Source: Pseudoxanthomonas sangjuensis (GTDB lineage: Bacteria > Pseudomonadota > Gammaproteobacteria > Xanthomonadales > Xanthomonadaceae). From it: a stretch of DNA of 64,000 nt. Each line of letters opens with the position of its first letter. Position 1 is the stretch's first letter. Positions 1 to 64,000 of the stretch are shown piece after piece. The notes below the pieces were generated by a model, which saw only the letters and a program-made list of their open reading frames with translations, was not told where the DNA came from and did not search any database. A program made the translations under genes and the position numbers. The stretch lies in the NCBI RefSeq assembly GCF_010211755.1, contig NZ_PDWR01000004.1, positions 1 to 64,000 on the forward strand, given 5' to 3'.

Positions 1-1191
1 CCATGGCAAAGGGTAAATTCGAGCGCACCAAGCCCCACGTGAACGTGGGCACGATTGGCCACGTGGACCACGGCAAGACGACGCTGACGGCGGCGCTGAC
101 GAAGGTGGGCGCGGAGCGTTTCGGCGGTGAGTTCAAGGACTACTCGTCGATCGACGCGGCGCCGGAGGAGAAGGCGCGCGGCATCACGATTTCGACGGCG
201 CACGTCGAATACGAAAGCCCGACCCGCCACTATGCGCACGTGGACTGCCCGGGGCACGCCGACTACGTGAAGAACATGATCACGGGTGCGGCGCAGATGG
301 ACGGCGCGATCCTGGTGTGCTCGGCCGCGGACGGCCCGATGCCGCAGACCCGCGAGCACATTCTGCTGGCGCGCCAGGTGGGCGTGCCGTACATCGTGGT
401 CTACCTGAACAAGGCGGACATGGTGGACGACGCCGAGCTGCTGGAGCTGGTGGAGATGGAAGTGCGCGAGCTTCTGTCCAAGTACGAGTTCCCGGGCGAC
501 GACACCCCGATCATCAAGGGTTCGGCGCTGAAGGCGCTGGAAGGCGACCAGTCGGAGATCGGCGTGCCGTCGATCATTGCGCTGGTGCAGGCGCTGGACG
601 ACTACATTCCGACCCCGGAGCGCGACGTTGACAAGCCGTTCCTGATGCCGGTGGAAGACGTGTTCTCGATCTCGGGCCGCGGCACCGTGGTGACCGGCCG
701 CATCGAGCGCGGCGTGATCAAGGTGGGCGACGAAATCGAGATCGTGGGCATCCGCCCGACCACCAAGACCACGGTGACCGGCGTGGAGATGTTCCGCAAG
801 CTGCTGGACCAGGGCCAGGCGGGCGACAACGCGGGCCTGCTGCTGCGCGGCACCAAGCGCGACGAAGTGGAGCGCGGCCAGGTGCTGGCCAAGCCGGGCA
901 CGATCACCCCGCACACCGAGTTCGAGGCCGAGGTGTACGTGCTGTCGAAGGACGAGGGCGGCCGTCATACCCCGTTCTTCAAGGGCTACCGTCCGCAGTT
1001 CTACTTCCGCACGACCGACATCACCGGTGCGGTGACGCTGCCGGAAGGCGTGGAGATGGTGATGCCGGGCGACAACATCAAGATGACCGTGGCGCTGATC
1101 AACCCGGTGGCGATGGACGAGGGCCTGCGCTTCGCGATCCGCGAGGGCGGCCGTACGGTCGGCGCCGGCGTGGTGGCCAAGATCATCAAGT
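1..1191 (+). repeat. tuf direct repeat, copy A (partner 17338-18528)
   Basis: The DNA from two bases before the ATG through the first base of the stop codon matches 17338-18528, apparently base for base. Alternative reading frames on both strands give the same translations in the two copies, which supports nucleotide and not just protein identity. The match ends inside the stop codon (TAA here, TGA there) and the downstream flanks are unrelated. This is typical of gene conversion between duplicated tuf genes. Confidence 0.9.
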
Positions 1192-1193
1192 AA
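3..1193 (+). CDS. tuf: Elongation factor Tu, copy 1
   Basis: This 396-residue GTPase delivers aminoacyl-tRNA to the ribosomal A site in the cytoplasm. The G-domain motifs are all visible: GHVDHGKT (P-loop), DCPGHADY (switch II) and NKADMVDD (guanine specificity), followed by the two beta-barrel domains. Length is normal for bacterial EF-Tu. The start is the ATG two bases into the window, so its ribosome-binding site lies outside. The protein is identical to the second copy at 17340-18530; this copy ends in TAA, the other in TGA. It is followed by tRNA-Trp and secE-nusG, the usual tufB-type setting. Confidence 0.98.
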
Positions 1194-1288
1194 GCTGTAT
1201 CTGGCAGGGTCGCCGCAAGGCGGCTTTGCCGCGTCGAAGGGCGAGTCGGAGACGGCTCGCCGTCGCCGTCTAAGCGGTTCCACAATTT

Positions 1289-1364
<76 letters not shown>

Positions 1365-1434
1365 AACCCGCGGCCTGCCGCGGCGGTCCCGGCCCTCGTG
1401 GCCGGCCGCACATCATCGAAGAGTTGGCGTCATC

Positions 1435-1830
1435 TTGAACAGCAAGGTCGAAAATCCGAAAGCCGGCGCTTCCGCCGCCGACATCGCCAAGTACGTGCTG
1501 GCGCTGGCGCTGCTGGCGGCCGGTCTGGCCGCTTGGTGGTATTTCGCCGGCCAGTGGAACACGCCCCTGCGTGCGCTGGCGGTGGTCGCCGGGCTGGTGC
1601 TCGGCGCGGGCGTGTTCCTGACCACGGCCAAGGGCCGCCAGACCCGCGAGTTCCTCGGCGAGTCGCGCTTCGAGCTGCGCAAGGTGGTCTGGCCGACTCG
1701 CCAGGAGGCCTGGCGCATGACCTGGGTGGTGATCGTGGCCGTCGTCATCCTCAGCCTGATCCTGGCCGGCTTCGACCTGGTCATCAAGAACGCGATCGAG
1801 TGGCTCCTCGGTTCCGGTCGCGCCGCGTAA
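1435..1830 (+). CDS. secE: Preprotein translocase subunit SecE
   Basis: SecE is the small inner-membrane subunit of the SecYEG protein-export channel and clamps SecY. The 131-residue product has three hydrophobic segments (about residues 20-38, 45-63 and 97-119), like the longer gammaproteobacterial SecE. The conserved cytoplasmic stretch with [13 protein letters not shown] precedes the last membrane helix and is diagnostic. The start is TTG at 1435, with a weak GAAGAG 11 nt upstream; no better in-frame ATG exists. It is followed 10 nt later by nusG, probably in one transcript. Confidence 0.95.
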
Positions 1831-1840
1831 GGAGAATGCC

Positions 1841-2398
1841 TTGAAGCGTTGGTACGTCGTTCACGCCTATTCGGGCTTCGAGAAATCGGTGGCGCAGGCC
1901 CTGCGCGACCGCATCGCGCGCGCCGGCATGCAGGACCGGTTCGGCGACGTGCTGGTGCCGACCGAGGAAGTGGTGGAGATGCGCTCCGGCCAGAAGCGCC
2001 GTTCCGAGCGCAAGTTCTTCCCCGGCTACGTGCTGGTCCAGATCGAAACCCACGACGAAGCCGGCATACCGCGCATGGACAACGAGAGCTGGCACCTGGT
2101 CAAGGAGACCAGCAAGGTGCTCGGTTTCATCGGCGGCACCGCCGACCGTCCGCTGCCGATCCGCGACGAAGAGGCGGCCGCCATCCTCGATCGCGTGCAG
2201 GAAGGCGTCGAGAAGCCCAGGCCGAAGGTACTGTTCGAGCCGGGCGAGATGGTTCGCGTCACCGACGGCCCGTTCAACGACTTCAACGGCGTGGTCGAAG
2301 AGGTCAATTACGAGAAGAGCCGCCTGCGCGTGGCGGTGCTGATCTTCGGCCGGTCCACCCCGGTGGAACTGGAATTCGGCCAGGTCGAGAAGGCCTGA
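1841..2398 (+). CDS. nusG: Transcription termination/antitermination protein NusG
   Basis: NusG binds the RNA polymerase clamp, suppresses pausing and links polymerase to Rho or to ribosomal S10. The 185-residue protein has the N-terminal NGN domain beginning [16 protein letters not shown] and a C-terminal KOW domain around [19 protein letters not shown]. The start is TTG at 1841 with a good AAGGAG at 1829-1834 that overlaps the secE stop codon. The nearby ATG at 1836 is followed directly by a stop. A GC-rich hairpin (2408-2426) lies just downstream. Confidence 0.97.
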
Positions 2399-2407
2399 GC
2401 CGGGCCC

Positions 2408-2618
2408 GGCGGCCCCACGGGCCGCCAAAAGCTGCTATATTAAGCGGCTCACTGTGCCCGCTGGACCGGGCGAAACGCCGGCCGCACCTGTTGCGGCCGT
2501 TCGTGCCGTGGGGCGAAAGTCCTTGTGAATCATGGTTTTACGCGGTGCCGGGACGCGTGATTTTTCCGGCGCGATGGGGAGCCCGAGGTTCGGGCGCTAG
2601 CACCCGGAGACAATCGAA
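2408..2618 (+). promoter_or_regulatory. nusG-rplK intergenic: hairpin, possible promoter and structured rplK leader
   Basis: A perfect 8-bp hairpin (2408-2415/2419-2426) directly after nusG could end the secE-nusG message, although it lacks a T-run. A TATATT candidate -10 at 2436-2441 follows without a clear -35. The presumed leader then holds the perfect hairpin 2479-2486/2492-2499 and the hairpin 2581-2586/2590-2595, the latter preceded by GATGGGGAGCCC. In E. coli, L1 represses rplKA by binding the rplK leader, so this last part is the best place to look for an L1 site. That assignment is inference. Confidence 0.45.
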
Positions 2619-3047
2619 ATGGCAAAGAAAGTAATCGGCTACATCAAGCTGCAGGTGAAGGCCGGCCAGGCCAACCCCTCGCCGCCGGTCGGTCCCGCGC
2701 TGGGCCAGCGCGGCCTGAACATCATGGAATTCTGCAAGGCGTTCAACGCCGCCACGCAGAAGCTGGAGCCGGGCATCCCGGTGCCGGTCATCATCACGGC
2801 CTATTCCGACCGTACCTTCACCTTCATCACCAAGAGCACCCCGGCCACCGTGCTGCTCAAGAAGGCGGCCGGCATCCAGTCCGGCTCCAAGCGCCCGAAC
2901 ACCGAGAAGGTGGGCAAGGTCACCCGCAAGCAGCTCGAGGACATCGCCAAGGCGAAGGAGCCCGACCTGACCGCGGCCGACCTGGATGCGGCGGTGCGCA
3001 CCATCGCGGGCTCGGCCCGTTCGATGGGCCTGACGGTGGAGGGTTGA
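2619..3047 (+). CDS. rplK: 50S ribosomal protein L11
   Basis: L11 binds 23S rRNA in the GTPase-associated centre together with the L10-L12 stalk and is needed for stringent-response sensing by RelA. The 142-residue length matches E. coli. The N-terminal domain has the proline-rich [17 protein letters not shown]. The C-terminal RNA-binding domain ends at [12 protein letters not shown]. The ATG at 2619 follows a GGAGA-type site. rplA begins 4 nt after its stop, so the two are cotranscribed and probably share L1 feedback. Confidence 0.98.
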
Positions 3048-3051
3048 GGAC

Positions 3052-3750
3052 ATGGCATTGAACAAGCGACAGAAAGCGATCCTCGCCGCGGTCACCCCGG
3101 GCAAGGCCTACGCCATCGATGAGGCGTTGAAGATCATCAAGACCGCGACCAAGGCAAAGTTCGTCGAGTCCGTCGACGTCGCCGTGCGCCTGGGCGTGGA
3201 CGCGAAGAAGTCCGACCAGCAGGTGCGCGGTTCGACCGTGCTGCCGGCCGGCACCGGCAAGAGCGTGCGCGTGGCGGTGTTCGCCCCGGCCGGCGCGAAG
3301 GCCGACGAGGCCCTGGCCGCTGGCGCCGACGTGGTCGGCATGGACGACCTGGCCGAGAAGATGCAGGCCGGCGACATCAACTACGACGTGGTCATCGCCA
3401 CGCCGGACGCGATGCGCGTGGTCGGCAAGCTCGGCACCGTGCTGGGCCCGCGCGGCCTGATGCCGAACCCCAAGGTCGGCACCGTGTCGCCGAACCCGGC
3501 CGAGGCGGTGAAGAACGCCAAGTCGGGCCAGGTGCGCTACCGCACCGACAAGGCCGGCATCATCCACTGCACGATCGGCAAGGCCAGCTTCGAGGACGAG
3601 GCGCTGAAGTCGAACCTGCAGGCGCTGCTCGCCGACCTGGTCAAGGCCAAGCCGTCGCAGGCCAAGGGCCAGTACCTGCAGAAGATCTCGATCAGCTCGA
3701 CCATGGGTCCGGGCGTGATCGTCGACCAGGCTTCGCTGAGCCTGAAGTGA
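3052..3750 (+). CDS. rplA: 50S ribosomal protein L1
   Basis: L1 forms the mobile stalk at the E site that helps release deacylated tRNA, and in many bacteria it represses its own rplKA mRNA. The 232-residue protein shows the conserved segments [20 protein letters not shown] and [14 protein letters not shown]. It is coupled to rplK with a 4-nt gap. It is followed by an 11-bp perfect hairpin and then by the long L10 leader region. Confidence 0.98.
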
Positions 3751-3758
3751 CGTGGCGG

Positions 3759-3782
3759 CGCGTCCGCGCTTGCGCGGACGCG
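3759..3782 (+). terminator. Hairpin after rplA (terminator or processing site)
   Basis: Bases 3759-3769 pair perfectly with 3772-3782 around a TT centre, and TTTG follows. The position 8 nt after the rplA stop suggests partial termination or protection of the rplKA 3' end before rplJL. The 24 bases from 3745 that include its left arm recur with one mismatch at the end of tuf copy 2 (18525-18548). Confidence 0.55.
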
Positions 3783-3849
3783 TTTGCCGGAAGAATGCTT
3801 CACCCCTCCCCCGGCGACGGGGAAGGGCGCAACCAAATTTTGGGGGCAG

Positions 3850-4040
3850 TCGCGGATGGCCGAGCAGGCCCGAAGCGACAGCCGTCAAAGACCGCAGGTG
3901 CGGTCAGCGCGCCACGACGACGGGCAGGGAAGCTCGGTGCATTGCACGGAGTCGCCGTCGGGGCAAGCGGGGTCGCTTGATCCATCCGCGTAACAGCGGA
4001 GAAGCCTGCGCAGATGGTGCCGCCTTCTGGAAGTTTCTGG
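3850..4040 (+). promoter_or_regulatory. Ribosomal protein L10 leader
   Basis: The 425-bp gap between rplA and rplJ contains the two signature strands of the L10 leader: CCGTCAAAGACCGCAGGTG (3882-3900) and CCTGCGCAGATGGTG (4005-4019). They resemble the E. coli rplJ leader elements CGUC-AAGACCGCAGG and CCUGCGUAGACGGUG. In the known family, L10-(L7/L12) complexes bind here and repress rplJL translation. A 3801-3830 CCCTCCCC/GGGGAAGGG palindrome precedes it. Exact 5' and 3' limits are approximate; the remainder to 4175 is presumably leader, with AGGAG before the rplJ ATG. Confidence 0.8.
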
Positions 4041-4175
4041 TTCCAACGCGATTGGGACGAGAGTCGGAAAGGCCACCACCGGGATGCCGATCGGCGTCCC
4101 CGGCGTCCAGGAAGGACGCCGCCCTGGACCGCGAGCGGCAGGAGCCGCGAGCGGAATTCAATCGGAGGAGTGTAA

Positions 4176-4703
4176 ATGGCTCTGAATCTGTCCCAGAAGC
4201 AAGAAGTTGTCGCCGAACTGGCAGACGTCGCCGCCAAGGCCCACTCCTTGATCGCCGCCGAATACGCTGGCACCACGGTCTCGCAGATGACCGCGATGCG
4301 CAAGAAGGCCCGCGAAACCGGCGTGTACTTGAAAGTCGTCAAGAACACGCTGGCCGCGCGCGCCGTCGAAGGCACGGAATACGAGGTTGTCAAGGACAAG
4401 CTCGTCGGTCCGCTGCTGTACGCGTTCTCGACCGAGGAGCCCGGCGCCGCCGGCCGCCTGATCAAGGAATTCGCCAAGGGCAACGACAAGCTGCAGCCCA
4501 GGCTCGTTGCGCTGAATGGCCAGCTGTACCCGGCCAGCCACGTCGACGTGCTGGCTTCGCTGCCGACCCGCGAACAGGCCCTGGCCATGCTGGCCAGCGT
4601 GCTGTCCGAGCCGGCCCGTATGTTCGCCCGCGCCGTCAAGGCCGTGGCCGACAAGCAGGGTGGCGGCGAGGAAGCCGTCGCCGAAGCCGCGGCCGAAGCC
4701 TGA
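4176..4703 (+). CDS. rplJ: 50S ribosomal protein L10
   Basis: L10 is the base of the flexible L7/L12 stalk; it binds 23S rRNA and carries L12 dimers. The 175-residue protein begins [17 protein letters not shown] and has the conserved [15 protein letters not shown] and the helical, alanine-rich C-terminus that binds L12. The ATG follows GGAGG by about 8 nt. It is preceded by its autoregulatory leader and followed 48 nt later by rplL. Confidence 0.98.
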
Positions 4704-4751
4704 GTTCGACGTCCGTAATCCTTAACCCAGAAATCATTCAAAGGTAATCAC

Positions 4752-5123
4752 ATGTCCCTTACCAACGAACAGATCGTCGACGCGATCGCCGAAAAGAACC
4801 TGATGGAAGTGATGGAGCTGGTCAAGGCCATCGAAGAGAAGTTCGGCGTTTCCGCCGCCGCCCCGGTCGCCGTGGCCGCCGGTCCGGCCGCCGCCGCCGC
4901 CCCGGCCGAAGAGCAGACCGAGTTCACCGTCGTGCTGAAGTCGGCCGGCGACAAGAAGGTCGAAGTCATCAAGGCCGTCCGCGCCATCACCGGCCTGGGC
5001 CTGAAGGAAGCCAAGGACCTGACCGAGGCCGGCGGCATCGTGAAGGAAGGCGCGTCGAAGGACGACGCGGCGAAGTTCAAGAAGGACCTCGAGGCTGCCG
5101 GCGCGACCGTCGAAGTCAAGTAA
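4752..5123 (+). CDS. rplL: 50S ribosomal protein L7/L12
   Basis: L7/L12 is the multicopy acidic stalk protein that recruits translational GTPases. The 123-residue product has the N-terminal dimerisation domain (about 1-35), a flexible Ala/Pro hinge (about 36-54) and the C-terminal factor-binding domain with [20 protein letters not shown]. The upstream site AAGGTAATC is weak. An attenuator-like hairpin (5164-5191) follows, as expected between rplL and rpoB. Confidence 0.98.
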
Positions 5124-5163
5124 TCGTTGCACGCCGTCCGCGCAACATCGTGACGGCAAGCCG

Positions 5164-5191
5164 AGGCCGGGGGCGCAAGCCCCTGGCCTTT
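5164..5191 (+). terminator. rplL-rpoB attenuator hairpin
   Basis: An 11-bp stem (5164-5174/5179-5189, with one G-T pair) is closed by a GNRA loop, GCAA, and followed by a short T-run (5189-5191). Located 40 nt after rplL, it matches the position where E. coli has a partial terminator that reduces rpoBC transcription relative to rplJL. Efficiency cannot be judged from sequence. Confidence 0.6.
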
Positions 5192-5215
5192 GGCCGTTGT
5201 TGAAGTGCGGTTGCA

Positions 5216-5290
5216 GGTTCTTGGTTTCTGGTTGTTGGGGAAGACGGATAACGCCCTTCCCGGCAACCAAGAACCAACAACCAGGAACCA
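5216..5290 (+). repeat. Long imperfect inverted repeat before rpoB
   Basis: The left arm 5216-5243 and right arm 5256-5290 are built from the same words (GGTTCTTGG, CTGGTTGTTGG and their complements) and can fold into a hairpin of roughly 28-34 bp with several bulges. The centre is about 12 nt. The base composition (G/T-rich against A/C-rich arms) differs from all flanking genes, suggesting an inserted intergenic repeat. It lies in the 338-bp rplL-rpoB gap. Confidence 0.65.
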
Positions 5291-5308
5291 CAAAATCCCG
5301 AGTTGGTA

Positions 5309-5398
5309 GTTGGAAGCAGATTCAGACAGGCGTGCTGGTGCCGGCAATACCAGCGGCTTCCAACTGACGATTTCCCGCTTTTCCTTGCGACAAGGAAA
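5309..5398 (+). promoter_or_regulatory. Nested hairpins in the rpoB leader
   Basis: GTTGGAAGC (5309-5317) pairs with GCTTCCAAC (5356-5364), enclosing an inner pair GCTGGT/ACCAGC (5334-5339/5349-5354). A second hairpin TTTCCTTG-CGA-CAAGGAAA covers 5380-5398. In E. coli the equivalent interval carries an RNase III processing site. These long stems are the natural candidates for such processing here, which is inference. Confidence 0.5.
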
Positions 5399-5461
5399 CG
5401 GCAACGAACATCCCCCCGGAGCCGCCGGCGCGCGGCTCCCAGATGCCAGAGGCACAGCCAC

Positions 5462-9616
<4,155 letters not shown>

Positions 9617-9696
9617 TCCGGACGGCCGGGAGACGCGCCTCCCGGCCGGACTTTCCACTTCCCGCCCCCAAGAATTCCTCCTGACGGAGAAAACTA

Positions 9697-13917
<4,221 letters not shown>

Positions 13918-13929
13918 GGTCCGCAACAA

Positions 13930-13956
13930 CTGCCCGGCCGGTTGCCGGTCGGGCAG
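13930..13956 (+). terminator. Hairpin after rpoC
   Basis: CTGCCCG (13930-13936) pairs with CGGGCAG (13950-13956), extended by GCCGG/CCGGT inside, giving about 12 bp around a TTG loop. It lies 12 nt after the rpoC stop. No T-run follows, so it may protect the 3' end or be Rho-assisted. It separates the rpoBC unit from the str promoter. Confidence 0.55.
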
Positions 13957-14034
13957 GGTAGTACCAGGTGAAATGGGGTGCAGGATGCGCCCCGTGTTCC
14001 GGCCCGGGAGGGGCCAGGCAGGGCGAGGCCCCGG

Positions 14035-14064
14035 TTGACGGGATTTGGCGCTGCCCGCTATACT
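14035..14064 (+). promoter_or_regulatory. str operon promoter (before rpsL)
   Basis: A near-consensus sigma-70 promoter: -35 TTGACG (14035-14040), 18-nt spacer, -10 TATACT (14059-14064). Expected initiation is near 14071, immediately before a 10-bp hairpin. Almost the same module precedes rpsJ (18781-18809). It would drive rpsL-rpsG-fusA-tuf. Confidence 0.85.
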
Positions 14065-14073
14065 TTCCTGTCT

Positions 14074-14104
14074 CGGCAGGCCGGTTGCGGCCTGCCGTCG
14101 TTTT
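14074..14104 (+). promoter_or_regulatory. 5'-end leader hairpin of the str operon, attenuator-like
   Basis: CGGCAGGCCG (14074-14083) pairs perfectly with CGGCCTGCCG (14088-14097) around the loop GTTG, followed by TCGTTTTC. The stem would begin within a few bases of the transcript start. Stem plus T-rich stretch resembles an intrinsic terminator placed at the 5' end. A homologous hairpin occurs in the S10 leader (18820-18843). Confidence 0.65.
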
Positions 14105-14162
14105 CACGCGCAAAGCCCAGTCCGCCCGGGTCTGCGCCCCATTCGTCGAAGAATCCCGAAAA

Positions 14163-14537
14163 ATGGCAACCATCAACCAGCTGGTCCGCAAGCCGCGGCA
14201 GGCGACCACCTACAAGAGCGCCTCGCCGGCGCTGGACAAGTGCCCGCAGCGTCGCGGCGTGTGCACCCGCGTCTACACCACCACCCCGAAGAAGCCGAAC
14301 TCGGCGTTGCGCAAGGTGGCCAAGGTGCGCCTGACCAACCAGGAAGAGGTCATCAGCTATATCGGCGGCGAAGGCCACAACCTGCAGGAGCACTCGGTGG
14401 TGCTGATCCGCGGCGGCCGCGTCAAGGACCTGCCGGGCGTGCGCTACCACACCGTGCGCGGTTCGCTGGACGCCGCCGGCGTCGCCAAGCGCCGCCAGAG
14501 CCGCTCGAAGTACGGCGCCAAGCGTCCGAAGGCCTAA
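14163..14537 (+). CDS. rpsL: 30S ribosomal protein S12
   Basis: S12 lies at the decoding centre and controls accuracy. The start is the ATG at 14163 ([13 protein letters not shown]); the frame is open further upstream but that is promoter and leader. The length of 124 residues equals E. coli. The streptomycin determinants K43 (TTTPKKPNS) and K88 (GRVKDLPG) are wild type, and D89 is the residue methylthiolated by RimO in E. coli. rpsG follows after 18 nt. Confidence 0.98.
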
Positions 14538-14555
14538 GGTTAAGGAAACAGAATC

Positions 14556-15023
14556 ATGTCGCGTAAAGGTTCCGCCCCCCAACGTACCGTCCTGCCCGAC
14601 CCGAAGCACGGCAGCCAGACCATCGCCCGCTTCATCAACATGGTGATGCTGAGCGGCAAGAAGTCGGTCGCCGAGTCGATCGTCTATGGCGCCATGGACG
14701 TCATTGGCGAGAAGAATCCGAACCCGCTTGAGCTGGTCGAGAAGGCGCTGGACAACGTCGCCCCGACCGTCGAGGTCAAGTCGCGTCGCGTCGGCGGCGC
14801 CACCTACCAGGTGCCGGTCGAAGTGCGCGCCTCGCGCCGCCTGGCCCTGGCGATGCGCTGGCTGATCGAATCGGCGCGCAAGCGCGGCGAGAACTCGATG
14901 CCGCGCAAGCTGGCGGCCGAGCTGCTGGACGCTTCGGAAAACCGCGGCGGCGCGATCAAGAAGCGCGAAGAAACCCACCGCATGGCGGAAGCCAACAAGG
15001 CGTTCGCGCACTATCGCTGGTAA
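14556..15023 (+). CDS. rpsG: 30S ribosomal protein S7
   Basis: S7 nucleates assembly of the 30S head and contacts E-site tRNA; in E. coli it also represses the str operon. The 155-residue protein starts [17 protein letters not shown] and shows the conserved [15 protein letters not shown] and the C-terminal [19 protein letters not shown]. The site AAGGAAA lies before the ATG. A hairpin and 175-bp gap separate it from fusA. Confidence 0.98.
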
Positions 15024-15031
15024 TGTCCTCG

Positions 15032-15148
15032 CCCCTCGGTTTCGAGGGGTCCCCGGCGCTGCCTGACAGGCGCCATCGCGGCCGCGGCGCCGCGCGACGA
15101 ATCCGAAGGCCGCCGCGAGGCGGCATTCGGCCATGTGGGATTCCCACA
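15032..15148 (+). promoter_or_regulatory. rpsG-fusA intergenic hairpins
   Basis: Within the 175-bp gap, CCCCTCG-GTTT-CGAGGGG (15032-15049) forms a perfect 7-bp hairpin just after rpsG. TGTGGG-ATT-CCCACA (15134-15148) forms a 6-bp hairpin 50 nt before the fusA start. Neither has a T-run. They may mark mRNA processing or adjust the rpsLG to fusA-tuf ratio. No clear promoter is seen. Confidence 0.4.
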
Positions 15149-15198
15149 AAGCCTGCGCCGATGCGCCGGCTTCCAACAGAGATATTTGAGAGGCGATT

Positions 15199-17289
<2,091 letters not shown>

Positions 17290-17337
17290 GGCCTTCGCCA
17301 ACCAAAGTTCCGAATCACAGATAAGAAGGTAGTCAAA

Positions 17338-18528
17338 CCATGGCAAAGGGTAAATTCGAGCGCACCAAGCCCCACGTGAACGTGGGCACGATTGGCCACG
17401 TGGACCACGGCAAGACGACGCTGACGGCGGCGCTGACGAAGGTGGGCGCGGAGCGTTTCGGCGGTGAGTTCAAGGACTACTCGTCGATCGACGCGGCGCC
17501 GGAGGAGAAGGCGCGCGGCATCACGATTTCGACGGCGCACGTCGAATACGAAAGCCCGACCCGCCACTATGCGCACGTGGACTGCCCGGGGCACGCCGAC
17601 TACGTGAAGAACATGATCACGGGTGCGGCGCAGATGGACGGCGCGATCCTGGTGTGCTCGGCCGCGGACGGCCCGATGCCGCAGACCCGCGAGCACATTC
17701 TGCTGGCGCGCCAGGTGGGCGTGCCGTACATCGTGGTCTACCTGAACAAGGCGGACATGGTGGACGACGCCGAGCTGCTGGAGCTGGTGGAGATGGAAGT
17801 GCGCGAGCTTCTGTCCAAGTACGAGTTCCCGGGCGACGACACCCCGATCATCAAGGGTTCGGCGCTGAAGGCGCTGGAAGGCGACCAGTCGGAGATCGGC
17901 GTGCCGTCGATCATTGCGCTGGTGCAGGCGCTGGACGACTACATTCCGACCCCGGAGCGCGACGTTGACAAGCCGTTCCTGATGCCGGTGGAAGACGTGT
18001 TCTCGATCTCGGGCCGCGGCACCGTGGTGACCGGCCGCATCGAGCGCGGCGTGATCAAGGTGGGCGACGAAATCGAGATCGTGGGCATCCGCCCGACCAC
18101 CAAGACCACGGTGACCGGCGTGGAGATGTTCCGCAAGCTGCTGGACCAGGGCCAGGCGGGCGACAACGCGGGCCTGCTGCTGCGCGGCACCAAGCGCGAC
18201 GAAGTGGAGCGCGGCCAGGTGCTGGCCAAGCCGGGCACGATCACCCCGCACACCGAGTTCGAGGCCGAGGTGTACGTGCTGTCGAAGGACGAGGGCGGCC
18301 GTCATACCCCGTTCTTCAAGGGCTACCGTCCGCAGTTCTACTTCCGCACGACCGACATCACCGGTGCGGTGACGCTGCCGGAAGGCGTGGAGATGGTGAT
18401 GCCGGGCGACAACATCAAGATGACCGTGGCGCTGATCAACCCGGTGGCGATGGACGAGGGCCTGCGCTTCGCGATCCGCGAGGGCGGCCGTACGGTCGGC
18501 GCCGGCGTGGTGGCCAAGATCATCAAGT
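17338..18528 (+). repeat. tuf direct repeat, copy B (partner 1-1191)
   Basis: This is the partner of the repeat at 1-1191, in direct orientation about 17.3 kb away. Recombination between the copies could delete or duplicate the essential genes between them, so the pair is presumably maintained by gene conversion. Confidence 0.9.
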
Positions 18529-18530
18529 GA
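17340..18530 (+). CDS. tuf: Elongation factor Tu, copy 2
   Basis: This is the second EF-Tu, identical in protein sequence (396 residues) to the copy at 3-1193 and carrying the same [16 protein letters not shown] and NKAD motifs. It is the last gene of the rpsL-rpsG-fusA-tuf operon. An AGAAGGTAG site precedes the ATG. It ends in TGA and is followed by an 8-bp hairpin (18541-18560). Only the stop codon and flanks distinguish the two genes. Confidence 0.98.
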
Positions 18531-18540
18531 CGTGACGGCG

Positions 18541-18560
18541 CGTCCGCGGCAACGCGGATG
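18541..18560 (+). terminator. Hairpin after tuf copy 2
   Basis: CGTCCGCG (18541-18548) pairs with CGCGGATG (18553-18560), including one G-T pair, around the GNRA loop GCAA. It lies 10 nt after the tuf stop, with CCTTGCTGG downstream. It is the probable end of the str operon, although there is no strong T-run. The left arm belongs to a 24-nt block shared with the end of rplA. Confidence 0.5.
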
Positions 18561-18780
18561 CCTTGCTGGAACGTCGTCCCCGGGTGCTTTTGCCGGGGAG
18601 CCAGCGACCAGGCCCCTGGGGGGGCCGGAAGTCGCAAAAGACGGACCAAGGCGGCCCTGGGAGGTCGCCGACTACCGCGAAAAGAGGGGCAGGGAAGTTC
18701 CTCGTGTTCGCCAGACATGGAGGGGTCGCGCGATCCCGCGGGCGGCATGGCCGTCCCGCGCTTTCGGCATCGTCGAGGTG
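18561..18780 (+). other. tuf-rpsJ spacer with blocks resembling the rplA-rplJ leader
   Basis: This noncoding stretch is part of a 412-bp gap. It holds a CCCCGG/CCGGGG hairpin (18578-18598). In order, it also holds three short blocks that recur in the rplA-rplJ gap: CGACCAGGCCC (18605-18615), GGGCAGGGAAGTTC (18687-18700) and GGGGTCGCGCGATCC (18722-18736), against 3861, 3922 and 3969. It may be a degenerate repeat or duplicated leader. No gene is recognised. Confidence 0.45.
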
Positions 18781-18809
18781 TTGACGGGCCTGTTCGCGCG
18801 TTCTATACT
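18781..18809 (+). promoter_or_regulatory. S10 operon promoter (before rpsJ)
   Basis: -35 TTGACG (18781-18786), 17-nt spacer, -10 TATACT (18804-18809). This strong sigma-70 promoter is followed by TTTTTTGTCTGG, closely resembling the str promoter context TTTCCTGTCTCGG. Expected start is near 18816. It would drive the S10-spc-alpha genes. Confidence 0.85.
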
Positions 18810-18819
18810 TTTTTGTCTG

Positions 18820-18848
18820 GGCGGGCCGGATTTCCGGCCTGCCTAGTT
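18820..18848 (+). promoter_or_regulatory. 5'-end leader hairpin of the S10 operon, attenuator-like
   Basis: GGCGGGCCGG (18820-18829) pairs with CCGGCCTGCC (18834-18843) with one G-T pair and loop ATTT, followed by TAGTTTTT. It starts only a few bases into the transcript and is homologous to the hairpin at 14074-14097. It is terminator-like, so it could be an early attenuator, or a 5' stabilising stem. In E. coli, L4 controls the S10 leader; a link to L4 is not shown here. Confidence 0.65.
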
Positions 18849-18942
18849 TTTCAGGAAGAACCCGGCCACCGCGGCCGGGCCACCGGGGCAAGGCATCCCA
18901 GAGGCCGCGCCCGTCGCTCTTTTCAACGATAGGAATTCCGTC

Positions 18943-19254
18943 ATGGCGGACCAAAAGATCCGGATCCGGCTCAAGGCTTTCGATCATCGCCTGATCGACC
19001 GCTCGGCCAGCGAGATCGTCGAAACGGCCAAGCGGACCGGCGCGCAGGTGCGCGGCCCGATCCCGCTGCCGACCAAGATCGAGCGCTACACCATCCTGGT
19101 GTCGCCGCACGCCGACAAGGACGCGCGCGACCAGTACGAAACCCGCACGCACAAGCGCGTGCTCGACATCGTCGACCCCAACGACAAGACCGTGGACGCG
19201 CTGATGAAGCTCGAACTCGCGGCCGGCGTCGACGTCCAGATCAAGCTGACCTGA
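18943..19254 (+). CDS. rpsJ: 30S ribosomal protein S10
   Basis: S10 is a 30S head protein that also serves as NusE in transcription antitermination and bridges NusG to the ribosome. The 103-residue length equals E. coli. The sequence runs [19 protein letters not shown] and contains [19 protein letters not shown]. The ATG follows AGGAATTCCGTC. It is the first gene of the S10 operon, 134 nt after the predicted -10. Confidence 0.98.
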
Positions 19255-19265
19255 GGCCTGCGACC

Positions 19266-19919
19266 ATGACTGCGAAGAAATATTCGTTGGGCATCGTCGG
19301 CCGCAAGGCCGGCATGACCCGGGTGTTCACCGAGGACGGCCAGTCCATCCCGGTCACCCTGATCGAAGCCACCCCGAACCGCATCACCCAGGTGAAGACC
19401 CCGGAAACCGACGGCTATTCCGCCGTGCAGGTCGCCGTGGGCACGCGCCGCGCGTCGCTGCTGACCAAGCCGGAAGCCGGCCACCTGGCCAAGGCCAAGG
19501 TCGAATCCGGCCGCGGCCTGTGGGAGCTGCGCGTCGAAGCCGACAAGCTGGGCGATTTTCAGGTCGGCGGCGAAATCAAGGCCGACATCTTTTCGGTGGG
19601 CCAGAAGGTCGACGTCCAGGGCGTGACCAAGGGCAAGGGCTTCCAGGGCACCATCAAGCGCCACAACTTCACCATGGGCGACGCCACCCACGGTAACTCG
19701 CTGAGCCACCGTGCTCCGGGTTCGATCGGCCAGCGCCAGACGCCGGGCCGCGTGTTCCCGGGCAAGAAGATGGCCGGCCACATGGGCGCCGTGCAGCAGA
19801 GCACGCAGAACCTGGAAGTGGTTCGCGTCGATGCCGAGCGTGGCCTGATCGCCGTGCGCGGCGCCGTCCCGGGTGCCCCGGGTGGCGACGTGATCGTGCG
19901 TCCGGCGAGCAAGGCGTAA
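19266..19919 (+). CDS. rplC: 50S ribosomal protein L3
   Basis: L3 is an early assembly protein near the peptidyl transferase centre. The 217-residue product has the N-terminal [17 protein letters not shown] and the extension [20 protein letters not shown] that reaches toward the catalytic centre. The glutamine in [15 protein letters not shown] corresponds to the one methylated by PrmB in E. coli. It starts 11 nt after rpsJ and ends 11 nt before rplD. Confidence 0.98.
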
Positions 19920-19930
19920 GGAGAAACATC

Positions 19931-20536
19931 ATGGAACTCGCCATCAACGGTAGCGCCAGCAAGTTGTCGGTCTCCGACGAAGTGTTCGGCCGCGAATTCA
20001 GCGAAGACCTGGTCCACCAGGTCGTCGTCGCCTATCGCAACGCCGGCCGCGCCGGCACCAAGGCGCAGAAGACCCGCGCCGAGGTCAACGGCACCACCAA
20101 GAAGTCGAAGAAGCAGAAGGGCGGCGGCGCCCGCCACGGTGCGCTGACCGCGCCGATCTTCGTCGGTGGCGGCGTGAGCTTCGCCGCGAAGCCGCGCAGC
20201 TTCGAGCAGAAGGTCAACCGCAAGCAGTACCGCGCCGCGATCGCCGCGATCCTGTCGGAACTGAACCGCCAGGGCCGCCTGAAGGTCGTCGAGGGCTTCG
20301 ACGTCGACGCCCCGAAGAGCAAGGGCTTGCTGGCCAAGCTGAAGGGTCTGGAAGTCGGTCAGCGCCCGCTGATCGTCACCGAGGACGCTTCGGAAAACCT
20401 GTACCTGTCCGCCCGCAACCTCCCGTACGTGGAAGTGCGCGACGTCCAGGGTTTGGACCCGGTCTCGCTGGTCGGCGCCGACTCCGTCGTCGTCACCACC
20501 GAGGCGGTCAAGAAGATCGAGGAGTGGCTGGCATGA
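19931..20536 (+). CDS. rplD: 50S ribosomal protein L4
   Basis: L4 is an assembly-initiating protein lining the exit tunnel; in E. coli it also represses the S10 operon by attenuation and translation. The 201-residue protein has the tunnel loop [20 protein letters not shown] followed by ARHG. It starts 11 nt after rplC, and its TGA overlaps the rplW ATG by four bases, indicating translational coupling. Confidence 0.98.
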
Positions 20537-20832
20537 GCGCGTCTGCCAAAATTTTCAGCGTGCTGCGCGCCCCGCGTGTCTCGGAAAAGACCGCGCGCCT
20601 GCAGGAAGTCACCAACCAGTACGTCTTCGAAGTGTCGAACGACGCCACCAAGGCCGACGTCAAGGCCGCGGTCGAGCAGCTGTTCGCCGTCAAGGTCGAG
20701 GATGTCAATGTGGTCAACGTGAAGGGCAAGAACAAGTCCTTCCGCGGCCGCAGTGGCAGCCGCGGCAACTGGCGCAAGGCGTACGTGCGTCTGGCCGATG
20801 GCCAGGCCATCGACGTGTCGGCCACGGCCTGA
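20533..20832 (+). CDS. rplW: 50S ribosomal protein L23
   Basis: L23 sits at the exit tunnel and docks trigger factor and SRP. The start chosen is the ATG at 20533 ([19 protein letters not shown]), which overlaps the rplD stop as ATGA. An upstream in-frame ATG would add three residues inside rplD. The product is 99 residues. The conserved [11 protein letters not shown] and the C-terminal [11 protein letters not shown] are present. Confidence 0.96.
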
Positions 20833-20843
20833 GGTAACGACCC

Positions 20844-21671
20844 ATGTCTCTGATGAAATTCAAGCCCACGTCCGCCGGCCGCCGCTCCGCGGTGCGCGTC
20901 GTGACGCCGGACCTGCACAAGGGTGCGCCGTACGCGCCGCTGCTGGAGAAGCAGGGCAAGACCGGCGGCCGCAACCACCACGGCCGCATCACCACCCGTC
21001 ACATCGGCGGCGGCCACAAGCAGCACTACCGCCTGATCGACTTCAAGCGCGACAAGGAAGGCATCCCGGCGCGCGTCGAGCGCATCGAGTACGACCCGAA
21101 CCGCACCGCGCACATCGCGCTGCTGTGCTACGTCGATGGCGAGCGCCGCTACATCATCGCGCCGAAGGGCCTGAAGGCCGGCGACCAGGTGATCGCGGGC
21201 AGCGACGCGCCGATCAAGACCGGCAACACGCTGCCGCTGCGCAACATCCCGGTCGGCACGACCATCCATGCCATCGAGCTGAAGCCGGGCAAGGGCGCGC
21301 AGATCGCCCGTGCCGCGGGTGCCGCGGTGCAGCTGGTTGCGCGCGAGCAGGGCTTCGCCACGCTGCGCCTGCGTTCCGGCGAAGTGCGCAAGGTGCAGGT
21401 CGAATGCCGCGCCACCGTCGGCGAAGTCGGCAACGACGAGCACAGCCTCGAGAAGCTGGGCAAGGCCGGCGCCAAGCGCTGGCGCGGCGTGCGCCCGACC
21501 GTCCGCGGCGCGGCCATGAACCCGGTCGACCACCCGCACGGTGGCGGCGAGGCCAAGGCCGGCCAGGGCAACCCGCACCCGGTCACCCCGTGGGGCGTGC
21601 CCACCAAGGGCTACAAGACGCGCAAGAACAAGCGCACTCAGCAATTCATCGTCCGCGATCGTAGGGGCTAA
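20844..21671 (+). CDS. rplB: 50S ribosomal protein L2
   Basis: L2 is needed for subunit joining and peptidyl transferase activity. The 275-residue protein contains the conserved [20 protein letters not shown] near the N-terminus and the [14 protein letters not shown] motif whose histidine is functionally critical. It starts 11 nt after rplW and ends 6 nt before rpsS. Confidence 0.98.
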
Positions 21672-21677
21672 TCGACC

Positions 21678-21956
21678 ATGGCACGTTCACTCAAGAAGGG
21701 CCCGTTCGTCGATCACCACCTCATCAAGAAGGTGGAGGCCGCCGGCGGCAGCAAGAAGCCGATCAAGACTTGGTCGCGCCGTTCGATGATCCTGCCGGAA
21801 ATGGTGGGCTTCACCATCGCCGTGCACAACGGCAAGAACCACGTTCCGGTGCTGGTCAACGAGAACATGGTCGGCCACAAGCTCGGCGAGTTCGCCATCA
21901 CCCGCACCTTCAAGGGCCACGGTGGCGACAAGAAAGCCGCCGCGGCGAAGAAGTAA
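21678..21956 (+). CDS. rpsS: 30S ribosomal protein S19
   Basis: S19 is a head protein that contacts A-site tRNA and intersubunit bridge B1a. The 92-residue sequence begins [19 protein letters not shown] and includes [22 protein letters not shown]. It has a lysine/alanine-rich tail. It starts 6 nt after rplB. The AAGGAG overlapping its stop codon serves rplV. Confidence 0.98.
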
Positions 21957-21968
21957 GGAGCGATGACA

Positions 21969-22304
21969 ATGGAAGCGAAAGCCATCCTGCGCACCGCGCG
22001 CATCTCCCCGCAGAAGGCCCGCCTGGTCGCCGACCAGGTGCGCGGCCTGCAGGCCGAGCGCGCGGTCAACCTGCTGAAGTTCTCGGACAAGAAGGCCGCC
22101 CACCTGATCAAGAAGGTGGTCGAGTCGGCGATTGCCAATGCCGAGAACAACCAGGGCGCCGACATCGACGAGCTCAAGGTCAAGGCCATCATGGTCGACG
22201 AAGGCCCGGTGCTGAAGCGGTTCATGGCCCGCGCCAAGGGCCGCGGCACCCGTATCCTCAAGCGCACCAGCCACATCACCGTGGTCGTGGGCGAAGGCAA
22301 GTAA
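21969..22304 (+). CDS. rplV: 50S ribosomal protein L22
   Basis: L22 spans the large subunit with a beta hairpin lining the exit tunnel near the macrolide site. Two in-frame ATGs exist. The one at 21969 ([19 protein letters not shown]) is 8 nt after AAGGAG, whereas 21963 is only 2 nt away, so 21969 is preferred, giving 111 residues. The tunnel hairpin carries [18 protein letters not shown]. Confidence 0.94.
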
Positions 22305-22322
22305 GGCGGAAGGAAGAAAACG

Positions 22323-23048
22323 ATGGGTCACAAAGTTCATCCGACCGGAATCCGCCTGGGCATCGCCAAGGACTGGAATTCCAAGTGGTTCGCCAACAAG
22401 AAGGAATACGCCGGTTACCTGGCGGCCGACCTGAAGGTTCGCGAGATGCTGCGCAAGAAGCTGGCCCAGGCCGGCATCAGCAAGATCCTGATCGAGCGTC
22501 CGGCCAAGACCGCGCGCGTGACGATCCACACCGCCCGTCCGGGCGTGGTGATCGGCAAGCGCGGCGAGGACATCGAGAAGCTGCGCAAGGAAGTGTCCGA
22601 CCTGATGGGCGTCCCGGCGCACATCAACGTCACCGAAGTGCGCAAGCCCGAGCTCGACGCGCAGCTGGTGGCCGAGTCGATCGCCCAGCAGCTTGAGCGC
22701 CGCATCATGTTCCGCCGCGCGATGAAGCGCGCCGTGGGCAATGCGATCCGCCTCGGCGCCCTGGGCATCAAGGTCAACGTCGCCGGCCGCCTGAACGGCG
22801 CCGAGATCGCGCGTTCGGAGTGGTACCGCGAAGGCCGCGTGCCGCTGCATACCCTGCGTGCCGACATCGACTACGGCTTTGCCGAAGCGAAGACCACCTA
22901 CGGCATCATCGGCATCAAGGTGTGGATCTACAAGGGCGAAATCTTCGATTTCAGCCAGGTGGGCCAGGAAAAGCAGGAAGACAACGCCCCGCGCTCCGAG
23001 CGCAGCGAACGTCCCTCGCGTCCGTCCCGCGATCGTGATGCGAGGTAA
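22323..23048 (+). CDS. rpsC: 30S ribosomal protein S3
   Basis: S3 lines the mRNA entry channel and helps the ribosomal helicase activity. The 241-residue protein has the type II KH domain ([20 protein letters not shown]) and the C-terminal domain. It also has a Ser/Arg/Glu-rich tail after residue 215 that is longer than the ordered core. It begins 18 nt after rplV and ends 6 nt before rplP. Confidence 0.98.
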
Positions 23049-23054
23049 TCAGTC

Positions 23055-23468
23055 ATGCTGCAACCGAAACGAACCAAGTACCGCAAGATGCACAAGGGCC
23101 GCAACGACGGCCTGAGCTGGTCCGGCAACGCCGTCAGCTTCGGCGAATACGGCCTGAAGGCGACCGCGACCGGCCAGCTGACCGCGCGTCAGATCGAGGC
23201 CGCGCGCCGCGCCATCAGCCGCTTCGTCAAGCGCGGCGGCAAGATGTGGATCCGCGTGTTCCCCGACAAGCCGATCACCAAGAAGCCGATCGAAGTCCGC
23301 ATGGGCTCGGGCAAGGGCAACGTCGAGTACTGGGTCGCGCAGATCCAGCCGGGCCGCATGATCTATGAAATCGAGGGCGTCGACGAGACGACCGCGCGCG
23401 AGGCGTTCCGCCTGGCCGCCGCCAAGCTCTCGGTCACCACCACTTTCGTGAGCCGGACGGTGCGCTAA
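23055..23468 (+). CDS. rplP: 50S ribosomal protein L16
   Basis: L16 orients A-site tRNA in the 50S subunit and is a late assembly protein. The 137-residue sequence begins [17 protein letters not shown] and contains the arginine-containing segment [18 protein letters not shown] and [13 protein letters not shown]. Its TAA stop shares one base with the rpmC ATG, so the two genes are tightly coupled. Confidence 0.98.
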
Positions 23469-23662
23469 TGGCCAACATCAACGAACTGCGCGGCAAGTCC
23501 GCCGAAGAGCTGAACGCCCACCTGACCGACCTGCGCAAGGAGCAGTTCTCCCTGCGCATGCAGAAGGCCACCGGCCAGCTGCCGCCGGCCAAGACCCACG
23601 AGGCCCGCCGCGTGCGGCGCGAGATCGCTCGCGTCAACATGCTGCTCGGCCAGTCGAAGTAA
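23468..23662 (+). CDS. rpmC: 50S ribosomal protein L29
   Basis: L29 is a small two-helix protein next to L23 at the tunnel exit. The 64-residue product has the typical helical hairpin with [20 protein letters not shown] and [16 protein letters not shown]. It overlaps rplP by one base and precedes rpsQ by 12 nt; AAGGAG overlaps its stop and serves rpsQ. Confidence 0.97.
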
Positions 23663-23674
23663 GGAGCGCCCGAG

Positions 23675-23941
23675 ATGAGCGATAACAAAGACAAAGCGCA
23701 ACGCACCATCGAAGGCCGCGTCGTCAGCAACAAGATGGACAAGACCGTCACCGTGCTGGTGGAGCGTCAGGTCAAGCACGCCCTGTACGGCAAGTACATC
23801 AAGCGTTCGACCAAGCTCCACGCCCACGACGCCGACAACAGTGCGAAGGAAGGCGACATCGTCCGCGTGGTCGAGGTCGCCCCGATCTCGAAGACCAAGA
23901 ACTGGCGCGTGGTGGAAATCGTCACCCGCGCGGCTGAATAA
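23675..23941 (+). CDS. rpsQ: 30S ribosomal protein S17
   Basis: S17 is an OB-fold primary binder of 16S rRNA. The 88-residue protein contains [20 protein letters not shown] and [13 protein letters not shown], both conserved. It starts 12 nt after rpmC and ends 12 nt before rplN. Confidence 0.98.
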
Positions 23942-23953
23942 GAGGGCTTAAAC

Positions 23954-24322
23954 ATGATCCAGGTGCAAAGCTACCTCGAAGCCGCCGACAACTCCGGCGC
24001 CAAGGAAATGATGTGCATCAAGGTGCTGGGCGGCTCGAAGCGCCGCTACGCCGGCATCGGCGACATCATCAAGGTCACCGTGAAGGACGCGATCCCGCGC
24101 GGCAAGGTCAAGAAGGGCGAGGTCTACGATGCCGTGGTCGTGCGCACCCGCAAGGGCGTGCGCCGCGCCGACGGCTCGCTGATCCGCTTCGACGGCAACG
24201 CCGCGGTCCTGCTGAACAACAAGCAGGAGCCGATCGGTACCCGCATCTTCGGGCCGGTCACCCGCGAACTCCGCTCCGAGAAGTTCATGAAGATCGTTTC
24301 GCTCGCGCCCGAAGTGCTGTGA
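23954..24322 (+). CDS. rplN: 50S ribosomal protein L14
   Basis: L14 contacts L19 and forms intersubunit bridges; it is also the docking site of the silencing factor RsfS. The 122-residue protein starts [20 protein letters not shown] and ends with [14 protein letters not shown]. Length equals the family norm (122-123). In E. coli this gene opens the spc operon, but here no promoter is seen in the 12-nt gap. Confidence 0.98.
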
Positions 24323-24337
24323 GCGGAGGACAGAACA

Positions 24338-24655
24338 ATGGCTAACCGTATCAAGAAGGGCGACCAGGTGGTCGTCATCGCCGGCAAGGACAAGGGCAAG
24401 CAGGGCGAAATCGTCCGCGTCGACGGCGACCGCGTGGTCGTGTCGAACGTGAACGTCGTCAAGCGCCACACCAAGCCGAACCCGCAGGCGGGCATCGCCG
24501 GCGGCGTGGTCGAGCGCGAAGCCTCGATCCATATCTCCAACGTGCAGGTCCTGAACCCGGCCACGGGCAAGGGCGAGCGCGTTGGCTTCAAGGTGCTGGA
24601 GGATGGACGCAAACTGCGTGTGTTCCGCTCCAGCGGAGAGGCGCTCGACGCCTGA
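24338..24655 (+). CDS. rplX: 50S ribosomal protein L24
   Basis: L24 is an assembly-initiator protein with a KOW fold. The 105-residue sequence shows the KOW motif [19 protein letters not shown] and the conserved [13 protein letters not shown]. It starts 15 nt after rplN with GGAGG upstream and ends 11 nt before rplE. Confidence 0.98.
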
Positions 24656-24666
24656 GGAATGAGGTC

Positions 24667-25209
24667 ATGACCACTCGTCTGGAAAAAATCTACAAGGAAG
24701 AGGTGGTGCCGGCTCTGATCAAGAAGTTCGGCTACGCCAATCCGATGGAAGTGCCGAAGATCACCAAGATCACCATCAACATGGGTGTGGGTGAAGCGGC
24801 CACCAACAAGAAGATCCTGGAAAACGCCGTGGCCGACCTGGCCGCGATCAGCGGCCAGAAGCCGATCACGACCAAGTCGCGCGTCTCCGTGGCTTCGTTC
24901 AAGATCCGCGACGGCTGGCCGATCGGCTGCAAGGTCACCCTGCGTCGCACTCGCGCCTACGAATTCCTCGATCGCCTGATCACCATCGCGCTGCCGCGCG
25001 TCCGCGACTTCCGCGGCGTGTCCGGCCGTTCGTTCGACGGCCGCGGCAACTACAACATGGGCGTGAAGGAGCAGATCATCTTCCCGGAAATCGACTTCGA
25101 CAAGGTCGACGCGGTCCGCGGCATGGATATCGCCATCACCACCACCGCCAAGACCGACGCCGAAGCCAAGGCGCTGCTCGAGGCGTTCAAGTTCCCGTTC
25201 CGCAACTAA
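24667..25209 (+). CDS. rplE: 50S ribosomal protein L5
   Basis: L5 binds 5S rRNA and the P-site tRNA elbow. The 180-residue protein contains [35 protein letters not shown] and [19 protein letters not shown], all family signatures. It starts 11 nt after rplX. In E. coli, S8 represses translation at this gene; no such site was identified here. Confidence 0.98.
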
Positions 25210-25226
25210 GTCGCAGGAAACCGATT

Positions 25227-25532
25227 ATGGCCAAGACCTCGATGGTTAACCGCGATATCAAGCGGGCCAAACTCGCCAAGCAGCACGCCGCCAAGCGCGA
25301 GGCGCTGAAGAAGATCATCTCCAGCGCCGACGCCTCGTACGAGGAGAAGCTGGAAGCGTCGACCAAGCTGCAGAAGCTGCCGCGCGACTCCTCGCCGAGC
25401 CGCCAGCGCAGCCGCTGCGAGCTTTCCGGCCGCCCGCGCGGCGTCTACGGCAAGTTCGGCCTGGGCCGCAACAAGCTGCGCGAAGCCACCATGCGCGGCG
25501 ACGTGCCGGGCCTGCGCAAGGCCTCCTGGTAA
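25227..25532 (+). CDS. rpsN: 30S ribosomal protein S14, zinc-free type
   Basis: S14 is a 30S head protein. The 101-residue form has a single cysteine and no paired CxxC motifs, so it is the long zinc-independent (C-minus) type. It carries the conserved [20 protein letters not shown] and ends GLRKASW. It starts 17 nt after rplE. The 148-bp gap after it holds a candidate promoter and hairpins. Confidence 0.98.
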
Positions 25533-25539
25533 AAGCCGG

Positions 25540-25603
25540 GCGGGCAAAATCCCGCGGAACCGGGTACAATGCCCGGCTCCGCGCCGGCCTTCCGGGGCCG
25601 GCG
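25540..25603 (+). promoter_or_regulatory. rpsN-rpsH gap: candidate internal promoter and hairpins
   Basis: A TACAAT hexamer (25565-25570) resembles a -10, with no good -35. It sits in the loop of CCGGG/CCCGG. It is preceded by GCGGG/CCCGC (25540-25555) and followed by CGCCGGCC (25582-25589) pairing with GGCCGGCG (25596-25603). The layout, a -10 followed at once by a GC hairpin, mirrors the str and S10 promoters. It could be an internal start for rpsH onward. Confidence 0.4.
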
Positions 25604-25680
25604 GTTCCGAGCAAGCTGTACCCACAACCCGAACAGATTTTCGCGAAAGCGGATATCGGTGCTACTCATAAGGTGAATCC

Positions 25681-26079
25681 ATGAGCATGACTGATCCCAT
25701 CGCCGACCTGCTGGTGCGCATCAAGAATGCCGCCGCCGTCGGCAAGCCCACGGTGAAGCTGCCGTCGTCGAAGACGAAGGTCGCCATCGCCAAGGTCCTG
25801 AAGGACGAGGGCTACATCACCGACCTGCGCGTCGTGCAGGGCCAGAACAACAAGTCCGAACTCGAGATCGTCCTCAAGTACTTCGAGGGCAAGCCGGTCA
25901 TCGAGAAGCTGCAGCGCGTCTCGCGCTCGGGCCTGCGCCAGTACCGTGGCAAGGACGAGCTGCCGAAGGTGCTCGGCGGCCTCGGCATCGCCATCATCTC
26001 CACCTCCAAGGGCATCTTGACCGATGCGCAGGCGCGCCAGCAGGGCGTCGGCGGCGAAGTCCTGTGCATCGTGGCCTAA
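25681..26079 (+). CDS. rpsH: 30S ribosomal protein S8
   Basis: S8 binds the central domain of 16S rRNA and in E. coli represses the spc operon. The 132-residue protein begins [17 protein letters not shown] and contains [12 protein letters not shown] and the C-terminal [17 protein letters not shown]...GGEVLC. An ATG two codons in (25687) is an alternative start. It follows the unusual 148-bp gap after rpsN. Confidence 0.97.
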
Positions 26080-26096
26080 GCGAAGGAGCCGAACCA

Positions 26097-26624
26097 ATGT
26101 CCCGCGTAGCCAAGAAGCCGATCGCCCTGCCGAAGGGCGTGGAAATCAATACCCAGGGCGATGCCCTGAACGTCAAGGGCCCGAAGGGCGCCCTGTCGCT
26201 GGCCAAGCCGGCCGGCGTCGAAGTCAAGGTCGAGAACGGCGTGGTCAACCTGTCGCCGGTCACGGCCGGGGACGACGCCATCACCGGTACCGTCCGCGCC
26301 ATCCTGGCCAACACGGTCAAGGGCGTGTCCGAAGGCTTCGAGCGCAAGCTCGAGCTGGTCGGCGTGGGTTACCGCGCCGCGATGCAGGGCAAGGACCTGA
26401 GCCTGTCGCTGGGCTTCTCGCATCCGGTCGTGTTCAAGGCGCCGGAAGGCATCACCCTGGCCACCCCGACGCAGACCGAGATCCTGGTACAGGGCGCCGA
26501 CAAGCAGCGCGTCGGCGAAGTCGCCGCCAAGATCCGCGGTTTCCGCCCGCCGGAGCCGTACAAGGGCAAGGGCGTGAAGTACTCCGACGAAACCATCATC
26601 CGCAAGGAAGCCAAGAAGGCGTAA
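26097..26624 (+). CDS. rplF: 50S ribosomal protein L6
   Basis: L6 lies near the sarcin-ricin loop and factor-binding site. The start chosen is the ATG at 26097 ([17 protein letters not shown]), 9 nt after GAAGGAG. A longer frame from 26064 overlaps rpsH and has no ribosome-binding site. The 175-residue protein ends with the conserved [17 protein letters not shown]. An 89-bp gap with two hairpins follows. Confidence 0.97.
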
Positions 26625-26625
26625 T

Positions 26626-26663
26626 GCGGGGCCCCCGCGAAAGCCCGGCCAGCCAAGGCCGGG
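26626..26663 (+). promoter_or_regulatory. rplF-rplR intergenic hairpins
   Basis: Two stems occur in the 89-bp gap: GCGGGG/CCCCCGC (26626-26638) and CCCGGCC-AGCCAA-GGCCGGG (26644-26663). No T-run follows. They may be mRNA-processing or stability elements. Most genes in this cluster are separated by under 20 nt, so the gap stands out. Confidence 0.4.
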
Positions 26664-26713
26664 GATTCAAAAGGGGAAAGCCCGCGCCAATCCGCTTCTA
26701 AAGGTACTTAATC

Positions 26714-27070
26714 ATGAGCATCAAGAACCAAGCCCGCCTGCGCCGCGCCAAGTCGACCCGCGCGCACATCCGCGAACTAGGCGTGCCGCGCCTGAGCGTG
26801 CTGCGCACCGGCCAGCACCTGTACGCGCAGATCTTCAGCGCCGACGGCTCCACGGTGCTGGCCTCGGCCAACACCCTGCAGGCGGACGTCAAGGAAGGCC
26901 TGAAGAACGGCAAGAACAGCGACGCCGCCACGCGCGTCGGCAAGATCATCGCCGAGCGCGCCAAGGCCGCAGGCATCGAGAAGGTCGCCTTCGACCGCTC
27001 GGGCTACCGCTACCACGGCCGCGTCAAGGCGCTGGCCGACGCCGCCCGCGAAGGCGGCCTGCAGTTCTGA
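26714..27070 (+). CDS. rplR: 50S ribosomal protein L18
   Basis: L18 binds 5S rRNA in the central protuberance. The 118-residue sequence starts [20 protein letters not shown] and contains [15 protein letters not shown] and the C-terminal [20 protein letters not shown]. The AGGTACTTAATC upstream gives a modest ribosome-binding site. It is followed by a 175-bp structured gap before rpsE. Confidence 0.98.
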
Positions 27071-27077
27071 TTTGCAA

Positions 27078-27100
27078 TGCATGGGGTCCGTCCCCATGCA
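27078..27100 (+). promoter_or_regulatory. rplR-rpsE intergenic hairpin
   Basis: TGCATGGGG (27078-27086) pairs perfectly with CCCCATGCA (27092-27100) around TCCGT, starting 7 nt after the rplR stop. No T-run follows. The rest of the 175-bp gap up to rpsE shows no clear promoter. It may be a processing or partial termination element. Confidence 0.45.
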
Positions 27101-27245
27101 GGCTCTTGCAGTGGCAGCACCCCCGCCGATAGGGGAATGTATCGGACGCGCCGCGACTTCTGCTTCGCGAACGCGGAACACCGCGACAGTCCACAACCAT
27201 AAGCGGCAGCAGCCGTAATCAATCCACTCACAAAGGTATTCGGAA

Positions 27246-27791
27246 ATGGCAGAAGAACGTGCACCGCGTGGCCGCGACCGTGATCGCGCGCCCCGCGAGG
27301 AAAAAATCGACGACGGCATGATCGAGAAGCTGGTCGCGGTCAACCGCGTCAGCAAGACGGTCAAGGGCGGCCGCCAGTTCACCTTCACCGCGCTGACCGT
27401 GGTCGGCGACGGCAACGGCAAGATCGGCTTCGGCTACGGCAAGGCCCGCGAAGTCCCGGTCGCGATCCAGAAGTCGATGGAATACGCCCGCAAGGGCATG
27501 ATGACCGTCGACCTGAACAACGGCACCCTGTGGCACTCGGTGAAGTCCGGCCACGGCGCGGCACGCGTGTTCATGCAGCCGGCCTCGGAAGGTACCGGCG
27601 TGATCGCCGGCGGCGCGATGCGCGCCGTGCTGGAAGCGGTCGGCGTCAAGAACGTGCTGGCCAAGGCCACCGGTTCGCGCAACCCGATCAACCTGGTCCG
27701 CGCCACCCTGAAGGGCCTGAGCGAAATGCAGTCGCCGGCCCGCATCGCGGCCAAGCGCGGCAAGAAGGTGGAGGAACTGACCCATGTCTGA
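27246..27791 (+). CDS. rpsE: 30S ribosomal protein S5
   Basis: S5 is near the decoding site and the mRNA entry helicase, and it influences accuracy. The 181-residue protein has the N-terminal dsRBD-like domain with [19 protein letters not shown] and [11 protein letters not shown], and the conserved [18 protein letters not shown]. The N-terminus carries an extra Arg/Asp-rich stretch of about 15 residues. It overlaps rpmD by 8 nt. Confidence 0.98.
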
Positions 27792-27972
27792 GCAGTCCAA
27801 GACGGTCAAGGTGCGCCTGGTGCGCGGCCTGCGCGGTTCCCAGTCGCGTCACCGCCTGTCGGTGAAGGCGCTGGGTCTGAACAAGCTCAACGACGTGCGT
27901 GAACTGAAGGACAGCCCGCAGGTGCGCGGCCTGATCGCCAAGGTTCACTACCTCGTCAAGGTCGAGGAGTAA
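27784..27972 (+). CDS. rpmD: 50S ribosomal protein L30
   Basis: L30 is a small beta-alpha-beta 50S protein. The 62-residue product includes [20 protein letters not shown] and [19 protein letters not shown], typical of the bacterial family. Its ATG lies within the last codons of rpsE (8-nt overlap), indicating coupling. rplO follows after 4 nt. Confidence 0.97.
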
Positions 27973-27976
27973 TCAC

Positions 27977-28414
27977 ATGCGTCTCAATACTCTCAAGCCC
28001 GCCGAGGGCGCCCGCACCGAACGCGTCCGTGTCGGCCGCGGCATCGGTTCCGGCCTGGGCAAGACCGCCGGCCGCGGCCACAAGGGTTCGTTCGCGCGCG
28101 CGGGCAAGGGCAAGATCAAGGCCAAGTTCGAAGGCGGCCAGATGCCGCTGATCAAGCGCCTGCCGAAGGTCGGCTTCCGCTCCAAGCTGAAGGACGACAC
28201 CGCCGAAGTGCTGTCGTACCAGCTGGACAAGCTGGCCGCCGGCGAGATCACCTTCGCCGTGCTGCGCGAGGCCAAGCTGGTTCCGGCCAAGGCCAAGCGG
28301 GCCAAGATCGTGAAGAAGGGCGAGCTGAGCAAGGCCTTCGCGCTGAAGGGCGTGCTGGTCACCGCCGGCGCCAAGGCGGCCATCGAGGCTGCCGGCGGCA
28401 GCGTGCAGGAGTAA
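27977..28414 (+). CDS. rplO: 50S ribosomal protein L15
   Basis: L15 is a late assembly protein whose N-terminal extension threads into 23S rRNA. The 145-residue protein has [20 protein letters not shown], a Gly/Arg/Lys-rich stretch with [17 protein letters not shown], and a globular C-terminus ending AAGGSVQE. It starts 4 nt after rpmD and ends 7 nt before secY. Confidence 0.98.
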
Positions 28415-28421
28415 GCGGCGC

Positions 28422-29774
28422 ATGGCGCAGGGCAACGTGGGCGGCATCGCCGGCGGTCTGGGCAAGTTCACCGAACTGCGCCAGCGCCTGCTGTTCGTGC
28501 TGGGCGCGCTGGTCGTCTACCGCATCGGCTGCTACGTGCCGGTGCCGGGCGTCAACCCCGAGGCCATGCTGGCGATGATGCAGCAGCAGGGTGGCGGCAT
28601 CGTGGACATGTTCAACATGTTCTCGGGCGGCGCTCTGCACCGCTTCAGCATTTTCGCGCTGAACGTGATGCCGTACATCTCGGCGTCGATCGTGATGCAG
28701 CTGGGCGTGCACATCTTCCCCAGCCTGAAGGCGCTGCAGAAGGAAGGCGAGTCCGGCCGCCGCAAGATCACTCAGTATTCGCGCATCGGCGCGGTGCTGC
28801 TGGCGGTGGTGCAGGGCGGCAGCATCGCGCTGGCGCTGCAGAACCAGGTGGCGCCGGGCGGCGCGCCGGTGGTCTACGCGCCGGGCCTGGGCTTCGTGCT
28901 GACCGCGGTGGTCGCGCTGACCGCAGGCACCATCTTCCTGATGTGGCTGGGCGAGCAGGTGACCGAGCGCGGCATCGGCAACGGCGTGTCGCTGATCATC
29001 TTCGCCGGCATCGTCGCCGGCCTGCCGGGCGCCGTGGTGCAGACCTTCGGCGCGGTGCAGGAAGGCACGATGAGCTTCATCGCGCTGGTCGTCATCGCGC
29101 TGCTGGTGCTGGGCTTCACCTGGTTCGTGGTGTTCGTCGAGCGCGGCCAGCGCCGGATCACGGTCAACTACGCGCGACGCCAGGGCGGCCGCAACGCGTA
29201 CATGAACCAGACCTCGTTCCTGCCGCTGAAGCTCAACATGTCGGGCGTGATCCCGCCGATCTTCGCCTCCAGCATCCTGGCCTTCCCGGCCACGCTGGCG
29301 ATGTGGTCGGGCCAGTCGACCTCGGCCACCTGGCTGCAGCGCATCTCCAACGCGCTGGCCCCGGGCGAGCCGCTGCACATGATCGTGTTCGCGGCGCTGA
29401 TCATCGGCTTCGCGTTCTTCTACACGGCGCTGGTGTTCAACTCGCAGGAAACCGCCGAGAACCTGAAGAAGTCGGGCGCGCTGATCCCTGGCATCCGTCC
29501 GGGCAAGGCCACCGCCGACTACGTCGACGGCGTGCTGACCCGCCTGACCGGCGCCGGCGCGCTGTACCTGGTGGCGGTGTGCCTGCTGCCGGAGATCATG
29601 CGTACCCAGCTCGGCACCTCGTTCTACTTCGGCGGCACCTCGCTGCTGATCGTGGTGGTGGTGGTGATGGACTTCATCGCGCAGATCCAGGCGCACCTGA
29701 TGTCGCACCAGTACGAAAGCCTGCTGAAGAAGGCGAACCTGAAAGGCGGCTCGCGCGGTTTGCCGCGCGGCTGA
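28422..29774 (+). CDS. secY: Preprotein translocase subunit SecY
   Basis: SecY forms the protein-conducting channel of the inner membrane. The 450-residue protein has the ten hydrophobic segments of the family. It starts [20 protein letters not shown] and has the conserved cytoplasmic [18 protein letters not shown] and [20 protein letters not shown] near the end. It starts 7 nt after rplO. In most gammaproteobacteria rpmJ (L36) follows; here there is only a 344-bp structured gap. Confidence 0.98.
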
Positions 29775-30118
29775 TGAATGCAACGCCGGCCCCGTCCTCC
29801 GCGACGGCAGGCCGGCAATGATGGGCGGCCCGTGCAGCGGTCTCGTGCACGGGTGAGAACCAGCCAGTCCCTGCGCCGGAGTAGCGCGGGGCGGGGCGGG
29901 GAAGGCCGGCGCAAGCCGGCCGGACCGGTCCCAGGCCGATTCCGGCGCCGGAGCATGGGCACACTCCCCATGCCGGGTCCAGACCCGTCCGTGGACGGGC
30001 TTGGACTTCCAAGTAACCCGGGACCTTGCTAAACTTATCAGTTCACTCCGTCCGTCTGCGCGAAACCTCGCGGGTTTCGTGCGTTTCGGGCCAACACCAC
30101 AGTTTGGAGAACCGCGTC
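29775..30118 (+). promoter_or_regulatory. secY-rpsM gap: multi-hairpin region and rpsM leader
   Basis: No gene is seen, and no rpmJ. Stems occur at 29829-29836/29846-29853 (8 bp), 29904-29910/29915-29921 (7 bp with GNRA loop GCAA), 29953-29959/29967-29973 and 29984-29989/29994-29999, the last one flanked by GTCCA/TGGAC. A TAAACT candidate -10 lies at 30030-30035. It is followed by CGAAACC/GGTTTCG (about 30061-30079), so the alpha genes may have their own promoter and leader. S4 regulates this leader in E. coli; that is only an analogy here. Confidence 0.5.
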
Positions 30119-30475
30119 ATGGCGCGTATTGCAGGTGTCAACCTGCCTGCCCAGAAGCACGTCTGGGTGGGGCTGCAAAGCATCTACGGCATCGGCCGTA
30201 CCCGTTCCAAGCAGGTCTGCGAAGCCGCGGGCGTGCCTGTGACCACCAAGATCCGCGACCTGTCGGAGCCGGAAGTCGAGCGCCTGCGCGCCGAAGTCGG
30301 CAAGTACACGGTCGAGGGCGACCTGCGCCGCGAAGTCGGCATGGCGATCAAGCGCCTGATGGACCTGGGCTGCTATCGCGGCCTGCGCCACCGTCGCGGC
30401 CTGCCGTTGCGCGGCCAGCGTACCCGTACCAACGCCCGTACCCGCAAGGGTCCGCGCAAAGCCATCAAGAAGTAA
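30119..30475 (+). CDS. rpsM: 30S ribosomal protein S13
   Basis: S13 is a 30S head protein that contacts P-site tRNA and bridges to the 50S. The start is the ATG at 30119 ([20 protein letters not shown]), giving 118 residues; the upstream open frame is leader. The basic C-terminus carries [19 protein letters not shown]. It is the first gene of the alpha segment; rpsK follows after 12 nt. Confidence 0.98.
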
Positions 30476-30487
30476 GGGGCGACCAAC

Positions 30488-30883
30488 ATGGCCAAGCCGT
30501 CCGCCGCCAAGGCACCTAAGAAGAAGATCAAGCGCGTCGTCACCGACGGCGTCGCCCACGTCCACGCTTCGTTCAACAACACCATCGTCACCATCACCGA
30601 CCGCCAGGGCAACGCGCTGTCGTGGGCGACCTCGGGCGGCGCGGGCTTCCGCGGCTCGCGCAAGTCGACCCCGTTCGCCGCGCAGGTCGCCGCCGAGAAG
30701 GCCGGCCGCGCCGCGCTGGACTACGGCGTCAAGTCGCTGGAAGTGCGCATCAAGGGCCCGGGTCCGGGCCGCGAGTCGGCCGTGCGTTCGCTGAACAACG
30801 TCGGCTACAAGATCACCAACATCATCGACGTGACGCCGATCCCGCACAACGGGTGCCGTCCGCCGAAGAAGCGTCGCGTCTAA
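30488..30883 (+). CDS. rpsK: 30S ribosomal protein S11
   Basis: S11 lines the platform and the mRNA exit. The 131-residue protein includes [38 protein letters not shown] and the C-terminal [18 protein letters not shown]. The asparagine in PHNGC is the one converted to isoaspartate in E. coli S11. It starts 12 nt after rpsM and ends 14 nt before rpsD. Confidence 0.98.
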
Positions 30884-30897
30884 GGGGGCGATAAGAA

Positions 30898-31524
30898 ATG
30901 GCTCGTTATATCGGTCCTACCTGTAAGCTCGCGCGCCGCGAAGGCGCCGACCTGTCCCTGAAGAGCCCGGCGCGCGCGCTGGACTCCAAGTGCAAGCTGG
31001 AGCAGAAGCCCGGCCAGCACGGCGCCGCGCGCAAGGGCAAGCTGTCCGACTACGCCACCCAGCTGCGCGAGAAGCAGAAGGTCAAGCGCATCTACGGCCT
31101 GCTGGAGCGCCAGTTCCGCAACTACTACAAGAAGGCCAGCACCAAGAAGGGCAACACCGGCGAGAACCTGCTGCAGTTGCTGGAAACCCGCCTCGACAAC
31201 GTCGTCTACCGCATGGGTTTCGCGGTGACCCGCCCGTCGGCCCGCCAGCTGGTCTCGCACCGTGGCGTGCTGGTCAACGGCAAGCCGGTCAACCTGCCTT
31301 CGTACCAGGTCAAGGCCGGCGACGCGATCGCGTTGTCGGAAAAGGCGCAGAAGCAGCTGCGCGTGCAGGAATCGCTGACCGTCGCCGAGCAGCTGGACCT
31401 GAGCCCGTCGTGGGTCGAAGTGGATTCGAAGAAGTTCAGCGGCGTGTTCAAGGCCGTGCCGGAGCGTTCGGATCTGCCCGCCGACATCAACGAGGCGCTG
31501 ATCGTCGAGTTGTACTCGAAGTAA
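30898..31524 (+). CDS. rpsD: 30S ribosomal protein S4
   Basis: S4 initiates 16S rRNA assembly at the 5' domain and in E. coli represses the alpha operon. The 208-residue protein starts [19 protein letters not shown] and contains the S4 RNA-binding domain ([20 protein letters not shown]). It lacks an N-terminal zinc cluster. It starts 14 nt after rpsK and ends 55 nt before rpoA. Confidence 0.98.
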
Positions 31525-31579
31525 TCCATTTCACGCACCCCCGGTTCCCCCGACCGGGGTTGGCAGGAGACCCCGCTAC

Positions 31580-32578
31580 ATGACGGTTACCAACCAGCAG
31601 GTGCTGCGCCCGCGCGGCCCGCAAATCGAACGCATCACCGACAACCGCGCCAAGGTCGTGATCGAGCCGCTGGAGCGCGGTTACGGACATACCCTCGGCA
31701 ACGCGCTGCGTCGCGTCCTGCTGTCGTCCATCCCCGGCTTCGCGATCACCGAGGTCGAAATCGACGGCGTGCTCCACGAGTACAGCACCATCGAGGGCCT
31801 GCAGGAAGACGTGCTCGAAGTGCTGCTGAACCTCAAGGACGTGGCGATCCGCATCCACACCGGCGACAACGCCACCCTGACCCTGTCCAAGCAGGGCCCG
31901 GGCCTCGTCACCGCCGGCGACATCAAGACCGACCACAACGTCGAGATCCTCAACCCGGACCACGTCATCGCCCACCTGACCAAGGACACGGCGCTGAACA
32001 TCCGCCTGAAGATCGAGCGCGGCTTCGGCTACCAGCCGGCCGCCGCCCGTCGTCGCCCGGACGAGGAGTCCCGCGCCATCGGCCGCCTGGTCCTCGACGC
32101 CTCGTTCTCGCCGGTGCGCAAGGTCGCCTACGCGGTCGAGGCCGCGCGCGTCGAACAGCGTACCGACCTGGACAAGCTGATCATCGACATCGAGACCAAC
32201 GGCACCATCGACGCCGAGGAAGCCGTGCGCACCGCCGCCGACATCCTCAGCGACCAGCTGTCGGTGTTCGGCGACTTCACCCACCGCGACCGCGGCCCGG
32301 CCAAGCAGCAGACGGCCGGCGTGGATCCGGTGCTGCTGCGCCCGATCGACGACCTCGAGCTGACCGTGCGTTCGGCCAATTGCCTCAAGGCCGAGAGCAT
32401 CTACTACATCGGCGACCTGATCCAGAAGACCGAAGTGGAGCTGCTCAAGACCCCGAACCTGGGCAAGAAGTCGCTGACCGAAATCAAGGAAGTGCTCGCC
32501 CAGCGCGGCCTTTCGCTCGGCATGAAGCTGGAGAACTGGCCGCCGGCCGGCGTCTCGGCCCACGGCATGCTCGGCTGA
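31580..32578 (+). CDS. rpoA: DNA-directed RNA polymerase subunit alpha
   Basis: Alpha dimerises to nucleate RNA polymerase assembly and its C-terminal domain binds UP elements and activators. The 332-residue protein has the N-terminal assembly domain with [19 protein letters not shown] and the C-terminal domain with [18 protein letters not shown]-like sequence and [14 protein letters not shown]. The ATG at 31580 follows AGGAGA by 9 nt. A GC-rich hairpin follows before rplQ. Confidence 0.98.
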
Positions 32579-32585
32579 CGCCTTT

Positions 32586-32613
32586 CCGTGGCCCGCGGCG
32601 ATGCGGGCCACGG
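32586..32613 (+). terminator. Hairpin between rpoA and rplQ
   Basis: CCGTGGCCCGC (32586-32596) pairs perfectly with GCGGGCCACGG (32603-32613) around GGCGAT, 7 nt after the rpoA stop. No T-run follows. Within the 191-bp gap this may attenuate or process the message ahead of rplQ. Confidence 0.45.
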
Positions 32614-32769
32614 CTGCTCCACCATGCAACACCATCGCCGACGAACAGAAGTTCGCGGCACGTCCGGCAAGGGATGCCGGACCAGGGCCAACCGCAGTCC
32701 AGGCAACAACGCCACGATGGCGACAACGAAGTCCAGAGTTCCAACATTCACCCGTAAGGAATCATTCCC

Positions 32770-33141
32770 ATGCGCCACCAGAAATCCGGCCGCAAATTCA
32801 GCCGCACCAGCGCCCATCGCGATGCGATGTTCAGCAACATGGCCGCCTCGCTGATCAAGCACGGCCTGATCAAGACCACCCTGCCGAAAGCCAAGGAACT
32901 GCGCCGCGTCGTCGAGCCGCTGATCACCCTGGCCAAGACCGACGGCGTCGCCAATCGCCGCCTCGCCTTCTCGCGCCTGCGCGACAAGGAAGCGGTCGGC
33001 ACCCTGTTCACCACGCTGGGCTCGCGCTACCAGTCGCGCCCGGGCGGCTACACCCGCATCCTGAAGTGCGGCTTCCGCGCCGGCGACAACGCGCCGCTGG
33101 CCTACGTGGAGCTGGTCGACCGTCCGGAAGCGGTCGAGTAA
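32770..33141 (+). CDS. rplQ: 50S ribosomal protein L17
   Basis: L17 lies near the tunnel exit. The 123-residue protein begins [20 protein letters not shown] and has the conserved [19 protein letters not shown] and [20 protein letters not shown]. An AAGGAATC site precedes the ATG. It is the last gene of the superblock and is followed by a strong intrinsic terminator. Confidence 0.98.
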
Positions 33142-33180
33142 CCGCACGGCAACCGTCGATCCGGCGGCACGAACCGTTCG

Positions 33181-33213
33181 CGAAACCCCGGCAGGTCCGG
33201 GGTTTCGTTTTTT
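33181..33213 (+). terminator. Intrinsic terminator of the ribosomal protein superblock
   Basis: CGAAACCCCGG (33181-33191) pairs perfectly with CCGGGGTTTCG (33197-33207) around CAGGT, followed by six T (33208-33213). It has the classic stem plus T-run, 40 nt after rplQ. Confidence 0.95.
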
Positions 33214-33221
33214 CCGGCGCT

Positions 33222-33230
33222 TGCGATAAT
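33222..33230 (+). promoter_or_regulatory. Candidate extended -10 promoter for dsbB
   Basis: TGCGATAAT (33222-33230) fits an extended -10 (TGnTATAAT with one change). It lies just after the rplQ terminator and 30 nt before the dsbB ATG. No -35 is recognisable, as expected for extended -10 promoters. Confidence 0.45.
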
Positions 33231-33260
33231 CGCGGCGACTTCGACAACGACGTGCAGGCG

Positions 33261-33767
33261 ATGAATCCGTTCCGCTGGTCTTTCCGCGCGCAGTACCTGC
33301 TGGGCTTCGCCGTTTGCGCCGGCCTGCTGGCCTTCGCGCTGTACACGGAATACTTCCTGGGCCTGGTGCCGTGCCCGCTGTGCAGCTTCCAGCGCGGCGC
33401 CTTCATCCTGCTCGGCCTCGTCTTCCTGGCCGGTGCCCTGCACGGGCCGCGCGGGCGGACGGGCCGCGGCGCCCACGGCGTCCTCGTGCTGCTCGCGGCC
33501 GGCCTCGGCATCGCCATCGCCGGTCGCCACGTCTGGTTGCAGCACCTGCCGCCGGACCAGGTGCCGGCCTGCGGCCCGGACCTGAATTTCATGCTGCAGG
33601 CCTTCCCGCTGGGCGACGTGCTGCGCCGCGTGTTCACCGGTTCGGGCGAGTGCGCCAAGGTCGACTGGACCTTCCTCGGCCTGTCGATGCCGGAATGGAG
33701 CCTGCTGTGGTTCATCGCGCTGCTGGCCTGGGCCCTGTGGGCGGCGTTCCGGCCGGGGCGCCGCTGA
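33261..33767 (+). CDS. dsbB: Disulfide bond formation protein B
   Basis: DsbB reoxidises periplasmic DsbA and passes electrons to quinones. The start chosen is the ATG at 33261 ([19 protein letters not shown]), giving 168 residues and four membrane helices; the open frame upstream runs antiparallel to nothing recognisable and crosses the terminator. The first redox pair is C38-x-x-C41 (CPLC) and the second is C104 and C131, close to E. coli C41/C44 and C104/C130. A quinone-site-type arginine follows as R45. It has its own unit after the rplQ terminator. Confidence 0.93.
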
Positions 33768-33868
33768 TCGCCGGCAGCGGGGGGCGTTGCAGCGGTAACG
33801 AAATTTTCGCGTGGAGCGGGAATCTGGCAACATGGCCAATCCCCACGCGTTTCCCCGCAGCTTCCGCC

Positions 33869-35266
<1,398 letters not shown>

Positions 35267-35282
35267 ACCGCAGCGCCCGCGT

Positions 35283-38030
35283 TCACCCCCACGGCACCGG
35301 CTGCACCGCGTTGGTGTCGGGGATCGGCCAGGCCCTGCCGCTGGCGAGCAAGCGCGCGATTTCGTCGGCCGGCAGCGGCGGACTGAACAGATAACCCTGC
35401 AGTTCGTCGCAGCTGTTGTCGACCAGCCATTGCAGCTGTTCCTCGGTCTCGACGCCTTCGGCGATGGTCCGGCATTGCAACTGGTTGGCCAGGCCGATGA
35501 TCGCGCGGGTGATCGCGCCCTGGCTGGGCTCGACCACGTCGTGCACGAACGAGCGGTCGATCTTCAGCACGTTGAAGCCGTAGTTGCCCAGGTAGCTGAG
35601 GCTGGAGAAGCCGGTGCCGAAGTCGTCGATGGCGATGCCTACGCCGAGCGCCTTCAGCGCGCGCAGGCTGCGGTCGGTGCGCTGCACGTCGCGGATCAGC
35701 GTGGTCTCGGTGACCTCCAGCTCCAGGAGTTCGGCCGGCATGCCGCTTTCCTCCAGCGCCGCGAGCACCGTTTGCATCAGGTTGTCGGTGTCGAAGTTGG
35801 CCGCGGCGATGTTGACCGAAACCCGGATCGGCGGCAGGCCGGCCTGTTGCCAGAGGCGGTTCTGCCGGCATGCGGCGCGGATCGCCCACTGGTCGATCTC
35901 GACGATCAGGTTGGTCTCCTCGGCGATCGGCAGGAACTCCGCCGGCAGCACCAGCCGGTCGCGGCGCTGCCAGCGCAGCAGCGCCTCGACGCCGACGACG
36001 CGGCCGTCGATGCCGCTGATCTGCGGCTGGTAGTGCAGGCTCAGTTCGCCGTTGCGCAGGCCGCGGCGCAGGCTGTTCTCCAGTTCGATGCGCGCGTCGA
36101 CGCTGGCCGCCAGCTCGCGGGTGTAGAAGCGGCAGACGTTGCGCCCGCTGCGCTTGGCCAGGTACATCGCCGCGTCGGCGCGCATCATCAGCGTGGCGGC
36201 GTCGTAGCCGTCGTCGGGGAACAGACCGACGCCGATGCTGAAGGCCTGGTGCAGTTCGTGCGAGGCCAGCGCGTAGGGGGTCGCGCCGATCTCGAGCAGC
36301 AGCTCGACGATCTGGTTCACCTTGTTGCGGGTGACCACGTTGTCCAGCAGCACGACGAACTCGTCGCCGCCGGTGCGGTAGACGCTGCCGTCGCGGCCGA
36401 CGCTGCGCTGGATGCGACGCGCGACCTGCTGCAGCAACTGGTCGCCGATGTGGTGGCCGAGCGCATCGTTGACGTGCTTGAACAGGTCGAGGTCGATGAA
36501 CAGTACCGCCAGGCCGTGGCCGTGCCGGGTGGCCGTGCCGATCAGCTGGCCGAGGGTGTCGTTGAGCTGCAGGCGGTTGGGCAGGCCGGTCAGCGGGTCG
36601 TGGTGGGCCAGGTAGGCCATGCGCGCGGTCAGCGCGCGCGCTTCGGTCACGTCGCGCAGCACCAGCACCGAACCGACCCGTGCCTCGTCGCGATCGTGCA
36701 GCGGCGACTGCGAGTGTTCGACCAGGATGTGGCGGCCGTCGCGGCGCACCAGTTCCTGGTCGCCGGCCACGGCATACGACTGCAGGCCATCGCCGTTCTC
36801 GGCCTGCTGCGCCGGCCGCAGCGGCAGCACCCGCTGCAGCGGCTGGCCCAGCGCCTCGTCGCAACTCCAGCCGCTCAATTGCTCGGCGGCGGGGTTCATG
36901 TAGGTCACGCAGGAATCGACGTCGATGCTGACCACCGCCTCGCGGATCGAGCTCAGGGTGACCTGGGCGCGCTCGTTGGCGTCGTATAGCGCCTGCTCCA
37001 GCTGGATCTTCTCGGTGATGTCGGTGGTCAGCACCAGCAGGCCGCGGACCCTGCCGTCCTCGTCGACGTCCGGGGTGAAGTAGGAATGCAGGCGGCGGAA
37101 GCCGGAACCGCCCGGCACGACGTTTTCGTATTCGGCGGTCTGGCCGGCCAGCGCCGACTCGACCTGCGGTTCGCAGTCCCGGTACAGGCGCTCGCCGATC
37201 AGTTCGCGCATGGTCACCCCGGGCCGGTAGCGCGCCCTCCAGACCTCGGACTCGGCGCAGGCGCGGTTGAAGAACACCAGCGTGCCGTCGCGGTCGTACT
37301 CGGCCAGGTAGGCGGGCATGATGTCGGTGACGCGCTGCAGCTGGTCGCGCGCCTGCGCCAGCTCGCGGTAGGCCTGCTGTTGCTCGCTGGTGTCGCAGGC
37401 CATCAGGTACCAGCCGGCGATGCGCCGGTTCTTGTCCAGGTCCGGCACCAGGTAGGCCTGTACCGGGCGCGGCGGCGCGCCCAGTTCGGCCTGCCAGCAG
37501 ATCCAGTGCTCGGGCGTGCAGTCGTCCATCGCGCGTTGCAGCGAAGCGCGGAACACGGGGTCGCCGGCATGCGCCTCGGCGAAGTGACGCCCGCTCCAGT
37601 TTTCGGCCGCGGAGAACCAGTCGCGCACGGCGCGGTTGGTGAAGCCGTAGCGGCCGTCGCGGCCGATGTAGGCGATCAGCGCGGGCAGGTGGTCGGCGAC
37701 CGCATCGACCATGGCGCGGTTGCGCCGGTAGGCGCGCGCGAGTTGCCGAAGCAACGCCGACACCAGGGCGGAGAAGAACACGCCGCAGGCGCTCATGGCG
37801 ACGATGGGCAGCGCCCCCGGCGATGCCGTGCCGTCGCGCGCGAGGCCCCAGACCAGCCAGCCGAACAGGATCGAAATCAGGCAGCCCAGCACCAGCACCA
37901 GCCACGACAGCGCGTGCAGGCGGTGCAACCGCGCGACGGCGCCCGCGTGCAATCCTCGCGGCACGCGCAGTTCCGAAGCACGGTCGGCGTTCGCACCCAT
38001 CGATCTGGCATTCGCCCCGGAAGTGAACAC
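35283..38030 (-). CDS. Membrane PAS-GGDEF-EAL cyclic-di-GMP protein
   Basis: This is a predicted cyclic-di-GMP turnover enzyme of 915 residues. Two membrane helices (about 41-64 and 74-94) precede three PAS-like domains (about 105-215, 235-345, 350-465). A GGDEF domain follows with an intact GGDEF at 554-558, then an EAL domain with EAL at 682-684. All metal and catalytic residues of active EAL phosphodiesterases appear: E682, N740, E772, D802, D803, K823, E858 and Q878. The RxxD inhibitory site expected at 545-548 is absent (GRDG). Both activities are possible. A start at residue 11 (MGANAD) is an alternative. It lies 69 bp downstream of the amidase gene on the same strand. Confidence 0.9.
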   Translation of the reverse strand: MFTSGANARSMGANADRASELRVPRGLHAGAVARLHRLHALSWLVLVLGCLISILFGWLVWGLARDGTASPGALPIVAMSACGVFFSALVSALLRQLARAYRRNRAMVDAVADHLPALIAYIGRDGRYGFTNRAVRDWFSAAENWSGRHFAEAHAGDPVFRASLQRAMDDCTPEHWICWQAELGAPPRPVQAYLVPDLDKNRRIAGWYLMACDTSEQQQAYRELAQARDQLQRVTDIMPAYLAEYDRDGTLVFFNRACAESEVWRARYRPGVTMRELIGERLYRDCEPQVESALAGQTAEYENVVPGGSGFRRLHSYFTPDVDEDGRVRGLLVLTTDITEKIQLEQALYDANERAQVTLSSIREAVVSIDVDSCVTYMNPAAEQLSGWSCDEALGQPLQRVLPLRPAQQAENGDGLQSYAVAGDQELVRRDGRHILVEHSQSPLHDRDEARVGSVLVLRDVTEARALTARMAYLAHHDPLTGLPNRLQLNDTLGQLIGTATRHGHGLAVLFIDLDLFKHVNDALGHHIGDQLLQQVARRIQRSVGRDGSVYRTGGDEFVVLLDNVVTRNKVNQIVELLLEIGATPYALASHELHQAFSIGVGLFPDDGYDAATLMMRADAAMYLAKRSGRNVCRFYTRELAASVDARIELENSLRRGLRNGELSLHYQPQISGIDGRVVGVEALLRWQRRDRLVLPAEFLPIAEETNLIVEIDQWAIRAACRQNRLWQQAGLPPIRVSVNIAAANFDTDNLMQTVLAALEESGMPAELLELEVTETTLIRDVQRTDRSLRALKALGVGIAIDDFGTGFSSLSYLGNYGFNVLKIDRSFVHDVVEPSQGAITRAIIGLANQLQCRTIAEGVETEEQLQWLVDNSCDELQGYLFSPPLPADEIARLLASGRAWPIPDTNAVQPVPWG

Positions 38031-38099
38031 GGCGAGACAATCCCCGGTTCAATCCTACGCCCGGGCCGGCACTAATGTGAAACGGCGTGCCTACCCGAA

Positions 38100-39737
38100 T
38101 TAACGTACTGCGGGCGCGTTCGAGGACAGGTGGGGGCGGTATTCCGGCGGCTTGCGCGCGCGGGTCAGCTGCTCATAGGCATAACCCAGTTCGATCAGGC
38201 GCGGTTCGCTCCAGGCGCCGCCGATGAACACGATCCCGAGCGGCAGGCCGTTGCTGTTGCCCATCGGCACGGTCAGGCTGGGATAGCCCGCCACCGCGGC
38301 CGCGCCGTAGCCTTCGCCGGCGAAATGGTCGCCGGTCAGCGGGTCGGTCAGCCATGCCGGGCCGGTGGCCGGCGCGATCAGCGCGTCGAGTTGCTGCGCC
38401 TTCAGCGCCGCGTCGATGCCTTCCGGCCCGGCCAGGCGCCGGGCGCGGTTGCGCGCGGCGATGTATTCGGTATCGCTCAGCCCGCCCTTGGCCTCGGCCT
38501 GTTCGAACAGTTCCTGGGCGAAGTAGGGCATTTCCGCCGCCGCGTTGCGCTGGTTGTAGCCGATCAGCTGCGCCAGCGAACGCACCGGCGCTTCCGGGTG
38601 CGCGTCGAAATAGCGCTTCAGGCCGGCCTTGAACTCGTACAGCAGCAGCTGCATTTCGTCGTCGTTCCACTGCCCGTCGGTGGGGATCTCCGCGTCGACC
38701 ACGGTCGCGCCGGCGTCGCGCAGCACCTTGAGCGCACCCTCCATCGCCGCCGCCGCGTCCGGATGCATCGAGAACTTGCTGCGCAGCACGCCGATGCGCG
38801 CGCCCTGCAACGCGTCGGGAAGCAGGTGCGCGTGGTAGTCCAGCACCGTGTTCCAGGTGGCGTTGGCGGTGGCCGGGTCGGCCTCGTCGCGGCCGGCCAG
38901 CGCGCCGAGCAGGACCGCGGCGTCGGCGACGCTGCGCGCCATCGGCCCGGCGGTGTCCTGGCTGTGCGAGATCGGGATGATGCCGTCGCGGCTGACCAGG
39001 CCGACTGTCGGCTTCAGGCCGACGATGCCGTTGACCGAAGCCGGGCAGATGATGCTGCCGTCGGTTTCGGTGCCGATGGCCGCCGCCGCGAGGTTGGCCG
39101 ACACCGCGACCGCGCTGCCGGAGCTCGAGCCGCAGGGATTGCGGTCCAGCACGTAGGGGTTCCTGGTCTGCCCGCCGCGCGCGCTCCAGCCCGAGGTGGA
39201 GCGGATCGAACGGAAATTGGCCCATTCGCTGAGGTTGGTCTTGCCCAGGATCACCGCGCCGGCCTCGCGCAGGCGCCGGACCAGGAAGGCGTCGTTCTTC
39301 GGATGGAAGTCCTTCAGCGCCAGCGAGCCGGCGGAATTGACCATCGGCACGGCGTCGATGTTGTCCTTCAGCAGGATCGGGATGCCGTGCAGCGGGCCGC
39401 GCACCGCCTTGCCCTTGCGCTCGCGGTCGCGCAGCGCGGCCTCCTTCAGCGCGTCGGGATTGAGCTCGATTACCGCGTTGAGGTGCGGCCCGGCCTTGTC
39501 GATCGCGGCGATGCGGTCGAGGTAGGCCTGGGTCAGGGTGCGGCTGTCGAGTTCGCCGCGCTGCATGCGTTCCTGCAGGTCGGCGATGTCGAGTTCGGCG
39601 AAGATGAAATCGGTCGGCGCGGATTCGGCCGCGGGCGGCGCCTGGATCGGCCCGGCCTGCGGCGGCGCCGGCGTTTCCGGCCGGCACGCGCCCAGCGCGA
39701 GCAACAACGTCGCCGATGTCAGGATCGATCGCCGCAT
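38100..39737 (-). CDS. Lipoprotein amidase of the amidase-signature family
   Basis: This is a predicted amidase with the Ser-cisSer-Lys triad: the lysine in ILLKDNID, the serine-rich [15 protein letters not shown] and GTETDGSI. The preferred start is the ATG at 39737, giving 545 residues that begin [18 protein letters not shown], a lipoprotein signal with cysteine at position 18; a frame 19 codons longer lacks a signal start. It would therefore act in the periplasm or at the outer membrane. The substrate is unknown. It lies between typA and the GGDEF-EAL gene, all on the - strand. Confidence 0.9.
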
Positions 39738-39860
39738 GGATGCATTCCCCGAGCAGAACGCACGCAGGCTACCCAGCCGCGGCGCCGCGCGCAACGCCGG
39801 TCGCCGCCGCTGTTCAGGGAGCCGCGCCGGTCGGTCGGCCCGGCCGGCGGCGGGGGGAGG

Positions 39861-41690
<1,830 letters not shown>

Positions 41691-41741
41691 GCGGAAAGGC
41701 GCGCCGAGGTGCGCGTCGGGAGTAGGAGAGGAAAGCGGCGT

Positions 41742-41747
41742 ATTATA
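41742..41747 (-). promoter_or_regulatory. Candidate -10 for typA
   Basis: On the - strand these bases read TATAAT, 52 bp before the typA start in the 117-bp divergent region with ppiB. No clear -35 is seen. No convincing promoter was seen for ppiB on the opposite strand. Confidence 0.5.
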
Positions 41748-41807
41748 ACCGGCTGCGCCCCGGAGCCGGGGCTTTCCCCCTGAATTTGGATCGAACCGGA
41801 GCGAAAA

Positions 41808-42302
41808 ATGTCCCTGACCGCCACCTTCAACACCGCCCGCGGCCCGATCAAGGTCGAACTGCTGGCCGACAAGGCCCCGCTGACCGTGGCCAATTTCGTC
41901 AACCTGGCCAGGCGCGGCTTCTACAACGGCCTGAATTTCCACCGCGTCATCGCCGACTTCATGATCCAGGGCGGCTGCCCCGAGGGTTCCGGCCGCGGCG
42001 GCCCGGGCTACCGCTTCGAGGACGAAACCGGCAACGGCGTGGCCCACGAGCGCGGCGTGCTGTCGATGGCCAACGCCGGCCCGAACACCAACGGCAGCCA
42101 GTTCTTCATCACCCACGTCGCCACCCCGTGGCTGGACGGACGCCACACCGTGTTCGGCAAGGTGCTGTCGGGCATCGAGGTCGTCGATGCGGTCCAGCAG
42201 GGCGACGGGATCGAGTCGGTGGTCATCGAAGGCGACGCCGACGCCGCGCTGGCCGCCAAGGCCGACCGCGTGGCGGAGTGGAACAAGCTGCTCGACGCCT
42301 GA
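41808..42302 (+). CDS. ppiB: Cytoplasmic cyclophilin-type peptidyl-prolyl isomerase
   Basis: Catalyses cis-trans isomerisation of prolyl bonds during folding. The 164-residue length equals E. coli PpiB and there is no signal peptide, so it is cytoplasmic. Active-site segments are [13 protein letters not shown] (catalytic arginine, Phe and Gln) and [10 protein letters not shown]. The ATG follows GGAGCGAAAA. It is divergent from typA and precedes mdh, which has its own promoter. Confidence 0.95.
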
Positions 42303-42372
42303 CGACCCTCGCGGGCGCGCGCGCGCCGTGCCCCTACCGACCAATGGCGTAGCCGGCCTGCCAAGGGCCGCG

Positions 42373-42381
42373 TGCTAAAAT
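42373..42381 (+). promoter_or_regulatory. Candidate extended -10 promoter for mdh
   Basis: TGCTAAAAT (42373-42381) fits the extended -10 pattern, 71 bp before the mdh ATG in the 149-bp ppiB-mdh gap. The -35 region is weak. Confidence 0.45.
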
Positions 42382-42451
42382 TCCGCGCCGTTTTTCCGGG
42401 CCCGGGACGCTCGTGCCCGGCCTCCGGCACCATCCCCACTGGAGAGTTTCG

Positions 42452-43438
42452 ATGTCCAAAGCCCCCGTTCGTGTTGCCGTGACCGGCGCCGCCGGCCAGA
42501 TCGGCTACGCCCTGCTGTTCCGCATCGCCTCCGGCGAAATGCTCGGCAAGGACCAGCCGGTGATCCTGCAACTGCTCGACCTGCCGCTGGAAAAGCCGCA
42601 GGCCGCGCTGAAGGGCGTGATCATGGAACTGGAAGACTGCGCGTTCCCGCTGCTGGCCGGCGTGTTCGGCACCGGCGATCCGGAAGTGGCGTTCAAGGAC
42701 GCCGACGTGGCCCTGCTGGTCGGCGCGATGCCGCGCGGCCCGGGCATGGAGCGCAAGGACCTGCTGCTGAAGAACGCCGAGATCTTCACCGTCCAGGGCA
42801 AGGCGCTGAACAAGGTCGCCAGCCGCGACGTCAAGGTGCTGGTGGTCGGCAACCCGGCCAACACCAACGCCTACATCGCCATGAAGTCGGCGCCGGACCT
42901 GCCGGCGAAGAACTTCACCGCGATGCTGCGCCTGGACCACAACCGCGCGCTGTCGCAGCTGTCGGCCAAGGCTGGCGTCGCCGTCGGCGACATCGAGAAG
43001 CTGGTGGTGTGGGGCAACCACAGCCCGACCATGTACCCGGACTACCGCTTCGCCACCGTCAACGGCGCCTCGCTGAAGGACAAGATCGGCGACGCCGACT
43101 GGAACGCCAACACCTTCATCCCGCAGGTCGGCAAGCGCGGCGCCGCGATCATCGAGGCCCGCGGTCTGTCGTCGGCCGCCTCGGCCGCCAACGCCGCGAT
43201 CGACCACGTCCGCGACTGGGTGCTGGGCAGCAACGGCAAGTGGGTGACCATGGGCATCCCGTCCGACGGTTCCTACGGCATCCCGGAAGGCGTGATCTTC
43301 GGCTTCCCGGTGACCACCGCGAACGGCGAGTACACCCTGGTCAAGGACCTGCCGATCGACGAGTTCAGCCAGAAGGCCATCGACAAGACCCTGGCCGAAC
43401 TGGAAGAAGAGCGCGGCGGCGTCGCCCACCTGCTCTGA
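42452..43438 (+). CDS. mdh: Malate dehydrogenase (NAD)
   Basis: Interconverts malate and oxaloacetate in the TCA cycle. The start is the ATG at 42452 ([20 protein letters not shown]) with GGAGAG upstream; a longer frame has no ribosome-binding site. The 328-residue protein belongs to the LDH-like MDH group with GxxGxxG nucleotide binding, substrate-binding arginines (RLDHNRA) and the catalytic histidine in [12 protein letters not shown] strong terminator follows. Its product oxaloacetate is a substrate of the methylcitrate enzymes encoded nearby. Confidence 0.97.
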
Positions 43439-43462
43439 TCCGCGAGCGCATCCGCGGTTACC

Positions 43463-43494
43463 GAAAACGCCGGGCCTGCCCGGCGTTTTCTTTT
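43463..43494 (+). terminator. Intrinsic terminator after mdh
   Basis: GAAAACGCCGGGC (43463-43475) pairs perfectly with GCCCGGCGTTTTC (43478-43490), followed by TTTT. It lies 25 nt after the mdh stop. Confidence 0.92.
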
Positions 43495-43591
43495 CGCGAA
43501 ACCGCTTCCGGGGAAGATCGCCGGCGGGGTTCGACCGTCCCGTCCCGGCCGCGGCCGGCCGGGGCGGGGCGGGAAGGCCGGTCCGAATGGT

Positions 43592-43606
43592 TGATCGGAC
43601 CGATCA
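43592..43606 (+). promoter_or_regulatory. Palindromic candidate operator before prpE
   Basis: A perfect 15-bp palindrome, TGATCGG-A-CCGATCA, centred 83 bp before the prpE ATG. With the preceding T it includes TTGATCGGA, which recurs on the opposite strand in the prpB divergent region (47053-47061). It is a likely binding site for the locus regulator, probably the HTH-citrate synthase protein; this is inference. Confidence 0.6.
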
Positions 43607-43681
43607 TTCATACCAAAGGCGACGATACTTCCGCGCGCACCGGCGCTACGCTCTTTCCCGTTCCAGCCCCGGGAGAGGGAA

Positions 43682-45583
43682 ATGGGTTACGAAGCCGAGT
43701 ACCAGCGCTCCGTGGAGCAGCCGGAGGCCTTCTGGGCCGAGCAGGCCAAGGCCATCCATTGGCACAAGCCGCCGCAGAAGATCCTCGACTACTACGACCC
43801 GCCGTTCCGCAAATGGTTCGTCGGCGGGCAGACCAATCTCTGCTACAACGCGGTCGACCGGCACCTGGCCGAGCGTCCCGACCAGTTGGCGCTGGTCGCG
43901 GTCTCCACCGAGACCGATGTCACCCGCGAGATCACCTATCGCGAGCTGTACCGCGAGGTGAACGCCTTCGCCGCGGTGCTGAAGCAGCTTGGCGTCGGTC
44001 GCGGCGACCGCGTCGTCGTCTACATGCCGAACATGGCCGAAGCGGTGTTCGCGGTGCTGGCCTGCGCGCGCATCGGCGCGATCCATTCGGTGGTGTTCGG
44101 CGGTTTCGCCGCGCACAACCTCGCCGTGCGCATCGACGACGCGCAGCCGAAGCTGCTGATCGCCGCCGACGCCGGCAGCCGCGGCGGCAAGGTCGTTCCG
44201 TACAAGCCGCTGGTCGACGAGGCCTGCGCGAAGGCGGCCACGCCGCCGCCGAAGGTGCTGATCGTTTCGCGCGGGCTCGATCCGGCGGAGCCGCGCGTCG
44301 AAGGCCGCGACGTCGACTACGCGACGCTGCGCGCGGAAGTCGGCGACGCCGAAGTGCCGGTCGAGTGGCTGGAATCGAACGAGCCCAGCTACCTGCTCTA
44401 CACCAGCGGCACCACCGGCCGCCCGAAGGGCGTGCAGCGCGATGTCGGAGGCCATGCGGTCGCGCTCGCCCTGTCGATGCGCACCGTGTTCGACGTCGGC
44501 CCGGGCCAGGTGATGTTTTCCACTTCCGACGTCGGCTGGGCGGTCGGACATTCGTACAACATCTACGGCCCGCTGATCGTCGGCGCAACGTCGCTGCTGT
44601 ACGAAGGCCTGCCGGTCAACCCCGACGCCGGCATCTGGTGGGCGCTGTGCGAGAAGTACGGCGTGCGCACCATGTTCTCGTCGCCGACCGCGATCCGCGT
44701 ACTGAAGAAGCACGACGCATCGTTCATCCGCGACCACGACCTGTCGAGGCTCAAGTGGCTGTTCCTCGCCGGCGAGCCGCTGGACGAGCCGACCGCGACC
44801 TGGATCCACGACGCCCTCGGCAAGCCGGTGATCGACAACTACTGGCAGACCGAGACCGGCTGGCCGGTGCTGTGCCTGCTGCCGGGCCTGGACCTGAAGC
44901 CGGTGAAGTTCGGTTCGCCGGGCCTGCCGAACCTCGGCTACAAGCTGCGCGTGATCGACGAGACCACCGGCCTCGAGGCGAAGGCGAACGAGAAGGGCGT
45001 GCTGGTGATCGAGCCGCCGCTGCCGCCGGGCTGCATGACCACGGTGTGGCGCGACGACCAGCGCTTCCTCAGCAGCTACTTCAGCCACTTCAAGGAACTG
45101 CTGTACAGCTCGCTGGACTGGGCGATCCGCGACGAGGACGGCTACACCTTCATCCTCGGCCGCACCGACGACGTGATCAACGTCGCCGGCCACCGCCTGG
45201 GCACGCGCGAGATCGAGGAATCGGTGTCGGGCTTCCCGGCCGTCGCCGAAGCGGCGGTGATCGGCGTCAACGACGAACTGAAAGGCCAGGTACCGGTGGT
45301 GTTCGCCACGTTGCGCCAGGCCACCGACGAGCAGGCCGCGCGCGTGCAGGCCGCCGACGGCATGCGCAAGACCGTCGAGCGGACCCTCGGCGCGGTCGCG
45401 CGCCCCGCGCGGGTGTACATCGTCAATGCATTGCCCAAGACGCGCTCGGGCAAGCTGCTGCGGCGCTCGCTGCAGGCGCTGGCGCAGGGTTCGGATCCGG
45501 GCGATCTCTCCACGCTCGACGATCCGAACGCGCTGGAGGAAGTGAAGCGCGCGCTGCAGCGCGGCCCCGAGGTCGGGAGCTGA
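43682..45583 (+). CDS. prpE: Propionyl-CoA synthetase
   Basis: Activates propionate with ATP and CoA to propionyl-CoA, feeding the methylcitrate cycle. The 633-residue acyl-CoA synthetase has the AMP-binding signature YTSGTTGRPKGVQRDVGGHA, whose QRD-GG form is typical of PrpE. It also has TSDVGWAVGHSYNIYGPL, DNYWQTETGWP and the C-terminal lysine in PKTRSGKLLRR, the site of regulatory acylation in related enzymes. The start ATG follows GGGAGAGGGAA. It is separated from prpBC by the oppositely oriented HTH-citrate synthase gene. Confidence 0.94.
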   Translation: MGYEAEYQRSVEQPEAFWAEQAKAIHWHKPPQKILDYYDPPFRKWFVGGQTNLCYNAVDRHLAERPDQLALVAVSTETDVTREITYRELYREVNAFAAVLKQLGVGRGDRVVVYMPNMAEAVFAVLACARIGAIHSVVFGGFAAHNLAVRIDDAQPKLLIAADAGSRGGKVVPYKPLVDEACAKAATPPPKVLIVSRGLDPAEPRVEGRDVDYATLRAEVGDAEVPVEWLESNEPSYLLYTSGTTGRPKGVQRDVGGHAVALALSMRTVFDVGPGQVMFSTSDVGWAVGHSYNIYGPLIVGATSLLYEGLPVNPDAGIWWALCEKYGVRTMFSSPTAIRVLKKHDASFIRDHDLSRLKWLFLAGEPLDEPTATWIHDALGKPVIDNYWQTETGWPVLCLLPGLDLKPVKFGSPGLPNLGYKLRVIDETTGLEAKANEKGVLVIEPPLPPGCMTTVWRDDQRFLSSYFSHFKELLYSSLDWAIRDEDGYTFILGRTDDVINVAGHRLGTREIEESVSGFPAVAEAAVIGVNDELKGQVPVVFATLRQATDEQAARVQAADGMRKTVERTLGAVARPARVYIVNALPKTRSGKLLRRSLQALAQGSDPGDLSTLDDPNALEEVKRALQRGPEVGS

Positions 45584-45589
45584 CATCCG

Positions 45590-45724
45590 CGCCCAGTCGT
45601 CGCCCGCGACCGGCGGGCGCAGGCGCGCGGGATCGGCGTCGTCTTCCGGCGACCAGGCGACGTCGCGGCCTTCCGGGTCGCGAAATCGACAGCGCCACCA
45701 GCAACGCAGGCGGGGTGGGCACAC
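45590..45724 (-). pseudogene. Possible decayed coding remnant in the prpE/regulator gap
   Basis: In the 225-bp convergent gap, the - strand reads FRDPEGRDVAWSPEDDADP and continues to GDDWARM with almost entirely G/C third positions, like a real gene here. Just upstream, a second frame reads VPTPPALLVALSIS. Together they look like a frameshifted fragment without a start site. The family is not recognised and chance is not excluded. Confidence 0.25.
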
Positions 45725-45808
45725 GAAGCACCGAAGCGGGACGCCGCACGACCCGCCGCGCCGCCATGGGGGCCGGTGTGCCTTTCGCTGGCGTGCTGCC
45801 GTACGCGG

Positions 45809-47035
45809 TCATTCCGCCGGCGCCGCATTCTCCGGGGCGATGCCCGCATAGCTCGCGCGCGGCCGGATCAGCCGTCCCTGCGCCTGTTGTTCCAGCGCAT
45901 GCGCGAGCCATCCCGCGAGGCGTGCGGCCGCGAACATCACCAGCGCCGGCGTGGCGGGCAGGCCGTTGAGGCGGCAGAGCGCCGCGAGCATGAAGTCGAT
46001 GTTCGGCCGCTGCCCGCTGATTTCCTCGGTCGCGGCGATCAGCGCTTCGAGCGCAGCCAGTCCAGGCGTGCCTGCATGCTGCTTGCGCACGTGCGCAAGC
46101 AGCTCGGCCGCGCGCGGGTCGCCATGCGGATACAGCGCATGGCCGAAGCCGGGCAGGTCGTCGCCGCGCTGCCAGCGCGCGGCGATGAAATCGCGCGCGG
46201 TGGCCGCTTCGCGCGCGTCGCCGATCAGCGCGTAGGCGCGCGCGGTGGCGCCGCCGTGGCGCGGGCCGGACAGCGCCGCCAGGCCGCTGCAGACCGTGGC
46301 GTGCAGGTGCGCGCCGGTCGAGGCGACCACGCGCGCGGCGAACGCCGACACGTTGAGCTCGTGGTCGGCGCAGACGATCAGCGCGGCGCGCACCAGCTCG
46401 GCGAAACCTTCGTCGCCCGGCTTCCAGCGCTGCGCGAGCAATCGGTGCACGGGACCGGCGGAGGGCGGCTGCGCGACCAGCAGGGCGGCGTTGTGGCGCA
46501 GCAGGGTCGCGGCGATTTCATTGCGCACGCGCGGCGCCGAGTTGAACGAATGGCGCACGTCCAGCGCCAGCAGCGGGATCGCCGACATCGCGCGCTCCAG
46601 CGGCGGCAGGTCGGCATCGCCGGCGATGGCCGCGACCCGGTCCGGCCATCGTTCGGCGAACGGCACGCCGAAGGGGTCGTGGTCGCCGCAATCCCACAGC
46701 CGGCGCGCCACGCCCTCGAGCGTGGCGCCTTCGCGGACCAGGTCGATGGCGGACCGCCCGCGGTAGTACGGGCCGTCCGGGCGGATCAGCGAGATCCGCG
46801 TTTCCAGCACCGGCAGGCCGCGGTCCAGGCTCTGCGCCGCGCCGCGCGCCGCGCCGCGCCCGGCGCGCTTGCGCTGCGCCAGCCGCTCCACGTCCTGGCG
46901 CGGGTACAGGCGGCTGCGGTGGTCCTTGCCGGGGCGCGATTCCAGCAGGCCGCGGCTGACGTAGGCGTACAGCGTGGCCTGGCTGATGCCGAGGATGCGG
47001 CAGGTTTCGCGGGCGGACAGCAGGTCGGCGGGCAT
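45809..47035 (-). CDS. Helix-turn-helix/citrate synthase fusion, probable regulator of prp genes
   Basis: The 408-residue protein joins a MerR/excisionase-like winged helix (about 5-55: LLSARETCRILGISQATLYA, then VSRGLLES) to a citrate-synthase domain (about 75-400). The enzyme triad is kept: H260 (GPRHGG), H299 (GFGHAL) and D347 (NIDFML), plus R308 (DPR) and R391. These match H230, H269 and D320 of neighbouring PrpC. It could thus bind oxaloacetate, (2-methyl)citrate or acyl-CoA and either catalyse or sense. The start ATG at 47035 places it divergent from prpB across a region rich in TTGATC sites. A GntR- or Fis-type PrpR is absent. A purely enzymatic role remains possible. Confidence 0.85.
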   Translation of the reverse strand: MPADLLSARETCRILGISQATLYAYVSRGLLESRPGKDHRSRLYPRQDVERLAQRKRAGRGAARGAAQSLDRGLPVLETRISLIRPDGPYYRGRSAIDLVREGATLEGVARRLWDCGDHDPFGVPFAERWPDRVAAIAGDADLPPLERAMSAIPLLALDVRHSFNSAPRVRNEIAATLLRHNAALLVAQPPSAGPVHRLLAQRWKPGDEGFAELVRAALIVCADHELNVSAFAARVVASTGAHLHATVCSGLAALSGPRHGGATARAYALIGDAREAATARDFIAARWQRGDDLPGFGHALYPHGDPRAAELLAHVRKQHAGTPGLAALEALIAATEEISGQRPNIDFMLAALCRLNGLPATPALVMFAAARLAGWLAHALEQQAQGRLIRPRASYAGIAPENAAPAE

Positions 47036-47044
47036 GTGGATAGA

Positions 47045-47071
47045 TTGATTTATCCGATCAAGATTGATCAA
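47045..47071 (+). promoter_or_regulatory. Candidate operator cluster between the HTH-citrate synthase gene and prpB
   Basis: Half-sites TTGAT (47045), ATCAA (47057), TTGAT (47064) and ATCAA (47067) form overlapping palindromes: TTGAT-N7-ATCAA, GATCAA-GA-TTGATC (47056-47069) and TTGATCAA (47064-47071). The stretch is AT-rich against its surroundings and starts 10 bp before the divergent ATG. It shares TTGATCGGA with the prpE palindrome. It is positioned to control both divergent genes. Confidence 0.65.
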
Positions 47072-47176
47072 CCTTCGGGATAGTGCCAGATTTGCGCCCG
47101 GCGAGAGCATGCCAATCGCGCACCGCTCCCGCCCGTCCGGCGTATCGTGCCGCCGACCAGCAAGGAGCCTCCCCGC

Positions 47177-48079
47177 ATGACCCACGCATCCGCCGGCGCC
47201 CCCGCAACTCCGGGAGCGAAGTTCCGTGCCGCGCTCGCCGCCGAGAAACCGCTGCAGGTGATCGGCGCGATCAACGCAAACCACGCGCTGCTGGCCCAGC
47301 GCGCCGGCTTCCGCGCGATCTACCTGTCCGGCGGCGGTGTCGCCGCGGGTTCGCTCGGCATTCCCGACCTGGGCATCACCGGGCTGGAGGACGTGCTGGT
47401 CGACACGCGTCGCATCACCGACGTCTGCGACCTGCCGCTGCTGGTCGACATCGACACCGGCTTCGGGCCCAGCGCGTTCAACATCGAACGCACGGTGAAG
47501 TCGCTGATCAAGGCCGGCGCGGCCGGTTGCCACATCGAGGACCAGGTCGGCGCCAAGCGCTGCGGCCACCGGCCCGGCAAGGAAATCGTCGCCCTCGCGG
47601 AGATGGTCGACCGCATCAAGGCCGCGGCCGACGCGAAGACCGATCCCGACTTCTTCCTGATCGCGCGCACCGACGCGATCCAGTCCGAAGGCGTCGACCT
47701 GGCGATCGAGCGCGCGGTGCGCTGCGTCGAGGCCGGTGCCGACGGCATCTTCGCCGAGGCCTCGTACGACCTGGAGACCTACCGCAGGTTCGTCGACGCG
47801 GTGAAGGTGCCGGTGCTGGCCAACATCACCGAGTTCGGCGCGACCCCGCTGTTCAGCCGCGACGAACTCGCGTCGGTCGGCGTCGCGATCCAGCTTTACC
47901 CGCTGTCGGCGTTCCGCGCGGCGAACAGGGCCGCCGAAGCCGTCTACACCGCGATCCGCCGCGACGGCCACCAGAAGAACGTCGTCGATCTGATGCAGAC
48001 CCGCGAGGAACTGTACGACCGCATCGGCTACCACGCCTTCGAACAGAAGCTCGACGCGCTGTTCGCGGCGAAGAAATGA
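47177..48079 (+). CDS. prpB: 2-Methylisocitrate lyase
   Basis: Cleaves 2-methylisocitrate to succinate and pyruvate, the last step of the methylcitrate cycle. The start ATG at 47177 is 9 nt after AAGGAG; the 300-residue product begins [20 protein letters not shown]. The ICL/PEPM fold shows [18 protein letters not shown], the Mg2+ site DIDTGFG and the catalytic loop [12 protein letters not shown]. prpC follows after 23 nt. The gene is divergent from the HTH-citrate synthase gene and probably regulated through the operators at 47045-47071. Confidence 0.96.
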
Positions 48080-48102
48080 TTCCGAGACAAGTGGAGAATG
48101 CC

Positions 48103-49254
48103 ATGAGCGAAGCCACCACCACCGCCTTCAAGCCGAAGAAGTCCGTCGCCCTCAGCGGCACCGCCGCCGGCAACACCGCGCTGTGCACGGTCGGCCGCAC
48201 CGGCAACGACCTGCATTACCGCGGCTACGACATCCTCGACCTGGCCACCACCAGCGAGTTCGAGGAAATCGCCCACCTGCTGGTGCACGGCAAGCTGCCC
48301 AACAAGGCCGAGCTGCGCGCCTACAAGGCCAAGCTGAAGTCGCTGCGCGGCATCCCGGCGGCGGTCAAGGCCGCGCTGGAGGAACTGCCGCCGTCGGCGC
48401 ACCCGATGGACGTGATGCGCACCGGCGTGTCGGTGCTGGGCTGCGTGTCGCCGGAGAAGGACGACCACAACCACCCGGGCGCGCGCGACATCGCCGACAA
48501 GCTGATGGCGTCGCTGGGTTCGATGCTGCTGTACTGGTACCACTGGAGCCACAACGGCCGCGCCATCGACGTGGAGACCGACGACGACTCCATCGGCGGC
48601 CACTTCCTGCACCTGCTGCACGGCGAGACGCCGCCGGAGAGCTGGGTGCGCGCGATGCACACCTCGCTGATCCTGTACGCGGAGCACGAGTTCAACGCCT
48701 CCACCTTCACCTGCCGCGTCATCGCCGGCACCGGCAGCGACATGTACAGCTGCATCGCCGGTGGCATCGGCGCGCTGCGCGGGCCGAAGCATGGCGGCGC
48801 CAACGAGGTCGCGTTCGAGGTGCAGAAGCGCTACGAGACCCCGGACGAGGCCGAGGCCGACATCAAGGCCCGCGTCGAGCGCAAGGAAGTGGTGATCGGT
48901 TTCGGCCACCCGGTGTACACGGTGTCCGACCCGCGCAACAAGGTGATCAAGCAGGTCGCGAAGGAGCTGTCGGAAGAGCAGGGCAACATGAAGATGTACG
49001 ACATCGCCGAGCGCCTGGAATCGGTGATGTGGGACATCAAGAAGATGTTCCCCAACCTGGACTGGTTCAGCGCGGTCAGCTACCACATGATGGGCGTGCC
49101 GACGGCCATGTTCACCCCGCTGTTCGTCATCGCCCGCACCAGCGGCTGGAGCGCACACGTGATCGAGCAGCGCATCGACGGCAAGATCATCCGCCCCAGC
49201 GCGAATTACACCGGGCCGGAAGACCTGGCATTCGTCCCGCTGGATCGGCGCTGA
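48103..49254 (+). CDS. prpC: 2-Methylcitrate synthase
   Basis: Condenses propionyl-CoA with oxaloacetate to 2-methylcitrate. The 383-residue citrate-synthase-family protein has H230 (GPKHGGAN), H269 (GFGHPVY) and D320 (NLDWFSA), and the short, hexamerisation-free architecture of PrpC. The start ATG at 48103 is 6 nt after GTGGAG; an alternative 9 codons upstream (MIPRQVEN) overlaps the prpB stop. It is the second gene of prpBC. No prpD or acnD follows. Confidence 0.95.
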
Positions 49255-49282
49255 CCGACGCCGGACGCGCACGGCGCCGACT

Positions 49283-49305
49283 CCCCTCCCGCCCTGCGGG
49301 AGGGG
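49283..49305. repeat. REP-like GC palindrome after prpC
   Basis: CCCCTCCCGC (49283-49292) pairs with GCGGGAGGGG (49296-49305) around CCT, 28 nt after prpC. The sequence resembles the CCCTCCC/GGGAGGG extragenic palindromes common in this bacterial group; a related stem lies at 3801-3830. It may also end the prpBC transcript. Confidence 0.45.
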
Positions 49306-49542
49306 CAGGGGCGAGGGCGTTTTCCGCCGGGCCGGAAGACCTGGCCCGCGTGATGCGCGGCAGGCCACCACGGGAATCCGCACCCGCTTGTCGCGCCTGG
49401 CCGGTGCCGGGGCGGGGAAACCGTGCCCGGGCCGGAATGTGACGTCATTCCGGTATACGATGGGGTCGCGCGGCCAAAATACGCTAGCAGGCGTGCCGCA
49501 GTGCGGCGGGGAGGGGTCCCCGGCCTGATATCAGGGGAAAAC

Positions 49543-50055
49543 ATGGCAGACATGCAGTATTTCAAGACCGATGCCGGCCGGCAGGAGATCGAGCAGCGCT
49601 CGCGCAAGTTGCCCGCCAGCGTGCGTTCGATCCTGTTGATGGTCGATGGCCAGCGCAGCGCGTCGGACCTGGCGACGCTGATCGAGTCGCTGCGCGCGCC
49701 GGCCGACACGTTGCAGCAATTGCAGGAGCAGGGGCTGATCGAACTGCGTTCGCCGGCCGGCGCCGCGGGCGTTGGCGCGGAAGCCGCGCCGGTGCAGGCG
49801 GCGGGCGTCCCGGCCGCGGCGGCCGACCGCTACACCGCGCTGTACAACCTGGCCAGCGAAGCCATCCGCGCCCACCTCGGCCTGAAGGGCTATTTCCTGC
49901 AGTTGAAGGTCGAGCGCTGCTCGACCGTGGAGGAACTCGAGGCGTTGCTGCCGGACGTGGCCGAGGCCCTGGCCAAAGCCAAGAGCGACGCCCTCGGCCG
50001 GCGCTGGCTGGCCGACGCGCGCGCCGCACTCGGCACGGGAACAGCGCCGGCATAG
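49543..50055 (+). CDS. Hypothetical protein, possible winged-helix N-terminus
   Basis: I do not recognise a named family. The start ATG at 49543 (MADMQYFKTDAGRQEIEQR) follows AGGGGAAAAC, giving 170 residues. The N-terminal part, LPASVRSILLMVDGQRSASD then LATLIESL and LQEQGLIEL, has the rhythm of a small winged-helix domain seen in many proteobacterial signalling proteins. An Ala-rich linker (about 74-92) leads to a helical C-terminal part (YNLASEAIRAHLGLKGYFLQ). There is no signal peptide or membrane helix. It converges on the GST gene 27 nt downstream. Confidence 0.8.
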   Translation: MADMQYFKTDAGRQEIEQRSRKLPASVRSILLMVDGQRSASDLATLIESLRAPADTLQQLQEQGLIELRSPAGAAGVGAEAAPVQAAGVPAAAADRYTALYNLASEAIRAHLGLKGYFLQLKVERCSTVEELEALLPDVAEALAKAKSDALGRRWLADARAALGTGTAPA

Positions 50056-50082
50056 GCTGCCGACGGAGCCGGACTGCCCGGC

Positions 50083-50694
50083 TCAGGCCAAGCCTTCGCC
50101 CTTCAACGCGGCCCGCACGCCCGGGTCGGCTTCCATGCGCTGGCGGAACGCGGCGATGTTTTCCAGTCCGGAAAGATCCACGCCGGTGCGATCGGCCCAG
50201 CGCAGGGTCACGTAGAGATACGGGTCGGCGAAGCTGCGGAAACCGGCCAGCCATTGCTTGCCCGCCAGTTGCCGGTCGGCGGCCTCGTACAGCCCGCGCA
50301 GGCGCCGCCGCGCCGCCGCGCGCACGGCCTCGTGCTGGCTTGCGTCGGCGTGGAACGCGCCGGGTACGAACAGCGGCTTGTAGGCCGGGTGCAGGTCGGA
50401 GTTGACGAAGGCCAGCCAGCGCATGGCCTCGGCGCGCTGGCGCGGGCTGCCGTCGCCGGCCAGTCCGGCCTGCGGATGCCGGTCGGCGATGTAGCCGAGG
50501 ATCGCCACGTTCTGGGTCAGGACGAAGTCGCCATCGACGATCGCCGGCACCGTCCCGCCCGGATTGATCGCGAGGTAGGCCGGCGCCTTCATCGCTTCGG
50601 CGGTCATCAGCTCCAGTTCGTAGGGCTGGCCGGTCCATTCCAGGGCGATGTGGTCGGCGGTGGAGCAGGCGCCGGGCTTGCAGTAGAGCTTCAT
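50083..50694 (-). CDS. Glutathione S-transferase, beta-class-like
   Basis: Predicted to conjugate or transfer glutathione to electrophiles in the cytoplasm. The 203-residue protein starts MKLYCKPGACSTADHIALEW, the N-terminal thioredoxin fold with Cys10 of beta-class bacterial GSTs, then NPGGTVPAIVDGDFVLTQNV with the cis-proline. The helical C-terminal domain ends with SFADPYLYVTLRWADR. Its upstream region carries GATAAT on the - strand inside the terminator of the wall-hydrolase gene. Confidence 0.9.
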   Translation of the reverse strand: MKLYCKPGACSTADHIALEWTGQPYELELMTAEAMKAPAYLAINPGGTVPAIVDGDFVLTQNVAILGYIADRHPQAGLAGDGSPRQRAEAMRWLAFVNSDLHPAYKPLFVPGAFHADASQHEAVRAAARRRLRGLYEAADRQLAGKQWLAGFRSFADPYLYVTLRWADRTGVDLSGLENIAAFRQRMEADPGVRAALKGEGLA

Positions 50695-50708
50695 GCGGGA
50701 TCCTGACG

Positions 50709-50737
50709 AAAAAGGGTCCGGGAATTATCCCAGACCC
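50709..50737 (-). terminator. - strand terminator of the wall-hydrolase gene, overlapping a GST promoter element
   Basis: On the - strand a GGGTC-x-GGGA/TCCC-x-GACCC type stem (50714-50737) is followed by TTTTT (50709-50713). The same bases contain TGGGATAAT on that strand, an extended -10-like element 30 nt before the GST ATG. Terminator and promoter thus appear to overlap. Confidence 0.6.
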
Positions 50738-50780
50738 TCCGCTTGCGTCGATGCGACCGTAGTCGACCGGCCGGGTGCCG

Positions 50781-51224
50781 TCAGAGCTTCTGCACGCGAT
50801 AGAACGTGTGGTCGCCGATCGTCGCCACCTGGTAGGCGTTGCGCCAGCTCGGCGCGGCGATGGCGTGGGCGGCGAAGTGGCTGGCGCCGGGCACGATCTC
50901 CTGGCGCTGGCCGGCGGGCAGGGCCCAGTTGCGCTCGGCGCCCAGCGCGACCTTGATCGAGCGCGCCCAGGCATCGCCGTTCTTCAGGCGGGTGCCGGGG
51001 GCGACCAGGCTCGGCGCGAACTGCTTGCGTGCGGTGACGACCTCGCACATCGAGTCGCCCCACAGGCCGCTGTCGAGGCGGCGCAGGGCGACCTCGGCCA
51101 CGGCCTGCTGGCCGCGCAGGGTCTGGTCGCGGGCTTCCAGGTAAACCGTGGTGCTGAGGCACAGCGAGTCGGCGGCCGGCTGCGGCAGCAATTGCGACAG
51201 CCAAAGGATCCAGGCCAGTTTCAT
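50781..51224 (-). CDS. SleB/CwlJ-like cell wall hydrolase
   Basis: A predicted peptidoglycan hydrolase of the Hydrolase_2 (SleB/CwlJ) type. The start ATG at 51224 follows GGAGTAACG on this strand, giving 147 residues with a short hydrophobic N-terminus (MKLAWILWLSQLLPQPAADS), a likely export signal. The catalytic-region motif is TTVYLEARDQTLRGQQAVAE with the glutamate after YL. The late motif GASHFAAH is present. It is the domain alone, as in many proteobacterial paralogues. Confidence 0.85.
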   Translation of the reverse strand: MKLAWILWLSQLLPQPAADSLCLSTTVYLEARDQTLRGQQAVAEVALRRLDSGLWGDSMCEVVTARKQFAPSLVAPGTRLKNGDAWARSIKVALGAERNWALPAGQRQEIVPGASHFAAHAIAAPSWRNAYQVATIGDHTFYRVQKL

Positions 51225-51534
51225 CGTTACTCCTTGCTCCGTCTTGCTCGTGCGTCCCTGCCTTCTCCAACGGGGGAGACGGTACGGGTGGGACACGGAT
51301 GGGGCGTCATGGGGAGGCGACCTTCACACGGGTCGCCCGGGTCCGGCCAAGGTGCAGAGGGGCCGGGTTGGCCTGCCGGAACTGGGTGGCGGGCCGGAAA
51401 AGTGTGCGCACGGTACGGTTACGAAGCCGAACTGTGGCTGAACCCGGTGACTTGACAGGCGGCCTAACTGTTTGATCGGGAATGGATTTGTTGCGTGCTC
51501 GCGAATGCAGTTCAGGCGCTGCCCGAGCTCGGCC
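51225..51534. other. Noncoding gap between the wall hydrolase and fadH genes
   Basis: In this 310-bp stretch I see no credible gene or RNA. It contains a TTCTCC-AAC-GGGGGAGA stem near 51263 and an isolated TTGACA (51452-51457) without a matching -10. fadH ends at 51535 on the - strand, so part of this is its 3' region and part the promoter of the hydrolase gene. Confidence 0.5.
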
Positions 51535-54829
<3,295 letters not shown>

Positions 54830-54835
54830 GCCGGG

Positions 54836-55852
54836 TCACCAGCCGGACAGGGTCAGCTTGCCGATCGTCGTGCCCGATTCCAGCTGGCGGTGCGCCTCGC
54901 GCAGGCTGGCGGCATTGATCGGCGACAGGTTGCGGGTCTGCGTGCCGTGCAGCCTGCCGGCGTCGACCAGTTCGGCCACCCGGGCGAGGATGCGGCCCTG
55001 TTCGTCCATGTCCGCGGTACGGAAGCGGGGGCGGGCGAACATGAATTCCCAGTGGATGCCGATGCACTTGGCCTTGTACGGGTCGCCGATGCGCAACGCG
55101 CCGGCCGGCTCGACGATCAGGCCGACATGGCCTTGCGGCGCGAGCAGTTCGCCCAGTTCCTGCCAGTAGCGGTCGGTGTCGGCCAGGTTCAGTGCCGCCT
55201 CCACTTGCGCCAGGCCCAGCGCCTGCAGTTGCGGCGCCAGCGGCTGGCGGTGGTCGACCACCGCATCGGCGCCCATCCGCCGGCACCAGTCGATGGATTC
55301 CGTGCGCGAGGCGGTGGCGACGACGCGGAATCCGGCCAGCTTCGCCAGCTGGATCGCGATCGAGCCGACGCCGCCGGCGCCGGCGATCACCAGCAGGGTC
55401 CTGCCCGCGCCGCCGCCCTCGAAGGCGTAGGGCATGCGCTGGAACAACAGCTCCCAGGCAGTGATCGCGGTCAATGGCAAGGCGGCGGCCTGGGCGAAGT
55501 CGAGCGAGGCCGGCTTCTTCGCCACCAGCCGTTCGTCGACCAGCTGGAACTCGGCATTGCTGCCGGGGCGGGTCACGTCGCCCGCGTAGTAGACTGCATC
55601 GCCCGGCCCGAAACCGGTCACTTCGGCGCCGATCGCGTCGACCGTGCCGGCGGCGTCATAGCCCAGCACGCGTGGCTGCGGTTCGACCTGCGGCTTCGGC
55701 GCGCGGACCTTGGCGTCGACCGGGTTGACCGAAACCGCCTCGACCCGGACCCGCAGGTCGCGCGGGCCAGGGATGGGCACGGGCAGGTCCGCATCGAGCA
55801 GCGAGCCGGGGTCGTCTATGGGCAGATAACGGGTCAGGACGACGGATTTCAT
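54836..55852 (-). CDS. MDR-family NADPH:quinone oxidoreductase-like protein
   Basis: A medium-chain dehydrogenase/reductase of 338 residues with a GroES-like N-terminus (VLGYDAAGTVDAIGAEVTGF) and a Rossmann domain (LLVIAGAGGVGSIAIQLAKL). The zinc-ligand cysteines and histidine of true alcohol dehydrogenases are missing, so it is the zinc-free quinone-reductase branch despite the common name. It is first in the - strand operon with the PatB-like gene; the GTTAACGTTAAC palindrome lies about 50 bp upstream of its start. Confidence 0.9.
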   Translation of the reverse strand: MKSVVLTRYLPIDDPGSLLDADLPVPIPGPRDLRVRVEAVSVNPVDAKVRAPKPQVEPQPRVLGYDAAGTVDAIGAEVTGFGPGDAVYYAGDVTRPGSNAEFQLVDERLVAKKPASLDFAQAAALPLTAITAWELLFQRMPYAFEGGGAGRTLLVIAGAGGVGSIAIQLAKLAGFRVVATASRTESIDWCRRMGADAVVDHRQPLAPQLQALGLAQVEAALNLADTDRYWQELGELLAPQGHVGLIVEPAGALRIGDPYKAKCIGIHWEFMFARPRFRTADMDEQGRILARVAELVDAGRLHGTQTRNLSPINAASLREAHRQLESGTTIGKLTLSGW

Positions 55853-55900
55853 GGGGCAAAACCCTTGGTCGGAAGACTGTTTATCCGACGGTACTGTTAT

Positions 55901-55912
55901 GTTAACGTTAAC
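55901..55912. promoter_or_regulatory. GTTAACGTTAAC palindrome in the divergent region
   Basis: A perfect 12-bp palindrome with a central CG between the oxidoreductase operon (-) and the OmpA-family gene (+). This form is typical of operators for LacI- or TetR-type repressors. A CATAAT hexamer (55933-55938) lies 21 bp to the right and could be the -10 for the OmpA gene, leaving a leader of about 120 nt. No regulator gene is adjacent. Confidence 0.45.
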
Positions 55913-56064
55913 GAAGCCTTCACTTCGTCACGCATAATGTTTGACGACGATGGCATGCAGACATGGTCGTCTGGCGGTCGGAAAAGTAATTTCGGAACCA
56001 CCCGAGTTGTACCTGGGACGTCTTAACAACCCCCCTCTGTTTTCATTGGTAAAAGGAGCTGCAA

Positions 56065-57090
56065 ATGAACAAGAAACTTCTCTGTGCCGCGTTGCTCGCG
56101 GGGCTGGGCGTGGCGCAGGCCGCATCCGCCCAGGAGTTCGATGATCGCTGGTACCTGACGGGCGCCGTCGGCGTCAACGTGCAGGACAACGACCGCAACA
56201 CCGACGACGCCGCGTTCGGTGCGCTGGGTCTGGGCAAGTTCATCAGCCCGAACTGGTCGGTCGACGGCGAACTCAACTACCAGAACCCGAGCCTGTCGAC
56301 CAATCCGAACCTGAACTGGAGCCAGTACGGCATCTCGCTGGACCTGCGCCGCCACTTCATGATGGCCGATCGCAACTGGCACCCGTACCTGCTTGCGGGC
56401 CTGGGCTACCAGCGTGCCGAAGAAGAGTTCGACGCGTTCCCGAGCCCGGATTCGCCGGGGCAGCGTGAGGAAGGCGGTTTCGCCGCCAAGCTGGGCGGCG
56501 GTATCCAGTCGGAACTGGGCAAGGTCGGCGTGCGCGCCGAACTGGCCTACCGCATCGACTTCGACGACTCGGCGATCGGCCCGTCGTACGACGGTTCGGT
56601 CGACGACGCCGACAGCTTCGGCGACCTGCTGGCTTCGGTCGGCATCGTGATCCCGCTGGGCGAAAAGGCCGCCCCGCCGCCGCCGCCGGCTCCGGAGCCC
56701 GCTCCGGCCCCGCCGCCGCCGCCGCCGGCCCCGGACAAGATCACGATCGACCTGAACGGCGTGAACTTCGATTTCGACAAGGACACGCTGCGTCCCGATT
56801 CGATCGAGATCCTCGACACCGCGGCCGAGATCCTGACCCGCTACCCGGATCTGCGCGTCGAAGTCGCCGGCCACACCGACCTGTGCGGCAAGGATGCGTA
56901 CAACCAGAGCCTGTCGGAGCGTCGCGCCCGCGTGGTGTACGACTACCTGACCGGCAAGGGCATCGATGCCGGCCGCCTGTCTGGCCCGATCGGTTACGGC
57001 GAAAGCCGTCCGCTGGAGCCGACCGAGCAGACGCTGCCGGGCTGCAAGAGCGAGAAGAACCGCCGCACCGAGCTGAACGTCCTGAACTGA
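56065..57090 (+). CDS. OmpA-family outer membrane protein
   Basis: A 341-residue two-domain protein. The signal peptide is about 1-22 (MNKKLLCAALLAGLGVAQAA then SA), followed by an OmpA-like eight-strand barrel (about 23-205). A Pro/Ala linker (about 204-226) then leads to a C-terminal peptidoglycan-binding OmpA domain with NFDFDKDTLRPDSIEIL, VEVAGHTD and NQSLSERRARVVYDYL. It anchors the outer membrane to the wall and may form small pores. The start ATG follows AAAAGGAGCTGCAA, a strong ribosome-binding site. Confidence 0.95.
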   Translation: MNKKLLCAALLAGLGVAQAASAQEFDDRWYLTGAVGVNVQDNDRNTDDAAFGALGLGKFISPNWSVDGELNYQNPSLSTNPNLNWSQYGISLDLRRHFMMADRNWHPYLLAGLGYQRAEEEFDAFPSPDSPGQREEGGFAAKLGGGIQSELGKVGVRAELAYRIDFDDSAIGPSYDGSVDDADSFGDLLASVGIVIPLGEKAAPPPPPAPEPAPAPPPPPPAPDKITIDLNGVNFDFDKDTLRPDSIEILDTAAEILTRYPDLRVEVAGHTDLCGKDAYNQSLSERRARVVYDYLTGKGIDAGRLSGPIGYGESRPLEPTEQTLPGCKSEKNRRTELNVLN

Positions 57091-57146
57091 TTTTCAGGCG
57101 TTCCTCAACGGGCAGCCGATCGCATCGGTCGCCCGCCAGGCAATCC

Positions 57147-57177
57147 CACGAAACCCGGCCCCGTGCCGGGTTTCGTG
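57147..57177 (+). terminator. Hairpin terminator after the OmpA-family gene
   Basis: CACGAAACCCGGC (57147-57159) pairs perfectly with GCCGGGTTTCGTG (57165-57177) around CCCGT, 57 nt after the stop. The T-run is poor (CGTCTG). Confidence 0.75.
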
Positions 57178-57352
57178 CGTCTGCGGCATCGTATCGCTGC
57201 GGTGCGCCGAAACGGCCGTGACGCAGTCCACGCTTGCCGCACGCGGCGCGGGCAATATTCGAACTGGAGTCACGTTGTCACATTCCGCCGCTTGCCCTCG
57301 CGCAAAAGCCCGACCAAACTTCGGGCCGTCCAAACCTCGGGGATCCATCGAT

Positions 57353-57880
57353 ATGCGCAAGTTCGTTTTTGCCGGTCTGTCGCTTCTGGGCATCGCTTCG
57401 GCGGCGCAGGCCGCGTCGAATTGCGCCGAAATGGCCGCCGCGCAGCCCGTGCCGGCGCGCGCCACGCTGGCTTCGCCGCTGTCGGGCGAACTGGTCGGCG
57501 CCAATACCCGGTTGGGCGCGCCCAGCGGCGTGCTGGCCAGCGCCTACGACGAGACCCTGTCGGTCGACCGGGTGCTGTTGCGCCAGCGCGTGGAGGCCTG
57601 CAAGCAGGTGGCGGCCGCCGACGATGCCAAGCAGCCGGCGGAAGCGCCCAAGGCCAACGATCCGACCGCTTACAAGCCGAAGACCCAGTACGACAACACG
57701 CCGTACCGCTTCAGCATGACCCAGAACGGCAAGAAGATGACCGCCGACGACTTCGACGCCTGGCTGAAGGCCACCGGTTACAGCGCCGGCCGTCGTGCCG
57801 ATACCGCCCCCAAGCCGGTCGAAACGCCGGTTGCCGAGCCGGAACCGACCGACAAGAAGGGCAAGAAGAAGAAAAAGTAA
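57353..57880 (+). CDS. Secreted hypothetical protein with lysine-rich tail
   Basis: I do not recognise the family. The start ATG at 57353 (MRKFVFAGLSLLGIASAAQA) gives 175 residues with a clear signal peptide cut after about residue 20, so it is probably periplasmic. The mature part has two cysteines (NCAEMAA and EACKQVA) that could form a disulfide. It has a Pro/Ala/Asp-rich middle, an SMTQNGKKMTADDFDAWLKA segment and a C-terminus of nearly pure lysine (KKGKKKKK). A longer frame from 57218 has no signal. It sits between two terminators and so is a single-gene unit. Confidence 0.85.
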   Translation: MRKFVFAGLSLLGIASAAQAASNCAEMAAAQPVPARATLASPLSGELVGANTRLGAPSGVLASAYDETLSVDRVLLRQRVEACKQVAAADDAKQPAEAPKANDPTAYKPKTQYDNTPYRFSMTQNGKKMTADDFDAWLKATGYSAGRRADTAPKPVETPVAEPEPTDKKGKKKKK

Positions 57881-57902
57881 GCTTTCCAGGGGAAGTCGCG
57901 AC

Positions 57903-57937
57903 ACACGAACGGCCGGGGCGAACCCGGCCGTTCGTGT
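57903..57937 (+). terminator. Intrinsic terminator after the secreted hypothetical gene
   Basis: A perfect 15-bp stem (57903-57917/57923-57937) with a 5-nt loop GCGAA, followed by TT. It lies 22 nt after the stop and 52 nt before the next gene. Confidence 0.88.
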
Positions 57938-57989
57938 TTGCGTTGGCCGGATTTGCTAGCGTGTGGCGCCGCTCCCGGAGGATCGATGC

Positions 57990-58745
57990 ATGAACAGCGC
58001 CACGCGCGCCCGTCCGCCGCGCCACGGATTGGCGCGGGTATTGTCGAAGCGGGGCCTATGCTCGCGCAGCGAGGCGGCGCGCTGGATCGCCGCCGGCCGG
58101 GTCAGCGTCGACGGCAGGATCGTGCGCGATGCCGAATTCCCGATCGACGCGGGCCGGCGCATCGCCGTGGACGGCCGCGGGATCGGCGATGCAACCAGGG
58201 TGGATCGCGTCTACCTGATGCTCAACAAGCCGCGCGGGCTGGTCACCACGGCCAGCGACGAGCGCGGCCGCGACACGGTGTACCGCTGCTTCGACGGTGC
58301 GCGCCGGGACGGGAAGGAAATCGGCTGGATCGCGCCGGTCGGGCGCCTCGACAAGGCCAGCGAGGGCCTGCTGCTGTTCAGCAACGACCCGCAGTGGGCG
58401 GCGCGCATCACCGATCCGGCCGGCGGCCCGGACAAGACCTACCACGTGCAGGTCGATGCGATACCCGATGAAGCGTTGCTTGCGCGGTTGCTGGAAGGCG
58501 TCGATGCGGATGGCGAACGACTGTCGGCGAAGGCGGCGACGCTGTTGCGCGCCGGCGAAAAGAACTCATGGCTGGAAATCGTGCTTGACGAAGGCCGCAA
58601 CCGGCAGATCCGCCGGTTGCTCGCCGCTTTCGGCATCAACGTGCTGCGGCTGGTGCGCGTGGCCATCGGCGGATTGCGGCTTGGCGATTTGCCGAAAGGC
58701 CAGTGGCGCGAACTGAGCGCGGCGGAAATCGAAATGTTGTCGTAG
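57990..58745 (+). CDS. RsuA/RluB/E/F-family rRNA pseudouridine synthase
   Basis: Isomerises a uridine in ribosomal RNA to pseudouridine. The start chosen is the ATG at 57990 (MNSATRARPPRHGLARVLSK), 9 nt after GGAG, giving 251 residues; another frame starts nine codons earlier. An S4 RNA-binding domain (about 14-60, LCSRSEAARWIAAGRVSVDG) precedes the catalytic domain with the aspartate in GRLDKASEGLLLFSND and the conserved EGRNRQIRRLLAAFG. Length and form suggest RluF- or RluB-like; the exact target cannot be set. Confidence 0.92.
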   Translation: MNSATRARPPRHGLARVLSKRGLCSRSEAARWIAAGRVSVDGRIVRDAEFPIDAGRRIAVDGRGIGDATRVDRVYLMLNKPRGLVTTASDERGRDTVYRCFDGARRDGKEIGWIAPVGRLDKASEGLLLFSNDPQWAARITDPAGGPDKTYHVQVDAIPDEALLARLLEGVDADGERLSAKAATLLRAGEKNSWLEIVLDEGRNRQIRRLLAAFGINVLRLVRVAIGGLRLGDLPKGQWRELSAAEIEMLS

Positions 58746-58768
58746 GGGGCACGGCGCGCCGTGCCCCC
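58745..58768. terminator. Bidirectional terminator-like palindrome between convergent genes
   Basis: A perfect 24-bp palindrome (58745-58756 complementary to 58757-58768) begins at the last base of the pseudouridine synthase stop and lies 10 bp from the end of kbl. It could end transcription in both directions, although there is no T-run. Confidence 0.65.
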
Positions 58769-58778
58769 GCGGCGCGCG

Positions 58779-59984
<1,206 letters not shown>

Positions 59985-60048
59985 GCGGGCATCGATTGGG
60001 GAAAGCGCCATTTTAGCCGGGACGGCGCCGGTGCCCGTCACGTCATGC

Positions 60049-60111
60049 GCGCTGGCTATCAGCGGCTAGCGCGAAGTCATTTCCGCCTGCGAAACTGAAT
60101 AGGGAGTATTC
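60049..60111. promoter_or_regulatory. Inverted repeats in the kbl/porin divergent region
   Basis: The 164-bp region holds an imperfect inverted repeat GCGCTGGC/GCTAGCGC (about 60050-60073) and GAATA-GGGAG-TATTC (60097-60111). The second lies about 40 bp before the porin ATG. Either could bind a regulator of the sulfate operon, CysB being the obvious family candidate, but no clear CysB consensus or -35/-10 pair is seen. Confidence 0.35.
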
Positions 60112-60148
60112 CACTTCCGGCCGTCGGCCAACATGCGGGGAAATCGAA

Positions 60149-61600
60149 ATGCGGGCGAAGTCGTCCACGGGTGCCAGGGGCGGGAAGCGCGGCCTCAGGT
60201 TGATGGGGGCGGCGCTGTGTTCGCTGGCGGTTCCGGCGTTCGCGCAGGACAAGCCGACGGTGGAGGAGTTGCAGCGCAGGCTCGAAGCGCTCGAACGCCG
60301 GCTGGGCGGCGATGCCGCCGTCGGCGAGGACGGGCAGGGCGAGGCCAGCCTCGCCGACCTCGACCAGCGCCTGCGCATCCTCGAGCGCAGGCTCGAACTG
60401 CAGGAAGAAGACCGCGTCGCCAAGGCCAAGGAGGCGTCGGTGGTAGCCGTCAACGACAAGGGCGCGGCGCTGAAGTCGGCCGATGGCGCCTACGAAGTCA
60501 GGATCCGCGGCCTGCTGCAGGGCGACGGCCGCTTCTTCGACAGCGGCGTCCCGGCATCGGCCAACGACACTTTCCTGCTGCGCACGGCGCGCCCGACCAT
60601 CGAAGGTACGCTGGGCAAGTGGGTCGGCTTCCGCTTCACCCCGGAGTTCGCCGGCGACAGCGCCAGCATCGTCGATGCCTACGCGGACCTGAAGTTCAGC
60701 CCGGCCGCGACCGTGCGGCTGGGCAAGTTCACCTCGCCGGTGGGCCTGGAACGCCTGCAGTCGTCGTCGGCGCTGTCCGACGTCGAGCGTGCGCTGCCCA
60801 GCGAGATCGCGCCGAACCGCGACATCGGCGTGCAGTTGCAGGGTGAGCTGGCGCAGGGCCGCGTCGGCTACGCGATTGGCGTGTTCAACGGCACGGTCGA
60901 CGGCCGCGACGCGGTCACCAGCAACCCCGACGACAATTTCGAATACGCCGGCCGCGTGTTCTTCGAGCCGTTCAAGAACGGCCCGGGATTCTGGTCGGGG
61001 CTGGGCTTCGGCCTCGGCGCCGGCGTCGGCGACGTGGAAGGCAGCGGCAACAACTTCCTGCCGCGCTATCGCACGCCGGGACAGCAGCAGTTCTTCGCCT
61101 ACCGCGGTGCGGTGGCCGCCGACGGCCGCCATGTCCGCTGGTCGCCGCAGGGCTATTTCTATCGCAACCGTTTCGGCCTGCTCGCCGAATACATCGTGGC
61201 GAAGCAGGAGTTGCTGGTCGGCGAAACCCGCGCCGAACTGGAGAACAGGTCGTGGCAGGCCACCGCCAGCTACGTGCTGACCGGCGAGGACGCCAACTAC
61301 CGCGGCGTGGTCAGGCCGTCGCATCCGTTCGCGCCAGGCAAGGGCGGCTGGGGGGCGTGGGAACTGGTCGGCCGCTACGGCGTGCTGGAAGTCGACGAGG
61401 ACAGTTTCCCGCTGTTCGCCGACCCGACGGCATCCGCCGGCGAGGCCAGGGCCTGGGTGCTGGGCTTGAACTGGTATCTCAACAGCAACCTGAAACTGGT
61501 ACTTAACTATTTGGATACAAGTTTCGAAGGCGGAAATGCTAATGGTGCGGATCGCGAGGACGAGAAAGCCGTGTTCGCCCGCCTGCAGGTCGCCTTCTGA
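60149..61600 (+). CDS. OprP/OprO-type outer membrane porin, probably for sulfate
   Basis: A 483-residue porin with a signal peptide (about 1-33, ending VPAFAQ), a coiled coil (about 37-90: [32 protein letters not shown]) and a 16-strand-type OprP/OprO barrel. The barrel segments include [20 protein letters not shown] and [19 protein letters not shown], ending in the outer-membrane signal LQVAF. The family in Pseudomonas takes up phosphate or pyrophosphate. Here it lies 22 nt before sbp-cysT-cysW, so sulfate or another sulfur oxyanion is the likely cargo; that is inference from context. Confidence 0.88.
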
Positions 61601-61622
61601 ACCCGATGACGGAGAACCGCAA

Positions 61623-62648
61623 ATGAAAACCACCCCACGCATCCTCCGCCACCTGTTTCCGTTGCTGGCCGGCTTCGTGCTGGTCCTGGCTTTCGCCGCG
61701 ACGGCGAAGGACCTGAAGCTGCTCAACGTGTCCTACGACCCGACCCGCGAGCTGTACCGCGACTTCAATGCCGCGTTCGCGAAGCACTGGCAGGAAACCA
61801 GGGGCCAGAAGGTCGAGATCGAGACCTCGCACGGCGGCTCCGGCAAGCAGGCGCGCGCGGTGATCGACGGCCTCGAGGCCGACGTGGTCACGCTGGCGCT
61901 GGCCTACGACATCGACAACATCGCCCAGCGCTCGAAGCTGTTCCCCGCCGACTGGCAGAAACGCCTGCCCGACAACAGCGCGCCGTACACCTCGACGATC
62001 GTGTTCCTGGTGCGCAAGGGCAACCCGAAGAACATCCGCGACTGGAACGACCTGATCCATCGCGGCGTCTCGGTGATCACGCCGAACCCGAAGACCTCCG
62101 GCGGCGCGCGCTGGAACTACCTGGCGGCGTGGGCCTACGGGCTGAAGATCTTCAAGGGCGACGAAGCCAAGACCCGGATGTACGTCGAGGCGCTGTTCAA
62201 GCACGTGCCGGTGCTCGACACCGGCGCGCGCGGCGCCACCACCACCTTCGTCCAGCGCGGCATCGGCGACGTGCTGCTGGCGTGGGAGAACGAAGCCTTC
62301 CTGTCGATCGAGGAACTGGGCCCGGACAAGTTCGACATCGTGGTGCCGTCGCTGTCCATCCTGGCCGAGCCGCCGGTGGCGCTGGTCGACAGGAACGTCG
62401 ACCGGCACGACAGCCGCGAGGTCGCGCAGGCCTACCTGCAGTACCTGTATTCGCCGGAAGGGCAGCGCATCGCGGCGAAGCACTATTACCGCCCGCGCAA
62501 GCCGGAATACGCCGACCCGAAGGACGTCGCGCGCTTCCCGAAGCTGGAGCTGGTGACCATCGAGGGCACCTTCGGTTCGTGGGAGCAGGCGCAGAAGAAG
62601 CACTTCGCCGATGGCGGCGTGTTCGACCAGATCCAGTCCGGACGCTGA
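61623..62648 (+). CDS. sbp: Periplasmic sulfate-binding protein
   Basis: Delivers sulfate to the CysTW permease. The start is the ATG at 61623 ([20 protein letters not shown]), giving 341 residues with an N-terminal signal of about 35 residues. Family motifs are [36 protein letters not shown]-like sequence and [11 protein letters not shown]. It follows the porin gene by 22 nt, and cysT begins one base after its stop, so it is cotranscribed. Confidence 0.95.
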
Positions 62649-62649
62649 G

Positions 62650-63504
62650 ATGGCGGTCGTGCGCCTGCCAACGCCGCGCCGGCGCCGGGTGATCCCCGGC
62701 TTCGGCCTGAGCCTGGGCTACACCCTGTTCTGGCTCGGCCTGATCGTGCTGATCCCGCTGGCCGGCGTGTTCCTCAAGAGCGCCGGGCTGGGTTGGCACG
62801 GGATCTGGCGGATCTGGAGCGAGCCGCGCGTGCTGTCAGCGCTGTCGGTCAGCTTCGGCACCGCGTTGGCCGCCGCGGCGTTCAACGCGGCGCTGGGCAC
62901 GCTGGTGGCGTGGGTGCTGGTGCGCTATCGCTTCCCCGGCAAGCGCCTGTTCGACGCGATGATCGACCTGCCGTTTGCGTTGCCGACCGCCGTGGCCGGC
63001 ATCGCGCTGGCCGCGCTGTACGGACCGAACGGCTGGCTCGGGCGCTGGCTCGAAACGGCGGGCATCAAGGTCGCGTACACGCCGCTCGGCATCGTCGTCG
63101 CCCTGGTGTTCATCGGCCTGCCGTTCGTGGTGCGGGTGGTGCAGCCGGTGCTGGCCGACATCGAGGGCGAATTCGAGGAGGCCGCGGCCACGCTGGGCGC
63201 GAGTCGCTGGCAGACGGTGTGGCGGGTGGTGCTGCCGTCGCTGTGGCCGGCGGTGCTGGCCGGCTTCGCGCTGGCGTTCGCCCGCGGCGTCGGCGAATAC
63301 GGCTCGGTGATCTTCATCGCCGGCAACCTGCCGAACGTGTCGGAGATCGCGCCGCTGCTGATCGTGATCAAGCTGGAAGAGTTCGACTATGCTGGCGCCA
63401 CCGCGATCGCGGCGGCGATGCTGCTGTTGTCGTTCGCGCTGCTGTTCGCCGTCAACACCCTGCAGTCGCGGTTGCTGCGTTCCGAACGCAGGGGCCGCAG
63501 ATGA
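62650..63504 (+). CDS. cysT: Sulfate ABC transporter permease CysT (CysU)
   Basis: One of two inner-membrane permeases of the sulfate/thiosulfate ABC importer. The start ATG at 62650 is one base after the sbp stop ([20 protein letters not shown]), giving 284 residues. About six membrane helices surround the ATPase-coupling EAA loop [37 protein letters not shown] is typical of CysT. It overlaps cysW by four bases (ATGA). Confidence 0.95.
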
Positions 63505-64000
63505 GCGAAGCCGCTTCCACCATGGCTCCCGGCCTGCCGCGGCATGCGGCACCGGGGCCGGCGTCACCGGAGCGCACACTGGAACCCAACCGCGTGGATC
63601 GAGCCGACCGCAAGCCGCACCCTGCTTCCGCCGTCACCGAGCCGCGCTGGGTGCGCGCGCTGCTGGTCGCGGCCGCGCTCGGTTTCCTGCTCGCGTTCCT
63701 GCTGCTGCCGCTGCTGCTGGTGTTCGTCGAGGCCTTGCGCGGCGGCGTGCAGGGCTTCGTCGCCGCGATCGGCGAGGCCGACGCGCTGGCGGCGATCCGC
63801 CTGACCGTGCTGGTCACCGCGATCGTGCTGCCGCTGAACCTGCTGTTCGGCGTCGCCGCGGCGTGGGCGGTCAGCAAGCACGAATTCCCCGGCAAGCGCG
63901 TGCTGGTCAGTCTGATCGACCTGCCGTTCGCGGTGTCGCCGGTGGTCGCCGGCCTGATCTACGTGCTGGTGTTCGGCGCGCAGGGCTGGGCGTACGCGCT
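63501..64000 (+). CDS. cysW: Sulfate ABC transporter permease CysW, 3'-truncated by window end
   Basis: The second permease. The ATG at 63501 overlaps the cysT stop, and 166 codons are present before the window ends. An unusually long, Pro/Ala-rich cytoplasmic N-terminus (about 50 residues) precedes the first membrane helix (about 52-76). [20 protein letters not shown] is the CysW signature. A GTG at 63594 is a possible later start. The EAA loop and the ATPase gene cysA would lie beyond the window. Confidence 0.92.

Follow-up and report, generated by a model that had tools for sequence, protein, structure and literature searches.

A helix-turn-helix–citrate synthase fusion as a predicted regulator of the methylcitrate pathway in Pseudoxanthomonas sangjuensis, and a candidate regulator family in Pseudomonadota

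Organisation of the methylcitrate locus and of the fusion protein

The window, a stretch of 64,000 nucleotides from the 3.29-Mb genome of P. sangjuensis (76 contigs), contains typA (minus strand), a peptidyl-prolyl isomerase gene, mdh, and prpE (plus strand), followed by a minus-strand gene encoding a helix-turn-helix (HTH) domain fused to a citrate synthase domain, and by prpB and prpC on the plus strand (Table 1). Genes were called on the basis of codon usage, and typA, the isomerase gene, and mdh were named by reading their translations. The products of prpB, prpC, and prpE all scored above the cut-offs of their NCBIfam models. As the original prediction had stated, the fusion gene is divergent from prpB. 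The genome has three citrate synthase genes, namely the fusion gene, prpC, and a distant one, and since the canonical prpC is directly beside prpB, the fusion protein is not the pathway's only synthase. A search of 61 related genomes, P. sangjuensis included, found no protein with a PrpR_N domain (the E. coli control was positive), which agrees with the proposed absence of a PrpR-type regulator. Elsewhere in the window, a ribosomal gene cluster carries two 396-aa EF-Tu-like copies (positions 3–1193 and 17340–18530) whose first 60 residues are identical, an ordinary arrangement.

Table 1. Features of the prp locus (positions in the window)
Feature	Position	Strand	Remarks
prpE, propionate-CoA ligase	43682..45583	+	Convergent with the fusion gene; TIGR02316
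HTH-citrate synthase fusion gene, proposed regulator	45809..47035	-	408 aa; ATG at 47033-47035
Citrate synthase domain, residues 72-393	45857..46822	-	With H225, H260, H299, R308, D347, R372, R391
DNA-binding domain, HTH_17/MerR_1-like, residues 5-56	46868..47023	-	Pfam
Putative operator TTGATT-N6-ATCAA-GA-TTGATCAA	47045..47071		Arms TTGAT, ATCAA, TTGAT; 9 bp 5' of the fusion start codon
Predicted -35 box of prpBC, TTGATC	47064..47069	+	Overlaps the last operator arm
Predicted extended -10 box of prpBC, TGC-CAGATT	47087..47092	+	Spacer to the -35 box, 17 bp
prpB, methylisocitrate lyase, predicted first target	47177..48079	+	Start is the ATG behind AAGGAG; TIGR02317
prpC, canonical 2-methylcitrate synthase, predicted target	48103..49254	+	PRK12351

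The fusion protein joins a DNA-binding domain and a ligand-binding-type domain that both exceed their Pfam cut-offs, as expected from the claim of an HTH N-terminus followed by a full citrate synthase domain. HTH_17 matched residues 5–56 with 39.7 bits (cut-off 27), and MerR_1 was also above its cut-off (26.7 bits; cut-off 21.6), while MerR (PF00376) was below (18.7 bits; cut-off 28.2). Citrate_synt matched residues 72–393 over profile positions 3–357 of 357 (215.7 bits, E 1.3e-63). None of the NCBIfam citrate synthase models listed for the protein exceeded its cut-off, the best being PRK12350 with 166.2 bits against a cut-off of 332, and PrpR_N was not among the Pfam families listed for it. 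In the family alignment, the HTH positions rank with the most conserved of the whole protein, and T21, Y23, A24, R28, Y44, and L52 are invariant among the 50 members aligned. A PADLOC match to mads_1 (residues 3–52) spanned the HTH alone and is not taken to indicate a role in defence.

The AlphaFold2 monomer model, built from 44 family sequences, had a mean pLDDT of 90.7 and a pTM of 0.84, with a weak interdomain stretch at residues ca. 60–80. Residues 64–393 superposed on the 2-methylcitrate synthase PrpC of P. aeruginosa (6s6f) with a Z-score of 33.8 and an rmsd of 2.7 over 321 residues, and Foldseek returned TM-scores of 0.62–0.69 by query length. H260, H299, and D347, which we take to be the catalytic residues of citrate synthases and which had been claimed to be kept, are matched by identical residues in the PrpC encoded by the window, as are R308, R372, and R391. 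These six residues together with H225 and N228 are invariant in all 76 distinct full-length prp-linked orthologues (104 loci entered and 99 matched before duplicates and partial matches were removed). The complete conservation of the pocket across the prp branch points to a substrate or product of methylcitrate synthesis as the probable signal. We would guess 2-methylcitrate first, and oxaloacetate with propionyl-CoA second.

The putative operator and its co-occurrence with the fusion gene

A near-invariant putative operator, TTGATT-N6-ATCAAGATTGATCAA, is located between the fusion gene and prpB, at the site that had been named as the likely binding region. The same pattern was present between the fusion gene and its divergent target in 35 of 35 loci, one of which has acnD-prpF as the target in place of prpB; the first arm is one base off in three loci (L007, L021, and L026). 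The distance from TTGATCAA to TGnCAxATT was 12 bp at all 112 matched sites, in a count whose pattern allowed 9–15 bp, whose locus sets overlap, and which leaves out sites without such a -10 box, as in L041, where no CAGATT-like -10 box is found at the usual distance. MerR-family operators lie inside a stretched -35/-10 spacer of 19–20 bp; the spacer predicted for prpBC is 17 bp, and the operator covers the -35 box and the bases upstream of it instead of lying inside a stretched spacer. When the window was searched for the 15-bp core with up to three mismatches, the sole site was that at 47057 and none was near prpE. Thus prpE, which the original prediction had counted among the controlled genes, is not an evident target.

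Among the 61 related genomes, the fusion gene was found in 33 of the 37 members of the genus, in two genomes of other families of the order (G037 and G047), and in G053, where it lies in two frames and is apparently broken. At this last locus (L052; G053:C2, 116773–117932), the operator core is intact next to the seemingly split gene, which adjoins a further citrate synthase gene interrupted by a stop codon. The fusion gene is divergent from prpB in 33 of 33 loci of the genus. Its divergent target is prpB-prpC-acnD in G037 and acnD-prpF in G047, whose prpB-prpC pair is on another contig. Four congeners without the fusion gene (G005, G024, G032, and G034) retain prpB-prpC, and no operator was found around their prpB even at three mismatches.

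All 36 genomes that have the fusion gene contained the exact 15-bp core, and none of the other 25 did (whole-genome search, up to one mismatch); the genomes are related, and these counts are not independent events. A reversed-pattern control matched once across the 61 genomes. Ten of the 25 genomes that lack the fusion gene had one-mismatch cores, and at two of these places, which were inspected, the rest of the operator was missing. In all, the one-mismatch places inspected were those in G018, G014, G009:C21, G043:C40, and G038, and none of them had the rest of the operator.

Second copies of the operator were found before unlinked acnD genes in P. sangjuensis and eight congeners (six exact, three with one mismatch). 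They lie ca. 85–130 bp 5' of acnD, which is followed by prpF either directly or after one intervening gene. The copy of P. sangjuensis is at contig positions 81512–81538, beyond the window, and the AcnD (TIGR02333) and PrpF (TIGR02334) of this genome exceed their NCBIfam cut-offs. In the 33 genomes of the genus that have the fusion gene, acnD directly follows prpC in 10, where one operator could serve both prpBC and acnD; it is unlinked and preceded by the operator in 9, and unlinked without it in 14. Six acnD genes from genomes lacking the fusion gene, used as controls, had no operator, the best match being five mismatches from the core. The 14 operator-less acnD genes (L145–L158) share a different palindromic element upstream (TTGATG/TTGACG...GTCAAC-like; TTGATGGTCTCCGTCAAC-like, or TTGACGAAGACCGTCAAC), which is perhaps the site of another regulator.

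A scan of a collection of 84,980 species for the operator plus the -10 box yielded 66 sites. Each of them precedes prpB or acnD, and 64 adjoin a fusion gene, with prpB on the other side in 59 and acnD in 5; the remaining 2 stand before acnD alone. Judging from record titles, all 66 come from Lysobacterales, where we place Tahibacter and Dokdonella; the scan is silent on other targets since its pattern required the -10 box of Lysobacterales.

Related fusions across Pseudomonadota

Full-length fusions were found in 48 of 398 evenly drawn Pseudomonadota genomes (49 copies, ca. one genome in eight), a count that may miss diverged fusions because the best four candidates at most were scored per genome at an E-value limit of 1e-30. 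In a plasmid collection, 261 records matched the fusion protein and 89 covered at least 80% of it; the annotations among the matches listed were citrate synthase family protein, citrate synthase, and citrate/2-methylcitrate synthase. Among 58 family loci, a divergent gene resembling stand-alone citrate synthases was called in 26, several of these being partial calls, and the divergent gene of L031 is annotated as such too; the one partner that was scanned, in L104, is a PRK12350 synthase. Another 8 loci face prpB or acnD, and the remainder face other genes or none that was called, though some of these have a second citrate synthase nearby. Other neighbours include genes for D-2-hydroxyacid dehydrogenases, transporters, CoA-transferase, and cation efflux.

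The pattern TCAANNTTGA was present within -200 to +20 of the fusion start in 51 of the 58 loci and at 1 of 422 other gene starts there, a count that leaves out those within 450 bp of the fusion start (Fisher 7e-60, a value that, like the one below, is descriptive only because the genomes are related). A profile of the 51 sites revealed a 5' arm at fixed spacing (TTGA 1.00, next T 0.98). In the seven loci lacking the strict core, one base was changed in two (L124 and L138) and none was recognisable in five. Over the 398 genomes, the strict pattern TTGATN7ATCAANATTGA matched 51 times in 49 genomes, and the reversed control 3 times. Of these 51 matches, 40 are at fusion starts, 1 is before acnD in P. 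sangjuensis, 1 is in G381, and 9 are within open reading frames (ORFs) of at least 213 aa, taken as candidates by length. The match in G381:C3 is ca. 60 bp before a dehydrogenase-like ORF, which shares 35% identity with the gene next to a related fusion; a fusion gene is 3 kb away, and the opposite strand has a 244-aa ORF that also spans the site. Counted by genome, 40 of the 48 that carry the fusion have the strict operator, against 9 of the 350 that lack it (Fisher p 4e-38, again descriptive), and in each of these nine the site lies inside an ORF of at least 213 aa. The strict pattern was missing from eight genomes that carry the fusion (G439, G207, G317, G313, G446, G114, G444, and G179); four of them (G439, G317, G313, and G446) contain close variants. 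Homologues without linkage to prp genes had been expected to speak against a regulatory role. The distant homologues examined are indeed unlinked, yet most share the operator geometry and many adjoin another citrate synthase, so that the idea of a regulator is widened rather than refuted.

The catalytic and pocket residues are mostly kept in the 58-row family alignment, in which the row of the window's fusion bore a spurious tail (H260 in 55 rows, H299 in 54, D347 in 55, R308 in 58, R372 in 57, and R391 in 58). All three catalytic positions are changed in L142 and L144 and two in L143, with the HTH and the three pocket arginines intact, and H299 is changed in L116 and L117. Synthase activity thus looks dispensable in some fusions. 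The operator core was absent from L142, L143, and L144. L142 and L143 have another upstream palindrome in common (GTTTAC/GTAAAC-like); L143 is divergent from MipA, citrate transporter, 2-hydroxyacid dehydrogenase, and LeuC/LeuD-like genes, and L144 from a cation efflux gene. In a sub-branch comprising L034, L035, L036, L124, L138, and L141, N228 is replaced by T, and in L035 and L036 H225 is also replaced by Q. L034, L124, and L138 each have a divergent neighbour of 317 aa, identified as a 2-hydroxyacid dehydrogenase in the two loci where it was annotated or scanned (L034 and L138), which hints at a different ligand in these fusions.

In a midpoint-rooted tree of 69 rows, from which nine near-copies had been removed beforehand, the fusions lie on one side of a branch and PrpC together with the stand-alone partner synthases on the other (100/100), and the prp-linked fusions form one clade (100/100). 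The identity to the window's proteins was 93% for PrpC vs 74% for the fusion in L099, and 91% vs 68% in L041; regulators are commonly less conserved than the enzymes they accompany. On balance, it appears probable that these proteins, annotated as citrate synthases, constitute a large unrecognised family of Pseudomonadota transcription factors whose sensor would be a complete synthase, perhaps still competent in catalysis. Such factors would largely use one operator, TTGATT-N6-ATCAA-NA-TTGA, and would often regulate a neighbouring pathway of the citrate synthase type or of organic acids, with the state of the active site (oxaloacetate, acyl-CoA, or product) setting DNA binding.

Predicted regulation of the pathway and alternative explanations

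Based on these comparisons, a regulatory role of the fusion protein is strongly supported at the level of sequence. The original prediction that an enzyme fold here provides the sensor for a transcription factor controlling its own pathway held up in the comparative tests, the operator being found before prpB and, in 9 of the 23 genomes of the genus with an unlinked acnD, before that gene as well. We hypothesise that the fusion is likely a one-component transcription factor that represses both the methylcitrate pathway and its own gene and senses pathway ligands through its citrate synthase pocket, as described below. The N-terminal HTH would bind the operator, and the citrate synthase domain would be the sensor, presumably dimerising as citrate synthases do. 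The operator-bound fusion would block the -35 box of prpB and its own start region, so that prpBC and the fusion gene itself are repressed, and in P. sangjuensis it would likewise repress acnD-prpF via the second operator copy. When propionyl-CoA enters metabolism, a ligand in the pocket (2-methylcitrate, or oxaloacetate with propionyl-CoA) would close the domain, and the closed fusion would release the DNA, turning the methylcitrate pathway on. Citrate synthases close their domains upon ligand binding, which would offer a natural switch. Repression with autorepression is the simplest reading since the operator lies over a predicted -35 box of normal spacing and next to the fusion's own start codon; both the promoter boxes and the sign of control are deduced from sequence spacing. 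Counting against the model are the 14 congeners that have the fusion and an unlinked acnD without an operator, the one-mismatch cores in genomes that lack the gene, and the family loci without the strict core; counting against a pure regulator is the conservation of catalytic residues that such a protein would not need.

The latter fact raises the possibility of a bifunctional trigger enzyme, that is, an active citrate or methylcitrate synthase that also binds the operator and whose turnover or substrate occupancy, and not product alone, gates DNA binding. The invariance of the catalytic and oxaloacetate-site residues in 76 of 76 orthologues, their general retention in the wider family, and the close match of the fold to PrpC would fit such a protein. 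However, a dedicated prpC adjoins prpB, five family members (L142, L143, L144, L116, and L117) have changed catalytic residues, and the sampled tree separates the fusions from both PrpC and the partner synthases that stand alone. We regard this possibility as unlikely. It is similarly unlikely that the fusion is an activator that binds over the -35 box and the DNA 5' of it. Many activators bind upstream of the -35 box, as two of the three operator arms do here, and the HTH is MerR-like, but the spacing between the -35 box and the extended -10 box is normal at the 112 matched sites, unlike the long spacer of MerR targets, and the operator lies near the fusion's own start, as in autorepression. 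That the fusion is an ordinary enzyme whose HTH is a relic, with another, unlinked transcription factor acting at the conserved site, is very improbable and was rejected: the citrate synthase names among the annotated plasmid matches listed and the retained catalytic residues would suit it, but the operator goes with the fusion gene rather than with prpC, being absent in congeners that keep prpBC without the fusion, the same operator stands beside fusion genes in other neighbourhoods, the HTH residues are among the best conserved of the protein, and the co-occurrence of gene and motif does not favour an unlinked regulator.

The repressor proposed here would belong to a known kind of protein. 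In BirA, MocR/GabR, ROK, and PutA, an enzyme-derived domain combined with an HTH or other DNA-binding domain acts as a metabolite sensor, and the fusion likewise joins an enzyme-derived domain to a DNA-binding domain; to our knowledge, none of these factors uses the citrate synthase fold. Among the papers listed in searches of the open-licence literature, none described an HTH-citrate synthase regulator or a transcription factor family with the citrate synthase fold, and those that contained a stretch of the operator letters looked unrelated by their titles. A comparative-genomics study of propionate regulation in J Bacteriol in 2012 reportedly proposed new regulators, and it is possible that the regulator of the prp branch was predicted there.

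The fusion has the whole domain, the active-site residues, and the fold in common with PrpC and citrate synthases (PF00285; PDB 6s6f and 3hwk), and differs from them in its N-terminal HTH, linker, and own operator and in scoring below every NCBIfam synthase cut-off listed. The sigma-54-dependent PrpR, defined by PrpR_N, regulates prp genes, is often divergent from them, and has 2-methylcitrate as its signal. Like PrpR, the fusion is divergent from and predicted to regulate prp genes, but its sensor fold and HTH are different, and no PrpR_N was found in P. sangjuensis or the 60 relatives sampled. The sensor domain of mycobacterial PrpR is also unrelated to one of the citrate synthase type. Mycobacterial PrpR is reported to activate prpC and prpD (PMC6765138); the fusion would share with it the role of a transcription factor for methylcitrate genes and would differ in acting as a repressor.

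A citrate synthase with a regulatory role has been described in Caulobacter, where, according to an eLife paper of 2020, CitA controls the cell cycle (PMC7083601). CitA thus resembles the proposed fusion in having a regulatory role, although it acts on the cell cycle. The same paper mentions two further paralogues, citB and citC, with consecutive locus tags, and reports that CitC fails to complement E. coli gltA; the term helix-turn-helix is absent from its text (PMC7083601). The arrangement of citB and citC resembles that of the fusion-plus-partner loci. If CitC were such a fusion, its failure to complement would be an experimental hint that these proteins are not housekeeping synthases.

If the proposed regulation is true, the methylcitrate regulator of many Lysobacterales would be identified together with its operator and targets, and the predicted operator makes tests of binding and ligands direct. 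If confirmed, the citrate synthase annotations of these proteins would be wrong or incomplete, flux models that count fusion genes as enzymes would need correction, and citrate synthase would become a further enzyme fold turned into a sensor. Taken together, the comparison of sequences suggests a widespread, overlooked family of regulators that may sense metabolites through an enzyme active site.
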